A stretch of 64,000 nucleotides of DNA from Halostagnicola larsenii XH-48. GTDB lineage: Archaea > Halobacteriota > Halobacteria > Halobacteriales > Natrialbaceae. The notes beneath the pieces are model-generated. The model did no database searches, was not told where the DNA came from, and saw nothing but the letters and a program-made list of their open reading frames with translations. Each line of letters starts with the position of its first letter. The stretch's first letter is position 1. Location of the stretch: positions 1,612,001-1,676,000 of the forward strand of contig NZ_CP007055.1 of assembly GCF_000517625.1 (NCBI RefSeq). Direction: 5' to 3'. This document shows positions 1 through 64,000 of this stretch, piece after piece. Made by a program: the position numbers and the translations under genes.

Positions 1-1581
1 GCTCCCTTTGAGCAGGGCGTCGTGGAGCGCCACGAGCAGCCGGTCGGTCGTCAGTTCGGACGGATAGACATCGAGTCGAGTAACTTCCACGGGTTCGTCG
101 GCCGTAACGACAATCACATCGTCCAACCGTTCGATTCGAGCGAGCTCCGAATTGCCTCTCACCGGGTGGCCGTCGCTCGCCAACACGAGGTCCCCCTCGC
201 GCAATTTGGAGGTCGATGCCCCGCGTTGGCGCGCCCGAAGCTCCCAGCGACCGCCCTCGAGTTCCCGGCGCTCGACGAACTCGAGGTCGACGATCGCCCG
301 GTCGTCGTCGGCGCGCTCCTGCGGATCCTGTTCCCAGAGTTTGGCGTACTCCGCGTGGATCTCGCGGCGTTCCTCCTCGATTGCGCGATAGAGCCGCTCG
401 AAGTACTCGAGTTCCTCGTCCGGAAGCGACTGGCCGATCTGGCCCGCTTTCGACTCCTGGTCCAGTCGGCCGGAGACGACCATGCAGGTGTCCTGTTCGA
501 AGCAGTACTCGCACTTCGCGTCGCCCTCGTACCCCGTCGGCACGTCGCCGGCGATCTCCATCGCCGCGATCTCGTTTCGCACGCGAACGACGAACTTCAG
601 GAGTCCGTCGCCCATCGTGAACTCCTTTGCGGGCGTGAGATCGCCGGTTTCCTCGTTCCGGTCGAGCGCGGAGTTTTTCGTGTAGAGCAGGGTTCCCATG
701 TCGACATCCCCACCGTGTTCCTCGAGCAAGAGCGCGTAGCAGGCGGCCTGGACCTTGTCCTTGAACCGCGGGTCCTTGCGCAGGTTCTTGCCCGTCTTGA
801 GTTCGACCGGCGCGCCGCGTCGGACGGCGTCGGCGCGACCGCGGATCCCGAACGTCTCGCTGATGAGTAGCTGCTCGGAGCGCCAACTTCCCTCCGCGGG
901 CGTAAACGCCCGCTCCGGGTTGTCGGCGGCTGTCGCCGCCCCATCCTCCTCGGTGAGTCGGCCCTGCTCGAGCCAGCCCTCGATCGCGGCGGCGTTGTCG
1001 CGGACGTCTTCAGCGACGGCTTCGGGCGTTTCGCCCAGTAAGCCGAGTTCGAGCCCCCGCTCGTCGATCCGCTCGTCGATCGCGGCTTCGAGATCCCGGC
1101 CCCGGAGCAGGTCCCCGAAGACCTCGTGGACGATGGTCCCCTTGACGACCGGATAGTTCAGCGGTACCCCCGAGAGCTTGTTGAGGTAGTACAGGCGCGG
1201 ACACTCGACCCAGTTTCGAACGGCAGTCACGTTCACCAGAAAACTCGGCTCGACGACGACGTAGGAATCACCCGTCGTCGAGTACTGCGTCTCGCCCTGA
1301 TACTCGTCTTCCTCGACGTTCGTCACGAGCAGTTCTATCCCCGGCTCGAGCAGCGCCGCGGATTCGGTCCACTTTCCCCACAAAGTGACCGTCCTCGCGT
1401 CCTTTCCGTCGACTGAATTCGGGGACGCGCCGCCGGACTCGCGATTGGACGCGTCGGTCGGGGACGCCGAATCCTCGAGTCCGTCGAAGCGAAGCGGGAC
1501 CTCCGCGAGGTCGCTCTCCCCGTAGCTCGTCGTCACCGTTCGCACGTCGACCTCGCCCGCGACGGTACCGCGTACGTTCAC
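1..1581 (-). CDS. Dna2/Cas4-type RecB-family nuclease, probably with a helicase domain beyond the edge (partial)
   Basis: The gene starts at a GTG at 1581 and runs off the left edge, so only about 527 N-terminal residues are visible. After an OB-like N-terminal stretch comes a PD-(D/E)XK nuclease of the RecB/Cas4 type. It shows a first cysteine in VECPRLYYL (C127), a conserved His in KGTIVHEVF, an Asp in RGRADAV, the ELKTGK active-site motif, and QAACYALLL (the QxxxY motif). A CxxC-x5-C cluster (KCEYCFEQDTC) then completes a likely Fe-S site with C127. This order is that of Dna2-family nuclease-helicases, which process flaps and DNA ends. The helicase half would lie left of base 1 and is not seen. 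The upstream frame has no ATG, which supports the GTG start. Confidence 0.75.
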   Translation of the reverse strand, partial: MNVRGTVAGEVDVRTVTTSYGESDLAEVPLRFDGLEDSASPTDASNRESGGASPNSVDGKDARTVTLWGKWTESAALLEPGIELLVTNVEEDEYQGETQYSTTGDSYVVVEPSFLVNVTAVRNWVECPRLYYLNKLSGVPLNYPVVKGTIVHEVFGDLLRGRDLEAAIDERIDERGLELGLLGETPEAVAEDVRDNAAAIEGWLEQGRLTEEDGAATAADNPERAFTPAEGSWRSEQLLISETFGIRGRADAVRRGAPVELKTGKNLRKDPRFKDKVQAACYALLLEEHGGDVDMGTLLYTKNSALDRNEETGDLTPAKEFTMGDGLLKFVVRVRNEIAAMEIAGDVPTGYEGDAKCEYCFEQDTCMVVSGRLDQESKAGQIGQSLPDEELEYFERLYRAIEEERREIHAEYAKLWEQDPQERADDDRAIVDLEFVERRELEGGRWELRARQRGASTSKLREGDLVLASDGHPVRGNSELARIERLDDVIVVTADEPVEVTRLDVYPSELTTDRLLVALHDALLKGS

Positions 1582-1699
1582 GGATTCGTGAAGGGGGCGG
1601 CGGCGAAAAATGCTATCGGTCGCGACTTGGCTCGAGGCGCTTTCGGAAACGAACAACACAGTTATTACTGCTGCATGTTGTATGTTGTTGTATACCACG

Positions 1700-2176
1700 A
1701 TGTACGACCGAATCCTCGTCCCGACCGACGGCTCGGCCGAGGGCGAACACGCACTCGAGTACGCGATCGAGCTCGCGCGAGCCCACGACGCGAAGATTCG
1801 TGCGGTGTACGTCGTCAACGCGGCGAGTTACGGCGGGCTCCCGATGGAAACGGCGTGGGATGGGATCAACGACGCCCTCCGCGAGGAAGGCGAGACGGCG
1901 GTCGAACGGGTGAGAGAACTCGCGCCGGCGGACGTCACGGTCGAAACGGTGGTGCTCGAGGGATCCCCGAGTAAAGTCATCGTCGACGAAGCCGCCCCGG
2001 AAAACTGCGACCTCGTCGTGATGGGAACCCACGGCCGGGGCGGAATCGATCGACTCCTCCTCGGTAGCGTCGCGGAACGGGTCGTCCGCCGAGCTCCGGT
2101 TCCCGTATTGACGGTCCACCTCGATCAGGACGAATCCGAGCACTCGCCCGCCGACGCGCAGGTACCCGTAGAGTAA
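1700..2176 (+). CDS. UspA family universal stress protein
   Basis: A 158-residue single-domain Usp protein. It opens with MYDRILVPTDGS, the usual first strand and loop, and contains GTHGRGGIDRLLLGSVAERV, the G-x2-G-x9-G(S) nucleotide-binding signature, near residues 112-131. The last strand is VPVLTV, followed by an acidic tail. Such proteins bind ATP or AMP and respond to stress, though the ligand here is unknown. The longer reading frame from 1610 is rejected because the Usp fold begins exactly at this ATG. A TATA-like stretch (gttattactg) about 28 nt upstream fits leaderless transcription. It is divergent from the Dna2-like gene. Confidence 0.85.
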   Translation: MYDRILVPTDGSAEGEHALEYAIELARAHDAKIRAVYVVNAASYGGLPMETAWDGINDALREEGETAVERVRELAPADVTVETVVLEGSPSKVIVDEAAPENCDLVVMGTHGRGGIDRLLLGSVAERVVRRAPVPVLTVHLDQDESEHSPADAQVPVE

Positions 2177-2455
2177 ACTCAGGGACCGTCAAACTCCAGG
2201 ACCGTCATCCCCTAGGACCACCAAACCGGTGACGGTCGCAGACCGATTCTCGAGCGCGGTAGCCGTATTGAATCCAATGACCGCACATCATCGACAGTTG
2301 GGGTAGTGCTGAAACTGGTCGAACAGCCGCTGATGAGTGGGAATTGCGCGAGTTGACGGCCGGATTGATCACCATTTGCTCCCTCGTTGGGAGCAGTCAT
2401 CACTTTCACCGCGGTAGCACACAGCTTTTAGCCCCGCCGCTAATAAGGGGAAACG
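2177..2455 (+). promoter_or_regulatory. Intergenic region with the top6BA promoter
   Basis: This spacer of about 280 nt carries no convincing gene. A TATA-like element (gcttttagcc, around 2423-2432) sits about 26-30 nt before the top6B ATG, the spacing expected for a leaderless haloarchaeal transcript. Confidence 0.45.
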
Positions 2456-4903
2456 ATGACGTCGTTCCAGTCGACACTCGGCGAGGAGGAGGGGATCGCC
2501 GAAGAGCTGGCCGAAAACCAGCGCGCGATCTCCATCGCCGAGTTCTTCGAGAAGAACAAGCACATGCTCGGCTTCGACAGCGGCGCTCGAGGCCTCGTGA
2601 CGGCCGTCAAGGAGGCCGTCGACAACGCGCTCGACGCCGCCGAGGAAGCCGGTATTCTCCCCGATATCTACGTCGAAATTCAGGAGGAGGGCGATTACTA
2701 CCGGCTGATCGTCGAAGACAACGGGCCGGGATTGACCAAGGAGTCGCTGCCGAAAGTCTTCGGGAAACTGCTCTACGGCTCTCGATTTCACGCCCGCGAA
2801 CAGTCTCGCGGACAGCAGGGGATCGGAATCTCTGCGGCGGTATTGTACTCGCAGCTGACCAGCGGGAAGCCCGCGAAGATCACGAGTCGCACGCAGGGCT
2901 CGAGCGAGGCGGAGTACTTCGAACTGATCATCGATACCGACGACAACGAACCCGAGATCAGCGTCGAAGAGACCGCTTCGTGGGATCGCCCCCACGGCAC
3001 GCGAATCGAACTCGAGATGGAGGCGAACATGCGTGCGCGCGCCCAGCTTCACGATTACATCAAGCACACGGCGGTCGTCAACCCCCACGCCCGCCTCGAG
3101 CTCAACGAGCCGAGCGCGCATTTCAAGGCGGAACGGGCGACCGACGAACTGCCCGAAGAGACCGAAGAGATCCGTCCGCACCCCCACGGCGTCGAACTCG
3201 GGACCGTGATGAAGATGCTGTCGGCGACGGATTCACACAGCATCTCCGGATTCCTTCAAGAGGAGTTCACCCGCGTCGGGAAAAAGACCGCCAACTCGGT
3301 CATCGACGAGTTCCGCGATCGACACTTCGGCCGGGAGATGTCCTGGGAGACGCCGACCGCCACCGAGGGCGTCGCTGTCGGCCAAGCGATCGAAGACGCG
3401 ACGGCGAACAAGGGAGCGACCGCGACGGCCGACTTCGCGGAGACCATCGCCACGACCGTCGAAAACCGCGAGCGGATCTGCCATCACAAACTGGTCGAAA
3501 TCGTCGAATCTGCCGCCGAATCGGCCGAAGACGATCACGGAACGACTTTCGGCGAGACGGTTCGAGAGAACGCCGTCGAGGCTGCGTGGGCCGAACTCGT
3601 CGGTCTCGGGGGCGAATCCGCGGAGGCCGACTCGGACGGCGACTCTCGGATGACCGCAGACGTCTACGCGCTCGCAGACGACGCGACGAGCACGCGCAAG
3701 GACGACGAAGTGATTCACGCCTTCGCCGAGCGACTGGCCGGGCAGTTCGAAGACGCGGAAGATCCGCGCCATCGATTCACCCACGCGAAGCTCCGCTCGG
3801 CCGTCGACCGCGCCGCCGAGTTGACCGAAGAGTACGACGACGCCGCGTTCGGCGACACCGCTCGAGAGAACGTCGTCGAGGCGATCTGGGGCGTCATGCG
3901 GACTGTTCCGGACGATCCGCCGCTGGTTCGAGAGCTCACGGAGGATCGAGACGCCTCGAGCCAGCTGGTCGACGGGATGCGTGCGACCGACATCATGGCA
4001 CCGCCGACGCGGTGTCTCTCGCCGATCACAGACGAACTCATCGAAGCAGGGTTGCGAAAGGAGTTCGACGCCGACTTCTACGCGGCGGCGACGCGCGATG
4101 CAGGGGTTTCGGGCGGCGATCCGTTCATCGTCGAGGCGGGCATCGCCTACGGCGGTGAGTTAGAGGCCGAGGGAAGCGCGGACGTACTTCGGTTTGCGAA
4201 CCGCGTACCGCTTGTCTACCAGCGCGGTGCCTGTGCGACGACCGATGTCGTCAAACAGATCGGCTGGCGAAACTACGGGCTCGACCAGCCCGGCGGCTCC
4301 GGGCTGCCCAACGGCCCCGCCGTGATCATGGTCCACGTGGCGTCGACGAACGTGCCGTTTACGAGCGAGTCCAAAGACGCCGTGGCGAACGTCCCCGAGA
4401 TCGAAGACGAGATCGAACTCGCCATCCGTGAGGCTGCTCGAGAGCTCAAGAGCTACCTCAACAAGCGCCGCTCGATGGAAAAACGCCGACGCAAGCAGAG
4501 CGTCCTCGGACAGATCCTCCCGGAGATGGCCGAGAAGGTCGCCGAAGTGACCGACAATCCCGAGCCGAACATCGACGACGCCGTCGCTCGGATCATGAAC
4601 AACGTGCTCGTCGAGCGCGAACTCGAGGAAAACGGCGACGGCCAATCGGTCTCGATCGTCGTCGAGAACCACACGAGTACGACCGAGTCGTTCGAACTGA
4701 CGGACATCGTCACCGCCGAACCGCGTAACCTCTCCGACGGCGCGAACGTCGTGGAGATGGACGGCGAGTGGTTCGTCAAGTGGGACGACGACGTCTCCAG
4801 CGGCGAGGAAACGACCCTCGAGTACGAGGTCGACGCCGACGCTTCGTTCGATCTCGACGTGAGTGGCGTCGAAAGTGAGAAACTTACCGTGACAGACCAA
4901 TGA
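2456..4903 (+). CDS. top6B: DNA topoisomerase VI subunit B
   Basis: The 815-residue ATPase subunit of the type IIB topoisomerase that relaxes and decatenates DNA. The GHKL fold shows its N box ([14 protein letters not shown], about residues 51-64), the nucleotide loop (VEDNGPGLT) and the lid ([17 protein letters not shown]). A helix-two-turn-helix and a transducer domain follow, the latter with the GLPNGPA loop. The middle carries two similar helical segments, near residues 330-400 and 420-490, that make it longer than non-halophilic homologues. A final immunoglobulin-like segment (about 715-815) ends the protein. The TGA stop overlaps the ATG of top6A, so the two are translationally coupled and made together as a heterotetramer. 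Confidence 0.97.
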
Positions 4904-5991
4904 GTACGGACACCAACCAGGAAGCAAGAGAACAGTTGATCGACCTCGCCGCGGAGTTTTACGATCAGTTCGAAGGGGGAGAGATACCGAGTATGTCGCT
5001 CCCGACCCGGACGAAAAGCAACATCGAGTACGACGAGGAAAAGGGCGTCTGGGTCTACGGCGACCGGACGTCGAGGCGATCGGCGAACTCGGTTCGCGGT
5101 GCCCAGAAGCTGTTGAAGGCCGTTTACACGATCGAGTTCCTCGCGGACCAACTCGAGGAAGACCGCTCCTCGACGCTACGTGAGTTGTACTACCTATCCG
5201 AAAGCTGGGACAACGACAACGCCCAGTTCAACGATCAGGACGAGTCCAACCAGTTGATCGAGGACTTAGAGATTGTCTCGGAGGTCACCCGCGAGGACTT
5301 TCACATGCGCCCGGAGGAATCCGGTGCGAAGGTGATGGGGCCGCTCCACATCCGCGAGCAGACGAACCGCGGCGAACGCGACATCCACTGTCAGCTCGAC
5401 GTAGGGCAAGGCGGCTACCAGATCCCGAATAACCCCGACACGATCGAGTTCCTCGACAACGACGCCGACTTCGTCCTCTGTGTCGAGACCGGCGGGATGC
5501 GAGACCGGCTGGTCGAAAACGGGTTCGACGCCGACTACGACGCCCTGATCGTCCACCTCGGCGGCCAGCCCGCGCGGGCGACGCGGCGACTGATCAGACG
5601 GCTCCACGACGAACTCGAGCTTCCGGTGACGGTCTTCGCCGACGGCGACCCGTGGTCCTATCGCATCTACGGCTCGGTCGCTTACGGCTCGATCAAGTCC
5701 GCACACCTCTCCGAGTATCTCGCGACGCCCGAGGCCAAATATATCGGCATCCAGCCGGCCGACATCGTCGAGTACGACCTGCCGACGGACCCGCTCTCGG
5801 ATTCGGACATCAACGCCTTAGAGAGCGAACTCTCCGATCCGCGCTTCCAGACCGACTACTGGGAAGAGCAGATCGAACTCCAACTCGAGATCGGAAAGAA
5901 AGCAGAACAGCAGTCCCTCGCGGCGCGCGGGCTGGACTTCGTGACGGATACGTATCTGCCCGAACGCCTCGAGGCGATGGGTGTCCTGTAA
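4900..5991 (+). CDS. top6A: DNA topoisomerase VI subunit A (Spo11-like)
   Basis: The 363-residue DNA-cleaving subunit, homologous to eukaryotic Spo11. The 5Y-CAP (winged helix) domain contains [11 protein letters not shown], with the catalytic tyrosine at Y97 or Y98. The Toprim domain includes CVETGGMRD and the acidic FADGDPW motif near residue 247, which holds the metal. The gene overlaps top6B by 4 nt (ATGA). Its length and both domains are normal for the family. It works with Top6B in an A2B2 complex on the chromosome. Confidence 0.97.
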
Positions 5992-6016
5992 TCGGCCGAC
6001 CTCCAGTTCGAGCAAA

Positions 6017-6871
6017 TCACTGCGCCTCCGGCGGGTTCTGTTCTCGGAAACGCTTCGCGACGGTCGCCATTCGCTCGAACTCGACGCCGTCTCGAGAGTA
6101 CATGTGCTCGAGCAATTCCTCGAGGCGGCCGATTCGATGCGCTTGCCCGATCACCTGTGGGTGGAGGGTGAGAACGTACACCCCGCCGTCGACGTGCTCG
6201 CACATCCAGTCGAACTGGTCGCGCCACTTCCGGAAGATCATCTCCTCGTCGGTGTAGCCCATCCGGTGGGGGCCCGCCCAGGTGTAGGTAAAGGGCGGGA
6301 AGTCGTCGCGTTCCCACGACGGGGGGAGCTCGACGATGTCGGTCGGCTCGCCGCGTTCGTAGGGCGCGTCGGCGGGCGCACGCCATCCCCGCCGGAGGTA
6401 GTGCGGTGTGAAATCCGCGGCCATCACGCTCGAGTCCCACTCGAACCCCAGTTCGAGGAGGATGTCGAGTGTGTGTTCGGAAAAGTCCCACGCCGGCGAG
6501 GCGTAGCCGGTCGGACGCTCTCCCGTAAGCGCGACGATGCTCTCGATGCCGCGCTCGATATCCGCCCTCTCGGCCTCCCTGCTCTCGTAACTCGAGGGCC
6601 CGCGATGGGTCCAGCCGTGGTGTTGGATCCCGTGGCCGGCGTCGGCGATCGCCTCGCAGGCCGCCGGAAAACTCTCGATGGTGTGTCCGGGGATACACCA
6701 CGTCGAGGGGAGGTCGTGTTCGTCGTGGAGATCGAGGAGTCGAGGCGTTCCGACATCGGCGCCGTAGACGCCTCGAGAGTGTCGCGTCGGCATGTCCCAG
6801 GCGTCGAACGCCCAGAGCCACGTCGAGACCGCGTCGAAGTGATACGAAACGCAGACCGTTGCACTCGCCAT
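6017..6871 (-). CDS. Polysaccharide deacetylase family protein (NodB homology)
   Basis: A 284-residue soluble protein without a signal peptide. It begins VCVSYHFDAVS, where the Asp is the usual catalytic or metal residue, and carries GIQHHGWTHRG (the HxxxH metal motif) near residue 85. YASPAWDFSEHT and a late LTLHPQV match further NodB motifs. The Helicobacter PgdA-like subgroup of such enzymes has this cytoplasmic architecture. Substrates range from peptidoglycan-like sugars to amides, so the substrate here is unknown. The stop lies 25 nt from that of top6A (convergent). A TATA-like box (cctatattc) lies about 26 nt upstream of the ATG. Confidence 0.8.
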   Translation of the reverse strand: MASATVCVSYHFDAVSTWLWAFDAWDMPTRHSRGVYGADVGTPRLLDLHDEHDLPSTWCIPGHTIESFPAACEAIADAGHGIQHHGWTHRGPSSYESREAERADIERGIESIVALTGERPTGYASPAWDFSEHTLDILLELGFEWDSSVMAADFTPHYLRRGWRAPADAPYERGEPTDIVELPPSWERDDFPPFTYTWAGPHRMGYTDEEMIFRKWRDQFDWMCEHVDGGVYVLTLHPQVIGQAHRIGRLEELLEHMYSRDGVEFERMATVAKRFREQNPPEAQ

Positions 6872-7019
6872 GTGCGGCGGACGACCCGCAGGTGAATATA
6901 GGTATCACGACTCGTGAGTCGATGGGGTCGGTAGCGATGGCGCTGGGGGCGGTAGCGATACCGCGTGAGCAACCGACACCCAATTACTTACGTGGATGGC
7001 GACCCGCCGATAGGAACGA

Positions 7020-7454
7020 ATGCCAGAAGCAGATCTTCAGCACTCGGAGTCGGGTGCTGACGAAGGCCGTCCACCCGTCCAGTGTGACGCGTGCCGGTCC
7101 GCCTTCGAATCTGATAGCCGGCGGGCCGTCTCGTTTCTCCTTCTGGATCACCTCACGATCCCCGTCGTCAGCTGTGAGGACCACCTCGAGCAGTTTGCCT
7201 CGGTCTGCGGGTTAACTACCGAAGATACCGCTGAGACGCTGGATCACCGACCGGCCGGCGGCGTCCGCTGTCCGGGCTGTCGACTCGCACCCCACAACTC
7301 GGCCCAACCGGTGATACCGGTCCGAAAAGGAGCGGTCCTCGTCGTGGCGTGTCCCGAACACCAGTCGAAGGTATTCCAACGGTTTCGGACGGGACTCCAG
7401 ACGCGACACCACCTCTCCTCGAACGTCGGTGCCACGACGAACTCGTTGCGCTGA
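7020..7454 (+). CDS. Haloarchaeal zinc-finger-like protein of unknown function
   Basis: A 144-residue protein that I do not recognise by family name. It has two cysteine pairs, VQCDACRSAF near residue 22 and RCPGCRLAP near residue 82. Each is followed about 25-30 residues later by a Cys-x-x-His motif (SCEDHLEQF and ACPEHQSKV). The two halves therefore look like a tandem duplication of a CxxC...CxxH zinc-binding unit. It is divergent from the deacetylase gene and convergent with the hydrolase at 8249. The function could be nucleic-acid or protein binding; this is inference only. Confidence 0.7.
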   Translation: MPEADLQHSESGADEGRPPVQCDACRSAFESDSRRAVSFLLLDHLTIPVVSCEDHLEQFASVCGLTTEDTAETLDHRPAGGVRCPGCRLAPHNSAQPVIPVRKGAVLVVACPEHQSKVFQRFRTGLQTRHHLSSNVGATTNSLR

Positions 7455-7490
7455 TCTCGGCACGGGTGGCACCCAGGACGTAGACGGTGC

Positions 7491-8249
7491 TTACTCGAGC
7501 GTCTGTTCACCCTCGAGTGCAGTAGCCGGCGTATCCGGGTTCTCGAGCACGACCGGGACTGTTCGACTCGCTACGTCGACGACGAACGCCTCCGTGTCAA
7601 CTCCGGCCGCCTCGCCGTAGATCGGACAGACGAGCCGCGGAGCCATTCGTCCGGCGAGCGCCGCGGCCTCGTGTCTGTCCATCGTGGTGTCGCCATCGAT
7701 CGGCGGAAAGAAGATGTCGACATCGAGATCCTCGTGGTACTCGAGGGCGTCCGTATGTCCCGGGAAGAACGCCTGAACGCCGTCGACGGTGACCGCGTAC
7801 CCACAGCCCGTTCCCTCGGGGTGGTACGGCGACCCGTCTTCGCGGGTGTGTGGTCCGTCTGGTTCGTTGTACGCTGGTACCGTGAACAGATCGAGCGGTC
7901 CGAGAACGAACGACTCGTCGGCGCGAACGCGTTCCACGTCGTAGGAGAGGTCGGCCGGAGGGTCGCGGACTGGCTCCGACCGATCGTCGCTGCGGTCGTC
8001 AATCTCCCGTCCGTCGATCGACTCGTGGATCACCACCATCGCGTCGTCGCGAGCGACCCGTTCGATCCCCGTCGGATCGTAGTTGTGCCCGTGCGTAACC
8101 AACACCAGATCGCCGTCTCGAGGTGCCGTCCCCTCGAGAACGCTGTCCCGATGGGGATCGACGTAGATGACCACGCCTGTCCGGGACTCGAGGCGAACCG
8201 TTGTATGGCCGAGCCAGTCAAAGCGCACCGCGCCGTAGCTGACGGTCAT
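7491..8249 (-). CDS. Metallo-beta-lactamase-fold hydrolase (UlaG-like)
   Basis: A 252-residue protein with the start of a metallo-beta-lactamase fold (FDWLGHTTVRLES, then VVIYVDPH), as in UlaG-type L-ascorbate-6-phosphate lactonases and related metal-dependent hydrolases. The metal motif reads VTHGHNYDPTG rather than the standard HxHxDH. Further candidate ligands are the His in FPGHTDALEY and the Asp in PPIDGDTTMD. The Met-Asp-rich loop DGDTTMDRHEAAALA is typical of the UlaG-like group. The gene lies 60 nt downstream of the FAH-family hydrolase on the same strand, so the two may be co-transcribed. The substrate is unknown. Confidence 0.78.
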   Translation of the reverse strand: MTVSYGAVRFDWLGHTTVRLESRTGVVIYVDPHRDSVLEGTAPRDGDLVLVTHGHNYDPTGIERVARDDAMVVIHESIDGREIDDRSDDRSEPVRDPPADLSYDVERVRADESFVLGPLDLFTVPAYNEPDGPHTREDGSPYHPEGTGCGYAVTVDGVQAFFPGHTDALEYHEDLDVDIFFPPIDGDTTMDRHEAAALAGRMAPRLVCPIYGEAAGVDTEAFVVDVASRTVPVVLENPDTPATALEGEQTLE

Positions 8250-8309
8250 GCACGGCCGTTCGTTCGAGACGTCGAAAAACGTTCGTCTCCGCAGTTGGTC
8301 GGGTCCAGA

Positions 8310-9047
8310 TCAGGGAATTCGAACCGAGTGCGAGAGCGTGCCGACGCCCTCGACTTCGATTTCGACCTCGTCACCGTCGGCGAGCGGACCGACGCCTTCC
8401 GGCGTCCCGGTCGCGATCACGTCACCCTCTTCTAAGGTCTGGTAGGTCGTGATCTCGGCGATCAGTTCCGGAATCGGGAAGATGAGCTGATCGAGCGTGC
8501 CGTCCTGTTTGAGCTCGCCGTTGACTCGAGAACGAACCGCCGCGTCGTCGGGCACTTCGTCGGGAGTCGCAAGCACCGGACCGAGCGGTGCAGCGCCGTC
8601 GAAGGCCTTCCCGCGGACCCAGTTACGTTCCTCGGACTGGTCGTCACGGTTCGAGAGGTCGTTGACGCAGGTGAACCCGGCGATGACATCCCTCGCATCC
8701 GAGACCGGTACGTTCCGGCACTGTTGCCCGATGACGACGCCCAGTTCGGCTTCGTGGTCGATCCGCTCTTTCCCCGCTGGAACGGTCACCGTGTCGCCGT
8801 GGCTCGAGACCGTGTTCGGCGGCTTGAGAAAGAGCATCGGTCGGTCCGGGAGATCCGACCCCATTTCGTCGGCGTGGTCGGCGTAGTTGCGTCCGATACA
8901 GACGATCTTCGAGGGGTCGGTCGGCGGTAGGATGTCGATCTCGTCGGCATCGAAATCGTAGCTCTCGTTCGCGAAGTGGACGGTTCCGTTCTCGAGTTCG
9001 CCGCGGCGAACCGCGCCGGCCGGGTCGCGGAATCTGACGTATTTCAT
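8310..9047 (-). CDS. Fumarylacetoacetate hydrolase family protein
   Basis: A 245-residue protein with the FAH C-terminal catalytic fold. It shows CIGRNYADHADEMG near residue 50, FLKPPNTV, and the metal-binding DHEAELGVVIG (the E...E...D triad region). FTCVNDLSNRD and ATGTPEGVG at the end are also diagnostic. Family members hydrolyse or decarboxylate acylpyruvates and oxo-acids in aromatic catabolism. The specific substrate cannot be read from sequence. The ATG at 9047 (MKYVRFRD) is preferred over an upstream in-frame start at 9236, because the family fold begins here and a TATA-like tttttctatc lies about 25-30 nt before it. Confidence 0.88.
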   Translation of the reverse strand: MKYVRFRDPAGAVRRGELENGTVHFANESYDFDADEIDILPPTDPSKIVCIGRNYADHADEMGSDLPDRPMLFLKPPNTVSSHGDTVTVPAGKERIDHEAELGVVIGQQCRNVPVSDARDVIAGFTCVNDLSNRDDQSEERNWVRGKAFDGAAPLGPVLATPDEVPDDAAVRSRVNGELKQDGTLDQLIFPIPELIAEITTYQTLEEGDVIATGTPEGVGPLADGDEVEIEVEGVGTLSHSVRIP

Positions 9048-9337
9048 GCGATGAAGTTTGTCGTAGAGATAGAAAAACATTGAGAAGGCCCTCGAGTACG
9101 CCGGCAATCGCTCGAGCTCCGGAACGGCGTCGAAAAACGGTCTGCGCTTGTTTGCGACCGTACGCCCGCTGGTGTTTTCGAGGGAAATCGTCTCGAGCAG
9201 CGCTCCGGAGGGGTTCGCCACGTCATTCACTGCCACTGGAGGGATGGAACGGAACGTTTTTTACTAGCCCCCGGCAATCGGTGAGTGTAGCTTCACGAGA
9301 CCGGGCCGAACCGCGGTACGGTGTCGAAGCGACGACT

Positions 9338-9412
9338 GCTCCGTTGGTGTAGTCCGGCCAATCATTTCGGCCTTTCGAGCCGATGACCAGGGTTCAAATC
9401 CCTGACGGAGCA
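9338..9412 (+). tRNA. tRNA-Glu (anticodon TTC)
   Basis: A 75-nt cloverleaf. The acceptor stem GCTCCGT pairs with ACGGAGC, with discriminator A at 9412. The anticodon stem TCGGC/GCCGA encloses loop CTTTCGA with anticodon TTC. The T-arm is CAGGG-TTCAAAT-CCCTG. No CCA is encoded and no intron is present. The 3' end appears to have served as an integration site (see the partial repeats downstream). Confidence 0.95.
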
Positions 9413-9457
9413 CTACAGCGGCCGAGTTTTACAAGAGAGCAAAGCGCGCGTACGGAA

Positions 9458-9468
9458 GGGATTTTAAC
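9458..9468 (-). repeat. Inverted partial copy of the tRNA-Glu T-arm
   Basis: GGGATTTTAAC is the reverse complement of the tRNA-Glu segment GTTCAAATCCC with one mismatch (10 of 11). It also forms the left arm of an imperfect stem with the direct copy at 9516 and with the CGAGACG/CGTCTCG pair between them. Confidence 0.5.
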
Positions 9469-9515
9469 GAGACGAGTCACGGTGTCGAGCGTAGCGAGGC
9501 GACCGTCTCGGCGTT

Positions 9516-9535
9516 GTTCAACTCCCTGATGGAGC
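9516..9535 (+). repeat. Direct partial repeat of the tRNA-Glu 3' end (att-like)
   Basis: The 20 bases here match tRNA-Glu positions 9392-9411 at 18 of 20, covering the T-loop, T-stem and 3' acceptor strand. A truncated 3' tRNA copy in direct orientation is the usual footprint of site-specific integration by a tyrosine recombinase. The 124-nt spacing means that any element has been almost wholly lost. Confidence 0.6.
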
Positions 9536-9921
9536 GCCTTTCGGAGACCATGCTCGTGAATTGTAGCTGTGGTATACGAGTGGATCTTTTGTCACGGATG
9601 GGGCGCGAACGCTCGTAAGCGCTCACGACTGCCCTCGAGACGAAATCATCCCACCTCAAAGTGCGTTTTGACAGATGTTTTTCCTCGCGTTTCGGTAAGA
9701 ACGCTCTACGACAGCGTTCGGCCTGGACTACGATTCAGATCGCACCGAAGCGAACGGCCGTTCCGAAGAATACGGATCGAATACGCCTCGAGGCTTGTCC
9801 TTTCGCTCGTGAGTTGGCACGGCCTACTTATTTCTGGAGAGTGCCTACTCGCTCGAGCGGATCCCTACAATCCCGTACGAGATTAATAACAAATACTAGA
9901 TCAGTGGCAGTGATTCGTGGA

Positions 9922-10191
9922 ATGAACGATCTCACCGGGTTTCAACGAGACTTGTTGTACGTGATCGCCGGCGCCGACCAACCGTCAGGCCAGGATATCA
10001 AAGAGGAAATCGAGAAATATTATAGCTCAGATATCAATCACGGTCGGTTGTATCCGAATCTCGACACGATCGTCAACAAAGAACTAGTCGAGAAGGGCCA
10101 ACTCGACAGGCGAACGAACTACTACGCGATCACGGAGTCGGGGGAACAGGAGATCGTCGAGCGCCGCGAGTGGGAGTCACAATACCTCTAA
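9922..10191 (+). CDS. PadR family transcriptional regulator
   Basis: An 89-residue winged-helix protein. FQRDLLYVIAGADQPSG, the helix around IKEEIEKYY, and the wing segment GRLYPNLDTIVNKELVEKG are the PadR core. RTNYYAITESGEQEI is the typical wing. There is no C-terminal dimer domain, as in many short haloarchaeal PadR proteins. The ATG at 9922 is chosen because upstream in-frame sequence is arginine-rich and unlike coding DNA, and a TATA-like box lies about 30 nt upstream. It stands alone beside a decayed kinase and an integration scar, so its target genes are unclear. Confidence 0.88.
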   Translation: MNDLTGFQRDLLYVIAGADQPSGQDIKEEIEKYYSSDINHGRLYPNLDTIVNKELVEKGQLDRRTNYYAITESGEQEIVERREWESQYL

Positions 10192-10217
10192 TCGACGCTG
10201 CCCGGCCTCGAGAGGTG

Positions 10218-10495
10218 TCACCGATCTCGGTTCGGAAGCGCTACGGCGAACGTTGATCCCGTTCCCGGCGACGATTTCATCTGAATCTCGCCACCATATG
10301 GTCGACAATCTTTCGACAGTCTAACACCAGTCCCCGTGAACTCCTCGGAGTCCGCGTACTCGATCGATGACTGCCTCGAGATTTACCAGCGTCTCGAAGG
10401 AGCCACCTCCACTCGACACGGGACTCGAGACCGTTCGAAGCGGTTCTTGCAGATCGTGTGAGTCCACGGTCGAATGCTCGAGTCGTTGAAAGGCT
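10218..10495 (-). pseudogene. Remnant of a haloarchaeal sensor histidine kinase
   Basis: Reading the minus strand gives QRLEHST, then SHDLQEPLRTVSS, which is the HisKA phospho-acceptor box with its His, then NLEAVIDRV. After a junction near 10355-10370 the frame changes and reads DSEEFTGTGVRLSKD, then PYGGEIQMKSSPGTGSTFAV, the end of the HATPase domain, stopping at a TGA at 10218. About 100 or more codons containing the N and G1 boxes are missing, and an in-frame TAA lies just before the HisKA part. The gene is therefore internally deleted, frameshifted and 5'-truncated. Both parts are clear to the eye; a profile search would settle the family. Confidence 0.8.
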
Positions 10496-10522
10496 TACGG
10501 GCGTCCAGACGGAGTGAAGAGT

Positions 10523-10750
10523 ATGGCCGCAAATCGAGTCGTTCAGGGACGGATGGTTAACGCGAAAAAGCTGGCCGAACTGATCGAGGGCGACTCCGTG
10601 ATGGAAACCGATTCCATCGAGGAGGCGGATCGGTCCTGCCCGGAATGTGGGGAGAACGTCCTGAAAGTCGGCTACATGCCGTCGGTCACCGAATTCGTCA
10701 CCGGATGGAAGTGCCAGGAGTGTGACTGGCGCGAGACAGACAGGGAGTAG
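10523..10750 (+). CDS. DUF5795-type small zinc-ribbon protein
   Basis: A 75-residue protein conserved in haloarchaea, with one zinc ribbon: SCPECGENVL and WKCQECDWRE supply two CxxC knuckles. GYMPSVTEFVTG lies between them. The N-terminal ANRVVQGRMV segment is characteristic of what I recall as DUF5795. The ATG at 10523 is taken rather than a GTG nine bases earlier. The function is unknown; two knuckles of this kind usually bind nucleic acid or stabilise a small fold. Confidence 0.82.
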   Translation: MAANRVVQGRMVNAKKLAELIEGDSVMETDSIEEADRSCPECGENVLKVGYMPSVTEFVTGWKCQECDWRETDRE

Positions 10751-10787
10751 TCGCGATCTCGCCGGACTCGAGTCGAATTAGGGTCGA

Positions 10788-11660
10788 TCACCAAGCTGTG
10801 AGCTCGAGGGCGAGCACGCAACAGGCGAGAAAGAGCTGTTCGCCGTCGATGATGAATCCGTAAAAGAGGACGCTCCGATCGCGGGTGGCGAACGGAATGT
10901 ATCCGCCCACGTAGGCGTTGAACGCCAGCAACACGAGAAACGTCGGTGGAACGAGACCAACAGCGACGCAGATGAGGACGCTCGCGGCGACGGCGACGTT
11001 CGAAATCTGCGCGAGGATGCGAGTTCGGTGCGGATCGAAAACGACCGGGACCGTACTGATTCCCGCCGCCCGATCCCCGTCGATGTCCTTGATATCGAAG
11101 ACGATCGCTGCGATTGTCAACATCGCGGTCACGTAGGCCGCGAGAAAGACGATGCCAGTTGTCTCGAGGACGTCGTAGTAAAATCCGACCCCCAGCGGGA
11201 TCAGCCCCCAGGCGACGCCGACGGTCAGGTTTTTCACAAGGAAGACCCGCTTGAGTCGAAAAAACGAGTAGGCGATCGTCACGAGCAGCGGGATCACCGT
11301 ATACCTCGCGCCCGGAAGGTCGAGGACGACGGCGACGACGATCGCGATCAGGTAGAGGCCGACTCCGAGCGCGAGCAGGAGTCGTCCGTGCTCTCTGGTA
11401 AACGCCGCGCGGCCGGGAACGTTCTGCTCGTCCTCCTCGAGGTCGGTAAAGCGGTTGAGACTGTAGACGAACATCGCCGCGGCGAAGACGATAAAGAGCG
11501 GGACCGGATCGATCGGAAGGTCCACGAGAAGCATCGTAACGAGCGCAATGCTCGTCGCGGAGAGCGAGATGTGAAGGTTGCTGTGAACGAGAAAGAGAGC
11601 GACCGCTTCGAACCGGGAGCGGGCCGACTCGAGGCGCGGGGCCGAGTTGAGTAGTGCCAC
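10788..11660 (-). CDS. UbiA family prenyltransferase
   Basis: A 290-residue integral membrane protein with about eight or nine hydrophobic helices. The two Mg-diphosphate motifs are visible: NRFTDLEEDEQN (NDxxDxxxD-like) near residue 69 and DIKDIDGDRAAG near residue 185. UbiA enzymes attach prenyl chains to acceptors in lipid and quinone synthesis. Haloarchaea carry several paralogues, so assignment to ether lipid, menaquinone or another pathway is not safe. The start is a GTG with a TATA-like gaatacatac about 26 nt upstream, suggesting leaderless transcription. Confidence 0.87.
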   Translation of the reverse strand: MALLNSAPRLESARSRFEAVALFLVHSNLHISLSATSIALVTMLLVDLPIDPVPLFIVFAAAMFVYSLNRFTDLEEDEQNVPGRAAFTREHGRLLLALGVGLYLIAIVVAVVLDLPGARYTVIPLLVTIAYSFFRLKRVFLVKNLTVGVAWGLIPLGVGFYYDVLETTGIVFLAAYVTAMLTIAAIVFDIKDIDGDRAAGISTVPVVFDPHRTRILAQISNVAVAASVLICVAVGLVPPTFLVLLAFNAYVGGYIPFATRDRSVLFYGFIIDGEQLFLACCVLALELTAW

Positions 11661-12092
11661 AGCGTGTACCGTTCTCGTATGTATTCGGGGGCAGTGAAGG
11701 CATTAATGCTGGGATGGCAGACTTCCGGACATGTGCAGTCACTCATCTATTGCTTCGGCCAGCAACACGGGTAGTGCGTGCCAACTGATCGGGCCGGAAG
11801 CGGGTTAGACACAGTTTGTCGAACTGGGGGAAATCGATGTTCGAGCCCGGTATATTTCGGGCAAAATATGACGGTAACTGAGTGGGGTGTTACCATTATT
11901 CAATCCCGCATGGTTGCTGTTTGATCTTCACGAATATCGGCTACGATCACATTTGAGTATGGGTTTTTCCAAAGCGAGAGCGCCGAACTCCGGATACTAC
12001 CGGAATGTGAAATTATGGTGGTACGTGACAGGGCAACGGCTCTCGCGAGTGGAAACTGCCATGATTTAAGCGACGTGGGAACAGCCGTTCAA
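11661..12092. other. Divergent intergenic region upstream of sucCD
   Basis: About 430 nt without a believable gene. It holds the ubiA promoter, a small hairpin (GCCCGGTATATTTCGGGC at 11845-11862), the dyad described separately, and the sucC TATA-like element (gatttaag, about 12063-12070) roughly 27 nt before the ATG. Confidence 0.5.
11873..11894. promoter_or_regulatory. Inverted repeat upstream of sucCD
   Basis: GGTAAC and GTTACC are perfect 6-nt arms separated by 10 nt, about 200 nt before sucC. A dyad of this size could bind a dimeric regulator. No regulator is known to me for it. Confidence 0.35.
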
Positions 12093-13250
12093 ATGGATAT
12101 GAAGCTACACGAGTATCAGGCGAAGCAAGTCTTCGCCGACGCCGGGGTTCCGACGCCGGAGTCGAAGCTCGCCTCCGACGTCGACGGCGTCGTCGCCGCG
12201 GCCGAGGAGATTGGATACCCAGTCGCGGTCAAAGCGCAGGTACAGGTCGGTGGCCGCGGCAAAGCGGGGGGAATCAAACTCGTCGACGACGAGGACGAAG
12301 CCCGCGACGCTGCCGACTCCATTCTCGGGATGGACCTCAAAGGCTACCACGTAGATCGGGTGCTGGTCGAGGAGGCAGTCGACTTCACGAACGAGCTCTA
12401 CGTCGGCATCACGATGGATCGCGGCGAGGGCAAACCCGTCGCGATGGTCTCGACGAAAGGCGGCGTCGACATCGAAGCCGTCGCGGAGGAAACGCCGGAA
12501 GCCATCGCGCGCGAACACATCGATCCCTCCTTCGGGATGCATCCCTACCAGGCCCGCAAGGCGGTCTACGACGCCGGTGTCGACGGCGACATCGCACGCG
12601 ACGTCTCGAGCGTGCTGACGACGCTCTATCAGCTCTGGTCGGACCGGGACGGCTCCGACGCGGAGATCAACCCGTTGATGGTCACCAGCGACAACGAGGT
12701 CATCGCGGCCGACGCCGTGATGAACATCGACGAGGACGCGTTGTTCCGCCAGCCCGAACTCGCCGAGATGGAAGAGGAAGCGGCAACCGGCGACGCCTTA
12801 GAGCAAAAGGCAGACGAGTACGACTTCGACTACGTCCGACTCGAGGGCAACACGGGAATCATCGGCAACGGTGCCGGCCTCGTGATGACCACCCTCGACC
12901 TCGTGGATCACTACGGCGGCGAACCCGCCAACTTCCTCGACGTCGGTGGCGGCGCGAAAGCCGACCGGATCGCGAACGCGCTCGACATGGTGTTCTCCGA
13001 CGAGAACGTCGACTCCGTCGTATTCAACATCTTCGGAGGAATCACCCGCGGCGACGAAGTCGCCAAGGGGATTAACGAAGCCCTAGAGCAGTTCGACGAG
13101 ATCCCGAAACCGGTCGTCGTCCGACTGGCCGGGACCAACTGGGAGGAAGGCATGGAAATTCTCAACGAAGACCTCGTGACGGTCGAACAGACCCTCGAGG
13201 ATGCGGTCCAGCGTGCCGTCGCGTACGCTGAGGAGGTGAACGAACAATGA
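12093..13250 (+). CDS. sucC: Succinate-CoA ligase subunit beta
   Basis: The 385-residue ATP-grasp subunit of succinyl-CoA synthetase in the citric acid cycle. It begins [18 protein letters not shown]. It then shows [11 protein letters not shown] (nucleotide loop), EINPLMV, and [18 protein letters not shown] near the end. The start at 12093 is favoured over 12099 because the TATA-like box is 27 nt upstream, placing transcription start at this ATG. The 3' end contains a perfect Shine-Dalgarno (GGAGGTGA, 13232-13239) serving sucD, which overlaps by 4 nt. Confidence 0.97.
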
Positions 13251-14119
13251 GCGTACTAGTCGACGACGACACGCGCGTGGTGGTACAGGGCATCACCGGC
13301 GGGGAAGGCAAGTTCCACGCCGAACAGATGATGGAGTACGGAACGAACGTCGTCGCCGGTGCGGTCCCCGGAAAGGGCGGGCAGGAAGTCGCCGGCGTTC
13401 CGGTCTACGACACCGTCGACGAAGCCGTCGAAGCCGAAAACGCAGATACGTCGGTCATCTTCGTCCCGCCGGCGTTCGCGGGCGACGCCATCTTCGAATC
13501 GCTCGACACCGACCTCGACCTCGCGGTCGCGATCACCGAGGGCATTCCGACCCAGGATATGGCTCGAGTGAACAAGCGACTCACCGAGACCGACACGCGG
13601 CTCATCGGTCCGAACTGTCCCGGCCTCATCACCCCCGGCGAGGCCAAACTCGGCATCCTGCCGGGCAACATCTTCGCCTCGGGCGACGTCGGGCTCGTCT
13701 CGCGCTCGGGGACGCTGACCTACCAGGTCGTCGACAGCCTCACCAACCGTGGAATCGGCCAGACCACCGCGATCGGTATCGGCGGCGACCCGATCATCGG
13801 CACCGACTTCGTCGACGCCCTCGAACTCTTCGAGAACGATCCGGACACGAAGGCCATCGCCATGTGCGGCGAGATCGGCGGCGAGGACGAGGAGGAGGCG
13901 GCAGCCTACATCGACGAGCACGTCGACACGCCCGTCGCCGGCTTCATCGCCGGTCGAACGGCCCCACCAGGGAAACGCATGGGCCACGCCGGCGCGATCG
14001 TTTCCGGCTCGGGAACCGGCACCGCAGAGAGCAAGATCAGCGCGCTCAACGACGCCGGCGTTCCGGTCGGCGACACCCCCGAGGAAGTCGCAGATCACGT
14101 CGAGAGCTTCCTCGAGTAA
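13247..14119 (+). CDS. sucD: Succinate-CoA ligase subunit alpha
   Basis: The 290-residue CoA-binding subunit partnering SucC. A Rossmann-type CoA-binding domain opens with [36 protein letters not shown] and [12 protein letters not shown] are invariant. [14 protein letters not shown] carries the active-site histidine (about H247) phosphorylated in catalysis. It is translated from an ATGA overlap with a strong ribosome-binding site inside sucC. Length and motifs are complete. Confidence 0.97.
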
Positions 14120-14281
14120 TCCAGCCGACACCGTCGAAGCTTTTCTTCGTCTGTGATCGTCTCGAGTTTGCAAACCTGAGCACCATCGCGTCAGCTACCA
14201 GCCCGTCGTTATTTCATGAGTACTGACGGAGTTATGGGGTGACGAAATCGCTTCCCGTTCGAGACTGTCCCCAAGAATTAT

Positions 14282-14294
14282 AGTTACGTAAACT
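14282..14294. promoter_or_regulatory. Candidate operator between the bioB TATA box and start
   Basis: AGTTACGTAAACT is a near-palindrome centred on ACGT. It lies directly after the TATA-like aattatag (14277-14284) and before the leaderless GTG of bioB, where a repressor would block transcription. A biotin-sensing BirA-type repressor is a guess. Confidence 0.35.
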
Positions 14295-14306
14295 GCGCTA
14301 GCTAGC

Positions 14307-15449
14307 GTGGTTTACGAGACGACCAACCGGACGATCGACGACGCGCTCGAGCGGGTGTTCGCCGGCGAACGCCTCGATCGGACCGACGGATTGGCGCTTA
14401 TGGCACAGCCGGTTGAGCCGCTTGCGGAAGCGGGAGCCGCCGTCCGGGATCACTTCGGCGACGGCACCGTCGACGCCTGCTCGATCGTCAACGCGAAGGC
14501 GGGCAACTGCGCCGAGGACTGTGGCTTTTGCGCGCAGTCGGTCCACTTCGACACCGGCATCGACACATACGATTTCCTCGGGCCAGAGAAGATCCTCGAG
14601 GCGGCCAAACGCGCCGAGCGAGACGGCGCACAGCGCTTTGGAATCGTGGTCGCCGAACGCGGCGTCTCGAAGGAACTCCGCCCCGAGGAGTGGGCTGAAG
14701 TCCTCGAGTCGATCCGCGCCGTTCGCGAGGAGTGCGACCTCGAGGTCGACGCCTCGCTGGGGATTCTCACGCCCGAAGAGGCCGAAATCCTCGCCGAGGA
14801 GGGAATCAATCACTACAATCACAACATCGAGACCTCGCCGCGGTACTTCCCCGAAATCGTCGACTCCCACAGCTTCGAGGATCGGGTCCACACCCTCGAG
14901 GTCGCCAAATCGGCGGGGATGGACCTCTGTGCGGGCGTCATCCTCGGAATGGGCGAGACGCCGACCGACCGCGTCGATGCGGCCATTGCGCTACAGGAAA
15001 TCGGCATTTCGTCGCTGCCGGTCAACGTCCTCAATCCCGTCGCGGGAACCCCGCTCGCGGAGCAGGGTGTCGAAATTAGCACGGACGAGATCGTCAAAAC
15101 CGTCGCGGTTTACAAACTGCTCCACCCCGAATCGCGCGTTCGGCTCACCGGCGGGCGCGAGGTCAACCTCGAGCCCGACGAACAGCACCTGCCCCTCGAG
15201 GCGGGCGCGGACGGGCTGCTTACCGGCGATTATCTGACGACCGAGGGGCAGTCGGCCGGCGACGACATCGAGATCATCGAACGGGCGGGCCTCGAGCCGA
15301 ACCGGTCGGTCAACGAGTTCGATCCGGAGGCGGTGAAAGCTCGAGGGCGACGGACGACCAAGGAATCGCTGACCGAGACCGCGACGGGAACGGCCACTGA
15401 TGCGGCCGGCAACGCCGACAGTGCGAACGCGGAATCGACCGACGACTGA
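14307..15449 (+). CDS. bioB: Biotin synthase
   Basis: A 380-residue radical SAM enzyme that inserts sulfur into dethiobiotin. GNCAEDCGFCAQS gives the CxxxCxxC cluster (C68, C72, C75). YNHNIETSPRYFP, GVILGMGET and the late GGREVN are BioB motifs; the Arg-containing RVRLTGGRE helps hold the second cluster. The start is GTG at 14307, about 26 nt after a TATA-like box. The last roughly 40 residues form a low-complexity Thr/Ala/Asp/Asn tail not needed for the fold. A saccharopine-dehydrogenase-like gene follows 65 nt downstream, probably in the same transcript. Confidence 0.95.
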   Translation: MVYETTNRTIDDALERVFAGERLDRTDGLALMAQPVEPLAEAGAAVRDHFGDGTVDACSIVNAKAGNCAEDCGFCAQSVHFDTGIDTYDFLGPEKILEAAKRAERDGAQRFGIVVAERGVSKELRPEEWAEVLESIRAVREECDLEVDASLGILTPEEAEILAEEGINHYNHNIETSPRYFPEIVDSHSFEDRVHTLEVAKSAGMDLCAGVILGMGETPTDRVDAAIALQEIGISSLPVNVLNPVAGTPLAEQGVEISTDEIVKTVAVYKLLHPESRVRLTGGREVNLEPDEQHLPLEAGADGLLTGDYLTTEGQSAGDDIEIIERAGLEPNRSVNEFDPEAVKARGRRTTKESLTETATGTATDAAGNADSANAESTDD

Positions 15450-15514
15450 GAAACGACTGACGATCGAGAGACGACCGACGACCGAAAGACGACTGATTCA
15501 CGACACAACCTACA

Positions 15515-16612
15515 ATGAACGACACGACGTTTGCGGTGCTCGGAACGGGAGGTATCGGCCGACGAACGCTCGAGGTGAGCCAGCACAAAGACGGGCTCAC
15601 GCCGGTTGCGGCGTGTGACCGCCACGGCGTCGCGATGGATTTCGACGGACTGGACGTCGACGAACTGCTCGAGGCGACCGAAGGGAACATCGACAGCGGG
15701 CCGGGAACTGATGGGACCCGAGGAACTGACGCGTCTAGAGACGACGACCTCGAGACGGACGGCGGCGCGGCGGCGTCGTCCGGCGTCAAACAACACGGCG
15801 AGAACGCGGGCGTCGTCGCATCCGCGCAGGCTCGCCCGTCCGAGGATCCGATACAGGAGATTATCGACCACGGCGACGCCATCGATGCCGTCTTGCTGGC
15901 GCTGCCGAACTACGAACACGACTTCATCCCGCGGGTTGCGGATCGGTTCATAGCGGGCGGCTACGCCGGCGTGATGGTCGACGTGCTCAAACGCTCTCGA
16001 GTCATCGGGATGCTCGACGAGCGCGCGTCGGCGTTCGAGGACGCCGGAATCACGTTCGTCTGCGGCGCCGGCGCGACGCCCGGGTTCCTCACCGGCGCGG
16101 CGGCGCTCGCTGCCCAGTCGTTCGTCGAGGTCGAGTCCGTCGACATCTGGTGGGGCGTCGGCCTGAAATCGGGGTACGAGGACAACCGCGGCACCGTCAG
16201 AGAGGATATCGCCCACCTGCCGGAGTACGATATCGACACCGCCCGGACGCTCTCCGAGGACGAAATCGAGGCCATCATCGACGACCACGACGGCGTCCTC
16301 GAGTTCGATGATATGGAGCACGCGGACGATGTCTTACTCGAGCGGGCTGGCATCTGCGACGCCGAGGACGTGACCGTCGGCGGAATCCTCGACGTCGAAC
16401 ACGACGAGAAACCGACGACGACGACCGTCTCCGTGACCGGCACCACGTTCGACGGCGAAACGGGGACCAACACGTTCGAACTCGACGACGCCACGAGTAT
16501 GGCGGCGAACGTCAACGGACCGGCGATCGGCTATCTGAAGACTGCCGTCTGCCGAAACCGGGCCGGCGAGTACGGCGTCTTCGGTCCCGCCGAACTGATG
16601 CCCGGCTTTTGA
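15515..16612 (+). CDS. Saccharopine-dehydrogenase-like NAD(P)-dependent oxidoreductase
   Basis: A 365-residue protein with an N-terminal Rossmann motif (VLGTGGIGRRTLEV, residues 7-20). After an acidic, low-complexity insertion at about residues 55-105 come LLALPNYEHDFIPRVAD and a strongly conserved FVCGAGATPGFLTGAAAL. The C-terminal half ends ANVNGPAIGYLKTAV. It resembles haloarchaeal proteins called saccharopine-dehydrogenase-like, whose substrate is not established. It follows bioB at 65 nt, so a role linked to biotin or pimelate supply is possible but only an inference from position. Confidence 0.7.
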   Translation: MNDTTFAVLGTGGIGRRTLEVSQHKDGLTPVAACDRHGVAMDFDGLDVDELLEATEGNIDSGPGTDGTRGTDASRDDDLETDGGAAASSGVKQHGENAGVVASAQARPSEDPIQEIIDHGDAIDAVLLALPNYEHDFIPRVADRFIAGGYAGVMVDVLKRSRVIGMLDERASAFEDAGITFVCGAGATPGFLTGAAALAAQSFVEVESVDIWWGVGLKSGYEDNRGTVREDIAHLPEYDIDTARTLSEDEIEAIIDDHDGVLEFDDMEHADDVLLERAGICDAEDVTVGGILDVEHDEKPTTTTVSVTGTTFDGETGTNTFELDDATSMAANVNGPAIGYLKTAVCRNRAGEYGVFGPAELMPGF

Positions 16613-16803
16613 GCGCTCGAGACCAATTTTCTCCATCCTCCATCCATTAACTCGAGCCGGAATTTCGTTCGCTCCCATCCGTTTCGCTGACCAAAAAACA
16701 CTTGTTAATTAAGTGACTAATGGGCGATAATGGAAGAAACAATCCTCGGAGCGGCGTTTAGCGGTGGGTTGTTTCTGTCTTCCTCTGGTTCGGTCGCCGA
16801 GCC

Positions 16804-17547
16804 ATGAGAATCAGGCGGGCGCAGACCGCTATTTCGACCGTCGACACCGGCGGGGCACCAGATCCGGTCGGTGGTCGCGAAGAGACCGTCGCGGGCGAGC
16901 TTCGCGTCGAGAAATCGGTGAACGAAAACAGACGAGGCGAGACGGTCATCGAATCGGCGCCGATCGGACTCTTGCTCTGGCGCATTCGCTCTCGAAGCGA
17001 CCCCTCGGACGGGTGGACGACGGTCGAAACCGGCCTCGAAGCCGGCGAATTCAGCATCGATACCGGGAACGAAACGATCCGCGTCGACGCGGACTGGCTC
17101 GTCGACCAGCACGGCGATACTTCGCTCTGGTCGCTTTCCGCTGCCGATCTGAAGGGATACGGCGTGCGGGAATCGCTTCTGGCCAAAACGGGGTCGCTCT
17201 CGGAAGCCGTCTACCTGCAAAACGATCGGGATACCGTCTCGCTGACGAACACGGATATCCTCTCCGCCGAGGTCGGCGACGAGATCGAACGGACGGGCCA
17301 ACAGTATCAACTCGAGACGTGGTCCCTCCCTGACGGTGCGTCCTGTACCGTCCACGGCGAACTGATCGTCGACCGCGGTGACATCCGAATCCGCGGATCC
17401 GACGACGTTCCGATGACGATTGGCGACGACGGTCCCGAATCGCTCGAACGAACGCTCCGCGGAGAGCTGTTCACGTCCGGCGTGTACGCGGCCGGATCGC
17501 TCCTTGCCTCGCTCGGCTTTCTGTACGTCTCCGTCGCAGTACTGTGA
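16804..17547 (+). CDS. GIDE/MULAN-like membrane protein with disrupted N-terminus
   Basis: The open frame of 247 residues begins at RIRRAQTAIS and contains a beta-rich domain (AGELRVEKSVNENRRGETVI, then LEAGEFSIDTG and VRVDADW-like strands). A final hydrophobic helix follows (SGVYAAGSLLASLGFLYVSV). The order resembles the GIDE/BAM-type domain of MULAN-like proteins, which normally have a transmembrane helix at each end. The first helix seems to be encoded in another frame from an ATG at 16730 (METI-like start, GAAFSGGLFL). The in-frame sequence just before 16804 (VVSVFLWFGRR) looks like its end. I suspect a one-base frameshift near 16760-16790. Family assignment is tentative. Confidence 0.5.
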   Translation: MRIRRAQTAISTVDTGGAPDPVGGREETVAGELRVEKSVNENRRGETVIESAPIGLLLWRIRSRSDPSDGWTTVETGLEAGEFSIDTGNETIRVDADWLVDQHGDTSLWSLSAADLKGYGVRESLLAKTGSLSEAVYLQNDRDTVSLTNTDILSAEVGDEIERTGQQYQLETWSLPDGASCTVHGELIVDRGDIRIRGSDDVPMTIGDDGPESLERTLRGELFTSGVYAAGSLLASLGFLYVSVAVL

Positions 17548-17630
17548 GCAGGTGCTTTCGGAATCATTTCGGCGCACCCCCGAAAACCGATCGCTCGAGC
17601 CGGCGACTGCGCTCATAATCATGAAGCGTG

Positions 17631-17663
17631 CCCGGAAACGGTGATGGTGGTGCCGTTTCCGGG
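17631..17663. repeat. Perfect 11-bp inverted repeat
   Basis: CCCGGAAACGG (17631-17641) and CCGTTTCCGGG (17653-17663) are exact reverse complements around an 11-nt loop. It could be a strong RNA hairpin or a DNA-binding dyad. Confidence 0.85.
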
Positions 17664-17711
17664 TGGAAAACCCATGGTATTCGCTCGAACGGTCTCACGG
17701 TCTCGTGTTGA

Positions 17712-17776
17712 GCGTGGGTAGGGATCGCCCGCTGTCTGGCCCGTTTCGGGCCACCACATCCCACGCGGAGCACCGC
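17712..17776. ncRNA. Possible structured RNA with nested hairpins
   Basis: GCGTGGG (17712-17718) can pair with CCCACGC (17760-17766), enclosing TGGCCCG-ttt-CGGGCCA (17737-17753). A short GCGG-AGCA-CCGC hairpin overlaps the 3' arm, which allows alternative folds. The pairing is seen by eye; whether the region is transcribed is unknown. Confidence 0.3.
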
Positions 17777-18046
17777 TAACACAGTTTGCCACGAATTCGC
17801 AAGGTGGGAATTTCGCTCGAGGCGTCAGTTTGGTCACGCTCGTGTTCGTAGCGGAGATGGCGGAAATCCACGCGGATACGCGATTGGAATTGAGTGGACG
17901 CCTCGAGTGTGCCCACACCCGAGCGAGTATCGCACCAGACATCTTCCTCGAGACTACTTCGGTCCGATGAGAAAGAATATACACCGGCCTCGACAACACT
18001 CCTGACGGATATAACACAAATCTCTACGGGACGTTTCAACTAGGAA

Positions 18047-19684
18047 ATGACTGAGCCATGGATCAAAGCGAGCGCCCGAATCGCGCGGACCGAGTGGAGA
18101 CGCCGTCGGCGGGAAGTGGCGGCCGGAACGCAGCGCACGCGGCGACGAGTGCTCCTCATCGCGATGGTCGCACTCGCCGTTGTGTTCGGAGCGGTGTCTC
18201 GATCCGCGGGGGCGTCGATCGCGGCGAGTGGATCGATCCCTATCGACTTGCTGGGAATCGGCGCAGGCCTCCTGTTCGGAGCGCTCGCGTTGCGAAGTTC
18301 GAACGTTACGCGCGCGAGATTCGAAGGTCTCGACTCCGACTTTCTCCTGACGACCGTCCCAGCGAGAGCGCCAGCGCTGGGGCTGCTCGTGTTCGTCTTC
18401 GCCCGCATCGGCGTCTTTCTCGTCGGGCCGGCCGCGGGCGTGGCGGTCGGAACCGCGCTCGGACTCCGGTCGCCGCTGGTTGGGCTAACGATCTTCGCGG
18501 CGATCACGGGAATCACAGCACTGGCCGTCGGCGTCGGCGTGGCCAGTAGGCTCGCCGCACAACTCGTCGGCCGACGGCTGGCTCGAGGGAACTTCTACCG
18601 GGATCTGCTCGTCGTGTTCGGCTGGGTCCCGGTGCTCCTCGCGTGGCTCGTCCTTGATTCGACATCGATATCGGTCGCGCCGCTGCTCGAGCGGTTCGAC
18701 TCGCTGCCGATGACGTGGATCGTCGACCTGGCGTTCCTCGGTGCGACCGGACTCGGCGTCGACGGCGCTCGCGCACTGGCTGCAGTCGGGACGCTCGCGC
18801 TGGCGGTGCCGCTCCTCGTAGGTGTGACAACGGTTCTCGTCGAGCGACTCTGGGTTCGAGAAGCGAGCGGGTCCACGGGGCCCCACGGCTCGCACTCGCT
18901 CGTCAAAGAGGGGTGGCTCGAGAAACTACTCGGCGACTACGTTTCGCGTCCCGCGCTCACCGTCGCTCGAGAACGGTGGGTCACGGAGCGACGCTCCCCG
19001 CAAGGGGTTCTATACACAGCATACGTCGTCTTTTTCATGGGTATAATACTGATGCCGATGTTCACTATCGTTGGAACGCCTCTTTTCTTGTTTCTGGTGC
19101 TAACGCTCGGACTCGTGACTGGCTTTGCCTTCGGATCGGATCCGATCGGGGTCAAATATCGCGTTCTTCCCATGCTCTTGACGACGATCGGTGGACGACA
19201 ATTCGTCGGCGGCTTCCTCGTCGCTGCACTCGTTCCCGGCGTTCCGATCGTTACCGCCATCGTTCTTCCGCTCGGAGTGCTCAGTTCCGCCAGTCTTCTC
19301 GAGACTGTGGCGCTCGCTCTTATTGGCGTAACCCTCTGTGCGTGTACCGCTACGGTCAGCCTCGCTGTCGAGATGGGCGTCGATCGCGACCGGTTCAGCC
19401 CTGTTTCCGGGTTCTTCACTAGCGCTCCAGTGTACACGGAACCGGGTGTCTCGGCATTCGTCCGAATGGCATGTGTCTTTGGGATCGTGACGGTCACCGC
19501 CGTTCCTGCCTTGCTGGGGTACTCCTCACTGGGTTACGAGAGCACGATAGTACGCCAAATCGGGATGCCGACCGATGTCGTCCGGCTCGGTTCGCTCTTT
19601 CTCACGATACTTCTCGCAATCGTTGTCTCAAGAATTGCGTTCCAGATAGCAGTACACCGGTATCAGAAGTACCAGCTCAGGTGA
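18047..19684 (+). CDS. ABC-2-type membrane permease
   Basis: A 545-residue polytopic membrane protein with roughly twelve hydrophobic helices. A basic N-terminal tail (ARIARTEWRRRRREV) precedes the first helix, and a cytoplasmic loop (residues about 275-325, ending VARERWVTERRSPQG) lies in the middle. It is followed at 10 nt by an ABC ATPase on the same strand, so the pair is very likely an exporter. The cargo is unknown. The family is poorly conserved; the assignment rests mainly on topology and the ATPase partner. Confidence 0.7.
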   Translation: MTEPWIKASARIARTEWRRRRREVAAGTQRTRRRVLLIAMVALAVVFGAVSRSAGASIAASGSIPIDLLGIGAGLLFGALALRSSNVTRARFEGLDSDFLLTTVPARAPALGLLVFVFARIGVFLVGPAAGVAVGTALGLRSPLVGLTIFAAITGITALAVGVGVASRLAAQLVGRRLARGNFYRDLLVVFGWVPVLLAWLVLDSTSISVAPLLERFDSLPMTWIVDLAFLGATGLGVDGARALAAVGTLALAVPLLVGVTTVLVERLWVREASGSTGPHGSHSLVKEGWLEKLLGDYVSRPALTVARERWVTERRSPQGVLYTAYVVFFMGIILMPMFTIVGTPLFLFLVLTLGLVTGFAFGSDPIGVKYRVLPMLLTTIGGRQFVGGFLVAALVPGVPIVTAIVLPLGVLSSASLLETVALALIGVTLCACTATVSLAVEMGVDRDRFSPVSGFFTSAPVYTEPGVSAFVRMACVFGIVTVTAVPALLGYSSLGYESTIVRQIGMPTDVVRLGSLFLTILLAIVVSRIAFQIAVHRYQKYQLR

Positions 19685-19694
19685 GTTCCAACCG

Positions 19695-20507
19695 ATGACT
19701 GACGAAACGAACGAATCCGAAATCGAGGAATCGAGAGCGAACGTCCGACAAACAGATGCTGAGAGAAGTGACCACCGGTCGATTTCCACGGATAATTTGA
19801 CGAAAGAATACGACGGGACCACGGCCGTCGACGGCCTGAACCTCGAGGTCGAACCGGGAACCGTGTACGGCTTTCTCGGGCCGAACGGCGCGGGGAAGAC
19901 GACCACGATAAAGATGCTGACTGCGCTGATTCGGCCGACCAGCGGCTCCGGTCGCGTGGCGGGGATCTCGATCATCGACCGGGAGCAACTCGTCGAACAC
20001 ATCGGCTACCTGCCCGAATCGCCGCCGATCCACGAGGAACTCACGGCTCGCGAGCAACTCGAGTACCACGGCGGGTTACGGGGGATGGGTCCCGCGGAAA
20101 TCGACGAGCGCATCGAATCGCTACTCGAGCGACTGGACCTCGCGGCGGATGCCGACGACCGGATCGTGACCTATTCGAAGGGGATGCGCCAGAAGACCGG
20201 GTTGATACAGGCGATCATGCACGAACCGGACGTCGTCTTTCTGGACGAACCGACCTCCGGGCTCGATCCGCGAGCCGCGCGGACGGTACGGGAGGTGATC
20301 ACCGAACTGGCGGCGTCGGGAACGACCGTGTTCCTCTCGACGCACATCCTGCCCGTCGTCGAGCGGATCGCCACCGAGGTCGGCATCCTCTACGAGGGCG
20401 AACTCGTCGAAGAAGGCGATCCCGAGACGCTGGTCGAACGGATGGAAACCGGCGACGATTCGACGCTAGAGGACGTCTTCCTCGACGTGACGACCACGGC
20501 CGAGTAG
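19695..20507 (+). CDS. ABC transporter ATP-binding protein
   Basis: A 270-residue nucleotide-binding domain. Walker A is FLGPNGAGKTTT (about residues 57-68). The signature is YSKGMRQKTGL, and Walker B with the catalytic Glu is VVFLDEPTSGLDPRA. The switch His is in FLSTHILPVVER. It matches the subgroup that pairs with ABC-2 permeases such as NatA or CcmA types. It has an acidic 30-residue N-terminal extension. It lies 10 nt after the permease gene, with which it should form the exporter. Confidence 0.93.
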   Translation: MTDETNESEIEESRANVRQTDAERSDHRSISTDNLTKEYDGTTAVDGLNLEVEPGTVYGFLGPNGAGKTTTIKMLTALIRPTSGSGRVAGISIIDREQLVEHIGYLPESPPIHEELTAREQLEYHGGLRGMGPAEIDERIESLLERLDLAADADDRIVTYSKGMRQKTGLIQAIMHEPDVVFLDEPTSGLDPRAARTVREVITELAASGTTVFLSTHILPVVERIATEVGILYEGELVEEGDPETLVERMETGDDSTLEDVFLDVTTTAE

Positions 20508-20575
20508 GATACACCCGAATCGTGTGGGAGACATATAAGTCTCTGAACGTCTTTTGCCCGACCAGTTGATTCGAG

Positions 20576-20881
20576 ATGATCGGAACGACGCCGAACCGCG
20601 ACATCGTCGACTGGGAGCGCTCGGAGGACGACGGAACCACCGTCTACACGATCGAGTACGATGCACCCGTAACCGAGCCGACGTTCCAGTCGTCGAGCCT
20701 GTTCGGGACCAGCACCGGTGGACCGGTTCCGGCCGACGACCGCGAAATACGGTTCCCCGACGGCGAAACGTTCCCGGCGAACGAACTCTCATTCGATGCC
20801 GAGGGAACGACGCTCCGCGTTCGCCACGGCGGCGAGTCGATCCTCGGCCGAATTCGTCGGGTGCTGTTCCCGTGGTTGTGA
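20576..20881 (+). CDS. Hypothetical small haloarchaeal protein
   Basis: A 101-residue protein that I cannot place. It is acidic in its first half (IVDWERSEDDGTTVYTIEYD) and has a basic, hydrophobic end (GRIRRVLFPWL). Predicted strands dominate, and the final segment could be a membrane anchor. A clear TATA-like acatataag lies about 40-45 nt upstream, giving a short leader. The last 13 nt of the gene are repeated just after it. Confidence 0.65.
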   Translation: MIGTTPNRDIVDWERSEDDGTTVYTIEYDAPVTEPTFQSSSLFGTSTGGPVPADDREIRFPDGETFPANELSFDAEGTTLRVRHGGESILGRIRRVLFPWL

Positions 20882-20925
20882 CGGGCGGGATACTGCTTCC
20901 GTGGTTGTGACACCGAAACTGCTGT

Positions 20926-23667
20926 TCACTCCTCCTCGAGCAGCGATCGGGCGGAGTTCGTCACGACGAGTAAACTGCTCGCGCCCATCGCGACCGCGGC
21001 GAAAAGCGGGTTGAGCACACCTGCAACCGCGAGCGGAATTGCGACGCCGTTGTAACAGAACGCCCAGCCGATGTTGGTTTTGACGCGCCGATCGGTCGCT
21101 CGAGCGAGCTCGAAGACCGTCTCGACCGACGAGAGGTCGTCGTCGACGAGCGCGACGTCGGCCGCGTCGGCGGCCATCGCCGTGCCGCCGCCAAGCGAGA
21201 TCCCGAGGTCTGCGGCCGCGAGCGCCGGCGCGTCGTTGGTCCCGTCGCCGACCATGACCGTCTCGCCGGTTTGCTTCAGTCGTTCGACCGTCTCGGCTTT
21301 CCCCTCCGGCGGAACGCCAGCGAAGACGCGGTCGATAGCGTCCTCCTCACGGAATCGATCCGCCGCTCGAGCGTCGTCGCCGGTCAACACGACGATGTCG
21401 ATGTCGGCCTCGGAAATCGCGGTGAGCGTCTCGTCCCACTCCTCGCGGAGTTCGTCGCCGACGACGATCGCGCCCTCGGCCGCCCCGTCGCGACCGACGG
21501 CGACCGGAACGCGCCCGGTTTCTCGGGCGCTCGCGATCTGTTCTGCAATCGTCTCGGGCACCGTCCAGCCGCGGGCGGCGAACAGGTCCGGGTGCCCGAC
21601 GACGACCTCCTCGCCGTCGACCACGCCCGAGACACCGTTGCGGTGGCTCTCGAAGGACTCCACGGAGTCGCTGATCGAGCCCGCCGAAGCCGGGTCCCCG
21701 GCCAGCGAACCGCCCGACTCGTTGCCCTGCGAATCAATCGGCTCGTCACCCGGCGAATCGGCCGACGCGTCGCCCTGTGGGTCGGACAAATCGTCTACCG
21801 TTCGCCGCTGTTCCCGTTCGTACGCCGTCAGTTCGCGACCGTCGTTGCCGTCGTCCGGTACCTCCGCTTGTTCCTGGGACGTGCCACCGTCGGTGATCCG
21901 CTCCGGTCGATCCCACGCGGTCGCGATAGCCCGTCCGATCGGGTGGGCGGACTGGGACTCGAGCGCCGCGGCCTTCTCGAGGAGGGAAGAATCGAGACTC
22001 GAGTCGTCGGTCGAAGCGTCGAGGCCCTTGTCGTCGGTCGAAGCGTTCGAAATCGTTTCGACGACGCTCATCTCGCCGGTGGTCAGCGTCCCGGTCTTGT
22101 CGAAGACGATCGTCTCTGCGTTGCGGATGCGCTCGAAGACGCTGTCGTCAAAGACCACGATCGAGTTCTCGAGCGCGTCCCGGATGCCGGCGGCGACCGC
22201 CAGCGGGGTCGCCAGCCCGAGCGCGCACGGACAGGAGACGATCAAGACGGTGAGCCCGTCGAGCAACGCATCCGTCACGCCCGCACCGAGTACGAGGCGA
22301 ACGGCGGTGACGACGACCGCGAGCGCGAGGACGACCGGAACGAAGATCGTCGCCAGTTTGTCGGCGAGTTTCTGGATGCCGTGGGTGCCGCTCTGGAGGT
22401 CCCAGACGAGTTCGGTGATCCGGTCGAGACTGCTCGTCGCGTCAGGACCGACCCGAACGGTCAGCGCGCCGTCGGCGACCATCGATCCGCCGACGACATC
22501 GTCGCCGAGCGTCTTTCTCACGGGTAATGACTCGCCGGTGACGACCGCCTCGTCGACCGAGGCGTCGCCGTCGACGACCTCGCCGTCGATTGGAATTCGT
22601 TCCCCGGTTCGGACGAGCACGTGATCGCCGGACTCGAGGTCCTCGAGCGGAACGTCCTCCGAGACTAGACCGTCCTCGGTCCCCGAAGCGGATGTGGATG
22701 CGGACGCATCCGCACCTCGACGGACGCGTCGAGCCTGATCGACCTGGACGGCGGTCAGATCCGAGAGGCGTTCGGTCGCCTTGCGCTTGATCGAGGACTC
22801 GTAGTAGCCGCCGGCGCTGACGATGACGATGATGGCGACGGTCACGTCGTAGTAGATGTGCTGGCCGCCGGTGATGACCGCCAGCGTGCTGTAGACGTAC
22901 GCGCTGAGAGCCGCGATGGCGACGAGCAGATCCATATTCGGCCGGCGGGTCTTCGCGCTGACGTACGCACCCTGGAGGATCGGCTTGCCGGTTACTAACA
23001 GGATGATCGTCGTCAGCGCGGCGATAACCAGGTAAAACACCGCCGCGCTCTCGTGGGCGAGTGCGTCCTCGATGAACGTCATCGTCCCCTCGTCGTAGAA
23101 CAGGCCGCCGAAGTAGACGGGGTAGATGAGCACCACGTACTGGAGCATTACCATCATTCCCATCAACACACCTACGATGACCCGTCCGATGGCCCAGTTA
23201 TCCGCCTGCCGTCGGCTGAACGCGTCGTCGCGGGAGTAGGCACTGTAGCCGAGTCCGCTGATAGAATCGCGCAACTCCGCTTCGGAGACCGTCTCCGGGT
23301 CGTGATCGATTCGAACCGTGTCCGTCACGTAACTCGAGCTAGCGTTGCTAACCCCGTCAGTTCGTTCAGCGGCGGACTCGATGAACGCCTCGCAGGTCGC
23401 ACAGTGCATGCCGTCGACCTCGAGATACGTCGCCTCGTGATCGTCCGGTACGTCCCGCCCGGCCTCGAGCGCGTCGTCGCCATCGGATTCCGCCCGGCGC
23501 TCGCGGACATCTTCGGCCTCGATATCTTCGACATCTCCCAGGGCTTCGTAAACATCTCGACAGCCCACACAGCAGAATTCGTTTCCGTCGCCGTCGCTGA
23601 CGTCGACTCCCTCCGTCGGGAGTTCACAGAGCGTACAGCCGTCGGCCGTCGTTTCGGTGTCGGTCAT
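20926..23667 (-). CDS. Copper-translocating P1B-type ATPase
   Basis: A 913-residue heavy-metal P-type ATPase. The N-terminus has a CcoI-like metal-binding domain (C11 and C14 in CTLCEL, then FCCVGC) and an HMA domain with GMHCATCEAF (C86, C89). The membrane CPC motif is VSCPCALGLATPL near residue 480. The phosphorylated Asp is in FDKTGTLTTGE near residue 524. VMVGDGTNDAPALAAADLG is the hinge. A roughly 90-residue acidic, Gly/Asp/Ser-rich insertion (about 605-695) sits in the nucleotide-binding domain. The CcoI-like N-terminus and the SafE-like gene just upstream suggest supply of copper to a haem-copper oxidase or cupredoxin rather than simple detoxification. Confidence 0.95.
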   Translation of the reverse strand: MTDTETTADGCTLCELPTEGVDVSDGDGNEFCCVGCRDVYEALGDVEDIEAEDVRERRAESDGDDALEAGRDVPDDHEATYLEVDGMHCATCEAFIESAAERTDGVSNASSSYVTDTVRIDHDPETVSEAELRDSISGLGYSAYSRDDAFSRRQADNWAIGRVIVGVLMGMMVMLQYVVLIYPVYFGGLFYDEGTMTFIEDALAHESAAVFYLVIAALTTIILLVTGKPILQGAYVSAKTRRPNMDLLVAIAALSAYVYSTLAVITGGQHIYYDVTVAIIVIVSAGGYYESSIKRKATERLSDLTAVQVDQARRVRRGADASASTSASGTEDGLVSEDVPLEDLESGDHVLVRTGERIPIDGEVVDGDASVDEAVVTGESLPVRKTLGDDVVGGSMVADGALTVRVGPDATSSLDRITELVWDLQSGTHGIQKLADKLATIFVPVVLALAVVVTAVRLVLGAGVTDALLDGLTVLIVSCPCALGLATPLAVAAGIRDALENSIVVFDDSVFERIRNAETIVFDKTGTLTTGEMSVVETISNASTDDKGLDASTDDSSLDSSLLEKAAALESQSAHPIGRAIATAWDRPERITDGGTSQEQAEVPDDGNDGRELTAYEREQRRTVDDLSDPQGDASADSPGDEPIDSQGNESGGSLAGDPASAGSISDSVESFESHRNGVSGVVDGEEVVVGHPDLFAARGWTVPETIAEQIASARETGRVPVAVGRDGAAEGAIVVGDELREEWDETLTAISEADIDIVVLTGDDARAADRFREEDAIDRVFAGVPPEGKAETVERLKQTGETVMVGDGTNDAPALAAADLGISLGGGTAMAADAADVALVDDDLSSVETVFELARATDRRVKTNIGWAFCYNGVAIPLAVAGVLNPLFAAVAMGASSLLVVTNSARSLLEEE

Positions 23668-23718
23668 GGATCGGTCAGCCGTGCGTTGGCGGTCGGGACT
23701 GCGGTCCGCACGAGTCGG

Positions 23719-24519
23719 TCAGTGCTGGTGGGAACCCCCCATCGTCGCCGCGTCGAGGCCGTCGTAAAACGGCAGCATCGGATGCGGGATGTGGTAGCCG
23801 AGACTCATCAATCCGTGAGCGAGCAGGACGTACCCTAACGCGACGAACGCGACGCCGAGCAAGCGGTGTACCCGGCGGCGGTGAACCGCGTCGACGGCCT
23901 CGATGACGGTTCCGTAGGCGAAGACCGCGGGAATCGTTCCGACGCCGAGCGCGGCGAGTGCGAGTCCGCCCCCCAGCGGCGACCCCATCGCGAACGCGTA
24001 CAGGAAGGCGGGATAGAGGATCGGGCAGGGCAACAGTCCGTGAACGGCTCCGAGCCCGACGATTCCGGGGCCGTTGGCCAGCCGGTCGACGTGGGTCGCA
24101 AGCCAGCCGCTGACCCGCTCGAGGCCGGGGATCGAAACCCCGCCGGTCGTGCGCCCGAGGAGGTAGTAGACACCGATGGCGACGACGAAACCGCCGACGA
24201 GGACGCCGACGCCGCCGCGGGCGACGTCGACTATCGGGGTCAGCGACTCCATCGTAACGAAAAACAGGCTCCCGAGTGCGCCGAAGAGAGCCCCCAAAAG
24301 CGTGTAACTCGCCGTCCGGCCGATATTGAACAGCGCGTGCTGGCGAACCTCGTAGGTCGAGAGGTGGCCATCGGCTCGAGCGCCGCCCTCCCCGCCGTCC
24401 ATTCGGCTCGCGTAGATGGTCACCAGCGGCCCGCACATTCCGATACAGTGAGCACCCGCGAGAACGCCGATGACTACGAATAACGCGACGTCGACGCCAA
24501 GGAGTGTGAACGGGTCCAT
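23719..24519 (-). CDS. SafE/CcoH-like membrane protein (cytochrome maturation type)
   Basis: A 266-residue protein with six hydrophobic helices. The first contains GAHCIGMCGPLVT, the Cys-x3-Cys motif of the DsbD_2/SafE-like family, and a later helix repeats the pattern as LLPCPILYP. The C-terminus ends with a His-rich SHQH. Proteins of this family are found beside CcoI-type copper ATPases in oxidase-assembly operons. Here the gene is 51 nt upstream of the ATPase on the same strand. The likely role is metal or thiol handling for oxidase or cupredoxin assembly; transport of sulfite is less likely. Confidence 0.8.
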   Translation of the reverse strand: MDPFTLLGVDVALFVVIGVLAGAHCIGMCGPLVTIYASRMDGGEGGARADGHLSTYEVRQHALFNIGRTASYTLLGALFGALGSLFFVTMESLTPIVDVARGGVGVLVGGFVVAIGVYYLLGRTTGGVSIPGLERVSGWLATHVDRLANGPGIVGLGAVHGLLPCPILYPAFLYAFAMGSPLGGGLALAALGVGTIPAVFAYGTVIEAVDAVHRRRVHRLLGVAFVALGYVLLAHGLMSLGYHIPHPMLPFYDGLDAATMGGSHQH

Positions 24520-24750
24520 TGGAAATCCATCCTCGAGAGATCGGTCGTGTGCGACCTACTGACCGAAGGAGGTAATGGGTTTCGTTGTTTCCCATCGTAT
24601 CGGATCGATGCGGGCAGTGCGCTCGAGTCGAAACGACGGCCATCAGATGCCCTCGAATCGAACCTGAGATCAGCGAAGCGTATCACGTGGCGACGGAAGC
24701 CCCCATCCGCGAAGACAACCAACTAAGACCACGGGCACGAACGTAGGGGT

Positions 24751-24801
24751 ATGTGCGCTCTCACGGAGACGCCCGAGCCTCGAGGTGACCGCCAGTGGTA
24801 G
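24751..24801 (+). promoter_or_regulatory. Possible 16-codon upstream ORF overlapping the usp start
   Basis: An ATG at 24751 opens a 16-residue frame whose TAG (24799-24801) overlaps the GTG start codon region at 24795. A Shine-Dalgarno match (GAGGTGA, 24782-24788) lies 6 nt before that GTG. This suggests a leader with translational coupling; it is not proven. Confidence 0.35.
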
Positions 24802-25217
24802 CGTCGCTGCTAGACCGACCGCTCGTTCCAGTCGCGAACCCCGACGACGCCGCGACGACCTACGAAAAGCTTCGACCGTACTTTTTGGAACAAGATATCG
24901 ATGCCACCGTCGTCAACGTCATCGAAAAAGCCGGCGGTGCGCCGGATAAAGCGGGCGTCGAACAACGCCAGGAACACGCCGAAGAGACGTTCGATGCCTT
25001 CGAAGAACCGGCGGAAACCGATGGCATCACGGTCGACACGGAGGTGCTGTACGGGACCGATATCGTGGACGCGATCAACGACGCCGCCGCAGAGGTCGAC
25101 GCCTCCGCCATCGTCTTCGTCTCTCGAGGCGGCGGCCGGCTACTCGATCTGGTCTCCGGTAGCGTCCGCTCGCGACTCGTCGCCGAGAGCGACTTTCCCG
25201 TGATCGTCCTCCCCTGA
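24795..25217 (+). CDS. UspA-like universal stress protein
   Basis: A 140-residue Usp-fold protein starting at GTG, preceded by a good Shine-Dalgarno sequence. It opens with LLDRPLVPVANPDDA and ends ASAIVFVSRGGGRLLDLVSG then FPVIVLP. The G-x2-G-x9-G(S) nucleotide loop is altered (SRGGGRLLDLVSGS), so ATP binding is uncertain. It lies 328 nt before an amino-acid permease that carries Usp domains, and may modulate the same transport function. Confidence 0.82.
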   Translation: MVASLLDRPLVPVANPDDAATTYEKLRPYFLEQDIDATVVNVIEKAGGAPDKAGVEQRQEHAEETFDAFEEPAETDGITVDTEVLYGTDIVDAINDAAAEVDASAIVFVSRGGGRLLDLVSGSVRSRLVAESDFPVIVLP

Positions 25218-25545
25218 CGCGCGGATCGCCTTTCCCTGCCGTGGGGTTCGAACGTGCAATATTTCCCTACGGTGAGGTTCGAACGCGCGGGATCGGCGGG
25301 ATCGAATCGGTCGGTTTCACAACCAATGCAAAAGGTTCAACTCCCCTCCCCCGCCGAACATCTATATTGACTCCCAGGAGATTCGGTTGGTCGACCGGTC
25401 GACAGTCACGTCGCGTCCGATCGGCGGATTTGACGAGTGTTTGTACAGGAACTCGTGGCAGATTCCGTCGAACACAGCGGATGACAGTCGTTCCCGGCGG
25501 CGACGTAGCTACAGGCGGTCGCTCGAGTACGGGCGGTGATCCACC
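25218..25545. other. Intergenic region before the permease
   Basis: About 330 nt hold no gene that I can support. It starts with two imperfect copies of a 31-bp unit (25231-25261 and 25262-25292, about 24 of 31 identical), each containing a ggttcgaac core. The rest looks featureless. Confidence 0.5.
25231..25292. repeat. Imperfect 31-bp tandem duplication
   Basis: Both units begin TTTCCCT and contain GAGGTTCGAACGYGC-like sequence (first unit GGGGTTCGAACGTGC). They abut exactly, downstream of the usp stop. They may be a decayed duplication or tandem protein-binding sites. Confidence 0.6.
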
Positions 25546-27888
25546 ATGAGTAGTGACGAAGAACTCGCAAAAGACCTTGGACTGTTCGCAGCACTGACGA
25601 TTGGAATCGGGACGATGATCGGGGCGGGAATTTTCGTCCTTCCCGGCGAGGCCGTCGCGGATGCTGGACCGCTTACGATTCTGACGTTCATTATCGGCGG
25701 CGTCATCGCCATTTTCACCGCGCTCTCGGCATCCGAACTCGGGACGGCGATGCCGAAATCAGGCGGCGCGTACTTCTACGTCAACCGCGCTCTCGGGCCG
25801 CTTTTCGGTTCGATCGCCGGCTGGGCGAACTGGATCGGACTCGCCTTCGCCTCCGCGTTCTATATGTTCGGACTCGGAGAGTACATCAACGACTTCCTCG
25901 GCATGGGTGCGGTCGGCATCGGTCCGGTAACGCTCATGCCCGCGCAGGTAATCGGGCTCGTCGGGGCCCTGTTGTTCATCGGTGTCAACTACGCCGGGGC
26001 GAAAGAGACCGGGACGCTCCAGATCATTATCGTCACGGTGCTTTTGGGAATCCTGGGAACGTTCTCGGCCGTCGCGATTTTCAACGCTGACGCCGACTCG
26101 CTACGCCCCATCGCGCCGTCGGGAACGACCGGCGAGGTGTTGCCCGTCACCGGCGTCATCTTCGTCTCCTATCTCGGGTTCGTTCAGATCACGTCTGTCG
26201 CCGAGGAGATCAAAAATCCCGGCAAAAACCTTCCTCGAGCCGTTATCGGATCCGTTCTCATCGTGACGACTATCTACGCCGTGTTTCTTACCTTACTTCT
26301 TGCCTCGGTGCCCACAGAGCTCGTAAATGGTAATAAGACAGCCGTCGTCGACGCCGCTCAGCTCCTCTTCGGCCAGTATAGTATCTCCGGGTACGACCTC
26401 GGGGCGATCGGGGCTACTCTCCTGTTGTTCGGCGGATTGTTGGCGACAGCCTCCTCGGCGAACGCGTCGATTCTTTCCTCGTCTCGAATCAACTTCGCGA
26501 TGGGCCGGGAGAAAATTGTAACGCCGAAGCTCAACGACATCCATCCGCGATTTGGCACTCCCTACAGGTCGATCGCGATCACCGGCGCTCTGATCGTGGT
26601 GTTCTTGCTCGTGGGCAACCTCGAGACCCTCGCGACGGCGAGTTCGGTGTTGCACCTGATCGTCTATGGCTTGCTCAACATCGCCCTCATCGTCATGCGA
26701 GAAGCCGAGCCGGAGGGATACGATCCCGATTTCGAGGTCCCGTTCTATCCGGTCGTTCCGATCATCGGTGCCCTCTCGTCGTTCGCATTGATCGTGTACA
26801 TCAATCCGCAGATCGTGTTCCTGTCCGCGCTGTTCGTCCTCTTCGCTGCGGTCTGGTATCTCCTGTATGCCCGTCAGAAGGTCGAATCTGCCGGCGTCCT
26901 CGCTGGCTGGATCCTCGACCGCTCTGAGGAACTTCCCGACGCCGCCGTCTCGGCTGCCGCGTCGGTCCAGCCCGAAAAGAGCGACTACCGCGTGCTGGTG
27001 CCGCTTGCAAACCCGAGCAACGAAGCCCATCTGATAACGCTTGCCTCCGCCATCGCGAACGAGCGCGACGGAACCGTCGTCGCCGTCAACATCGAGCAGA
27101 TCCCGGATCAAACGTCGCTCCAGAGCGCTCGAGAGCAGGGCGACTACGAGGCGGCTGAGCAACTCTTAGAGCAGGCACAGGCAGACGCCGAAACGTACGG
27201 AGCGGACATCGAGACCCACGTTGTCCTCTCCCACCGAGCCTTCGAGGAGGTGTTCGACACCGCAAGCCGCTACGGTGCGGACATGACGGTGATGGGCTGG
27301 GGTCCGGACTCCCACGGCGCACCCGGGCGCGCCGAAAGCGCCATCGACGAACTCGCTCACTCGCTTCCCAGCGACTTCCTGGTGTTTCGCGATCGAGGAT
27401 TCGACCCGTCTCGAGTTCTCTTGCCGACGGCTGGCGGTCCGGATTCCGACCTTGCGGCGGCGGTCGCACACACCTTGCGCGACCAGTTCGACGCCGAGGT
27501 GACGCTGTTTCACGTGGCCGACGACCGCGCGCGCGGCGAGGAGTTCCTCAGAGCATGGGCTGGCGATCACGACCTCGAAGACGCCCACATTCGGGTCGAG
27601 ACCGGCGACATTCAGACGCGTATTTCCGAGGCCGCCGCGGACGCGACGATGCTCCTGATCGGTGCCACGGAGCGAGGGCTGATTTCGCGACTCGTTCGCG
27701 GGTCGCTCGTCCTCGACGTCCTAGAGGAGGTCGATTGCTCCGTGTTGCTCGCCGAGAAAAGCCACAAACGAAGCATTCGCGAGCGGATCTTCGGGACCGA
27801 CGACCACAATCGGACAGCCGAACGGACGGGATCGGACACTGCGTCACCACCGGCCGACGCCAAGAACCCACAGAACGAATCTAAATGA
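25546..27888 (+). CDS. APC-family amino-acid permease fused to two Usp domains
   Basis: A 780-residue protein. Residues 1 to about 450 form a twelve-helix APC transporter, with GIGTMIGAGIFVLPGEAV in helix 1 as the substrate-binding loop and KSGGAYFYVNRALG in helix 3. Residues from about 485 carry two Usp-type domains: DYRVLVPLANPSNEAHL starts the first, and RVLLPTAGGPDSDLAAAV starts the second, which ends near LLIGATERGLISRLVRGS. Cytoplasmic Usp domains on such carriers probably sense nucleotides. The substrate, an amino acid or polyamine, is not readable from sequence. A separate UspA gene lies just upstream. Confidence 0.9.
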   Translation: MSSDEELAKDLGLFAALTIGIGTMIGAGIFVLPGEAVADAGPLTILTFIIGGVIAIFTALSASELGTAMPKSGGAYFYVNRALGPLFGSIAGWANWIGLAFASAFYMFGLGEYINDFLGMGAVGIGPVTLMPAQVIGLVGALLFIGVNYAGAKETGTLQIIIVTVLLGILGTFSAVAIFNADADSLRPIAPSGTTGEVLPVTGVIFVSYLGFVQITSVAEEIKNPGKNLPRAVIGSVLIVTTIYAVFLTLLLASVPTELVNGNKTAVVDAAQLLFGQYSISGYDLGAIGATLLLFGGLLATASSANASILSSSRINFAMGREKIVTPKLNDIHPRFGTPYRSIAITGALIVVFLLVGNLETLATASSVLHLIVYGLLNIALIVMREAEPEGYDPDFEVPFYPVVPIIGALSSFALIVYINPQIVFLSALFVLFAAVWYLLYARQKVESAGVLAGWILDRSEELPDAAVSAAASVQPEKSDYRVLVPLANPSNEAHLITLASAIANERDGTVVAVNIEQIPDQTSLQSAREQGDYEAAEQLLEQAQADAETYGADIETHVVLSHRAFEEVFDTASRYGADMTVMGWGPDSHGAPGRAESAIDELAHSLPSDFLVFRDRGFDPSRVLLPTAGGPDSDLAAAVAHTLRDQFDAEVTLFHVADDRARGEEFLRAWAGDHDLEDAHIRVETGDIQTRISEAAADATMLLIGATERGLISRLVRGSLVLDVLEEVDCSVLLAEKSHKRSIRERIFGTDDHNRTAERTGSDTASPPADAKNPQNESK

Positions 27889-28006
27889 TCAGTCCGCAGT
27901 GAACTGATAGTCGTTCGATTCGGTCGATCCACTTCTCGAGTCGTCCTTTCCGGGTCACGTTTCCGCCAACTCAATCCTTAATCCGCGAACGTTTGAAACC
28001 CACAGC

Positions 28007-29425
28007 GTGTTCGTCGTCCTTTCACTGACCAGTCGCAGATTCTGGCGGGTCTGGAAGCGCGTGTTCAGCCTGTCGTGGCCGGTGATGGCCGAGCAGGTGC
28101 TCCGGACGTTGATGCGGACGACGGATCTGATCGTCGCGGGCCTCTTTTCACCCGCTGCCATCACCGCGGTCGGACTCGCGGACATCTACGCTCGCCTTCC
28201 CCTTCGATTCGGAATCGGGATCGGCGACGGTGCGATCGCCCTCTCGAGTCAGGATACCGGTGCCGAGGCGGACGCGAACAGGGATCAGGCGGTATCGCAG
28301 GCGCTTTTGATCGGGATCATCGGGGGAATCCCGTTCGTGCTGTTCGGCCTCTTTCTCAACGAGTTTGCCATCTCGATTTTGGGATCGCTCGCCGAGGAGG
28401 GGGCGTTCGCGGACGTGATCGAGTACGGGAGCGTCTACCTCATGATCGTCATGCTCTCTGCGCCGGCGATCCACGTCAACTTCATCGCGGCGCGCTCGAT
28501 TCACGGCACCGGCGACACGCGGACGCCGATGTACGTAAACGGCGTGGTCAACGCGATCAACATCGTCGCAACCGTCGGCCTCGCGCTCGGTCTCGGACCG
28601 TTTCCGGAACTCGGCGTCATCGGCATCGCGCTCGCGACCGCCGTCTCAGACTCGCTGGGCGCACTCGCCTTTCTGGCGATACTCTGGTCGCCGCTCAACG
28701 AGATTCAGTACGTCGTCCCGCGCCAGTTCGTCATCACGAAACAACTCGTCCTCATTAGCTGGCCGCGGATCGCCGAGGGGCTCACCGAGATGTTCGCCGA
28801 GTTCCCGTTCAACGCCATCCTGCTGGCGTTCGGAACCGAAGTCAACGCCGCCTACCACATCGGTCGTCGGATGTACCAGCAGGTCGCCTCGCCGCTCGCT
28901 CGCGGCTACGGCGTCGCCTCGAACATTTTGGTCGGGCAGGCACTCGGCCGCGGCGAGCCGGAAACCGCGTTCTACAACGGCCTGGCGGCGACCGGCCTCA
29001 GCACGCTTACGGTCGGCGGGTTCTGTCTGTTGCTCTTTTTCTTCGCAGAGCAGTTCGTGCTCGTGTTCACGAACGATCCGGCGACGGTGTCCTACGCCAG
29101 CGGGTTCGCCCAGGCCTACGCGATCGCCGCGGTGTTGATCGCCGCCTACCTCGCTCTCTCCGGATCGCTCCGCGGCGGGAGCGAGACGATTCCGCCGTTT
29201 ATCGCCCGCGTGATAGGTACCTTCGTCTTCCTGCTCGGATTCACCTACGTGTTCGGCGTCGTCCTCGAGTACGGCGTCATCGCGGCCTACGTCGCCATCG
29301 TGCTGGACTTCGTCTTCCGAGTCGCGTACCTCGGGGCGATCTTCTACCGAAGGCGGTGGATCGATCGGGGTACCTCGATGATGCGAGAACGCGGGAGCAT
29401 AGAGGAAGGGGCGACAGAAGATTGA
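28007..29425 (+). CDS. MATE family efflux transporter
   Basis: A 472-residue membrane protein with twelve helices in two homologous halves. SWPVMAEQVLRTLMRTTDLIVAG opens the N-terminal half and LISWPRIAEGLTEMFAEFP opens the second, the repeat typical of MATE/DinF proteins. These export drugs or metabolites by Na+ or H+ antiport. The start is GTG at 28007, with a TATA-like cttaat about 27 nt upstream, which suggests a leaderless transcript. The substrate is unknown. Confidence 0.92.
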   Translation: MFVVLSLTSRRFWRVWKRVFSLSWPVMAEQVLRTLMRTTDLIVAGLFSPAAITAVGLADIYARLPLRFGIGIGDGAIALSSQDTGAEADANRDQAVSQALLIGIIGGIPFVLFGLFLNEFAISILGSLAEEGAFADVIEYGSVYLMIVMLSAPAIHVNFIAARSIHGTGDTRTPMYVNGVVNAINIVATVGLALGLGPFPELGVIGIALATAVSDSLGALAFLAILWSPLNEIQYVVPRQFVITKQLVLISWPRIAEGLTEMFAEFPFNAILLAFGTEVNAAYHIGRRMYQQVASPLARGYGVASNILVGQALGRGEPETAFYNGLAATGLSTLTVGGFCLLLFFFAEQFVLVFTNDPATVSYASGFAQAYAIAAVLIAAYLALSGSLRGGSETIPPFIARVIGTFVFLLGFTYVFGVVLEYGVIAAYVAIVLDFVFRVAYLGAIFYRRRWIDRGTSMMRERGSIEEGATED

Positions 29426-29457
29426 GTCCGTCAGTCAAGGGCGAACGAAGCGTAGGT

Positions 29458-30291
29458 TCAGGCCGTAAGCAGCGCCACGCCACCACCGCCGACGATGGCT
29501 AAGCCGCCGAGGCCGAAACAGACGATCCAAAAGGGAATGCGCTCGACGACCCGCATCAAGAGTCCGATCGTCGCGTAACCGACGACCGCACTCGTTGCGA
29601 TGGCGACGGCGGCCATCTCGAGGCCGATCCCCGGAACCCCGCCTTCGGTGACGAAGATCAACACGCCTGCAGCGATTCCCGCGGGGATCGAGAGCAGGAA
29701 GGAGAGTCGAAACGCGGAGGGTGCCTGATACGAGCGAAAGAGCAGGGTGCTCGTCGTCACACCCGAACGCGAAACGCCGGGCAGGATCGAAAGCCCCTGA
29801 ATTCCGCCGACGATAACCGCGTCTCGGAGCGTTGGCTCCGTTCGATCCGCGAGATCCGTCGACTTCGAGGCGAGTTCTAGCACGCCGGTCAACACGAGGA
29901 GGACGCCGATGATCGCGATGAACAGGCCGCCGCGGAGTTCGCTGGCGATGTCGACCGCGAGAAAGTAGATCGGAAGGCCGATCGCCCCCGTCGCGATACT
30001 CGCGACGACGACGAACGTCGTCACCGCGTTCTGCCCGGTAAACGCCGACCGGGGGCGCCATTGGGGAACGGCCTCGAGACTCCTCCCGATCTCCTCGCGG
30101 TAGTAAAGCGTTGCCGAGAGCGTCGTTCCGAACTGCAAGAACAGCGCGAGTTGCAGGGCGTTATCTGGCGAGATGTCGAACAGCGTGAGAAACAGCGAGA
30201 GGTTCCCCTGCGAGGAGACCGGGAGCCACTCGACGACGCCCTGGACGATCCCGGCGAGGATCGCGACGAGGAGGTCCCAGTAATCGGTCAT
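29458..30291 (-). CDS. uppP: Undecaprenyl/dolichyl-diphosphatase
   Basis: A 277-residue membrane phosphatase of the BacA/UppP family, which dephosphorylates polyprenyl diphosphates to recycle glycan carriers. VQGVVEWLPVSSQGNLSL near residue 15 contains the (E/Q)xxxE-like motif, and LSILPGVSRSGVTTSTLL near residue 155 is the PGxSRS motif. The ATG at 30291 overlaps the glmS stop by 4 nt (ATGA); a longer frame inside glmS is rejected. In archaea the substrate is probably dolichyl diphosphate used in N-glycosylation. Co-transcription with glmS and the glmU-like gene fits a cell-surface glycan role. Confidence 0.93.
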   Translation of the reverse strand: MTDYWDLLVAILAGIVQGVVEWLPVSSQGNLSLFLTLFDISPDNALQLALFLQFGTTLSATLYYREEIGRSLEAVPQWRPRSAFTGQNAVTTFVVVASIATGAIGLPIYFLAVDIASELRGGLFIAIIGVLLVLTGVLELASKSTDLADRTEPTLRDAVIVGGIQGLSILPGVSRSGVTTSTLLFRSYQAPSAFRLSFLLSIPAGIAAGVLIFVTEGGVPGIGLEMAAVAIATSAVVGYATIGLLMRVVERIPFWIVCFGLGGLAIVGGGGVALLTA

Positions 30292-32174
30292 TCGACGGTC
30301 ACGCTCTTGGCGAGGTTCCGCGGTTTGTCGATCGATCTCCCCATCTCGTTTGCCACCCAGTAGGCGATGAGCTGTAACTGGACGTTCGCGAGCACGGCGG
30401 CGCTGCATTCGTCGGTTTCGGGGATCCGGAGGACGTGATCCGCGTAGCGCTCGACGTCGGAAACGCCGTCGGTGACGACGACAACCGGTGCGTCTCGAGC
30501 CTCGACTTCCTTGATGTTCGAAATCGTCTTGCGGGCGGTCCCCCCGTCACCGGTCACGATCGCAAAGACCGGGGTGTCCTCGGTGACCAGCGCGAGCGGC
30601 CCGTGTTTCAGTTCGCCGGCCGCGAACCCCTCGGCGTGTTCGTAGGTAATCTCCTTGAACTTCAGCGCCCCCTCGAGCGCGACCGGGTGGTGCATCCCGC
30701 GTCCGATGAAGAAAAACGCCTGCGAGTCGACCAGTTCCGCGGCGATCGCCCGCGCACTCGAGGTGTCGAGTATCGTCTGTACCTGATCGGGAACGCGTCG
30801 CAGCGACTGGATGTCGTCGTGGGAGCTTCGACCGGTCAACGCGACGCTCAACAGCAACAGCGCGAGTTGCTGGCTGGCGAACGTCTTGGTCGCCGCGACG
30901 CCGATCTCCGGGCCGGCGCGAATGTACAGCGCGTGATCGGCCGCTCGAGCGGCCGAACTCCCGACGGTGTTGGTCACCGCGAGGGTCGTCGCGCCGGCGC
31001 GGTTTGCCTCCCGAAGTGCGCGTAGCGTGTCTGCCGTCTCCCCGCTCTGGGTGATCCCGACGACGAGCGACCCATCGTTCACCGGCACGCGGTCGGTCGT
31101 GAACTCGCTCGCGATGGTCGCCGTCGCAGGCGTCTCTTCCTGTTGCAATAGCGACGCCGCATAGAGCGCGGCGTGATACGAGGTTCCACAGGCAACGAAC
31201 TGCACCGGCGAAGCAAACTCCTGCTCGACGACCGCGTCGAGTTCCTCGAGCGTCACGCTCCCCTGCAGTTCGTTCACTCGCCCCCGAAGACACTGCCTGA
31301 GCGACGAGGGTTGCTCGTGAATCTCTTTGAGCATGTAGTGGTCGTAGCCGCTCTTACCGGTGTCATCGGCGTCCCAGTCGACGGTCTGGACTGCCTTCTC
31401 GAGAGCGTTTCCGTCCGAATCGGACACCTCCCAGCCCGAGCTATCGAGCCGAACGAACTCCTCGTCCTCGAGGTAGACGACCCGATCCGTGTGCTCGATG
31501 AACGCGGGGACGTCGCTCGCGAGGAAGTAGCCGCTCGCTCGTTCGGGAGCCTCGCCGGATGAGTCGCCCTCGAGACCGAGCACGAGCGGCGACTCCTTGC
31601 GCGTCGCGTACACCGTTTCGTCGCCTTCGAAAACGGCCGCGATCGCGTAACTTCCCTCGAGGCGGTCGATCGCGCGGCGAAACGCCCGTTCGCGATCGCC
31701 CCTGTCTCGCTCGCCCATTCGATCATCACCGTCTCCCGACCCGAGATAGCTCGCGATCAGGTGCGGGACGACTTCGGTGTCGGTTTCGCTCTCGAAGGTG
31801 ACACCGTCCGCTTCGAGTTCGTCGCGTAGCGTCCGATAGTTCTCGATGATCCCGTTGTGGACGATCGCGACGCGCTCGTCCGCGTCGGTGTGTGGATGGG
31901 CGTTCGTGTCGGTCGGCGGTCCGTGCGTGCTCCAGCGCGTGTGTCCGATACCGACCGCGGGGTCGCGAAGCGACCCGGTAGGCAGTGTGGACGTCAGCGA
32001 CTCGAGTTCGCCCTCGGCTTTGTACACGTCGAGTTCGCCGTTCGCGAGCGCGACGCCAGCGGAATCGTATCCCCGGTACTCGAGGGTCGAGAGCCCGTCG
32101 AGCAAGACGTCGATCGCATCGGGAGCGGTGGCGTCGCTCCCGTCCGAACCGACGTAGCCGATGATCCCACACAT
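30288..32174 (-). CDS. glmS: Glutamine-fructose-6-phosphate aminotransferase (isomerising)
   Basis: A 628-residue two-domain enzyme making glucosamine-6-phosphate. The N-terminal glutaminase has Cys2 as nucleophile (MCGIIGYVG), HTRWSTHG and HNGIIENY. Two SIS domains follow, with VACGTSYHAAL, ITQSGETADTL and the late EITYEHAEGFAAGELKHGP. The extreme C-terminus DKPRNLAKSVTVE is the conserved active-site tail. A short acidic insertion lies near residues 145-160. It sits 2 nt after the glmU-like gene and overlaps uppP, so the three form one operon. Confidence 0.97.
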   Translation of the reverse strand: MCGIIGYVGSDGSDATAPDAIDVLLDGLSTLEYRGYDSAGVALANGELDVYKAEGELESLTSTLPTGSLRDPAVGIGHTRWSTHGPPTDTNAHPHTDADERVAIVHNGIIENYRTLRDELEADGVTFESETDTEVVPHLIASYLGSGDGDDRMGERDRGDRERAFRRAIDRLEGSYAIAAVFEGDETVYATRKESPLVLGLEGDSSGEAPERASGYFLASDVPAFIEHTDRVVYLEDEEFVRLDSSGWEVSDSDGNALEKAVQTVDWDADDTGKSGYDHYMLKEIHEQPSSLRQCLRGRVNELQGSVTLEELDAVVEQEFASPVQFVACGTSYHAALYAASLLQQEETPATATIASEFTTDRVPVNDGSLVVGITQSGETADTLRALREANRAGATTLAVTNTVGSSAARAADHALYIRAGPEIGVAATKTFASQQLALLLLSVALTGRSSHDDIQSLRRVPDQVQTILDTSSARAIAAELVDSQAFFFIGRGMHHPVALEGALKFKEITYEHAEGFAAGELKHGPLALVTEDTPVFAIVTGDGGTARKTISNIKEVEARDAPVVVVTDGVSDVERYADHVLRIPETDECSAAVLANVQLQLIAYWVANEMGRSIDKPRNLAKSVTVE

Positions 32175-32176
32175 TC

Positions 32177-33349
32177 CTATCGGACCTCCGTCTCGGACTC
32201 GACCGAACCGCGAACCGTCGTTCCCGCATGTATCGTCGCCTCGGAACCGACGATGGTCCCGGGGGCGTACGTGACGCCGCCCTCGTCTGTCGTCCGATCG
32301 GCGAGCAACGCGCCCAGTCGCTGTCCTTCGTGGACGGTCCTCCCGACGCGGACATCGCTAGGGCCGCCGATCACAGTGGACCCGACCCCGATTTCGACGC
32401 CGCGGCCGGTTACGCAGTCGAGGACGGTCGCGTTCGGTCCGATTCGGGTGTCCGAATCGACGACGCTGTTCTCGAGGGTCGCGTTCGGTCCGATAGTGAC
32501 GTTGTGTCCGAGCGAGACGTACGGCCCGACGACCGCGCCCGGACCGATCACGCAGTCGGGGGAGACGATTGCCGGCTCGACGATGGTGGCCGACTCGTGA
32601 ACCTGTGCGGAGGGAGACACGGCGTTCTCGATTGTCCCTGTATCGAACAGCGTTTCGGCGACCTCGAGGAGGTCCCACGGATACGTCGCGTCGATCCACA
32701 TCCCCCCGGTTTCGGCCGCGTTGACCGTCTTCCCGCGCTCGAGTAGCAGCGAGAGGCCGTCGACCAACGAGTACTCCCCATCACGCGGATCGACGGCCGT
32801 GACGATGTCGATCGCGTCCGGTTCCAGCACGTAGACGCCCGCGTTCAGTCGGTAGCTCCGATCGTCCGTCGGGTTCTCGACGAGTTCTGCGACGGTACGG
32901 TCCGAGTCGACGATGACGCCGCCGTACGCCGTAACGTCGCTGGCCGCGATGACGCCGATGGTTCCGGCGGCACCCTCGTCGTGGCGGTCGATCGTGTCCT
33001 GAACGATCGACGCGTCGATCAACTGGTCGCCGTTGACGACGAGCGACGGTTCGTCGACGGTCGGCAGCGCGGCCTCGAGCGCGTGTGCGCTGCCGAGTTG
33101 TTTGTTCTGAATCGCGTACTCGATCGGAACGTCTCGGTAACTCGATCCGAAATGGGACTGGACGGAGGTGCGCCCGTAGCCGACGACCATCGTCAGCCGC
33201 TCGATACCGGCCTCGATGAGTTCGTCGAAGACGTGCTCGAGGATCGGTTTCGTCGCGGCGGGCAACATCGGCTTGGGCCGGTGTCTGGTCAGCGGCCGAA
33301 GGCGAACGCCCTCGCCCGCGGCCAGCACGATCGCGGATCGAACGGTCAT
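32177..33349 (-). CDS. glmU: GlmU-like sugar-1-phosphate nucleotidylyltransferase/acetyltransferase
   Basis: A 390-residue bifunctional enzyme. The N-terminal nucleotidyltransferase domain opens with IVLAAGEGVRLRPLTRHRPKPML, the nucleotide-binding loop and catalytic Lys. The C-terminal half is a left-handed beta helix of hexapeptide repeats (IVSPDCVIGPGAVVGPYVSL, then NVTIGPNATLENSVVD). Archaeal enzymes of this design make UDP-GlcNAc or dTDP-sugars from glucosamine-1-phosphate. The neighbouring glmS favours amino-sugar nucleotides here. It is the first gene of the operon and its ATG lies 174 nt from the divergent TatD-like gene. Confidence 0.92.
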   Translation of the reverse strand: MTVRSAIVLAAGEGVRLRPLTRHRPKPMLPAATKPILEHVFDELIEAGIERLTMVVGYGRTSVQSHFGSSYRDVPIEYAIQNKQLGSAHALEAALPTVDEPSLVVNGDQLIDASIVQDTIDRHDEGAAGTIGVIAASDVTAYGGVIVDSDRTVAELVENPTDDRSYRLNAGVYVLEPDAIDIVTAVDPRDGEYSLVDGLSLLLERGKTVNAAETGGMWIDATYPWDLLEVAETLFDTGTIENAVSPSAQVHESATIVEPAIVSPDCVIGPGAVVGPYVSLGHNVTIGPNATLENSVVDSDTRIGPNATVLDCVTGRGVEIGVGSTVIGGPSDVRVGRTVHEGQRLGALLADRTTDEGGVTYAPGTIVGSEATIHAGTTVRGSVESETEVR

Positions 33350-33523
33350 TGGGTTACCCGGAAGAGGGCCTCGGGTGTATTTCTACTGGTTCAACGCACT
33401 GATCGAGGCTCGAGATGCGATCGTTTTCGATCGGGAGTGCAACCGGTAGCGGTTCGAGTCGCCACCCGATCAATCGGGGCGCAAGTCGGTGACTTTTCAC
33501 TCGAGGGGGGCCCACTGTCAGGC

Positions 33524-34375
33524 ATGATCGACGAGGATACGCCGGTGCTGGACAACCACATGCACCTGGACCCGGATCACGGCCGCGGCATCGACGCCGT
33601 CGAGGACTTCGCCCGGCTCGGCGGGACGCATCTGCTCGTCGTCAACAAACCGTCGTGGCACCTCGGCGTCGAAGCCGAGCGCGGCGAGGACTTCCGCCCG
33701 GTCTTCGAGCGAACGCTCGAGATCGTCGAAGCCGCATCGGACGTTCTCGACGGGCGGGCGTGGCCCGTCCTCGGAGTCCACCCCGGCCTCGTTTCGCGAC
33801 TCGTCGACGAACGAGGGTACGCACCCGAGATCGCTCGTGACATCATGCAGGACGGAATCGACCTCGCGGCCGAGTACGTCGAGTCGGGCGATGCCCTGGC
33901 GCTGAAATCCGGTCGACCACACTACGAGGTCGACGACGCCGTCTGGACGGCCTCGAACGAAGTGATGCGACACGCGTTCGACCACGGTGGTTCCCTCGAG
34001 TGTGCGGTCCAGTTACACACCGAAGCGAGCGAGGCGATGCCGGAGGTCGCCGCGTGGGCCGAAGAAGCCGGGTTGCCGGCACACCGGGTCGTCAAACACT
34101 ACGCGGCGGGACGTCTCGAGGGGCCGACACCGAGCGTGATGAGCGAGAAAGATCGGCTCGAGATCGCGGCCGAACGCGGCGAACCGTTTCTGATGGAAAC
34201 GGACTTCGTCGACGACCCCGATCGGCCGGGTGCGGTTTTGGGGCCGAAAACGGTTCCCCGTCGCGTTCGCTGGCTCGTAGAGGAGGGGTACGAGAGGGCG
34301 GTCAGAATCGCCCACGTCGAAACGCCGGAGCGGGTCTACGGAATCGACACGGTGGACACGCTGACTCGCCCCTAA
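33524..34375 (+). CDS. TatD-like metal-dependent hydrolase
   Basis: A 283-residue TIM-barrel amidohydrolase. DNHMHLDPDHG near residue 10 is the HxH metal motif. VLGVHPGLVSRL near residue 85, HTEASEAMPEV, HYAAGR and METDFVDDP supply the further His and Asp ligands expected in TatD-family enzymes. True TatD proteins are Mg-dependent 3'-5' exonucleases, but this archaeal branch differs in its motifs and a nuclease role is not certain. The ATG at 33524 is chosen over a long upstream frame that is antisense to glmU. Confidence 0.82.
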   Translation: MIDEDTPVLDNHMHLDPDHGRGIDAVEDFARLGGTHLLVVNKPSWHLGVEAERGEDFRPVFERTLEIVEAASDVLDGRAWPVLGVHPGLVSRLVDERGYAPEIARDIMQDGIDLAAEYVESGDALALKSGRPHYEVDDAVWTASNEVMRHAFDHGGSLECAVQLHTEASEAMPEVAAWAEEAGLPAHRVVKHYAAGRLEGPTPSVMSEKDRLEIAAERGEPFLMETDFVDDPDRPGAVLGPKTVPRRVRWLVEEGYERAVRIAHVETPERVYGIDTVDTLTRP

Positions 34376-34467
34376 CGGCCTCATCCCCGCGAAATCGGTT
34401 GAAGAGCACTTCCGACGAGCGACCCATGTAGAGAAAGGCATTTCAAGCGGCCGGTGTAGGTGTGAGT

Positions 34468-35046
34468 ATGAGCAATCCCCCGACGGAGTTCTATTCAGCA
34501 GAACGATGGCAAAACTGGATCGGTCGCATTCAAGACGAGGACATCGATCCGGAAGACGAGGACTCGGCGCGCCTGCTGTTGAATCTGCAGGACGATACGG
34601 CGATCGCCGTCGCGAAAATCGTCGCTGCCTACGACGACGGGGAAATCGATCAGGAAACGGCACTCGAGGAAATTCAGGACGTTCGCGAAATCGTGCTCTC
34701 GGAAGTCGACATCGACGACGAGGAGAAACTGATCCTCGTCGACGGCGTCCAGACGAGTCTCGTCTGCGTCTTCTTCGCCGCCGAGGAGTACGTCGCGGAC
34801 GGCCCGGCCGAAGACGGGACCGTCGACGACTATGTCGGCGCTGCCGCCGACGCGGAAGCCGAGGAGAACCTCGACGCGGCGCTGGGCTACGCCGCACAGG
34901 CTGGAACGCTGATCATCGATGGCGAGGAACTCGACATGTCGGTGGCAGAAGAACTCGAGTACGGCCTCGTCACCGAGTGGATAAACGGCCTCGACAGCCT
35001 TCAGAGCGCCATGAGCGACCCCGAGGTCGTCGAAGAAGACGAGTAG
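34468..35046 (+). CDS. DUF2150 family protein
   Basis: A 192-residue very acidic, helical protein of a family conserved in haloarchaea (recalled as DUF2150). It begins NPPTEFYSAERWQNWI. LVCVFFAAEEYVADG near residue 95 is the most hydrophobic stretch. There are no cysteine clusters or catalytic signatures. The ATG at 34468 is preferred to a GTG two codons earlier. The function is unknown. Confidence 0.8.
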   Translation: MSNPPTEFYSAERWQNWIGRIQDEDIDPEDEDSARLLLNLQDDTAIAVAKIVAAYDDGEIDQETALEEIQDVREIVLSEVDIDDEEKLILVDGVQTSLVCVFFAAEEYVADGPAEDGTVDDYVGAAADAEAEENLDAALGYAAQAGTLIIDGEELDMSVAEELEYGLVTEWINGLDSLQSAMSDPEVVEEDE

Positions 35047-35193
35047 CGCGGCCGCGATACGTTTCTCCGATTCGTCCGCTTATACGGATGACTGAAAACA
35101 TACGGCCGACTGGAATCCGGGGGCCGATCCGGTTCGGATGCGGCCTGTTAGACCCCACAAATGCTTTAGGGAACACGCCGCGTACGTGGAATC

Positions 35194-35799
35194 ATGTACG
35201 TCCGAGATGCGAAAAACAGAGAGGAGGTCTGGCTTCTCGATCATATCGAGTCGATGGGGCTCGACGAAACGTCGTTTCGCTCTCGAGACTACGTCGTCGC
35301 GATCGACGAAGAGTCGGGGGAAAAGGCGGGGTTTGCTCGAATCCGCGTCCACAAGATCGACGACGACCAGTCCGACGACAAACCGGACGAATGCTGTGAA
35401 CTCACGAGTATCGGCGTCCTCGAGACTTGGCGCGGCCAGGGCGTCGGCGCACACATCATCGAACGGTTAGTCGAGTACGCGGGAGACGACGGGTTCGAAA
35501 CCGTCTATGCCCTGACGAGCGAATCCGCGTACCTGCGACAGTTCGGCTTCGAGCGGATCGACGAGAGCGCGCTTCCCGAACCGCTGGTCGACAGACTCGA
35601 GCAAAAGCGCGCCGGGATCGATCCGGAGGCGGTCCCCCTCGCGCTCGCGGTCGAATCGTTCGAACTCCCGAACCGGCTCAGGGAGGCGTTCAAGCGGGCG
35701 AGCGAACACGACGGATCGACGGACTCAAGTACTGAGTCGCCGGAGGATTTCGGTATCGATTCGGAGTCAGCCACCTACAAGTATGATACAGGACGATAA
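35194..35799 (+). CDS. GNAT family N-acetyltransferase
   Basis: A 201-residue protein with the acetyl-CoA loop ETWRGQGVGAHIIERLVEYA near residue 76 (the R/Q-x-x-G-x-G/A motif). ELTSIGVLETW precedes it and YLRQFGFERID follows, as in the GNAT fold. The C-terminal 45 residues are an acidic Ser-rich tail. The substrate is unknown. A TATA-like aatgcttta lies about 30 nt upstream of the ATG. Confidence 0.85.
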   Translation: MYVRDAKNREEVWLLDHIESMGLDETSFRSRDYVVAIDEESGEKAGFARIRVHKIDDDQSDDKPDECCELTSIGVLETWRGQGVGAHIIERLVEYAGDDGFETVYALTSESAYLRQFGFERIDESALPEPLVDRLEQKRAGIDPEAVPLALAVESFELPNRLREAFKRASEHDGSTDSSTESPEDFGIDSESATYKYDTGR

Positions 35800-36006
35800 C
35801 GATCACCAGGAGTGGATACGTCGGGCCCGAAACGAACGGACCGAACGGGGGCAAGCGGCGGATCCGACGATCCCAGTATTGCCGATTATCGCGTCCCTCG
35901 AGCGAACATCGCACCTCTCAGATCGACTCAGTCCGTTTCACGTCGGGGTCGACAATAGACGCGCGTTCATCAACTTTCAAGCCCCACCCGGGCATCGGTA
36001 TCTATA

Positions 36007-37689
<1,683 letters not shown>

Positions 37690-37783
37690 ACGGCTCAGAT
37701 CACCGAGCTCCTACAAGAATCAAGACCACCGGAGTAGTGTAAAACGCCGCTTGCAGCGCCGGCAAGTATGGCGCTCGAGTCGG

Positions 37784-38341
37784 TTATTCTTCGGTTTCTT
37801 CGTCCGCCTGCGCTTCAGTGTCTTCGGACGACGCTTCGTCCTCGTCCTCGCCTTCCTCCGCCGAATCGTCGTCGAATGACGCGCTCGTGGCCGGTTCGAA
37901 CTCCTCGATCGGTTCCCACTCCTCGTCCTCGCCCGACCGGCGACGACGCAACAACTCGAGGCCGACGACGCCGACGATCAAGAGCCCGAGTCGCAGCAAT
38001 CGGCTCGAACCACCCGTCTCGTCGGCGTCGGTCTCCGTCTCTTCTGTCGACTCGCTCGCGTCTTCGACAACATCGTCGAGGACCTCGGGCGTCTCGAGAT
38101 CCTCGAGCGGCGTGTCATCGGTATCTAACTCGCCGCTGCCGAGAAGGTAGCCGATTGCGACCCCAAGACCGAGCAGGCCGCCCGCCAACGGGAGCACTCG
38201 CCCGCCCATCGAGCTGGATCCTTCGGACTCCTCGACGGCCTCGAGGATCGGCTCTCGCATCGGCGAATCCATTCCTCTGCTGACCGCTTCCTTGACCAGT
38301 AGCGTCGACAACGTGTCGTCTCCGTGTTCCATTTCAGGCAT
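37784..38341 (-). CDS. Hypothetical acidic membrane protein with two transmembrane helices
   Basis: A protein of about 185 residues unknown to me. It has an N-terminal cytoplasmic region (MPEMEHGDDTLSTLLVKEAV), then a glycine-rich helix (RVLPLAGGLLGLGVAIGYLLG). An acidic loop follows, then a second helix (LLRLGLLIVGVVGLELL) with an RRRR stop, and a long Glu/Asp/Ser tail. An upstream in-frame ATG at 38380 would add 13 residues; the inner start is chosen because the added part is basic and unlike the rest. Confidence 0.65.
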   Translation of the reverse strand: MPEMEHGDDTLSTLLVKEAVSRGMDSPMREPILEAVEESEGSSSMGGRVLPLAGGLLGLGVAIGYLLGSGELDTDDTPLEDLETPEVLDDVVEDASESTEETETDADETGGSSRLLRLGLLIVGVVGLELLRRRRSGEDEEWEPIEEFEPATSASFDDDSAEEGEDEDEASSEDTEAQADEETEE

Positions 38342-38511
38342 GCTCCTGCCGACGAGAGCACCGTTGATAGTTCTGTTCAACGTTCCGATCGAGCCCGCAC
38401 TATCCGACGGAGGGTAGCCGTAACGTACTCGAAACCCGGCGGCGATAAGCAGTGCTTACCCGCTATGTGAGCGCTCGAGTCGTCTCCACATTGGACTCTG
38501 GGTAGCTCCAA

Positions 38512-39096
38512 TCAGTCGTCCCGAAACGTGTGGCAGTGCCGACAGCGCGCTTCGTACGATTCGGCCGCGCCGACGAGTATTGTCGGATCGTCGACGTGCG
38601 CCGGCTCTCCGTCAACGAGGCGTTGATTTCGCGTCGCGGGTTCGCCACAGACCGCACAGATCGCCCGAAACTTCTCGACGTACTCGGCGACGGCGATCAG
38701 TTGGGGAAGCGGCTCGAACGGCTCGCCGCGAAAGGTCTGGTCGGTACCGCTTACGATCACGCGCCGGCCGTCGGCCGCGAGGCGTTCGCAGACGTCGACC
38801 AGCGAGTGCGAGAAGAAATTCGCCTCGTCGAACGCGATCACTTTCTCTCCGTTACAGGCCGAGAACACAGCTTCGAGACCCGTCTCGGGGTCGATGGGCG
38901 TCGCGTCCCAGCTTCGCCCGTCGTGTGAACCGATCGTGGCCTCGCCGTAGCGGTCGTCGACTGCTGGGGTGAAAACTGCAACCTCCTGGCCGGCGATCTC
39001 GGCGCGGCGCAATCGACGCAGGAGCTCCTCCGTTTTGCCCGAAAACATGCTCCCCGTGATGACTTCGATCCACCCGCTGTTCGTGATCGCGTGCAT
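38512..39096 (-). CDS. tdk: Thymidine kinase
   Basis: A 194-residue type II thymidine kinase of the nucleotide salvage pathway. Walker A is GSMFSGKTEELLRR (residues about 15-28). FDEANFF carries the catalytic Glu and VIVSGTDQTFRGEPF is the DFRGEPF-like lasso. Four cysteines in two CxxC knuckles (ICAVCGEPA and RCRHCHTF) make the structural zinc site. The ATG at 39096 is preferred to a TTG 9 nt upstream. It is divergent from a membrane-protein gene. Confidence 0.95.
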   Translation of the reverse strand: MHAITNSGWIEVITGSMFSGKTEELLRRLRRAEIAGQEVAVFTPAVDDRYGEATIGSHDGRSWDATPIDPETGLEAVFSACNGEKVIAFDEANFFSHSLVDVCERLAADGRRVIVSGTDQTFRGEPFEPLPQLIAVAEYVEKFRAICAVCGEPATRNQRLVDGEPAHVDDPTILVGAAESYEARCRHCHTFRDD

Positions 39097-39230
39097 CGGT
39101 TTCAAGGGGGTAAGCCGTCGTTAAAGTCGTTGCTGATTCGGGCCATCCGAACGGTGCTGCCATCCGAACTGATCGGCGATGAATAAAGATCACATAACGA
39201 AACCGGAACGAATCGAAGCCGGAGGCAGCC

Positions 39231-39887
39231 ATGAGCGTCATCAGTCAACCCGAGGTCCTCGGCCAAACGACGAGGCGTCGGGTTATCGGGATGACCGCCG
39301 CGGCGTGTACGACCGGAATCGAGGCGCTCGCCGTCGGCACGTGGTTTTTGCTCGTCGTCCTCGAGACGCGAACCGCCGCGACCGCCCTCGCCGGCGTCGG
39401 CGTTCTCTTTTGCGGATCGTTACTGCGCGCGTCGATCTTCGGGGCGACGACGAGCGAACTCGGGGATATCCTCGAGCCGCGTCGCCTCTGCACTGCGGTG
39501 TTCGTCACAGCCGGGTGGGTCCTCTGGTTGCTCGTCGCAGAGTCGATCGGCGGCGTCGCCGGCGTTCTCGCGGGGGGCGTCGTACTCGTCGGAACGCTGC
39601 TGATCCACTTCTCGCTGGAGCGGCGAGTGTTTCACGGCTCGCGGCCATCGCACGGAGGCCCGCGGGTCCGATGCGGCGTCGTTCCAGCGGTGCTCATCGC
39701 CCTCGGCGCGACCGCGTTGCTCTCGTCGGTCTGGTTCGTCGACTGGTCGTTCGTCTCCCCGCCGATCTCGCTCGAGGTGACCCGGTTCGTCCTCCGCCTC
39801 GAGGCCGTCCAGATCGGGTTCGTGCTGTTCGGATTCGTCACGTTTCTGGCCTACCAACTGCGGTTTACGACCACGCTCGAGTCGTGA
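39231..39887 (+). CDS. Hypothetical haloarchaeal membrane protein
   Basis: A 218-residue protein with about six hydrophobic helices (for example ALAVGTWFLLVVLE, GVAGVLAGGVVLVGTLLIHF and FVLFGFVTFLAYQL). A conserved-looking basic loop ERRVFHGSRPSHGGPRVRC lies between helices. I recognise no family. It is divergent from tdk and isolated on its strand before a 247-nt spacer without a gene. Confidence 0.65.
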   Translation: MSVISQPEVLGQTTRRRVIGMTAAACTTGIEALAVGTWFLLVVLETRTAATALAGVGVLFCGSLLRASIFGATTSELGDILEPRRLCTAVFVTAGWVLWLLVAESIGGVAGVLAGGVVLVGTLLIHFSLERRVFHGSRPSHGGPRVRCGVVPAVLIALGATALLSSVWFVDWSFVSPPISLEVTRFVLRLEAVQIGFVLFGFVTFLAYQLRFTTTLES

Positions 39888-40134
39888 CGGGTGGTTCACT
39901 GGCTAGCGTTCTCCCGGGCGTTACCGCAGGTGGGTATTACAAGTTGACAACGAGTTCGTCGGACTCCGTAGATTCCGGATCACGCCCCCGTGAACCCGTC
40001 GTCTGTCACTATCGAACGACGAGTGAGAGAAGATCGAATACGGTACCGTCACCCATCGCGTACGTGTGTATGACTGCCTCGAATCTCTGTAGACGCATTT
40101 ATGCCTTCCCCGGCAGAGTATATATACCTAGAGC

Positions 40135-40980
40135 ATGACCACGGACTCTGATACAGAACCGTCCGGGGCTTCACTCTCGTATCGGAAGATCCTCGAGCGC
40201 GAGATGGAGAGCGCTCTCAAAGAGATCAATCGTCCGCCCAAAGGGGTGTTTCTCTCGGGATTATCTGCGGGACTCAACCTGAGCTTCGGCGCGTTACTGA
40301 TGGCGATGGCGCTGACGTTCTCCGGAGGATTCGAATCACGCCTCGTCCAACAGGTCACGCTCGGCGGTGTTTCTTCGATCGCGTTCCTGTTCGTCATCAT
40401 CGGTCAAACGGAACTGTTTACCGCCCATTCGACGATGGCTATTCTACCAGTACTCGACGGGAGAGCTACCCTGAGAGAACTCGGTCGCGTCTGGAGCGTT
40501 ACCTACGTTTCGAATCTCGTCGGTTGTGTACTATTTGCGGGTCTCATTACGGTCATCGGACCGGCGCTTGGAATCGTCGACCCGAATACGTTTGGAACGT
40601 TAGCGTCCGCGCTCCTTCCGTACCCGTGGTGGGTAATTTTCTCGAGCGGCGTGATCGCTGGGTGGCTGATGGGGCTGGTCACGTGGCTCGTCGCGGCCAG
40701 TCGCGACACGGTCAGCCGAATCCTGTTCGTGATTATCGTAACGGCTGTGATCGGATTCGGCCCCTTCCACCACAGCATTCTCGGGTCGACGGAGATCATC
40801 ACTGCGATTTTCCTGGGTCAAGGCGTTTCTCTCGGCGACTTTGCTCACTTCCTTTCCTGGACGACGGTCGGCAATATCGTCGGCGGGGGCGTGTTCGTGG
40901 GCCTGCTCAATTACGGCCACGTCGCACTGGCCGGCGAGAAACAGGACGTGGAGTTCGAGGCAGTCCAGCGAGACGAGTAG
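40135..40980 (+). CDS. Formate/nitrite transporter (FNT) family channel
   Basis: A 281-residue six-helix FNT protein. RPPKGVFLSGLSAGLNLSFGA starts helix 1, with the first half of the Omega loop in GQTELFTAHST and the second in HHSILGSTEIITAIF. LVTWLVAASRDTVSR matches the conserved cytosolic turn. Family members form pentamers passing formate, nitrite, hydrosulfide or lactate. No linked metabolic gene identifies the substrate. Two AT-rich boxes lie upstream (gcatttatg about 34 nt, and tatatata about 12 nt, before the ATG). Confidence 0.9.
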   Translation: MTTDSDTEPSGASLSYRKILEREMESALKEINRPPKGVFLSGLSAGLNLSFGALLMAMALTFSGGFESRLVQQVTLGGVSSIAFLFVIIGQTELFTAHSTMAILPVLDGRATLRELGRVWSVTYVSNLVGCVLFAGLITVIGPALGIVDPNTFGTLASALLPYPWWVIFSSGVIAGWLMGLVTWLVAASRDTVSRILFVIIVTAVIGFGPFHHSILGSTEIITAIFLGQGVSLGDFAHFLSWTTVGNIVGGGVFVGLLNYGHVALAGEKQDVEFEAVQRDE

Positions 40981-41065
40981 CGCGATAATTGTATGAGGTC
41001 GTCCGACCACCACGTCTGCTGTGATCCGGCTGGCGACACGCTCAAACGATGTTGTCCGAACACGC

Positions 41066-42007
41066 TTACTTCCGAAGGCGGGCGATCGTCTCGTCTTCTC
41101 CCTCTTCGACCTCAAGTAACCCTTCACTGGCCAAATCGGACAGGAGGTCTCGAAGCCAGTCGCGTCCGTGCTCACCGTCGGGAGTGTAGTCCACGCGGAT
41201 TCGGTGACCGAGCGTGTCTAGGTCCATCTCCTCGTGTTCGCCGAGGAGTCGAACGATCCGCCCGCGGAACTGCCGGCGACTCCCCTCGAAGCTCGGTTGC
41301 GTGGGAACGTCGGGTGCGGTGAAGTCGCCGGTCTGGTAGGCGTGACACCACTCGCGCCACGGGCACCCCGCCTCGTCGCATCGAGGGTTCTTGCCGCAGG
41401 CGACGCCGCCGAGTTCCATGATCGCGTTGTTCCAGACCCGCGAACGCCCCGCAGGCATGAGTTGATTTGCGGCCGATTCGAACGCGTCGTCGTCATCGGG
41501 AATCCCGAACGCGCGGTACGCGACTCGCTTGACGTTCGTATCCACGACGGCGTCGCCGGCGTTGAACGCGAAACTCGAGACCGCGTTGGCGGTGTAGGGA
41601 CCGACTCCCATCAGCTCCTCGAGTTCCCCGGGCGTCTCGGGAAATTCGCCGTTGTAGTCGGCTTCGACCTGCTGGGCGGCTTCGTGGAGGTACTTCGCAC
41701 GGTTGTTGTACCCGAGGCTGTGAGATGTCCAGAAGCCGACGACTGCGGATCGATCCGCCGACGCCAGGTCCGCCGTCGTCGGCCAGCGCTCTGTAAACGC
41801 CTCCCAGGCCTCGACGACGCGATCGAGTTGGGTCTGCTGGCTCATGACCTCGCTGACGAGGATCTCGTAGGCGTCGTCGGTCTCGCGCCACGGGAACGAG
41901 CGGTGATCGTCCTCGTACCACCCGATCAGCGCCGATCGAACGGCCTCGAGGTCGTCGGGAAGCGTCCACGCTGTCTGGCGATCCTGCTCCGCTGGCGCGT
42001 CTGTCAT
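41066..42007 (-). CDS. mutY: A/G-specific adenine DNA glycosylase
   Basis: A 313-residue base-excision repair enzyme removing adenine opposite 8-oxoguanine. The catalytic Glu is in SEVMSQQTQLDRV (E53). The helix-hairpin-helix is ELMGVGPYTANAV and the catalytic Asp is in VVDTNVKRVAYR (D156). The 4Fe-4S loop is CGKNPRCDEAGCPWREWC, with C-x6-C-x2-C-like spacing adjusted to this protein. The C-terminal region (about 235-313) looks like a winged helix rather than the NUDIX-like domain of bacterial MutY, as in haloarchaeal homologues. Confidence 0.95.
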   Translation of the reverse strand: MTDAPAEQDRQTAWTLPDDLEAVRSALIGWYEDDHRSFPWRETDDAYEILVSEVMSQQTQLDRVVEAWEAFTERWPTTADLASADRSAVVGFWTSHSLGYNNRAKYLHEAAQQVEADYNGEFPETPGELEELMGVGPYTANAVSSFAFNAGDAVVDTNVKRVAYRAFGIPDDDDAFESAANQLMPAGRSRVWNNAIMELGGVACGKNPRCDEAGCPWREWCHAYQTGDFTAPDVPTQPSFEGSRRQFRGRIVRLLGEHEEMDLDTLGHRIRVDYTPDGEHGRDWLRDLLSDLASEGLLEVEEGEDETIARLRK

Positions 42008-42116
42008 CGCCGGGAGTTAGGGAAGCGACGGTTTAGGCGTGGTGATCCTCGCGACCGATCGGCGGTGTCTGAGCGAGCACGAAAGCCATATACGACCGAC
42101 TCGAGTCCACCAGTAT

Positions 42117-42440
42117 GTGACCCTCGACGACCTGAACGACGAAATTACGGAATCGTACTCGAGCCTGGGCGATGAACTCGACGTGACGCTCGACCGGGAG
42201 ACGAGAAACGAACTCGCGCTCCTCGAGACCGCCATGGAGCCCGAATCGACGGACGAACTCGTCCGGCGTGCGATCCACATGCTTTTTCAGACGACCGTCG
42301 AAACCGGAAACATCGATTTCCACCTTCGCTCTGGATTCGACGTCACCTACGACGAGTACCTCTCGGGGATGACCTTCGACGAGATGACCGGTGCCGACAA
42401 CTACCCGTCGATGGACGACGAGCGGCGGTATCAGTTCTAA
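42117..42440 (+). CDS. Hypothetical acidic haloarchaeal protein
   Basis: A 107-residue acidic, helical protein of unknown function, read from a GTG at 42117. TLDRETRNELALLETAM then STDELVRRAIHMLFQTTVE resembles a small helical DNA-binding or antitoxin-like core, but no motif is decisive. A TATA-like ccatatac (about 42087-42094) sits about 26 nt before the GTG, which supports this start over the frame beginning at 42039. It is convergent with the FBPase gene. Confidence 0.65.
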   Translation: MTLDDLNDEITESYSSLGDELDVTLDRETRNELALLETAMEPESTDELVRRAIHMLFQTTVETGNIDFHLRSGFDVTYDEYLSGMTFDEMTGADNYPSMDDERRYQF

Positions 42441-42504
42441 CATCGATCAACAATCGCTGCGTTGCTCCGGTTCGACCGCGCGAGAAGGGGAACCACTGTG
42501 ATCG

Positions 42505-43341
42505 TTACGCCAGCGTCGACTCGAGATAACTGATCTGCTCTGGGTTCCCGAAGTAGGCGGGAACGTGCTCGTGGAGTTCTGCCGGTGTGCGGTCGAGGAT
42601 CGATTCTTGGCCCGTTGACGAGCGGCCACCTGCGGTTTCGACGATGTGTGCGATCGGGTTAGCTTCGTACTGGAGCCGAAGGTCGCCGTTCGGACTCGAC
42701 GACCGCTCGGGGTAGCCAAGCAGACCGCCGTTGACGAGCAAATGGTTGATATCTGCGACCATCGCGCCCGTATATCGGAGTTTGTAGTCGCGATGGAGCT
42801 CACGCCAGCAGTCCTCGACAGCCTCCGGCCACTCGTTTGTCGAGCCGGCGAACCCGCAAATTTCGCCCTCCGCGGGGATGGTCACCGGACTCGAGTCGAC
42901 GATCGCTCCATCGTCGACGACGTATCGAGTCACCGTCTCATCGATAGCGGCGGTGATCGTTGCAAACGGTCCGTAGAGCACCACCATACTGGCGATGAGA
43001 TCGCGACCGCTCGCCGGAAGCGACCCGTTGTAAACCCCGACGACAGTTCCGACGATGTTGTTCGAGCGGAGGTTCGACGACCCATCGAGCGGGTCGATGG
43101 CGACGCTGTACCCGTCACCGACGTCTTCGACGCGTTTTCGTTCTTCACTGGCAAACGCACCGACCGCCTCGAGCGGGGCCAACTGCTCACGGAAGAGCTG
43201 GTCGATCTGCCGATCCGCGGCTGACTGGACGTCACCGCTGGGATTTTCGTTCCTCGTCTTCTCGCGGCCGTCCCGAAACTCCGCGCGAACGTGCGGTACG
43301 ACTGCTGCCAACGCATCGACGATGGACTGTCTCTCGCTCAT
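42505..43341 (-). CDS. fbp: Class I fructose-1,6-bisphosphatase
   Basis: A 278-residue gluconeogenic phosphatase. Metal and phosphate sites are EERKRVEDV and VAIDPLDGSSN near residue 83; GFAGSTNEW, YTGAMVADINHLLVNGG and YEANPIAHIVETAGG near 235 complete the class I pattern. The ATG at 43341 is chosen over a GTG 9 nt upstream. It lies 85 nt after ptfB on the same strand and looks like the last gene of the fructose PTS operon, an odd place because its reaction opposes fructose breakdown. Confidence 0.93.
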   Translation of the reverse strand: MSERQSIVDALAAVVPHVRAEFRDGREKTRNENPSGDVQSAADRQIDQLFREQLAPLEAVGAFASEERKRVEDVGDGYSVAIDPLDGSSNLRSNNIVGTVVGVYNGSLPASGRDLIASMVVLYGPFATITAAIDETVTRYVVDDGAIVDSSPVTIPAEGEICGFAGSTNEWPEAVEDCWRELHRDYKLRYTGAMVADINHLLVNGGLLGYPERSSSPNGDLRLQYEANPIAHIVETAGGRSSTGQESILDRTPAELHEHVPAYFGNPEQISYLESTLA

Positions 43342-43426
43342 CAATGCCACCCGCTCATCGAGGAGTACGGTTCGTTCCTCGAGATGGACACTGCGTCCGT
43401 ATTCGATTCAGCTTGGGGCATCTTCC

Positions 43427-43888
43427 TCACGAAAATAGCCTCCGGAGACGCGCGAAGAGGCCTTTCGATGGGTCACCCCCGAGCTGTTCGAGTTCGGGAT
43501 CGCTCGTTGCTGTCGTCGAAGTCTCCTCGCCCGTCTCCACGGATGCGTCACTTTCGGCATCCTCGGTGCTACTGGTTTCGCTACCGTCGGCTCGTTGAAT
43601 CGCTTGCGCGATCAGCCCTTCGGCGTCGTTCACTCCGTCCTTGACGGTTCCCTCGACGAGCGGTTTGCCGTCGAATCGATCCTGATTGACGGCCGTATCC
43701 GCGGCGATGATAACGGCATCGGCGTCGTCGATATCGTCCGCCGTGAGCTCGTTTTCGGCACCCATCGCGCCCTGAACCTCGACTTTGATGTCGTGGCCCT
43801 GCTCCTGGGCGGTGGTCTCTATGTTCTCTGCTGCCATCTGGCTGTGTGCGATACCGGTCGGACAGGACGTGACTGCGACGAGTTTCAT
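43427..43888 (-). CDS. ptfB: PTS fructose-specific EIIB component
   Basis: A 153-residue cytoplasmic protein that passes phosphate to fructose. VAVTSCPTGIAHSQMAAE holds the phosphorylated Cys9. ADAVIIAADTAV and FDGKPLVEG complete the EIIB-Fru domain, about 100 residues long. The rest is an acidic Ser/Glu tail ending GLFARLRRLFS. It overlaps ptsI by 4 nt and is the fifth of the tightly packed PTS genes. Confidence 0.95.
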   Translation of the reverse strand: MKLVAVTSCPTGIAHSQMAAENIETTAQEQGHDIKVEVQGAMGAENELTADDIDDADAVIIAADTAVNQDRFDGKPLVEGTVKDGVNDAEGLIAQAIQRADGSETSSTEDAESDASVETGEETSTTATSDPELEQLGGDPSKGLFARLRRLFS

Positions 43889-45585
43889 TGGTTGGAGTTG
43901 TTGCGTTGAATTCGGTCGATAACGTGATCTCTGGTCGATGCCTCGAGCGCTCGTGTGACATTCTCGGCCGCCGTCTCAGTATCGATCGACTGGACGGTCG
44001 CTTTGACGTCCGGGACGGTGACCGCGCTCATGCTGAGTTCATCGAGCCCCAGGCCGACGAGGAGTTCGGTTAGCTCCGGATTCCCGGCCATCTCCCCACA
44101 CATACCAACCCACGCGTCGTTTTCGTGGGCCGCTTTGATGGTCCGAGAGATGGCCCGTAACACGGCCGGTCGACGTGGATCCCGGAGGTCCGCAACGCGT
44201 TCGTTCTCGCGCGCCGCGGCCATAACGTACTGGGTGAGATCGTTCGTCCCGATACTGAGGAACTCGACCTGCTCGGCGAGTTCCGGCGCGGCGAAGACGG
44301 CGCCGGGGGTTTCGATCATCACGCCGAGTTCGGGGATCGCGTAGTCGATACCTTCCTCTTCGAGCGTGTTCGCGATCCTCTCGACCGTCTCGAGTGCGGC
44401 AACGAGTTCCTTGGGTGTCGCGACGACCGGGAACATGATCGACAGGCAGCCATCCCCGTCCGCGGCCGCCCGAAACAGCGCGCGAAGCTGTGTCTCGAAT
44501 AGGTCGGCGTCGGGACCGAGCGATCGTCGGATCCCCCGCTCGCCGAGAAACGGGTTCTCCTCTTCGGGCAGATCGAGGTAGGGAATCGGCTTGTCCCCGC
44601 CGATATCGAGCGTCCGGACGACGACGCGGCCATCCGGGAACGTCTCGAGGGCCTCCCTGTACGCTTCGTACTGTTCGGTTTCGTCCGGTGCCTGCTCGCG
44701 GTCGAGGAACAGGAACTCCGTGCGGTAGAGGCCGATACCGTCGGCCCCCTGCGCTTTCGCGTCCTCGAGTTCGGCGGGCTGGCCGACGTTCGCGGCGATT
44801 TCGATGCCAGTTCCGTCGGCGGTCGTTACCGCCTCCTCGTGGATTTCCACCTGGTGGGCGGTCTGTGCCGATTCCCGGCGCTCGTCGCTCGGGTCGACGA
44901 CGAGTTCGCCAGCGTCGCCGTCGACGACGACCGTCGCGTCAGTTTCGACATCGTGGAGTTCGTCACCGACGCCGACGACGGCGGGTAGCGCGAGCGAGCG
45001 AGCGAAGATCGCCGCGTGCGAGGTTCGCCCGCCGGTTACGGTGGCGAACCCGGCGACGCGGTCGGGGTCGAGCTGTGCCGTGTCGCTCGGCGTGAGTCGA
45101 TCGGCGAGCACGACCGATCCCTCGGGGAGACTCTCGAGATCGACTCGGTCGTCGTCGGTGAGGAGTCGAACGAGCCGATCGCGAACGTCGCGCAGGTCGT
45201 CGGCCCGCTCGGCCATCCGCCCGTCCATGCCCTCGAACTGTTCGATCGGGTCGGCGAATGCCCGCTGGACGGCGTTCTCTGCCGGAAGTTCGTCATCGAT
45301 CGCACGCTCGACACCGTCCTCAATCTGCGGGTCCTCGAGGAACTGCACGTGCGCATCGAAGACCTCGGCTTCCTGCTCGCCGACGCGTTCGGCGGTCCGT
45401 TCCCGTTCGGCTTCTAATTCGTCTCGAGCGGTTTCGCGTGCGTCTTCGAACCGTTCGCGCTCGTCCTCTTGATCGACAGAAACTGAATTCGGATCCGGAA
45501 GATCGGTCGACGTGCTATACCAGACGACCGTTCCCACGTCGGAGCGCGGCGTCGCCCCCGTTCCGGTGAGAGTGCGTTCTGCCAT
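43885..45585 (-). CDS. ptsI: PTS phosphoenolpyruvate-protein phosphotransferase (enzyme I)
   Basis: A 566-residue enzyme I, which takes phosphate from PEP and gives it to HPr. The phosphorylated His is in GGRTSHAAIFAR (H190). The PEP-binding barrel shows GIGLYRTEFLFLDR, RTLDIGGDKP and LSIGTNDLTQY, and CGEMAGNPE carries the active-site Cys. The ATG at 45585 is chosen because it lies just after the ptsH stop (45590); a start at 45603 would overlap ptsH by 14 nt. It is complete, unlike truncated archaeal relatives of PEP synthase. Confidence 0.95.
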   Translation of the reverse strand: MAERTLTGTGATPRSDVGTVVWYSTSTDLPDPNSVSVDQEDERERFEDARETARDELEAERERTAERVGEQEAEVFDAHVQFLEDPQIEDGVERAIDDELPAENAVQRAFADPIEQFEGMDGRMAERADDLRDVRDRLVRLLTDDDRVDLESLPEGSVVLADRLTPSDTAQLDPDRVAGFATVTGGRTSHAAIFARSLALPAVVGVGDELHDVETDATVVVDGDAGELVVDPSDERRESAQTAHQVEIHEEAVTTADGTGIEIAANVGQPAELEDAKAQGADGIGLYRTEFLFLDREQAPDETEQYEAYREALETFPDGRVVVRTLDIGGDKPIPYLDLPEEENPFLGERGIRRSLGPDADLFETQLRALFRAAADGDGCLSIMFPVVATPKELVAALETVERIANTLEEEGIDYAIPELGVMIETPGAVFAAPELAEQVEFLSIGTNDLTQYVMAAARENERVADLRDPRRPAVLRAISRTIKAAHENDAWVGMCGEMAGNPELTELLVGLGLDELSMSAVTVPDVKATVQSIDTETAAENVTRALEASTRDHVIDRIQRNNSNQ

Positions 45586-45589
45586 CGGT

Positions 45590-45880
45590 TTAACTGTCGA
45601 CATCTGCGATCTCGTCCTCGGGTGTGGTCAGAACACGCTCGAGCGCATCGAGCGTCGCTTCTTCGTCGGGGCCGTCCGCGACGAGTCGAACCTCCTCGCC
45701 GGCTTCGGCACCGAGGCTGGTGACCGCGATCATGCTGCCGGCTGCAATGAGGTCGTCAGTATCGGGCCGGCCGACCTGTACGTCCGACTCGTGATCGTTG
45801 ACCGCCTCGACGAACTTCGCTGCCGGCCGAGCGTGCAATCCGGCCTCGGGAACGATCGTTACGGTTCGTTCGGTACTCAT
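45590..45880 (-). CDS. ptsH: PTS phosphocarrier protein HPr
   Basis: A 96-residue HPr. EAGLHARPAAKFVEA contains the active-site His16. AAGSMIAVTSLGAEAGEEV aligns with the KSIMGVMSLG region of bacterial HPr, so a serine is present at the Ser46-equivalent place. The C-terminal helix region is ATLDALERVL. It overlaps ptfA by 4 nt and precedes ptsI by 4 nt. Confidence 0.95.
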   Translation of the reverse strand: MSTERTVTIVPEAGLHARPAAKFVEAVNDHESDVQVGRPDTDDLIAAGSMIAVTSLGAEAGEEVRLVADGPDEEATLDALERVLTTPEDEIADVDS

Positions 45881-46353
45881 GCGACTGCCTCCGTGAGGAC
45901 GGCCTGTACGTCTTCGGGTGTCTCCGCGTCGTAGAGGGCGTCTCTCGTCTCGTCGTGCATGAGCGCTCTCGAGAGGGTGCTCAAGATCGAGAGGTGATCG
46001 TCCGCGCCGGACTCGGGGACGAGGATCATGAAAATGAGCCGTGCGGGCTCGCCGTCCATCGAGCCGAAATCGACGCCTGCCTCCGAACGGGTGAACGCCA
46101 CGGATGGCTCGCTGACGGCCTCCGTTTGTGCGTGAGGGATCCCGATACCCATGCCGACGCCGGTTGTCGTCTCCGCCTCGCGAGCGAGCAGCGCCTCGAG
46201 GGCCGTCTCTCGGTCGTCGACACGGCCTGCCTCGACGAGCAGGTCCAGGAGGTGTTCTATGCAGGCTTGTTTGTCTGCGGGCGGCGACTCGAGCGTGATG
46301 TGGTCGGTGGGTGCGAGGGTTTCGATTCGATCTTCGGTGAGTGTTTCAGTCAT
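45877..46353 (-). CDS. ptfA: PTS fructose-specific EIIA component
   Basis: A 158-residue EIIA of the fructose/mannitol class. VGMGIGIPHAQTEAV holds the phosphorylated His (H74), with RLIFMILVPESGADDHL and LSRALMHDE further on. It carries phosphate from HPr to EIIB. Its ATG is 46 nt downstream of the ptfC stop; the intervening bases form no clear terminator. Confidence 0.95.
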   Translation of the reverse strand: MTETLTEDRIETLAPTDHITLESPPADKQACIEHLLDLLVEAGRVDDRETALEALLAREAETTTGVGMGIGIPHAQTEAVSEPSVAFTRSEAGVDFGSMDGEPARLIFMILVPESGADDHLSILSTLSRALMHDETRDALYDAETPEDVQAVLTEAVA

Positions 46354-46399
46354 GGTGAGTCTGTTGTATACTGGTGAGTGATAGTTAAACGTCGGACGA

Positions 46400-47599
46400 T
46401 CAGTCGTTCGTGTGGGTCACTCGACTGGCTGACCCCGTTTCGGTATCGACGTCGGCGACCGTTTTCTCGAAGTCCGGTTTGATAGCCGTCGCGACGGTCG
46501 CGGTCACTATCGTGCCGAGTGCGATACACCCGAGGAAGACGAGCGCGTTGCTCGAGAGGAGGAACACGAAGATACCGCCGTGGGGCGCGGGCATGGTCAC
46601 GCCGAGCCAGAGCGCGGTTGCACCGGCGGTCGCGCTCCCGATCATACAGCTCGGAATGACGCGGAGCGGATCGGCCGCGGCGTAGGGGATCGCACCCTCG
46701 GTGATGAACGCGAGACCGAGCGGCACCGCCGCTTTGGCGTTCTCGTACATCTCGGCGGAGTACTTCTGGGGTGCGATGAAGTTCGAGAGCGCCAGGCCGA
46801 GCGGCGGCGTCATGCCGGCGATCATCACGGCGGCCATCGGCCCGAAAATCTGCTCGCTAACGAGCGCGGCGGCGAACACGTACGCGACTTTGTTGATGGG
46901 GCCGCCCATATCAGCCGCCATCATCGCCCCCAGAATCGCCCCGAGAAGGAGCGCGTTCGCTCCCGTCATGGAGCCGAGTACCGTCGTCAATGTGTCGTCG
47001 ATGATTGCGATCGGCACCCCCAATCCGACGATCACGAGCGGTGACAGAAGCGCGGTCGTGAACACCGGGATTATCAACACCGGCATCATGGGTTCGACGA
47101 GGGACGGCACCGACCAGTCCTTCATCCACCGAGCGACGTACCCGGCCAGAAGCCCCGCGACCAGTGCGCCGAGGAACCCGGCGGAGGCACCGTCTGCGCT
47201 AAAGCCGACGAGCGAGCCAGCGGCCTCGATGATCGCGGTTTGTTGGATCGCCCACGACAGGATGAAACCCGGTGCCAGCCCGGGCCGATCGGCGATTGCG
47301 TAGGCGATGTACGCCCCCAGAATGGGGACCATCATCGTCAAACCGAGCCCGCCGATTTCACCCAGATACCACGGAAGCGTTCCGGTCGATTGGAAGACCG
47401 TCTCCGTCGTCGCCCCCGCACCGGGCATCGTTATTCCGAAGACGGACTCTGGAAGTTCAGCGACCAAGAACGCCAGTGCCGTAAATATCCCCCCGATCGT
47501 GACGAACGGAATCATGAACGACACGCCGGTCATCACGTCCTCTTTGACCGTAGTGACGTGCGAACGGAGTGCGGTTTCTGCTTTGTCTGCTGGTGGCAT
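46400..47599 (-). CDS. ptfC: PTS fructose-specific EIIC permease
   Basis: A 399-residue membrane permease of the fructose family with about nine or ten helices. VMTGVSFMIPFVTIGGIFTAL opens the transmembrane part. MAADMGGPINKVAYVFAAAL and FITEGAIPYAAADPLRVI (the GITEGAIPFA-like signature) are diagnostic. It forms the channel through which fructose enters and is phosphorylated by PtfB. It starts after a 232-nt AT-rich spacer and probably has its own promoter (gattaatac about 25 nt upstream of the ATG). Confidence 0.95.
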   Translation of the reverse strand: MPPADKAETALRSHVTTVKEDVMTGVSFMIPFVTIGGIFTALAFLVAELPESVFGITMPGAGATTETVFQSTGTLPWYLGEIGGLGLTMMVPILGAYIAYAIADRPGLAPGFILSWAIQQTAIIEAAGSLVGFSADGASAGFLGALVAGLLAGYVARWMKDWSVPSLVEPMMPVLIIPVFTTALLSPLVIVGLGVPIAIIDDTLTTVLGSMTGANALLLGAILGAMMAADMGGPINKVAYVFAAALVSEQIFGPMAAVMIAGMTPPLGLALSNFIAPQKYSAEMYENAKAAVPLGLAFITEGAIPYAAADPLRVIPSCMIGSATAGATALWLGVTMPAPHGGIFVFLLSSNALVFLGCIALGTIVTATVATAIKPDFEKTVADVDTETGSASRVTHTND

Positions 47600-47831
47600 G
47601 GTCTATTTATCCTCTGTATTAATCAATATAGTCTTCGAATACGATTGTTTCTGGCTATAAAATATGGATAAAATATTGGCGCGTTCACGAAGTTTACCGG
47701 ACCTTCTACCGAAAACTCTCTCCAAATGTGTTAGTTTTGGCATGTAGTCGGATTCCGAACTCGAGCATCGATCGATCAGAGTCGGGCACACGTGCATCGG
47801 TGAGGTCAATTCGATCATAACTGATCGTGAG
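47600..47831 (-). promoter_or_regulatory. ptfC promoter region with direct repeats
   Basis: An AT-rich spacer between pfkB and ptfC. On the plus strand it has ATAAAATAT at 47657-47665 and again at 47668-47676, so the copies are one DNA turn (11 bp) apart, about 58-77 nt before ptfC. A TATA-like element lies nearer the gene. GlpR or another sugar regulator is a candidate binder. Confidence 0.5.
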
Positions 47832-48755
47832 CTATCTGGAGCAGTCGGCCGACACCGAAATGGCGACGCGATCGGTCGTCCCGACGAGTTCGTCGAGCGG
47901 CGGAATATCGGTTCCAGGAACCGAAACGACACGCGAAGCGACTGCAACGCCGGTTCGTAACGCCTCCCGGTCCGTCGCTCCGTCGTCGAGTGCAGCCAGA
48001 ACGCCCGCCAGCAGCGAATCGCCGGCACCGACCGTGTCGACGACCTCGGTCTCGAGCGCTGCCGCGTGGATGCACTCTTCCGGCGTCGACATGATCGCGC
48101 CGTCTGCACCCAGAGACGCGATAACCCGGTCGTACCCCATTCGACGAAGCGTCTCGACCGCGTCGTAACAGTCCTCGAGCGAGCGCACGGAGCAACCAGT
48201 CGCCGCCGCGAGTTCCTCGCGATTGGGTTTACACAGCGCGTACGACGCGTCGAGTGCTGCGAGTATGGATCCGCCGACGTCGACGACGGTCTCCCAGTCG
48301 CCGGTGCGGGCGATCCGATCGATCGCGTCGGGGCCGAGGCCCGGCGGCAGACTGCCGCCAACGACCACGGTGTCGGGTGCGTTTCGCTCGATCGTCTCGA
48401 GAAGGTCGTCGATGGCGTCCGCCGAAACCCGCGGTCCGTCGTGGTTGATCTTGAACTCCGCATCGTCGGTCAGGATCGTCGTATTGAGTCTGGTTCGACC
48501 GTCGATCTCGACGAAATCTCCCTCGATCTCGCCCGCGGACAACCGATCGCGGACGAACCGGCCGAGGAAATCGCCGACGACGCCCGTCGCGACGGTCTCG
48601 GTCTCGAGTTCGGCGAGATATTTCGAGACGTTGATCCCTTTTCCGCCGGGATCGACGCGAGCGGCGTTCGCCCGAGCGACCCGGTCAGTCTCGGGGAAGT
48701 CATCGACGGTCAGCGTGTGATCGACTGCCGGGTTGAGCGTCACCGTCAGAATCAC
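47832..48755 (-). CDS. pfkB: 1-phosphofructokinase (PfkB family)
   Basis: A 307-residue sugar kinase converting fructose-1-phosphate to fructose-1,6-bisphosphate. LTVTLNPAVDHTLTV starts the protein; PGGKGINVSKYLAELE is the first PfkB signature and VVDTVGAGDSLLAGVLAALDD the second, with the catalytic Asp near residue 253. KINHDGP and the NREEL loop fit the fructose-1-phosphate kinases. It overlaps the glpR stop by 4 nt, so the kinase is co-translated with its regulator. Confidence 0.95.
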   Translation of the reverse strand: MILTVTLNPAVDHTLTVDDFPETDRVARANAARVDPGGKGINVSKYLAELETETVATGVVGDFLGRFVRDRLSAGEIEGDFVEIDGRTRLNTTILTDDAEFKINHDGPRVSADAIDDLLETIERNAPDTVVVGGSLPPGLGPDAIDRIARTGDWETVVDVGGSILAALDASYALCKPNREELAAATGCSVRSLEDCYDAVETLRRMGYDRVIASLGADGAIMSTPEECIHAAALETEVVDTVGAGDSLLAGVLAALDDGATDREALRTGVAVASRVVSVPGTDIPPLDELVGTTDRVAISVSADCSR

Positions 48756-49519
48756 TGCTCGACCTCCTCAATTACCTCTACGTCGGCGGCGTCGAACGGT
48801 TCGTGCTGTTCGTCGGTCAGCTTCGTGTCGGTGATAAACACGTCGAGATCCTCGACCTCGGCAAATTTCACGAAACTCTGTTTGCCGAGTTTCGACCCGT
48901 CCGAGACGAGGACGACCCGTCCCGCGTTCTCGATCATGAGCGATTTGAGCCGGGCTTCGTCCTCGTTTGGCGTCATCAATCCCTGGGGCGGTTTGATCGC
49001 GTTCGTTCCCAGGAACAACACGTCGAAGTTCGTCCGTTCCATGAACCGCTCCGCGCTCGGCCCGGTGAGCGCTCGCGTCTCGTGGCGAAGCGATCCGCCG
49101 GTGAGTTTCACGTCGTTGGCCTGCTCGCCGAGCTCGAGGGCGAGAACGGGCGAGTTGGTGACCGCGAGGAACGACCTGTTCTCGGGGGCGTTCTTGGCGA
49201 CTTGCATCGTCGTCGAGCCGGCGTCGAAGAACACGACCTGATTCTCGGTGATTTCCTCGGCGGCTCGTTCGCCGATCCGCATCTTCCCGTCGAGGTTCTG
49301 GACTTCCTTTTGCCCGTAGGTCTGTTCGTTCCCGACGGTCGTTACCGGCACTGCGCCACCGTGTGAGCGCTCGATCAGCTTCCGGTCTTCTAAGTCGCTT
49401 AAGTCGCGGCGAATCGTCGCCTTCGAACAGTCCATCTCCGTGGCGAGATCGGCGACTGAACATTCACCCTCTTCGGACACCAACTCGACGATCTCGCGTT
49501 TTCTCACTGCGGGGAGCAT
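48752..49519 (-). CDS. glpR: DeoR/GlpR family transcriptional regulator
   Basis: A 255-residue repressor-type protein. The winged helix-turn-helix is RKREIVELVSEEG then CSVADLATEMDCSKATIRRD (residues about 6-42), with RSHGGAVP as the wing. The C-terminal sensor domain carries FFDAGSTTMQVAK and LTGGSLRHETRALTGP, which bind sugar phosphates. The ATG at 49519 gives the normal N-terminus; a start at 49558 would add 13 residues of no family match. In related haloarchaea GlpR represses fructose and glucose kinase genes, and the overlap with pfkB fits that role. Confidence 0.93.
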   Translation of the reverse strand: MLPAVRKREIVELVSEEGECSVADLATEMDCSKATIRRDLSDLEDRKLIERSHGGAVPVTTVGNEQTYGQKEVQNLDGKMRIGERAAEEITENQVVFFDAGSTTMQVAKNAPENRSFLAVTNSPVLALELGEQANDVKLTGGSLRHETRALTGPSAERFMERTNFDVLFLGTNAIKPPQGLMTPNEDEARLKSLMIENAGRVVLVSDGSKLGKQSFVKFAEVEDLDVFITDTKLTDEQHEPFDAADVEVIEEVEQ

Positions 49520-49655
49520 AGCTGTCTGTCTGCTCCCAACTACTGCGGATGCGTTCATATTTCTATCTGATTGTGTTCGTTTCTGCTCGAGTTCGTTTGG
49601 CGGGCGATACGAGAGTTGTGAGTACCGTTTGCACGATAGATCGCTCGAGTGACTG

Positions 49656-50444
49656 TCATTCGGCAAGCGCCTCGTCGGCCGTTGCCTCCTCGAAGACAAC
49701 CGCCTCGAGCGCGTCGAGGATTTGCTCGGGATTTTCGCGTTGCCAGACGTTGCGACCGACCGCCAGCCCGCTTGCACCTGCGTTCATCGCCGTCTCGACC
49801 AGCGAGAGGAACTCACGATCGTCGGTTTTGGAGCCGCCGCTGAGAACGACGTTGACGTCACCCGCCGCAGCGACCGCGTCAGCCATCGCCTGCCCGCTTC
49901 GCGGATACTTCACCTTCGCGATGTCCGCGCCCAGCTCGAGGGCGATTCGAGTCGCGTACGAGATAACCGACGGTTTGCGGTGTTCTTTGAGCGCCTGTCC
50001 GCGCGGATACGACCACATGGCAACCGGAACGTCGTGCTCGCGAGCCCGCTCTTGGACGTCCCGGAACTCCTCGAACATCTCCGTTTCGCGGTTGGTTCCC
50101 GGATACACCGTGTATCCGACCGCATCGGCACCGAGCTCGAGCGCGTAATCGACCGAACACGTCCGTGGCGAGTACGGTTCACCCATCCAGAGGCTGCTGG
50201 TACCGTTGAGCTTCGCCAGCAAATTTACGTCGTCGTCGTAGGACGGATAATAAGTCTCCGCCAGTCCTTTCTGGACTGCAAATCCGGTCACGGCGTCGTG
50301 CGTTGCCAGCTCGAAGACCGTCCTCGGGTCGAGTCGCTCGGGAACGTCCTCGAACGCAGTGGGCCCGTGCTCGAGTCCGTGATCGTGTGCGAGAATTATC
50401 GACTTGCCATCCCGTACGAGCGGTGTCTCAGTAAGTTGGCGCAT
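49656..50444 (-). CDS. fba: Class I fructose-1,6-bisphosphate aldolase (archaeal DhnA type)
   Basis: A 262-residue TIM-barrel Schiff-base aldolase. IILAHDHGLEHGPTAF opens the barrel. ELGADIAKVKYPRSG carries the probable Schiff-base lysine near residue 175, and NVVLSGGSKTDD is the phosphate-binding strand. Close paralogues make an aromatic amino-acid precursor instead, but its place directly before glpR-pfkB-ptf makes fructose-1,6-bisphosphate the likely substrate. The following 136-nt spacer separates it from glpR. Confidence 0.9.
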   Translation of the reverse strand: MRQLTETPLVRDGKSIILAHDHGLEHGPTAFEDVPERLDPRTVFELATHDAVTGFAVQKGLAETYYPSYDDDVNLLAKLNGTSSLWMGEPYSPRTCSVDYALELGADAVGYTVYPGTNRETEMFEEFRDVQERAREHDVPVAMWSYPRGQALKEHRKPSVISYATRIALELGADIAKVKYPRSGQAMADAVAAAGDVNVVLSGGSKTDDREFLSLVETAMNAGASGLAVGRNVWQRENPEQILDALEAVVFEEATADEALAE

Positions 50445-50477
50445 TCGGTCAAAAGTGAGTACACAGGGTGGCTAAGT

Positions 50478-50512
50478 AGTATCGTTTATGATTATTTTCT
50501 ACTGAATTCAGT
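50478..50512 (-). promoter_or_regulatory. fba promoter with a 12-bp palindrome
   Basis: On the minus strand an AT-rich TATA-like block (aaaataatcataaa) lies about 35-50 nt before the fba ATG. Directly upstream of it is the perfect palindrome ACTGAATTCAGT (50501-50512), well placed for an activator. Confidence 0.45.
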
Positions 50513-50695
50513 GAGAAGAGTGTCTTGCCAATCATCGTCTATCGGTAGTCGGTGATACTCGAGACATACTGGTGTTTCTGGGGCGGGGCTCCGTCTGCAC
50601 GTCGGTTGCCAAGTCTGACCGAGCCTTCGAATTCAACGCGAACTATCGGCTCCCAGTCGGAACGCAATGAAAAAGGACCAATCGCCGCTGCGGCG

Positions 50696-52600
50696 TTAGT
50701 CGTCGATCGGTGCCGCAGTCGAGAGCTCCTCGTCGATGTCGGCGTCCGCCATCTTCTCGACGAGCGCGTCGATCACTTCCTCGCGTTTGCCCTTGACGAA
50801 CTTGATCGAGCCGACGACGAGGTGGCCGCCGCCGGAGACGCCGCCGCCCGGCACCTCCTCCTCGAGTTCCGAGACCATCACGGGGATATCGAGTCGGACG
50901 CCGTCGCTTCTGAGGACGGCGAAGTCGGGTCCGTAGCCGACCGTGATGACGGGATCGCCCGTCTCCTCGATCTTCCGGTCGTGAATCTCGCCTGTCGTCT
51001 TTCCGGGGGCGGGATAGGTAAAGCGATGGGCGTAGTTCTCGACGTCGATCCGGTAGAGGTGTGCGCCGTTCGCGAGGTCCTCGTGCTCGAGGTGGGCCAT
51101 TGCAGCCTCGAGTTGCTCGTCGACTTCGTCGCGAGCGCGGTCGGCGAAGAACTCGACGAGGTCGCGGTGGCGCTCCTCGTCGTCGGAGTCGATCTGCAAG
51201 AGGTCGGTGATCAGCTGATCGCCCGAGTTGTAGCGAAGCCAGAACGCGGCGTAGTCGAGCGCCTCGCTCAGGTCCTGCAGTCGATCCTCGTCGTAGCCCT
51301 CCTCGTCCGCGAGCGCGAGGTAGTCGTCCATCGCGTCGGCTTTCGAGCGATCCGAGAGGCCGGCGACGGCCGGGATGTGTCGAAGCTCCTCAGTAAGCTC
51401 CGGGAAGATCATCCGCGCGAGTTCGACACAGAGCATCCCCGTCGTTATCCGATAATCCTCGTCGTGGAGGTACGGATTGACGTGGGCGTCGAGCAACTCA
51501 CCGACTGCGTCTGGATCCGGATGGTGGTGATCGATCGCAACGATCGGAATGTCGTAGTGGGCGAGCGTCTCGTAGGCGGGAACGTCTTCGGCCGTCGAGC
51601 CGTTGTCGAGCATCAACAAGAGCGGAAGCTGTTGGCCGTGTTTCTCCCGATCCTCGAGCGCGAAGTTCAGATCTCGCGTCGCGTCTTCCATCTCGTAGAA
51701 CGGCGCTTTCGCGGGGAGGCGTTTGACCAGGTGCTGTGGCGCGTTGTCGTCCTCGTGGACCTCGGCGATAAAGCGCTCGAGAGCGATCTGGACGGGAACG
51801 GCGGCGCACATCCCGTCGCCGTCGGCGTGGTGGCGGACGCGGATCGGCCGACCTTCGAGAACGGTTCGGCGAAGCCGCGTGGCGACTTCCTCCAAGTTCG
51901 GTCGCAGTTTCTCGAACGCGGGCCAGTCGATGAGCGGCTCGACGTCGTGTGGCTGGGCCCGCTCTTCGAGTGCGGCCTCGAGTCGTTCGCGTGCTTCGGC
52001 TTCGATCTCGTCGTCGAGTGTCGTGAGGCCGTCGACCTCGATCTGGACGCTACCCTCGTGGCGCTCTGGGCTGCCGGTGACGCGAACGACGTCGCCGACC
52101 TCGACCGATGGATAGGCTCGAACGCCCGCTTCCTCGAACGCGGCGCAGGGAACGACGCCGTACTCATCGGTCACGTGGAAAATCGTCGGGCCGCCGGTCT
52201 GTTTGACCTGTACGACCTCTCCTTCGAGGTGGATCTGGTCGCCGACGTTCGCCTCGAGCCGATTGGTTCCGGTGAGCGTGTAGTCGTGAGAGACCGTCTC
52301 GAGCGTGTAGTTCTCGAGATCGGACGGTTCGAAGGCGATGTCGCCGTTCTCGCGAACGCTCTCGAGTTCGACGACGAGTTCGTCGCCGACGCGGTAGGTG
52401 CCATCGAGGACGGACTCGTGGACGAGTCCCGAGACGGAATCGGAAACGTCGACGAAGACGCCGTAATCGACGATGCCGTTAATTTCGGCGAGATATGGGC
52501 TTCCTTCTTCGAGATCGTCAGCGGTGCAATCAGCAGCAAGATCGTATACGACGGAATCTCCGTCGTCGTCGCCGGGGCCCCCGGCAGACTCGCGTGTCAT
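50696..52600 (-). CDS. RecJ-like DHH family phosphoesterase with S1 and OB domains
   Basis: A 634-residue protein. An S1-type RNA/DNA-binding domain (LAEINGIVDYGVFVDVSDSV, about residues 35-100) is followed by an OB fold (GDQIHLEGEVVQVKQTGGPT, about 115-200). The DHH domain then has HHADGDGMCAAVPV as motif I and VAIDHHHPDPDAV as motif III. A DHHA1-like end contains GGGVSGGGHLVVGSIKF. Archaeal RecJ/GAN-like proteins act in replication, repair or RNA decay. The ATG at 52600 has a TATA-like gttatacg about 28 nt upstream; the longer frame to 52771 is rejected. Confidence 0.88.
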   Translation of the reverse strand: MTRESAGGPGDDDGDSVVYDLAADCTADDLEEGSPYLAEINGIVDYGVFVDVSDSVSGLVHESVLDGTYRVGDELVVELESVRENGDIAFEPSDLENYTLETVSHDYTLTGTNRLEANVGDQIHLEGEVVQVKQTGGPTIFHVTDEYGVVPCAAFEEAGVRAYPSVEVGDVVRVTGSPERHEGSVQIEVDGLTTLDDEIEAEARERLEAALEERAQPHDVEPLIDWPAFEKLRPNLEEVATRLRRTVLEGRPIRVRHHADGDGMCAAVPVQIALERFIAEVHEDDNAPQHLVKRLPAKAPFYEMEDATRDLNFALEDREKHGQQLPLLLMLDNGSTAEDVPAYETLAHYDIPIVAIDHHHPDPDAVGELLDAHVNPYLHDEDYRITTGMLCVELARMIFPELTEELRHIPAVAGLSDRSKADAMDDYLALADEEGYDEDRLQDLSEALDYAAFWLRYNSGDQLITDLLQIDSDDEERHRDLVEFFADRARDEVDEQLEAAMAHLEHEDLANGAHLYRIDVENYAHRFTYPAPGKTTGEIHDRKIEETGDPVITVGYGPDFAVLRSDGVRLDIPVMVSELEEEVPGGGVSGGGHLVVGSIKFVKGKREEVIDALVEKMADADIDEELSTAAPIDD

Positions 52601-52806
52601 CTTGCTCCGGTATTTGAGATGGGCGCGTATAACCCTTGTCAAGACGCGATACGAACAGCAGATCGCGGTCGAACTGCCGACTCGAGTTCGAATGGAACTC
52701 TCGGAATCTCCGGTAACGCTATTTCTATCGACGATTTCTCGATCGAAAAGATTCGGCGATTCGGATCGCACGGATTCGGTAAACTCTATCGAGCGCGCCG
52801 CTGTGG

Positions 52807-55059
52807 TTACCGCCGCTGTGCGTCGACGGTTGCGACGGCCGCGAGGTTGACGATGTCCGTTACTTCGTCGTCGCGCTGGAGGACGTGGACCGGCTTGTCC
52901 ATACCGACGAGCATCGGTCCGATCGCCTCCGCGCCGCCCAGTCGCTGGAGCAGCTTATAACAGATGTTACCCGCCTCGAGGTTCGGAAAGACGAGCACGT
53001 TGGCCGGCTTCTCGAGGACTGAAAACTCGTAGGTATCGGTTAGCATGTCTTCGACGACCGCGGTATCCGCCTGCATCTCGCCGTCGACCGGGAACTCCAC
53101 GTCGGGGTCGTTTCGTAACAGTTCGGCGGCTCGGCGCGGCTTTCGCGTGCCGTCGTTGTCCACGCTTCCGAAGTCGGAGTACGACAGCAAGGCGGCGCGA
53201 GGCTCGACGTTGAACCGTTCGGCGAGCGAGGCCGTGTGTCTGGTGACCTCGGCCAGCACCGCTTCGTCCGGGTTCTGGTTGACCGTCGCGTCGGCGAGGA
53301 AGACGACCCGGTTTTTGAACGCCAGCAAATAGACGCCAGCCGCGTAGTCGGCGTCCTCGGCGGTCCCGATGACCTGCAACGGCGGACGAAGCGCCGACGG
53401 GTAGTGGTGGGTCAGTCCCGTCAGCATGGCGTCGGCGTCGCCGCTTTCGACCATGGCGGAGGCGAAGTAGTTACTCTCTCGAATCATCTCCTCGGCCTCG
53501 GTTCGGGTGACGCCCTTTCGCTTTCGGCCGTCGTACAGCGTTTCGACGTAGCGATCGTACGACCCACTGCTCGGATCCGCGACGTCGGGATCGAACTCGA
53601 GGCCGAGGTTCGCGGCGGTCGATCTGATCTCGTCTTCGTCGCCGATTAACACCGGATCGGCGATCCCTCGTTCGGCGATCTGGAAAGCGGCTCGAATGAT
53701 CTTCTCGTGGCCGCCCTCCGCGAGCGCGAGTCGCTTCGGATCGTTCTGGGCTTTGTTGAGCACGATCCGCATCATCTCCCGAGACTTTCCGAGTCGGGCC
53801 TCGAGTCGCTCGACGTACGCCTCAAGATCGATGTTGGTCCGGGCTGCGCCGGTTTCCATCGCGGCCTCGGCGACCGCGGGGGCGACCTCGAACAGAACGC
53901 GCGGGTCGAGCGGCTTGGGGATGATGTACTCGGGGCCGAACTGGAGCGGCTGATCGCCGTAGGCTTTGCGGACGGCATCTGGAACGTCGCGTCTCGCCAG
54001 ATCGGCCAGCGCCTCGGCGGCGGCGACTTTCATCGCTTCGTTGACCTGCGTCGCGCGCACGTCGAGTGCGCCACGGAAGATAAAGGGGAAGCCGAGTACG
54101 TTGTTGACCTGATTCGGGTAATCCGAGCGACCCGTCGCCATGATGACGGTATCGTCTCGAGCGGACTTCGCTTCCTCGTAGCCGATTTCGGGGTCCGGAT
54201 TGGCCATCGCGAAGAGTATCGGATCGTCGGCCATCGAGCGAACCATCTCCGGTGAGACGATCCCGCCCGCAGAGAGGCCGACGAAAACGTCCGCGCCGAC
54301 CATCGCGTCGGCCAGTTCCTCGCCCGGTCGATCGGACGCGAACTCCCGGTTGTACGGGTTCAGATCGCCCGCCTCTGCCCGCTCAGTTGTGAGAATCCCG
54401 TCGATATCGCACATCGTGATGTTCTCGCTGTCGATCCCGAGCGAGACGAAGAACCTGGCGGTGGCGACCGCTGCAGCGCCCGCGCCCGCGAAGGTAACCT
54501 CGAGATCTTCGAGATCCTTCTCGACGAGTTCGACGGCGTTCAACAGCGCGGCACCGCTGATGATCGCGGTTCCGTGCTGGTCGTCGTGAAAGACCGGAAC
54601 GTCCATGCGCTCGCGAAGCCGTTCTTCGATCCGAAAGCAGTCGGGGGCGGCGATGTCCTCTAAGTTGACGCCGCCGAAGGTCGGTTCCATGGCCGCGACG
54701 GAATCGACGAACGCGTCCGGATCTTCGAGGTCGAGTTCGACGTCGAACACGTCGATATCGGCGAAGCGCTTGAAGAGCACGCCTTTTCCCTCCATGACCG
54801 GTTTCGACGCTTGCGCGCCGATATCGCCGAGTCCGAGTACGGCAGAGCCGTTCGAAACCACGCCGACGAGGTTCTCCTTTGCGGTGTACCGGTAGGCGTC
54901 GTCGGCGTTCGTCGCGATTTCGCGACACGGTCCCGCAACGCCCGGCGAGTAGGCGAGCGAGAGATCGCGCTGGGTATTCGTCGGCTTGGTCGTCCGGATT
55001 TCGATCTTTCCGGGCGGGTCGTCGCTGTGATAGTCGAGTGCGTCCTCTTCGAGTCCCAT
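52807..55059 (-). CDS. maeB: NADP-dependent malic enzyme with C-terminal phosphotransacetylase-like domain
   Basis: A 750-residue MaeB-type protein converting malate to pyruvate and CO2. The malic enzyme part (about 1-420) has [31 protein letters not shown] and [15 protein letters not shown] for NAD(P). The C-terminal part (about 425-750) is phosphotransacetylase-like ([14 protein letters not shown], then [13 protein letters not shown]); in characterised MaeB proteins this domain is regulatory and inactive as a transferase. The ATG at 55059 is preferred to a GTG 6 nt upstream. It supplies NADPH and pyruvate in gluconeogenesis or growth on organic acids. Confidence 0.95.
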
Positions 55060-55065
55060 GGACAC

Positions 55066-55247
55066 TCGTTCGTGCGCACGGATTTAAACTACACATATAG
55101 AATGTATGTATAATATGTATATTCGGGGCGGCGTATCGGAACACCACCAGCGGTGGTACGGGCGTTTGCAGCGATTCTGCGAAACAGTAATCTCCGTATC
55201 GGCCACCATTCGGAACGTTTAGCAACCGCAAACTCGGATAGTGGTGT
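55066..55247. promoter_or_regulatory. AT-rich divergent region between maeB and the JAMM gene
   Basis: About 180 nt. A very AT-rich tract (about 55090-55122) contains a dyad of the type ATGTATAATATGTAT, unusual for this GC-rich genome. It lies upstream of maeB and could hold its promoter and a regulator site. Confidence 0.45.
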
Positions 55248-55748
55248 ATGGGGCTGCTCGACGCGTTGTTTCGCTCGAGCGAGATACTCGGTATCGCCGA
55301 GGAAACGCTCGAGTTCGCACTGGAGTCGTCGTCAGAGACGCACCCGAACGAGTACATGGGGTTTCTCCGGGGGACGGAAGCGAGCGAGCTCGGGCTCGAG
55401 CGAGACGGACTCGTCATCACCGACGTTCTCGTCGTTCCGGGGACAGAAACCAACAGCGTCAGTGCGACCGTTCGGACGAATATGATTCCGAACGACGTCA
55501 AGGCGCTCGGGAGTATCCACTCCCACCCGAACGGCGTCGTTCGACCGAGCGATGCCGACCTCGAGACGTTCGGTCGCGGCAGCGTTCACGTTATCATCGG
55601 CGCCCCGTATCGCCGATCGGACTGGCAGGCGTTCGATTCGAAGGGACAACCAACGCAATTGAACGTGATCGACGTCGAACTGCCCGACGCCGAGGAGTTC
55701 TTCGATTTCACACAGGCCGACATCGACGAGGATCTGCAATGGGAGTGA
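55248..55748 (+). CDS. JAMM/MPN metalloprotease domain protein (JAMM2-like)
   Basis: A 166-residue single-domain JAMM protein. The catalytic Glu is in [13 protein letters not shown], and the zinc motif is [21 protein letters not shown] (HxHP...SxxD) near residue 88. Haloarchaeal JAMM proteins include desampylases that remove ubiquitin-like SAMP modifiers; this one resembles the second Haloferax type (JAMM2), whose activity is less clear. It is followed at 91 nt by a RibL-like gene on the same strand. Confidence 0.88.
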
Positions 55749-55839
55749 TTCGAACCGACGAACCGACGGCGGACGCATCGAACCCGAACCGACGCACCGA
55801 ACGACCGAACGGTCTTGGCACGACGACGGGAGTCGAACC

Positions 55840-56304
55840 ATGACACGGAGCGACGGGGATGGCGCGATGGCGAACCCGCAAACGGTGGTTGCACAGGGTA
55901 CGTTCGACATTCTCCACCCGGGCCACGTTCACTACCTAGAGCAAGCGGCGACGATGGGCGAGGAACTCGTCGTTATCGTTGCTCGGACGAGCAACGTCGA
56001 TCACAAGGAGCGTCCGATCTGCAGCGCCCGCCAGCGACGCGACGTGGTCGCCGCACTCGAGGTCGTCGACGAGGCGATCCTCGGCCACGAGGAAGACATC
56101 TTCGTCCCGATCGAGGAGATCGAACCCGACGTGATCGCCCTCGGCCACGACCAACACCACGACGACGACGCGATCGAAGCCGAACTCGCGAGTCGCGGGA
56201 TCGACTGTACGGTCGAGCGAGCCGAGCCACGAGAGCCGGGCCACGACGGCGAACTCCTTTCGACCCGGTTGATCATCGACCGAATCATAGAGCGGCGGGC
56301 CTGA
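55840..56304 (+). CDS. ribL: RibL-like FAD synthase (cytidylyltransferase-type)
   Basis: A 154-residue nucleotidyltransferase. [20 protein letters not shown] near residue 17 is the GTFDxxHxGH core that binds the nucleotide. [11 protein letters not shown] is the second motif, and STRLIIDRI (the ISSTxxR-like end) the third. Archaeal RibL enzymes adenylylate FMN to FAD. The first nine residues precede the fold, and an inner ATG (MANPQTVV) is an alternative start. Confidence 0.85.
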
Positions 56305-56355
56305 TCGGAATCTGGCCTCGCTCACCTCGAAACGCCGTCGACTGTGTCGCGCCAC

Positions 56356-56511
56356 TCAGTTTTTCAGGACGACCGGTGGTGGAAGTCGAAGAGAATCGAT
56401 CGCGTGACCGGTCTCGACGAAGTGTTCGATGGCGAGCCTCGAGGCTTCGGATTCGGTGTATCCGCCTGTTTCATTGATACGCCAGTCACACTGCAGACAG
56501 TACTTACACAT
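56356..56511 (-). CDS. Small zinc-ribbon-like protein (51 residues)
   Basis: A short gene in the gap between the RibL-like and DUF6735-type genes. It reads MCKYCLQCDWRINETGGYTE, then SEASRLAIEHFVETGHAIDS and LRLPPPVVLKN to a TGA. Two CxxC-like cysteines (C2, C5, C8) followed by His residues in the helix (EHFVETGH) look like a zinc-finger domain. Such haloarchaeal micro-proteins are common. Its balanced composition contrasts with the Arg-rich shadows in other frames. Confidence 0.72.
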   Translation of the reverse strand: MCKYCLQCDWRINETGGYTESEASRLAIEHFVETGHAIDSLRLPPPVVLKN

Positions 56512-56661
56512 GAGGCTCCGGCGTCAGTTTGAGCTAGACGTTCGAAAGTCCGGTGCAGGAATTCGAAAGTTGTGCCGAACAGACGCCTGCCAATCGAACG
56601 GTCCGTGAAGGCGTTTGCTCTCGACCTATAACTCGAGTGGAAATCTCCCCTCGTCGTTCGA

Positions 56662-57210
56662 TCACCACTCCTCCTCGTCGATCCACTGGTCCGGTGTCGG
56701 AACGTACTCCTCCTCGCCGGTCGCATCGGTTCCGCGATACGTGTATACGTGGCCGTCTTTGTCTTCGGCGACTCGCGCCTCGAGATACGTCTGGGCCGCC
56801 CGTCTCGAGAGGGCACCCATCTCGATGACGTCCGCGAGGACGGTTTTCGTGGCGCGAAACCAGATAGACAGCTCTCGGTCCGACGTGTCGGGCCCTATCT
56901 CGACGATCGCTCCCCGTCCCTGTTCTCTGCCGTCGCCCCACTCGAGCCAGCAGACGCGGTAGGACCTGATGTCGAAATCGGTCGAGACGAGGTAGAGCGC
57001 TTCGTGCGTACAGGGATCGAGGTAATTGGTGAGGACGCGATCGAGCGCGACCGAGTCGGCGAGGACGTCCGAATCAACGGTTCCGGAACCGAGCGGGGAA
57101 TCGGCGTCGATTCGGTCCGCTAACTCGAGGTTGGCCGCACCCCAGTGACTGTAGCGGAGGTCAAAGAGGTGGTCGGGACGCCGGTAGGCGACGAGCGCTC
57201 TATGTCCCAT
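56662..57210 (-). CDS. DUF6735-type haloarchaeal protein
   Basis: A 182-residue protein of a haloarchaeal family that I recall as DUF6735. It begins GHRALVAYRRPDHLFDLRYS, then HWGAANLELADRI, with EALYLVSTDFDIRSYRVCWL in the middle and VYTYRGTDATGEEEYVPT near the end. The ATG at 57210 marks the family N-terminus; an earlier frame start at 57228 is rejected. The function is unknown, with no catalytic signature. Confidence 0.75.
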   Translation of the reverse strand: MGHRALVAYRRPDHLFDLRYSHWGAANLELADRIDADSPLGSGTVDSDVLADSVALDRVLTNYLDPCTHEALYLVSTDFDIRSYRVCWLEWGDGREQGRGAIVEIGPDTSDRELSIWFRATKTVLADVIEMGALSRRAAQTYLEARVAEDKDGHVYTYRGTDATGEEEYVPTPDQWIDEEEW

Positions 57211-57364
57211 TTGCCTCTGGGCGTACACGCACTCGGTCAGTTTCGGGACGGATAACCGGTCGTTCGTGGGGGTACATCACCCGGTTTGGGACCGCCCCCC
57301 TATTTGAACGTCAGGACCTGTTCATCACCGAGGCGATTCGCGTACCTCGAAGGCTGCTACCGAG

Positions 57365-57811
57365 TCAGTGCGCGATCGAGAGTCGTCCTTCTGCGCGATC
57401 TTTGAGCGCTCGGTTCATCTCCCGAAAGCCGCGTTCGATCTGGCGCTCGTCCAGCAATACCGGGACGAGTGCGCCGCGGAACGTCTCGCGCTGGAGAAAC
57501 CGCGTCCGTTGCGCGCCATCGACGGGCTCGAGATGAAACTCGTGGTAGCCGTCGAACACGAACGGAACGACGATCTGTCCCCGCCACGCAAACCGTTTGT
57601 TCGTCTCGAGAGCGATGACCGCCGGCGTGAACGTCATCGCTCGAGCGCCCGGCGGTTGGATCGTAACCACCAGCCGTTCGCCTTTAACCGGGTGTCCAAC
57701 TATCGAGCGAACGAACGGATTCCATTCGGGGTAGCTGTCGAACTCGAGAAGGATCTCCCAGACGGCGGCGGGTGGCGCGTCGATTTCTTCGAAGGCTTCG
57801 ACAGATATCAT
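57365..57811 (-). CDS. SRPBCC (START-like) family protein
   Basis: A 148-residue ligand-binding fold. ISVEAFEEIDAPPAAVWEIL then SYPEWNPFVRSIVG is the typical opening strand, helices and WNP motif of polyketide cyclase/SRPBCC proteins. FVFDGYHEFHLEPV and a long C-terminal helix (ERGFREMNRALKDRAEG) close the cavity. The ligand is unknown. The ATG at 57811 follows a TTG start 15 nt earlier that is less likely. Confidence 0.85.
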   Translation of the reverse strand: MISVEAFEEIDAPPAAVWEILLEFDSYPEWNPFVRSIVGHPVKGERLVVTIQPPGARAMTFTPAVIALETNKRFAWRGQIVVPFVFDGYHEFHLEPVDGAQRTRFLQRETFRGALVPVLLDERQIERGFREMNRALKDRAEGRLSIAH

Positions 57812-58186
57812 GCCATATAATAACACACGAGGAGCAATGCGCTTGTCGCCCCAGCATTCGCGTTGATACGCCTCGCCGCGAACTCCGATCCGCGGACCGA
57901 GTGGGATGAACTGAGGTCCTGAAGACTGTCAACGAGTGTGTCGGCGGGCAGCGACCAGTCCGCTCGAGGAGTCGCCGGTCGTCGCGCACGGAATCTCTCG
58001 GAACGCGGATCGGTTCCTCTCGCTGACCGAAACGCAACTAGCGCTTGAGTATCGGCCTCGAGACGATTCGAGCGACGTTCTCGACGGGACGGACCCCGGG
58101 CGTGCCGGGCTCGAAACGGAGTAGTCGATCGGTGACTGTCCGGTGTCTTCGAAAAGGGGATTACCGTGGACCAACAATCTTTACGT
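57812..58186. other. Intergenic region without a supported gene
   Basis: About 375 nt. Short frames exist on both strands (for example 57936-58124 on the plus strand) but are Arg/Ser-rich and show no motif. A TATA-like caatctttacg sits just before the next gene. Confidence 0.45.
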
Positions 58187-58405
58187 ATGAGCACTGATGT
58201 GTCCGAATCGACGGGTTACGGACCGAACCTCGAAATGTCGACGCTCGGGTATATCGTCGCCGTTCTGATCGCGATTCTGTTGTTGCCGCTTCTTCCGGTA
58301 GCCGTCGTCGGCTACGTCCTCTACCGCGTGTTCACCCCGAGCGACGGCGAGCCGGCACGGCGCGGCTGGAATCGTGATTTCGGCGGACCGGGAGACAGTT
58401 CCTGA
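58187..58405 (+). CDS. Small single-helix membrane protein of haloarchaea
   Basis: A 72-residue protein with one strong transmembrane segment (GYIVAVLIAILLLPLLPVAV, residues about 20-39) between an acidic Ser/Thr N-terminus and a short tail FTPSDGEPARRGWNRDFGG. Similar proteins with a GYGPNLEMS-type lead are common in haloarchaea. The function is unknown. The ATG lies very close to a TATA-like element, so the transcript may begin elsewhere. Confidence 0.7.
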   Translation: MSTDVSESTGYGPNLEMSTLGYIVAVLIAILLLPLLPVAVVGYVLYRVFTPSDGEPARRGWNRDFGGPGDSS

Positions 58406-58551
58406 GTCGGCCAGTTCGGTCTCGAGGTTCCGCGTCGTTCCCGAGCGAATTCGGCCGTCCCTTGGGTCTTTCAGTACGACGACACTCTGCGGCAGTCCGT
58501 GGTGGGGACACCAACAGCTAACCGAGAGGAAGACCGTAGATACACCTGTTC

Positions 58552-59139
58552 ATGACTGACGTTATCGTCGTCGGCGGCGGCCCCGCCGGCTTGAGCGCAG
58601 CACTGTTCACACAGAAAAACGGCCTCGAGACGACCGTCTTCGACACCGACCAAACGTGGATGCACAAGGCGCACCTGTTCAACTATCTCGGACTCGGCTC
58701 GGAAGACGGAACGGCCTTCATGGCAACGGCTCGCCGTCAGGTCGAGAGCTACGGCGTCGACCTCCGGCAGGGTGAGGAAGTGACTGACGTCGCCGAGGGT
58801 GACGACGGCGGGTTCACGGTCGAAACCGAAGACGAGACGTTCGAGTCCGACTACGTCGTTCTCGCGACGGGTGCCAACCGCGATCTCGCAACCTCCCTCG
58901 GCGTTGCCTTCGACGGCGACGTCGTCGACGTCGATATTACGATGGAGACGAGCGTCGACGATGCCTACGCAACGGGAGCCATGGGCCGAGCCGAGGAGTG
59001 GCAGGCCGTAATCTCCGCAGGCGACGGCGCCGCAGCCGCGTTGAACATCCTCACGAAAGAGAAGGGCGAACACTACCACGATTTCGACGTTCCGGCCGAC
59101 GCCGACGCAGCCTTCGGTGGAATGGCCGACGACGAATAA
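58552..59139 (+). CDS. Short thioredoxin-reductase-like FAD/NAD(P) oxidoreductase
   Basis: A 195-residue flavoprotein-like protein. IVVGGGPAGLSAALFTQKNG is the FAD Rossmann motif; VVLATGANRDLA and DAYATGAMGRAEEWQAVISAGDG match the second FAD contact of thioredoxin reductases. The CxxC disulfide and the NADPH-binding domain are missing, so the protein is about 100 residues shorter than true TrxB. It probably acts with a partner or as a flavin-binding oxidoreductase of unknown substrate. Confidence 0.8.
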   Translation: MTDVIVVGGGPAGLSAALFTQKNGLETTVFDTDQTWMHKAHLFNYLGLGSEDGTAFMATARRQVESYGVDLRQGEEVTDVAEGDDGGFTVETEDETFESDYVVLATGANRDLATSLGVAFDGDVVDVDITMETSVDDAYATGAMGRAEEWQAVISAGDGAAAALNILTKEKGEHYHDFDVPADADAAFGGMADDE

Positions 59140-59232
59140 GACTCACAGCGGGACTGCTGACTCAAATTTTTCGAGAAATGACGGTGGCTCGATACTGATG
59201 CCGGCGGACCGATACTGACGCCAGCGAGACGA

Positions 59233-59472
59233 TTACTTAATTCTGAACGGATTGTCGTCGTCACCATCATCGCTTTCGTCTTCGGAACCCTCGTTCCCTG
59301 GTTCGTCGTCCTCGTAGGGTTTTCGGGCCGTAATCGTGATCGTCGCCTCGGGGTCGTTCGAATCCTCCCACGGGCTGTCGTAGGCCGACAGCTCGATATC
59401 GGTGACGTCCCACCCCTCCTCGCTCAACAGCGCGACGAGTCGGCGCTGGTCCTTGAGCATTTCCTCGTTCAT
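59233..59472 (-). CDS. Hypothetical small acidic protein
   Basis: A 79-residue acidic protein not assigned to a family by me. LKDQRRLVALLSEEGWDVTD starts it, IELSAYDSPWED follows, then a strand ATITITARKPYEDD, and the tail is Asp/Glu/Gly-rich ending DDDNPFRIK. The fold may be a small alpha-beta unit. It lies 52 nt downstream of the HTH regulator on the same strand and could be co-transcribed. Confidence 0.6.
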   Translation of the reverse strand: MNEEMLKDQRRLVALLSEEGWDVTDIELSAYDSPWEDSNDPEATITITARKPYEDDEPGNEGSEDESDDGDDDNPFRIK

Positions 59473-59524
59473 GTACGATCGTACAGTCCGTTCCGGGGTA
59501 TGTCTTGTGTCGATTCCGCCCTCG

Positions 59525-60229
59525 CTAGTTCGTCGCGTCGGGTTCGATACCCTCGACGGCGCTGGCATCCTCCTCGTCGTGACCGATCGTGACCGCCTCC
59601 TCGACCAACGACCGATGCGCTCGTCGAAGCCGCTCGGAGAGCGCCTGGTGGGAGATATCGAGGTCGTTCGACAGCGATTCCATGTCGATATTTCGCGGGA
59701 TTTCGTAGTACCCGCCCTCGAGCGCCGATACGAGCGTTTCGTACTGCGCATCCGTCAGCCCGTATCGTCCCTCTCGACCTTGGTCGAGATGATGTATTTT
59801 CTGAATATCAAGCGAGAACCCCTGACTCGTCGCGAAATCGTAGGTGCTCGCCAGCGAATCGCGTTCGGGAAAGAGCACGCGAAACTGCCACCACCGGCCC
59901 TCGCTTGCGGCCTGTAGAATCGTCGCCTTCTCTTCGGTGAGGATGTGAACGATCACCGTCACGTCGTCGATCCAACTCAGCCGATACAGTTGTTCTTCGT
60001 CGAGGTCGGTGAGGAGGTCGGCCTCGTCGACGCTCGGGTCCTCCTCGAGCAGTTCCTCGAGACCCGACATCGACGATTCGTCGCCGGAGATCCAGACGTA
60101 GGGTATGACGTGGTTCGGACCGTGGGCGACGACGCGTTCGATTTCGACGGAAATGTCGTCGACCGACTCGAGCGTTTCCCGGAGCGCGAACTCGTCGGCC
60201 GGAACCGTTAGTTCCGCAATCGTACTCAT
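59525..60229 (-). CDS. Bacterio-opsin-activator-type HTH-10 transcriptional regulator
   Basis: A 234-residue regulator. The N-terminal domain (about 1-155, IAELTVPADEFALRETLESV then EDPSVDEADLLTDLDEEQLY) is of the GAF/HTH-associated type in Bat-like proteins. The C-terminal HTH-10 is LTDAQYETLVSALEGGYYEI, then PRNIDMESLSNDLDISHQAL and SERLRRAHRSLV. The effector is unknown. The ATG at 60229 is chosen over a start at 60256. It is divergent from moaA with a 139-nt shared spacer. Confidence 0.88.
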   Translation of the reverse strand: MSTIAELTVPADEFALRETLESVDDISVEIERVVAHGPNHVIPYVWISGDESSMSGLEELLEEDPSVDEADLLTDLDEEQLYRLSWIDDVTVIVHILTEEKATILQAASEGRWWQFRVLFPERDSLASTYDFATSQGFSLDIQKIHHLDQGREGRYGLTDAQYETLVSALEGGYYEIPRNIDMESLSNDLDISHQALSERLRRAHRSLVEEAVTIGHDEEDASAVEGIEPDATN

Positions 60230-60368
60230 ACACTGAATTACGGGGACCACACTCAAGAAAGACTCCCCTCGATGCTATCGCCGATAGGCGACGATCCGAA
60301 ACCGAATCCGGTTACGTGATCTGTTTTTCCCCGGCGTCTTTAAGCGGATCCACCCGCAAGAGACGACT

Positions 60369-61400
60369 ATGCTCACCGACGAGTTCGGACGCGACGTCAC
60401 GGGGGTTCGCGTTTCACTCACCGATCGGTGTAATTTCGATTGCGTCTACTGTCACAACGAAGGGCTCGGAGACACCCGCGGCCCGATGGACCCACAGGAC
60501 GACGAGATGACGACCGACGACGTGGTCCGCTTTCTCGAGGTCGCCGAGGAGTTCGACGTAGATGCGGTGAAGTTCACCGGCGGCGAACCGATGCTCCGCC
60601 AGGATCTCGAGGAAATTATCGCTCGGACGCCCGATTCGATGGAGGTTTCGCTGACGACGAACGGAACCTTCCTCCCGGGTCGCGCCCCCGACCTCGTCGA
60701 GGCGGGTCTCGAACGGGTCAACGTCTCGCAGGACGCGCTCGATCCGGACGACTTCGCCGCGGTCACCAAGAGCGGTGCCTACGAGCGGGTGCTCGAGGGC
60801 GTCGACGCCGCGCTCGAGGCCGGCCTCGATCCGGTCAAACTCAACATGGTCGTCTTCGAGCACACGGCGGGATACGTTCCCGGGATGGTCGACCACGTCG
60901 CCGAGAACGAGGGACTGCAACTCCAGCTCATCGAGTACATGCCCGAGCTGACTGGCAACCCCGAATGGGCGATCGATATCGAGCGGGTCCACGAGTGGCT
61001 CGCAGAACGGGCCGACGAGATCGAACACCGGAAGATGCACGACCGAAAGCGCTACTGGATCGCCGCCGATGACGCGAGTGACGGTGCGTCGAAGTCGTCG
61101 GGAACCGGTCGTGGTATGGTCGAAATCGTCGATCCCGTCGAGAACCCGACGTTCTGTGCGAACTGCCACCGGGTACGGGTGACCCACGAGGGCTATCTCA
61201 AGGGCTGTCTCAACCGCAACGACGACCTCAAGCCGATGGGGGAGATGTCCAAACCCGAGATTCGCGACGCGTTTCACGAGGTCGTCGAACAGCGGGTCCC
61301 CTACTACGGCGAGTACATGGTCCGAAACGAGGACGGTCACTGGGTCGTCAACGAAAAGTACCTCGAGGACGGCCCGGACGCGTCGGCGGCGAAAAACTAG
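60369..61400 (+). CDS. moaA: GTP 3',8-cyclase (molybdenum cofactor biosynthesis)
   Basis: A 343-residue radical SAM enzyme for the first step of molybdopterin synthesis. [12 protein letters not shown] gives the CxxxCxxC cluster (C21, C25, C28). [17 protein letters not shown] is the SAM-binding strand. [20 protein letters not shown] carries the second cluster cysteines near residues 260-277. It lacks the C-terminal GG tail of bacterial MoaA, ending [15 protein letters not shown]-like ctttaag (about 60338-60344) lies about 27 nt upstream, which fits leaderless transcription. Confidence 0.95.
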
Positions 61401-61409
61401 CGACGCTGA

Positions 61410-61943
61410 TTACCGGCTTCTTCCGGTCCATTCGCTTTGATCGCGACGCGAACCGAGCGCAACCACGAGAAACGCCGCCGCCAGCACTAACAGCACGACG
61501 CCCGTGATTGGCTGCCCGCCAGCCGAGAAGACGTAGACGCCGTATCCGATCGTCGCCGCGACGAGCCCGATCAGGAGACTCGAGATGATGTGGACCGCCT
61601 CGAGTCGTGTCGTCTCCGCTTCTCGCCCGAGTTGATCGCCCAGATCCGTCGCGTCGTGGCCGAGGTCCCACGCGAGAACGGTTCCGATCGTCGCGAGCAC
61701 AGTCAACTCGACGGAGTCTCCCTGCAACCCGCCGGCGACGACGCCGACGAAAATAGCTAACGCGCCGACGTCGATCCCGTTGCGGTCTCCGCGAACCAGT
61801 CCGAACGAAAGCAGCGCCAGCCCGAAGACGCCGATTCCGGCCCCATAGATCGATCCCGCACCCGAGACGAGAACAGCGACGATTCCACCGCCGATGGCCG
61901 CCGCCCTCGAGAGCGTCGTGGGCCGACGAGTCACGTCGCTCAT
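61410..61943 (-). CDS. DUF7519-type membrane protein
   Basis: A 177-residue protein with about five hydrophobic helices (GIVAVLVSGAGSIYGAGIGV, ALAIFVGVVAGGL, LTVLATIGTVLAWDLGHDAT, AVHIISSLLIGLVAATIGYG and GVVLLVLAAAFLVVALG). It follows the DUF58 protein with a 4-nt overlap, the arrangement seen in haloarchaeal MoxR-DUF58 clusters where I recall the name DUF7519. The function is unknown. Confidence 0.72.
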   Translation of the reverse strand: MSDVTRRPTTLSRAAAIGGGIVAVLVSGAGSIYGAGIGVFGLALLSFGLVRGDRNGIDVGALAIFVGVVAGGLQGDSVELTVLATIGTVLAWDLGHDATDLGDQLGREAETTRLEAVHIISSLLIGLVAATIGYGVYVFSAGGQPITGVVLLVLAAAFLVVALGSRRDQSEWTGRSR

Positions 61944-63910
61944 CTGGCGTCACCAACGTGCATGCGGGCGAAGACATCATCGATCGATTCTCCGGCGTCC
62001 CAGTCGATCACGGGGATACCCGCGCGCTGTAAGTCGAACCGCCTGATCCGTCTGCCGACGCGGGCCAGTTGCTGGGCGGTGGTTCGATCCGTCGTCGGAT
62101 CCGGCGAGACGACGGTTACCGGATAGCCGTACGCTTCCAGTTTTCGGGCGATCTCGAGGCTCGCCTGATCGCACAGCGGCGAGAAAAAGAGGATCTGCGT
62201 TTCAGCGGAAAACCGCCGTCGGAGCGTTCGAAGCTGGCCGTACCAGTGTGTTCCGCGACTTGGCGGCACGGAAGCGAACTGCGAATGCGTCGCGAGCAAC
62301 TGCTCGAATTCGACGCGGTGGTGACGTCCCGCCGCGGGAGCGAGCCAGCAGGGCTCTTGGGTCGAGGAATACCCCTCTTCTGACGACTCCCCTGGACCGA
62401 GCGCCGCGAGTCCCACGGTGTCCCCGTTCTCGAGGAGCGTCGCCGCGGTTCGTCCCGCCGCGCTAACGGATCGATCGACGGCGTGTCGCTCGTCGGGCGA
62501 CGGTGCGAGGTATGACACCTTTCGGGTATCGAGCAGGAGGACGACTCGGGCAGCACGCTCTTCGTGGAACTCGAGGGTTGCGAGCTCTCCCGTTCGGGCG
62601 TGGCGCTTCCAGTCGATTCGGTTGAGCGGGTCGTTGCGTCGGTACTCCCGAACGGAGTGAAAGGCGGTTCCGGTGCCGCCGTCGGTCGTCTGGAGACGAC
62701 CGGAAAACGACGCCGCAGTCGCCCGAAGCGGGATCGAAGCGGCGATCGGACGCAGGACGGGATTGGAGACGATCGACGTTTCCTGACCGACGTACACCTC
62801 CCATTCGGCCGATCGAGACGGGTCGCGCGCGAGGACGAGCGCGGGATCGAACTCGTGGGTGCCGCGACGGGCGGTGACGGTGTACTCGAGGGTCACCGAT
62901 TCACCCGGTCGCAACGCGGTGCCCATTCGGGCCGAGCCGTCGACGACAGCCAGTCCCGGCGGCACGCCGTCGATAACTCTGAGATCGGGGAGCAGTCGGT
63001 CGCTCTCGTTGGTCACGGTCAGACTGACATCGATTTCGTCGCCGGGCTCGGGCGAGTCCGTCGACACCGTTCGCTCGAGGTCGACCTTGGGGACGGGCGG
63101 ATCGAACGCTCGAGCGAAGCCCGCATATCCGACGCCGACGACGCCCGCGAGGACGACTGCAGGGGATTCGGCCAGAGCACCGATCCCGACCGCAAAGAGG
63201 GCGACTGCACCGACACCCGTCCAGTACTCGGTCGATCGCTCGCGGGCGTGTTCGGTCCCGTGGACCCGCTTGGTCGTCGTCCGCGGATCGTAGTCGTCCT
63301 TCTCGGACACGTCTGCCTCGTACTTCGGAAGCGTCTCCGGAACGGAGTAGGCCGAACGGTCTCCGTATCCGATATTCGCGATGCTCGCTCCAGCCCGTCG
63401 AATGCCCTCCCGGAACACCGTCTCGCGATCGAGGGTTGCCGCGAGTCGTTTGCGAAGCGACCTCGAGGGCGGGTCAACCGACTTTGAGAGAAACGCCGCC
63501 GCCCGCCGGTCGTCGGTCCACTCGCCGGTCTCGAGTCGAGCCGTCGCCTCCTCGACGGAGCGGCCTTCGAAGCGGGTGAGCACTGCAACGACCGCGGCTC
63601 GGAGTCCGTCGACGAACCGACGACTCTGAGTGGTGTACTCATCCGTTGCGTCTCGGAACTGACTGATTGCGTCTCGGAGTGACGATCCCGGCGCGGGGAC
63701 GCGATAGGTTCGTTCCGGTTCCGGCGTTTTCGTCTGTTCTCGGACACCGCGACGCCGGGAGAGCGCCGAGACGGCTCCGAGCAGCAGTCCACAGGCGACA
63801 GCGACCAGACCGCTGCGTCCCATATTGAACCCACCCAGTCCGGACAGGACGGCTATCGCGCCGAGGAACGTTATCACACCGAGTGTGAGCCACCCCCTAC
63901 GGACGCTCAT
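61940..63910 (-). CDS. DUF58 domain-containing membrane-anchored protein
   Basis: A 656-residue protein. Two hydrophobic helices near the N-terminus (LGVITFLGAIAVLSG and SGLVAVACGLLLGAV) and another pair near residues 225-255 anchor it. A beta-sandwich of CARDB/DUF11 type (DEIDVSLTVTNESDRLLPDL) lies near 280-350. The DUF58 core is the VREYRRNDPLNRIDWKRHAR motif near residue 425 plus a vWA-like VVLLLDTRKVSY. DUF58 proteins accompany MoxR ATPases in surface-complex assembly. It overlaps both neighbours by 4 nt. Confidence 0.9.
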   Translation of the reverse strand: MSVRRGWLTLGVITFLGAIAVLSGLGGFNMGRSGLVAVACGLLLGAVSALSRRRGVREQTKTPEPERTYRVPAPGSSLRDAISQFRDATDEYTTQSRRFVDGLRAAVVAVLTRFEGRSVEEATARLETGEWTDDRRAAAFLSKSVDPPSRSLRKRLAATLDRETVFREGIRRAGASIANIGYGDRSAYSVPETLPKYEADVSEKDDYDPRTTTKRVHGTEHARERSTEYWTGVGAVALFAVGIGALAESPAVVLAGVVGVGYAGFARAFDPPVPKVDLERTVSTDSPEPGDEIDVSLTVTNESDRLLPDLRVIDGVPPGLAVVDGSARMGTALRPGESVTLEYTVTARRGTHEFDPALVLARDPSRSAEWEVYVGQETSIVSNPVLRPIAASIPLRATAASFSGRLQTTDGGTGTAFHSVREYRRNDPLNRIDWKRHARTGELATLEFHEERAARVVLLLDTRKVSYLAPSPDERHAVDRSVSAAGRTAATLLENGDTVGLAALGPGESSEEGYSSTQEPCWLAPAAGRHHRVEFEQLLATHSQFASVPPSRGTHWYGQLRTLRRRFSAETQILFFSPLCDQASLEIARKLEAYGYPVTVVSPDPTTDRTTAQQLARVGRRIRRFDLQRAGIPVIDWDAGESIDDVFARMHVGDAR

Positions 63911-64000
63911 CGGCCATCACCGTCGGTCGGTCCGCTCATCGACTCCTTTTCGTCGCTAGCGTACTCGGTCTCGATCTGGCGGAGTACGTCCACGGCCCGA
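63907..64000 (-). CDS. C-terminal end of a small protein in the DUF58 operon (partial)
   Basis: Only about 30 C-terminal residues are visible: RAVDVLRQIETEYASDEKES, then MSGPTDGDGR and stop. The TGA overlaps the DUF58 ATG (ATGA). In haloarchaeal MoxR-DUF58 clusters a short membrane protein (DUF7269-like) precedes the DUF58 gene; that identity is a guess from context because the body lies outside the window. Confidence 0.6.
   Translation of the reverse strand, partial: RAVDVLRQIETEYASDEKESMSGPTDGDGR

Follow-up and report, generated by a model that had tools for sequence, protein, structure and literature searches.

The fbp gene in the 64,000-nucleotide stretch of the Halostagnicola larsenii XH-48 genome analysed here (the window) probably closes a fructose-regulated ptfC-ptfA-ptsH-ptsI-ptfB-fbp unit, and as such would provide a second class I fructose-1,6-bisphosphatase (FBPase) for growth on fructose. 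Our best reading of its role is that of a fructose-induced, anabolic FBPase, which would be co-transcribed with the PTS genes and would direct part of the FBP formed from fructose to fructose 6-phosphate (F6P).

Organisation of the fructose PTS cluster

The genes for 1-phosphofructokinase (1-PFK), GlpR, EIIA, EIIB, EIIC, EI and HPr were found together in a single haloarchaeal fructose PTS cluster, in which the genes from ptfC to fbp stand in the order given above and adjoin glpR-pfkB and fba (Table 1). The product of fba scored 198 bits against NF040816, below the cut-off of 430. This gene lies within the coordinates of the initial annotation, which did not name it; the housekeeping FBPase, the paralogous fba and the apparent clade-specific active-site change described below are also additional to that annotation.

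The initial annotation had placed fbp 85 nt behind ptfB in the same direction, which proved correct (ptfB ends at 43427 and the fbp ATG stands at 43341), and within one operon starting at glpR. The layout agrees with a transcription unit shared by ptfB and fbp, but glpR through fbp is probably not one operon. The 232-nt gap between pfkB and ptfC (47600-47831) has its own operator-like motif, and fbp was therefore assigned to the ptfC-led unit, the remaining junctions of which are 46 nt or overlaps.

Table 1 Features of the fructose PTS cluster in the window
Feature	Position	Strand	Evidence
fbp, PTS-type class I FBPase, probable final gene of the ptfC-led unit	42505..43341	-	Pfam, tree clade, AlphaFold2
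ptfB-fbp gap, no outstanding promoter element	43342..43426	-	85 nt
ptfB (fructose EIIB)	43427..43888	-	TIGR00829 9.2e-30
ptsI (EI)	43885..45603	-	TIGR01417 1.1e-151
ptsH (HPr)	45590..45880	-	NF041319 4.4e-40, 136 bits, slightly below cut-off 140
ptfA (fructose EIIA)	45877..46353	-	TIGR00848 4.2e-35
ptfC (fructose EIIC), opens the unit probably closed by fbp	46400..47599	-	TIGR01427 2.2e-95
Operator-like motif, ptfC promoter (CAGAAACAATCGTATTCGAA)	47634..47653	-	learnt motif and pattern matches
pfkB (1-PFK, pfkB_Halo)	47832..48755	-	NF041320 481 bits, cut-off 400
glpR (DeoR-type regulator, GlpR_Halo)	48752..49519	-	NF041397 411 bits, cut-off 300; start picked from this match
Operator-like motif, glpR promoter	49566..49585	-	learnt motif and pattern matches
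fba, class I (DhnA/DeoC-type) fructose-bisphosphate aldolase, PTS-linked copy	49656..50444	-	PF01791 1.3e-41
Operator-like motif, fba promoter	50481..50500	-	one mismatch to pattern

A distinct clade of PTS-linked FBPases

The fbp product contains both the N- and C-terminal domains of class I FBPases, each above its gathering score (PF00316, 3.9e-16; PF18913, 1.3e-32). Its AlphaFold2 model (pLDDT 91.6) matches pig/human FBPase with a TM-score of about 0.88 (by query length), and the fold also matches E. coli FBPase. In alignments the equivalents of SEE, DPLDGSSN, R243/Y244/Y264 and E280, which we take to be metal-site and phosphate-site residues, are present, with E66, E67, D83, D86, R189, Y190, Y210 and E226 kept. 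A role as fructose-1-phosphate phosphatase was dropped because the equivalents of R243, Y244 and Y264, presumably the 6-phosphate site, are retained. A contig search with FBPase as query confirmed no relatives. The host genome encodes a second FBPase (C1:796561-797457), 47% identical to the window protein and located in an fba-fbp pair; this housekeeping paralog scored 469 bits against NF006786 (NCBIfam class 1 fructose-bisphosphatase), above the curated cut-off of 428, and the window protein 309 bits, under it.

At least 27 genes in at least 26 of 391 haloarchaeal genomes were recognised as PTS-type FBPases, several of them via ptfB neighbourhoods; matches covering fewer than 220 query residues were left out. 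In a tree of 52 sequences, a non-random set of top similarity hits, ptfB neighbours and chosen multi-copy genomes, the 27 PTS-type proteins fall into a single clade (100/100) that excludes the 25 housekeeping sequences. Context was examined for 19 of the latter: 18 lie in fba-fbp pairs without a PTS and one (L053) has neither. All but one of the 27 recognised genes stand beside a fructose PTS, the exception being the copy of genome G127, and their layouts are co-linear behind ptfB (12), convergent with ptfB (9) or beside pfkB (5). ptfB occurs in 26/26 genomes with a recognised PTS-type FBPase vs 110/391 overall (Fisher 4.5e-16, uncorrected for phylogeny or for discovery via ptfB). Profile score alone (>385 bits) gave 23 genes in 22 genomes, with 22 of the genes beside the PTS and ptfB in 22/22 genomes. 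Four PTS-type genes (in G302, G163, G328 and G117) score less than 385 bits, a range shared by PTS-type and housekeeping sequences; further members may exist, also in PTS-less genomes.

The arrangement is not required for a fructose PTS since, among the matches listed, no PTS-type FBPase was recognised in 84 of the 110 ptfB-positive genomes, and one genome (G268) has ptfB but lacks any class I FBPase match. Two or more FBPase matches were found in 64/110 ptfB-positive and 13/281 ptfB-negative genomes, or 62 and 12 on a second count in which G158, G249 and G255 show a single match; in most of the ptfB-positive genomes concerned, the additional copies do not belong to the recognised PTS-type clade. 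Four ptfB-negative genomes of one genus (g33) also have two FBPases, and the possession of two is partly a lineage trait.

An operator-like motif shared by the cluster promoters

A 20-bp operator-like motif is common to the ptfC, glpR and fba promoters of the window and stands 54 nt before ptfC, at the head of the unit to which fbp was assigned. This is partly circular, as the motif was trained on the ptfC, glpR and fba promoters of nine loci (class A) that included the window ptfC promoter. Out of sample, it was found in 3/3 promoters of a further locus (L047). It also precedes the fba-fbp unit, at -52 to -55, in 7/7 convergent loci tested, a count which reflects conservation and not independent gain, the convergent fba genes being close homologues of class A fba. 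The other two of the nine convergent loci have fba cut by the contig end (L124) or a unit without fba (L042). Housekeeping fba-fbp pairs, scored outside the ptfB-positive genomes that have no PTS-type FBPase, gave p<0.05 in 1/18, with a low score. At the same threshold the motif was present at 13/16 glpR and ptfC promoters in layout B and 12/19 in the other set, several layouts having no good motif, and at 5/5 fbp upstreams in layout C, where two (L041 and L043) have low scores and distant sites (-148 and -139). The scan found nothing at loci L045, L051 and L040, and no motif at the G127 copy, which is not PTS-linked. In the host genome the exact pattern matched 11 times vs once for a reversed-pattern control. 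Two matches correspond to the ptfC and glpR sites, and at least three others (L170, L172 and L173) precede a possible ORF start by about 60-90 nt; the remainder appear, by eye, to fall within ORFs or elsewhere. The motif regulon may thus extend past the PTS cluster, and GlpR and GfcR are both possible regulators of this putative operator.

The housekeeping genes carry a different signal. The palindrome TTACTA-TAGTAA, which we take to be that of TrmB, was found with a relaxed pattern upstream of 10/18 housekeeping fba genes, vs 0/22 PTS-linked fba and 0/10 ptfC genes. The host's own housekeeping fba-fbp pair carries it and appears, from this sequence, to be under gluconeogenic (TrmB-like) control. 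Upstream of the genes of the window cluster the strict pattern had no match, and fba and ptfC were not significant by the relaxed one; strict matches nonetheless occur at glpR of locus L059 and ptfC of locus L157.

The gap between ptfB and fbp

The initial annotation had offered, as an alternative, an unseen fbp promoter with opposite control. This found no support in the 85-nt gap, where no promoter-like sequence stands out and the operator score is just 7.0 (p 0.050). No outstanding promoter was seen between ptfB and fbp, as far as can be judged from an AT-richness measure that does not cleanly separate promoters from internal starts (out of 8: 4-6 in gaps before fbp, 6-8 in glpR upstreams, 5-8 at internal pfkB starts). 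If fbp had a promoter of its own and served gluconeogenesis under opposite control, its place behind the PTS operon being incidental, the length of the gap, greater than that of any other junction in the ptfC unit, would be accounted for; the AT measure discriminates poorly, and a clear TATA sequence can be missing from haloarchaeal promoters, as noted in PMC10817205. We nevertheless consider this improbable: an AT-rich stretch was seen in none of 10 co-linear gaps examined (of 12), the window cluster lacks a strict TrmB-like upstream match, the clade accompanies the PTS in 26/26 genomes and the fructose motif precedes separate fba-fbp copies.

A clade-specific change in the active site

A predicted active-site change separates the PTS-type from the housekeeping FBPases. 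Position 220, the equivalent of the sugar-contacting Lys274 of mammalian FBPase, is K in 25/25 housekeeping sequences examined and V, D, N or I in 27/27 recognised PTS-type ones, including D220 in the window protein; we treated this residue as functional, not as family-defining. Lys274 mutants of FBPase have a raised Km. Given the missing lysine and the sub-cut-off NF006786 score, the kinetics of an FBPase cannot be assumed for the window protein. It might be a low-affinity FBPase active solely at the high FBP concentrations reached on fructose, as an overflow valve, or an enzyme for another sugar bisphosphate. The consistent loss of the lysine and the mutant phenotype argue for such an altered enzyme, as does the binding of O4' of F6P by Lys274 of pig FBPase, given in a figure legend of PMC5108348. 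The retained metal-site and phosphate-site equivalents argue against it, as does genome G020, which seems to live on the PTS-type FBPase alone (its only class I FBPase match, beside a decaying PTS cluster), and we regard it as possible but rather unlikely.

Proposed role of fbp in fructose metabolism

A search of the host genome found PGI and 6PGDH but no PfkA-family 6-phosphofructokinase (ADP-dependent PFK being outside the search) and no FBP aldolase/phosphatase. The initial annotation had set the FBPase reaction against the PfkB step; this is a misframing, as the reaction branches off from FBP and does not reverse PfkB. Because no PfkA-family enzyme was found, an ATP-wasting F6P/FBP cycle of the PfkA kind is not expected. 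A futile-cycle conflict with fructose use was considered unlikely on this ground and from the weak F6P activity of Haloarcula hispanica 1-PFK, the efficiency of which is reported in PMC11519228 as 65-fold lower than with F1P.

We propose that the PTS would deliver fructose 1-phosphate, which PfkB would convert into FBP. The PTS-linked aldolase would pass the bulk of this FBP to trioses, while the PTS-type FBPase would convert a share into F6P and phosphoglucose isomerase would then form G6P, which would supply the synthesis of pentoses, amino sugars and glycans together with F6P. The suggestion of the initial annotation that imported fructose reaches F6P via fbp is a likely role. With no PfkA-type PFK found, FBPase would be a branch to F6P instead of a futile step back. 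Cells would benefit from a PTS-type enzyme, since the enzymes searched for offered no alternative path from fructose to F6P and gluconeogenic control seems to govern the housekeeping pair.

The direct link to glmS that had also been suggested was not borne out. GlmS uses F6P, and glmS (30288-32174, reverse strand) forms one unit with an ORF that looks glmU-like by eye (32177-33349, reverse strand), on the same strand as fbp. However, this separate unit lies 10.3 kb away with other ORFs between, the operator pattern (up to one mismatch) has no match near glmS, and glycans are just one sink, because the oxidative pentose phosphate route also needs F6P/G6P. That fbp serves specifically to supply glmS for surface glycans is therefore very improbable.

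The proposed fructose pathway resembles that of Haloferax volcanii, where a PTS forms F1P, 1-PFK forms FBP and an aldolase follows, with the PTS genes near those for 1-PFK and aldolase (PMC11519228, PMC3102087). The H. volcanii aldolase is of class II, unlike the class I enzyme of the window, and the descriptions consulted in these two sources do not mention an FBPase beside the PTS. In the khk-fruK-fbaB1 cluster of H. hispanica, a class I FBA and 1-PFK likewise handle fructose-derived F1P, but by way of ketohexokinase and without a PTS in the account of PMC11519228, whose main text does not contain the words bisphosphatase or FBPase. The TrmB-activated FBPase of H. hispanica and Halobacterium salinarum (PMC10817205) is also a class 1 fructose-bisphosphatase, whereas the window copy has neither a TrmB-like upstream match nor the Lys274 equivalent; its clade differs from the host's own housekeeping pair, the Haloarcula gene being outside our tree. 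In Corynebacterium glutamicum, PTS and FruK also yield FBP, and FBPase supplies F6P to the pentose phosphate pathway on fructose (PMC8193941); this is a bacterium with 6-PFK, and the sections consulted describe no PTS-linked FBPase isozyme.

Conclusions

Gene order and operator-like sites tie a distinct FBPase isozyme to sugar uptake. FBPase is commonly read as a marker of gluconeogenesis, and the present cluster cautions against labelling every haloarchaeal fbp as gluconeogenic. The missing lysine makes a sharp biochemical prediction, and the cluster offers a testable answer to where F6P and G6P come from in archaea growing on a sugar that a PTS takes up and that joins metabolism at FBP. Tentatively, and with the odds against it, the PTS-type proteins may represent an old, separate haloarchaeal FBPase subfamily, bound to the fructose regulon, whose remodelled sugar site would open a low-affinity branch to F6P only once the FBP pool has been filled by fructose glycolysis. 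If so, glycolysis and hexose phosphate synthesis would be reconciled by transcription and kinetics, not allostery, in cells without 6-phosphofructokinase.

Organisation of the fructose PTS cluster

Domain matches support the names of all genes in the cluster (see table). Those to halophile-specific NCBIfam models point to a haloarchaeal host (family f1, genus g1). The position of fbp behind ptfB on the same strand was borne out, with 85 nt between the two. The single operon from glpR-pfkB through fbp proposed in the initial annotation should probably be divided, as 232 nt separate pfkB from ptfC, against overlaps or 46 nt at the junctions from ptfC to ptfB. The spacing between fba and glpR is 136 nt.

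Genes of the fructose PTS cluster (window positions)
Gene	Position	Strand	Pfam/NCBIfam
fba	49656-50444	-	consistent with name
glpR	48752-49519	-	consistent with name
pfkB	47832-48755	-	consistent with name
ptfC, ptfA, ptsH, ptsI	between pfkB and ptfB, in that order	-	consistent with names
ptfB	43427-43888	-	consistent with name
fbp	42505-43341	-	consistent with name

A distinct clade of PTS-type FBPases

The host encodes another class I FBPase (C1:796561-797457; locus L052), 47% identical to the window fbp product, directly behind an fba gene. Both enzymes of this housekeeping pair have fructose-linked copies, the window aldolase being a paralog of the pair's aldolase.

In a tree of 52 FBPases, a chosen sample, 26 PTS-linked sequences and L051 (from genome G127, whose PTS lies elsewhere in the genome) formed one clade with support of 100/100, here called PTS-type. 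The 25 others formed a second, housekeeping clade, 18 of them encoded in fba-fbp pairs without a PTS. Run against 391 haloarchaeal genomes, a profile built from 23 PTS-type sequences gave scores above 385 bits to 23 genes in 22 genomes, each belonging to the PTS-type clade; the first gene below these was a housekeeping one, and the remaining four PTS-type genes, located via their ptfB neighbourhoods, scored among housekeeping ones. Overall, 27 PTS-type genes were recognised in 26 genomes (the host's family f1, and families f4 and f7), all ptfB-positive.

The surroundings of 112 ptfB places in 110 genomes, window included, were surveyed by mapping the nine window proteins on them. The fbp gene was co-linear behind ptfB at 12 loci (the window, L032-L040, L045 and L047; the gap is 400 nt in L040, where the cluster is decayed), convergent with ptfB at nine and adjoining the far side of pfkB at five. 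Seven convergent loci hold an fba-fbp pair near ptfB, an eighth pair lies 715 nt off (L054), and L042 is without fba. At two further loci, L072 (8938-9179; family f3) and L082 (9192-9484; family f2), only broken remnants of a PTS-type fbp lie beside ptfB. None of the remaining places had fbp beside ptfB.

Class I FBPase was found in 384 of the 391 genomes and ptfB in 110. At least two FBPase matches occurred in 64/110 ptfB-positive versus 13/281 ptfB-negative genomes (62 and 12 when split matches were judged by the PTS-type profile search), and within the window's family in 19/28 versus 4/73, kinship being ignored in both comparisons. Possession of more than one copy partly reflects lineage: in most multi-copy genomes the second FBPase falls outside the recognised PTS-type clade.

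Promoters and operator-like motifs

Upstream of fbp, at the 10 co-linear loci covered (of 12), no stretch of 8 bases holds more than six A/T, compared with 7-8 upstream of ptfC and fba, by a rough measure that gives 6-8 for glpR upstreams and 5-8 for internal pfkB starts. A 20-bp motif, CAGAAACAATCATATTCRGA, was derived from the sequences upstream of ptfC, glpR and fba at nine class A loci, where it sits 54-71 nt ahead of the starts used. A relaxed pattern matched the window eight times (1.8 expected), three matches being the ptfC, glpR and fba promoters. Out of sample, the motif was present at all three promoters of the co-linear locus L047 (scores 20.6-23.7) and upstream of the convergent fba-fbp unit in 7/7 loci (-52 to -55, scores 16-26); among 18 housekeeping fba upstreams it reached p<0.05 in one (score 6.9). 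At this threshold it was found at 13/16 ptfC/glpR upstreams of layout B and 12/19 ptfC/glpR/fba upstreams of another set that includes L047. The motif is not universal among PTS loci.

Exact operator-pattern matches also occur elsewhere in the host genome, at position 1501 of three loci. That in L172 (G000:C1:2653588-2653604) lies 62 nt before an ORF that by eye is ornithine cyclodeaminase-like; those in L170 (G000:C1:2548489-2548505) and L173 (G000:C1:2698750-2698766) lie about 60-90 nt before possible starts of ORFs, by eye GNAT-like and a helix-turn-helix protein.

A TTACTA-TAGTAA palindrome, resembling the TrmB site, precedes 10/18 housekeeping fba genes, including the host's own, and was absent from 22 PTS-linked fba and 10 ptfC upstreams. 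A stricter TrmB-like pattern matched two PTS-locus promoters (L059 glpR and L157 ptfC) and nothing upstream of the window cluster's genes. In Haloarcula hispanica, fbp carries the top TrmB ChIP peak and is activated by TrmB when glucose is absent (PMC10817205).

Active site and enzymatic capacity

The window enzyme retains the FBPase fold, and its metal and phosphate sites are conserved. Position 220 aligns with Lys274 of mammalian FBPase, which in the pig enzyme contacts O4' of fructose 6-phosphate (F6P) (PMC5108348). All 25 housekeeping sequences have K at this position, and none of the 27 PTS-type ones does (16 V, 9 D, 1 N and 1 I). Because this lysine is absent, the affinity of PTS-type FBPases is likely altered and their substrate possibly so.

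In genome G020, which belongs to the same genus as the host, the only class I FBPase match is PTS-type and sits beside the co-linear group in the tree (support 92/90). The PTS cluster of G020 (L040 9570-14557) is decaying, with ptfC cut short and a glpR remnant between ptfB and an intact fbp; no pfkB was found within the 19.5 kb read around it. The retention of this sole fbp suggests that PTS-type FBPase could act as a general FBPase.

Proposed role in fructose metabolism

A recognised PTS-type FBPase is lacking in 84/110 ptfB-positive genomes, and G268 (ptfB at C1:95964-96443) gave no class I FBPase match despite its fructose PTS, so other solutions exist. Genus g47 includes three more genomes, G050, G078 and G088, that lacked any class I FBPase match. 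No paper on a PTS-linked haloarchaeal FBPase appeared among the titles and abstract beginnings listed by searches of open-licence literature; key Haloferax papers outside that scope (Pickl 2012, Rawls 2010, Martin 2018) could mention one.

The direct link to glmS and surface glycans that had been suggested is not supported, as glmS lies 10.3 kb off in another unit and glycans are one sink among several. The host genome carries a second gene that is GlmS-like by eye (L169 1282-2940, near G000:C1:1706495), some 62 kb away from the window copy.

Neither a PfkA-type 6-phosphofructokinase (the same search being positive in 9/14 control genomes) nor an FBP aldolase/phosphatase was found in the host genome, and both phosphoglucose isomerase and 6-phosphogluconate dehydrogenase were. 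Among the enzymes searched for, fructose carried as fructose 1-phosphate or fructose 1,6-bisphosphate (FBP) can therefore reach F6P and glucose 6-phosphate (G6P) only via FBPase. Haloarchaea are thought to make pentoses via the oxidative pentose phosphate pathway (PMC3102087). A corresponding need for FBPase to obtain F6P from fructose is documented in Corynebacterium (PMC8193941). For the window enzyme, co-transcription, FBPase activity and a role in growth on fructose are predicted. Rather than running opposite to fructose use, as first proposed, FBPase would form a branch from FBP to F6P and G6P.
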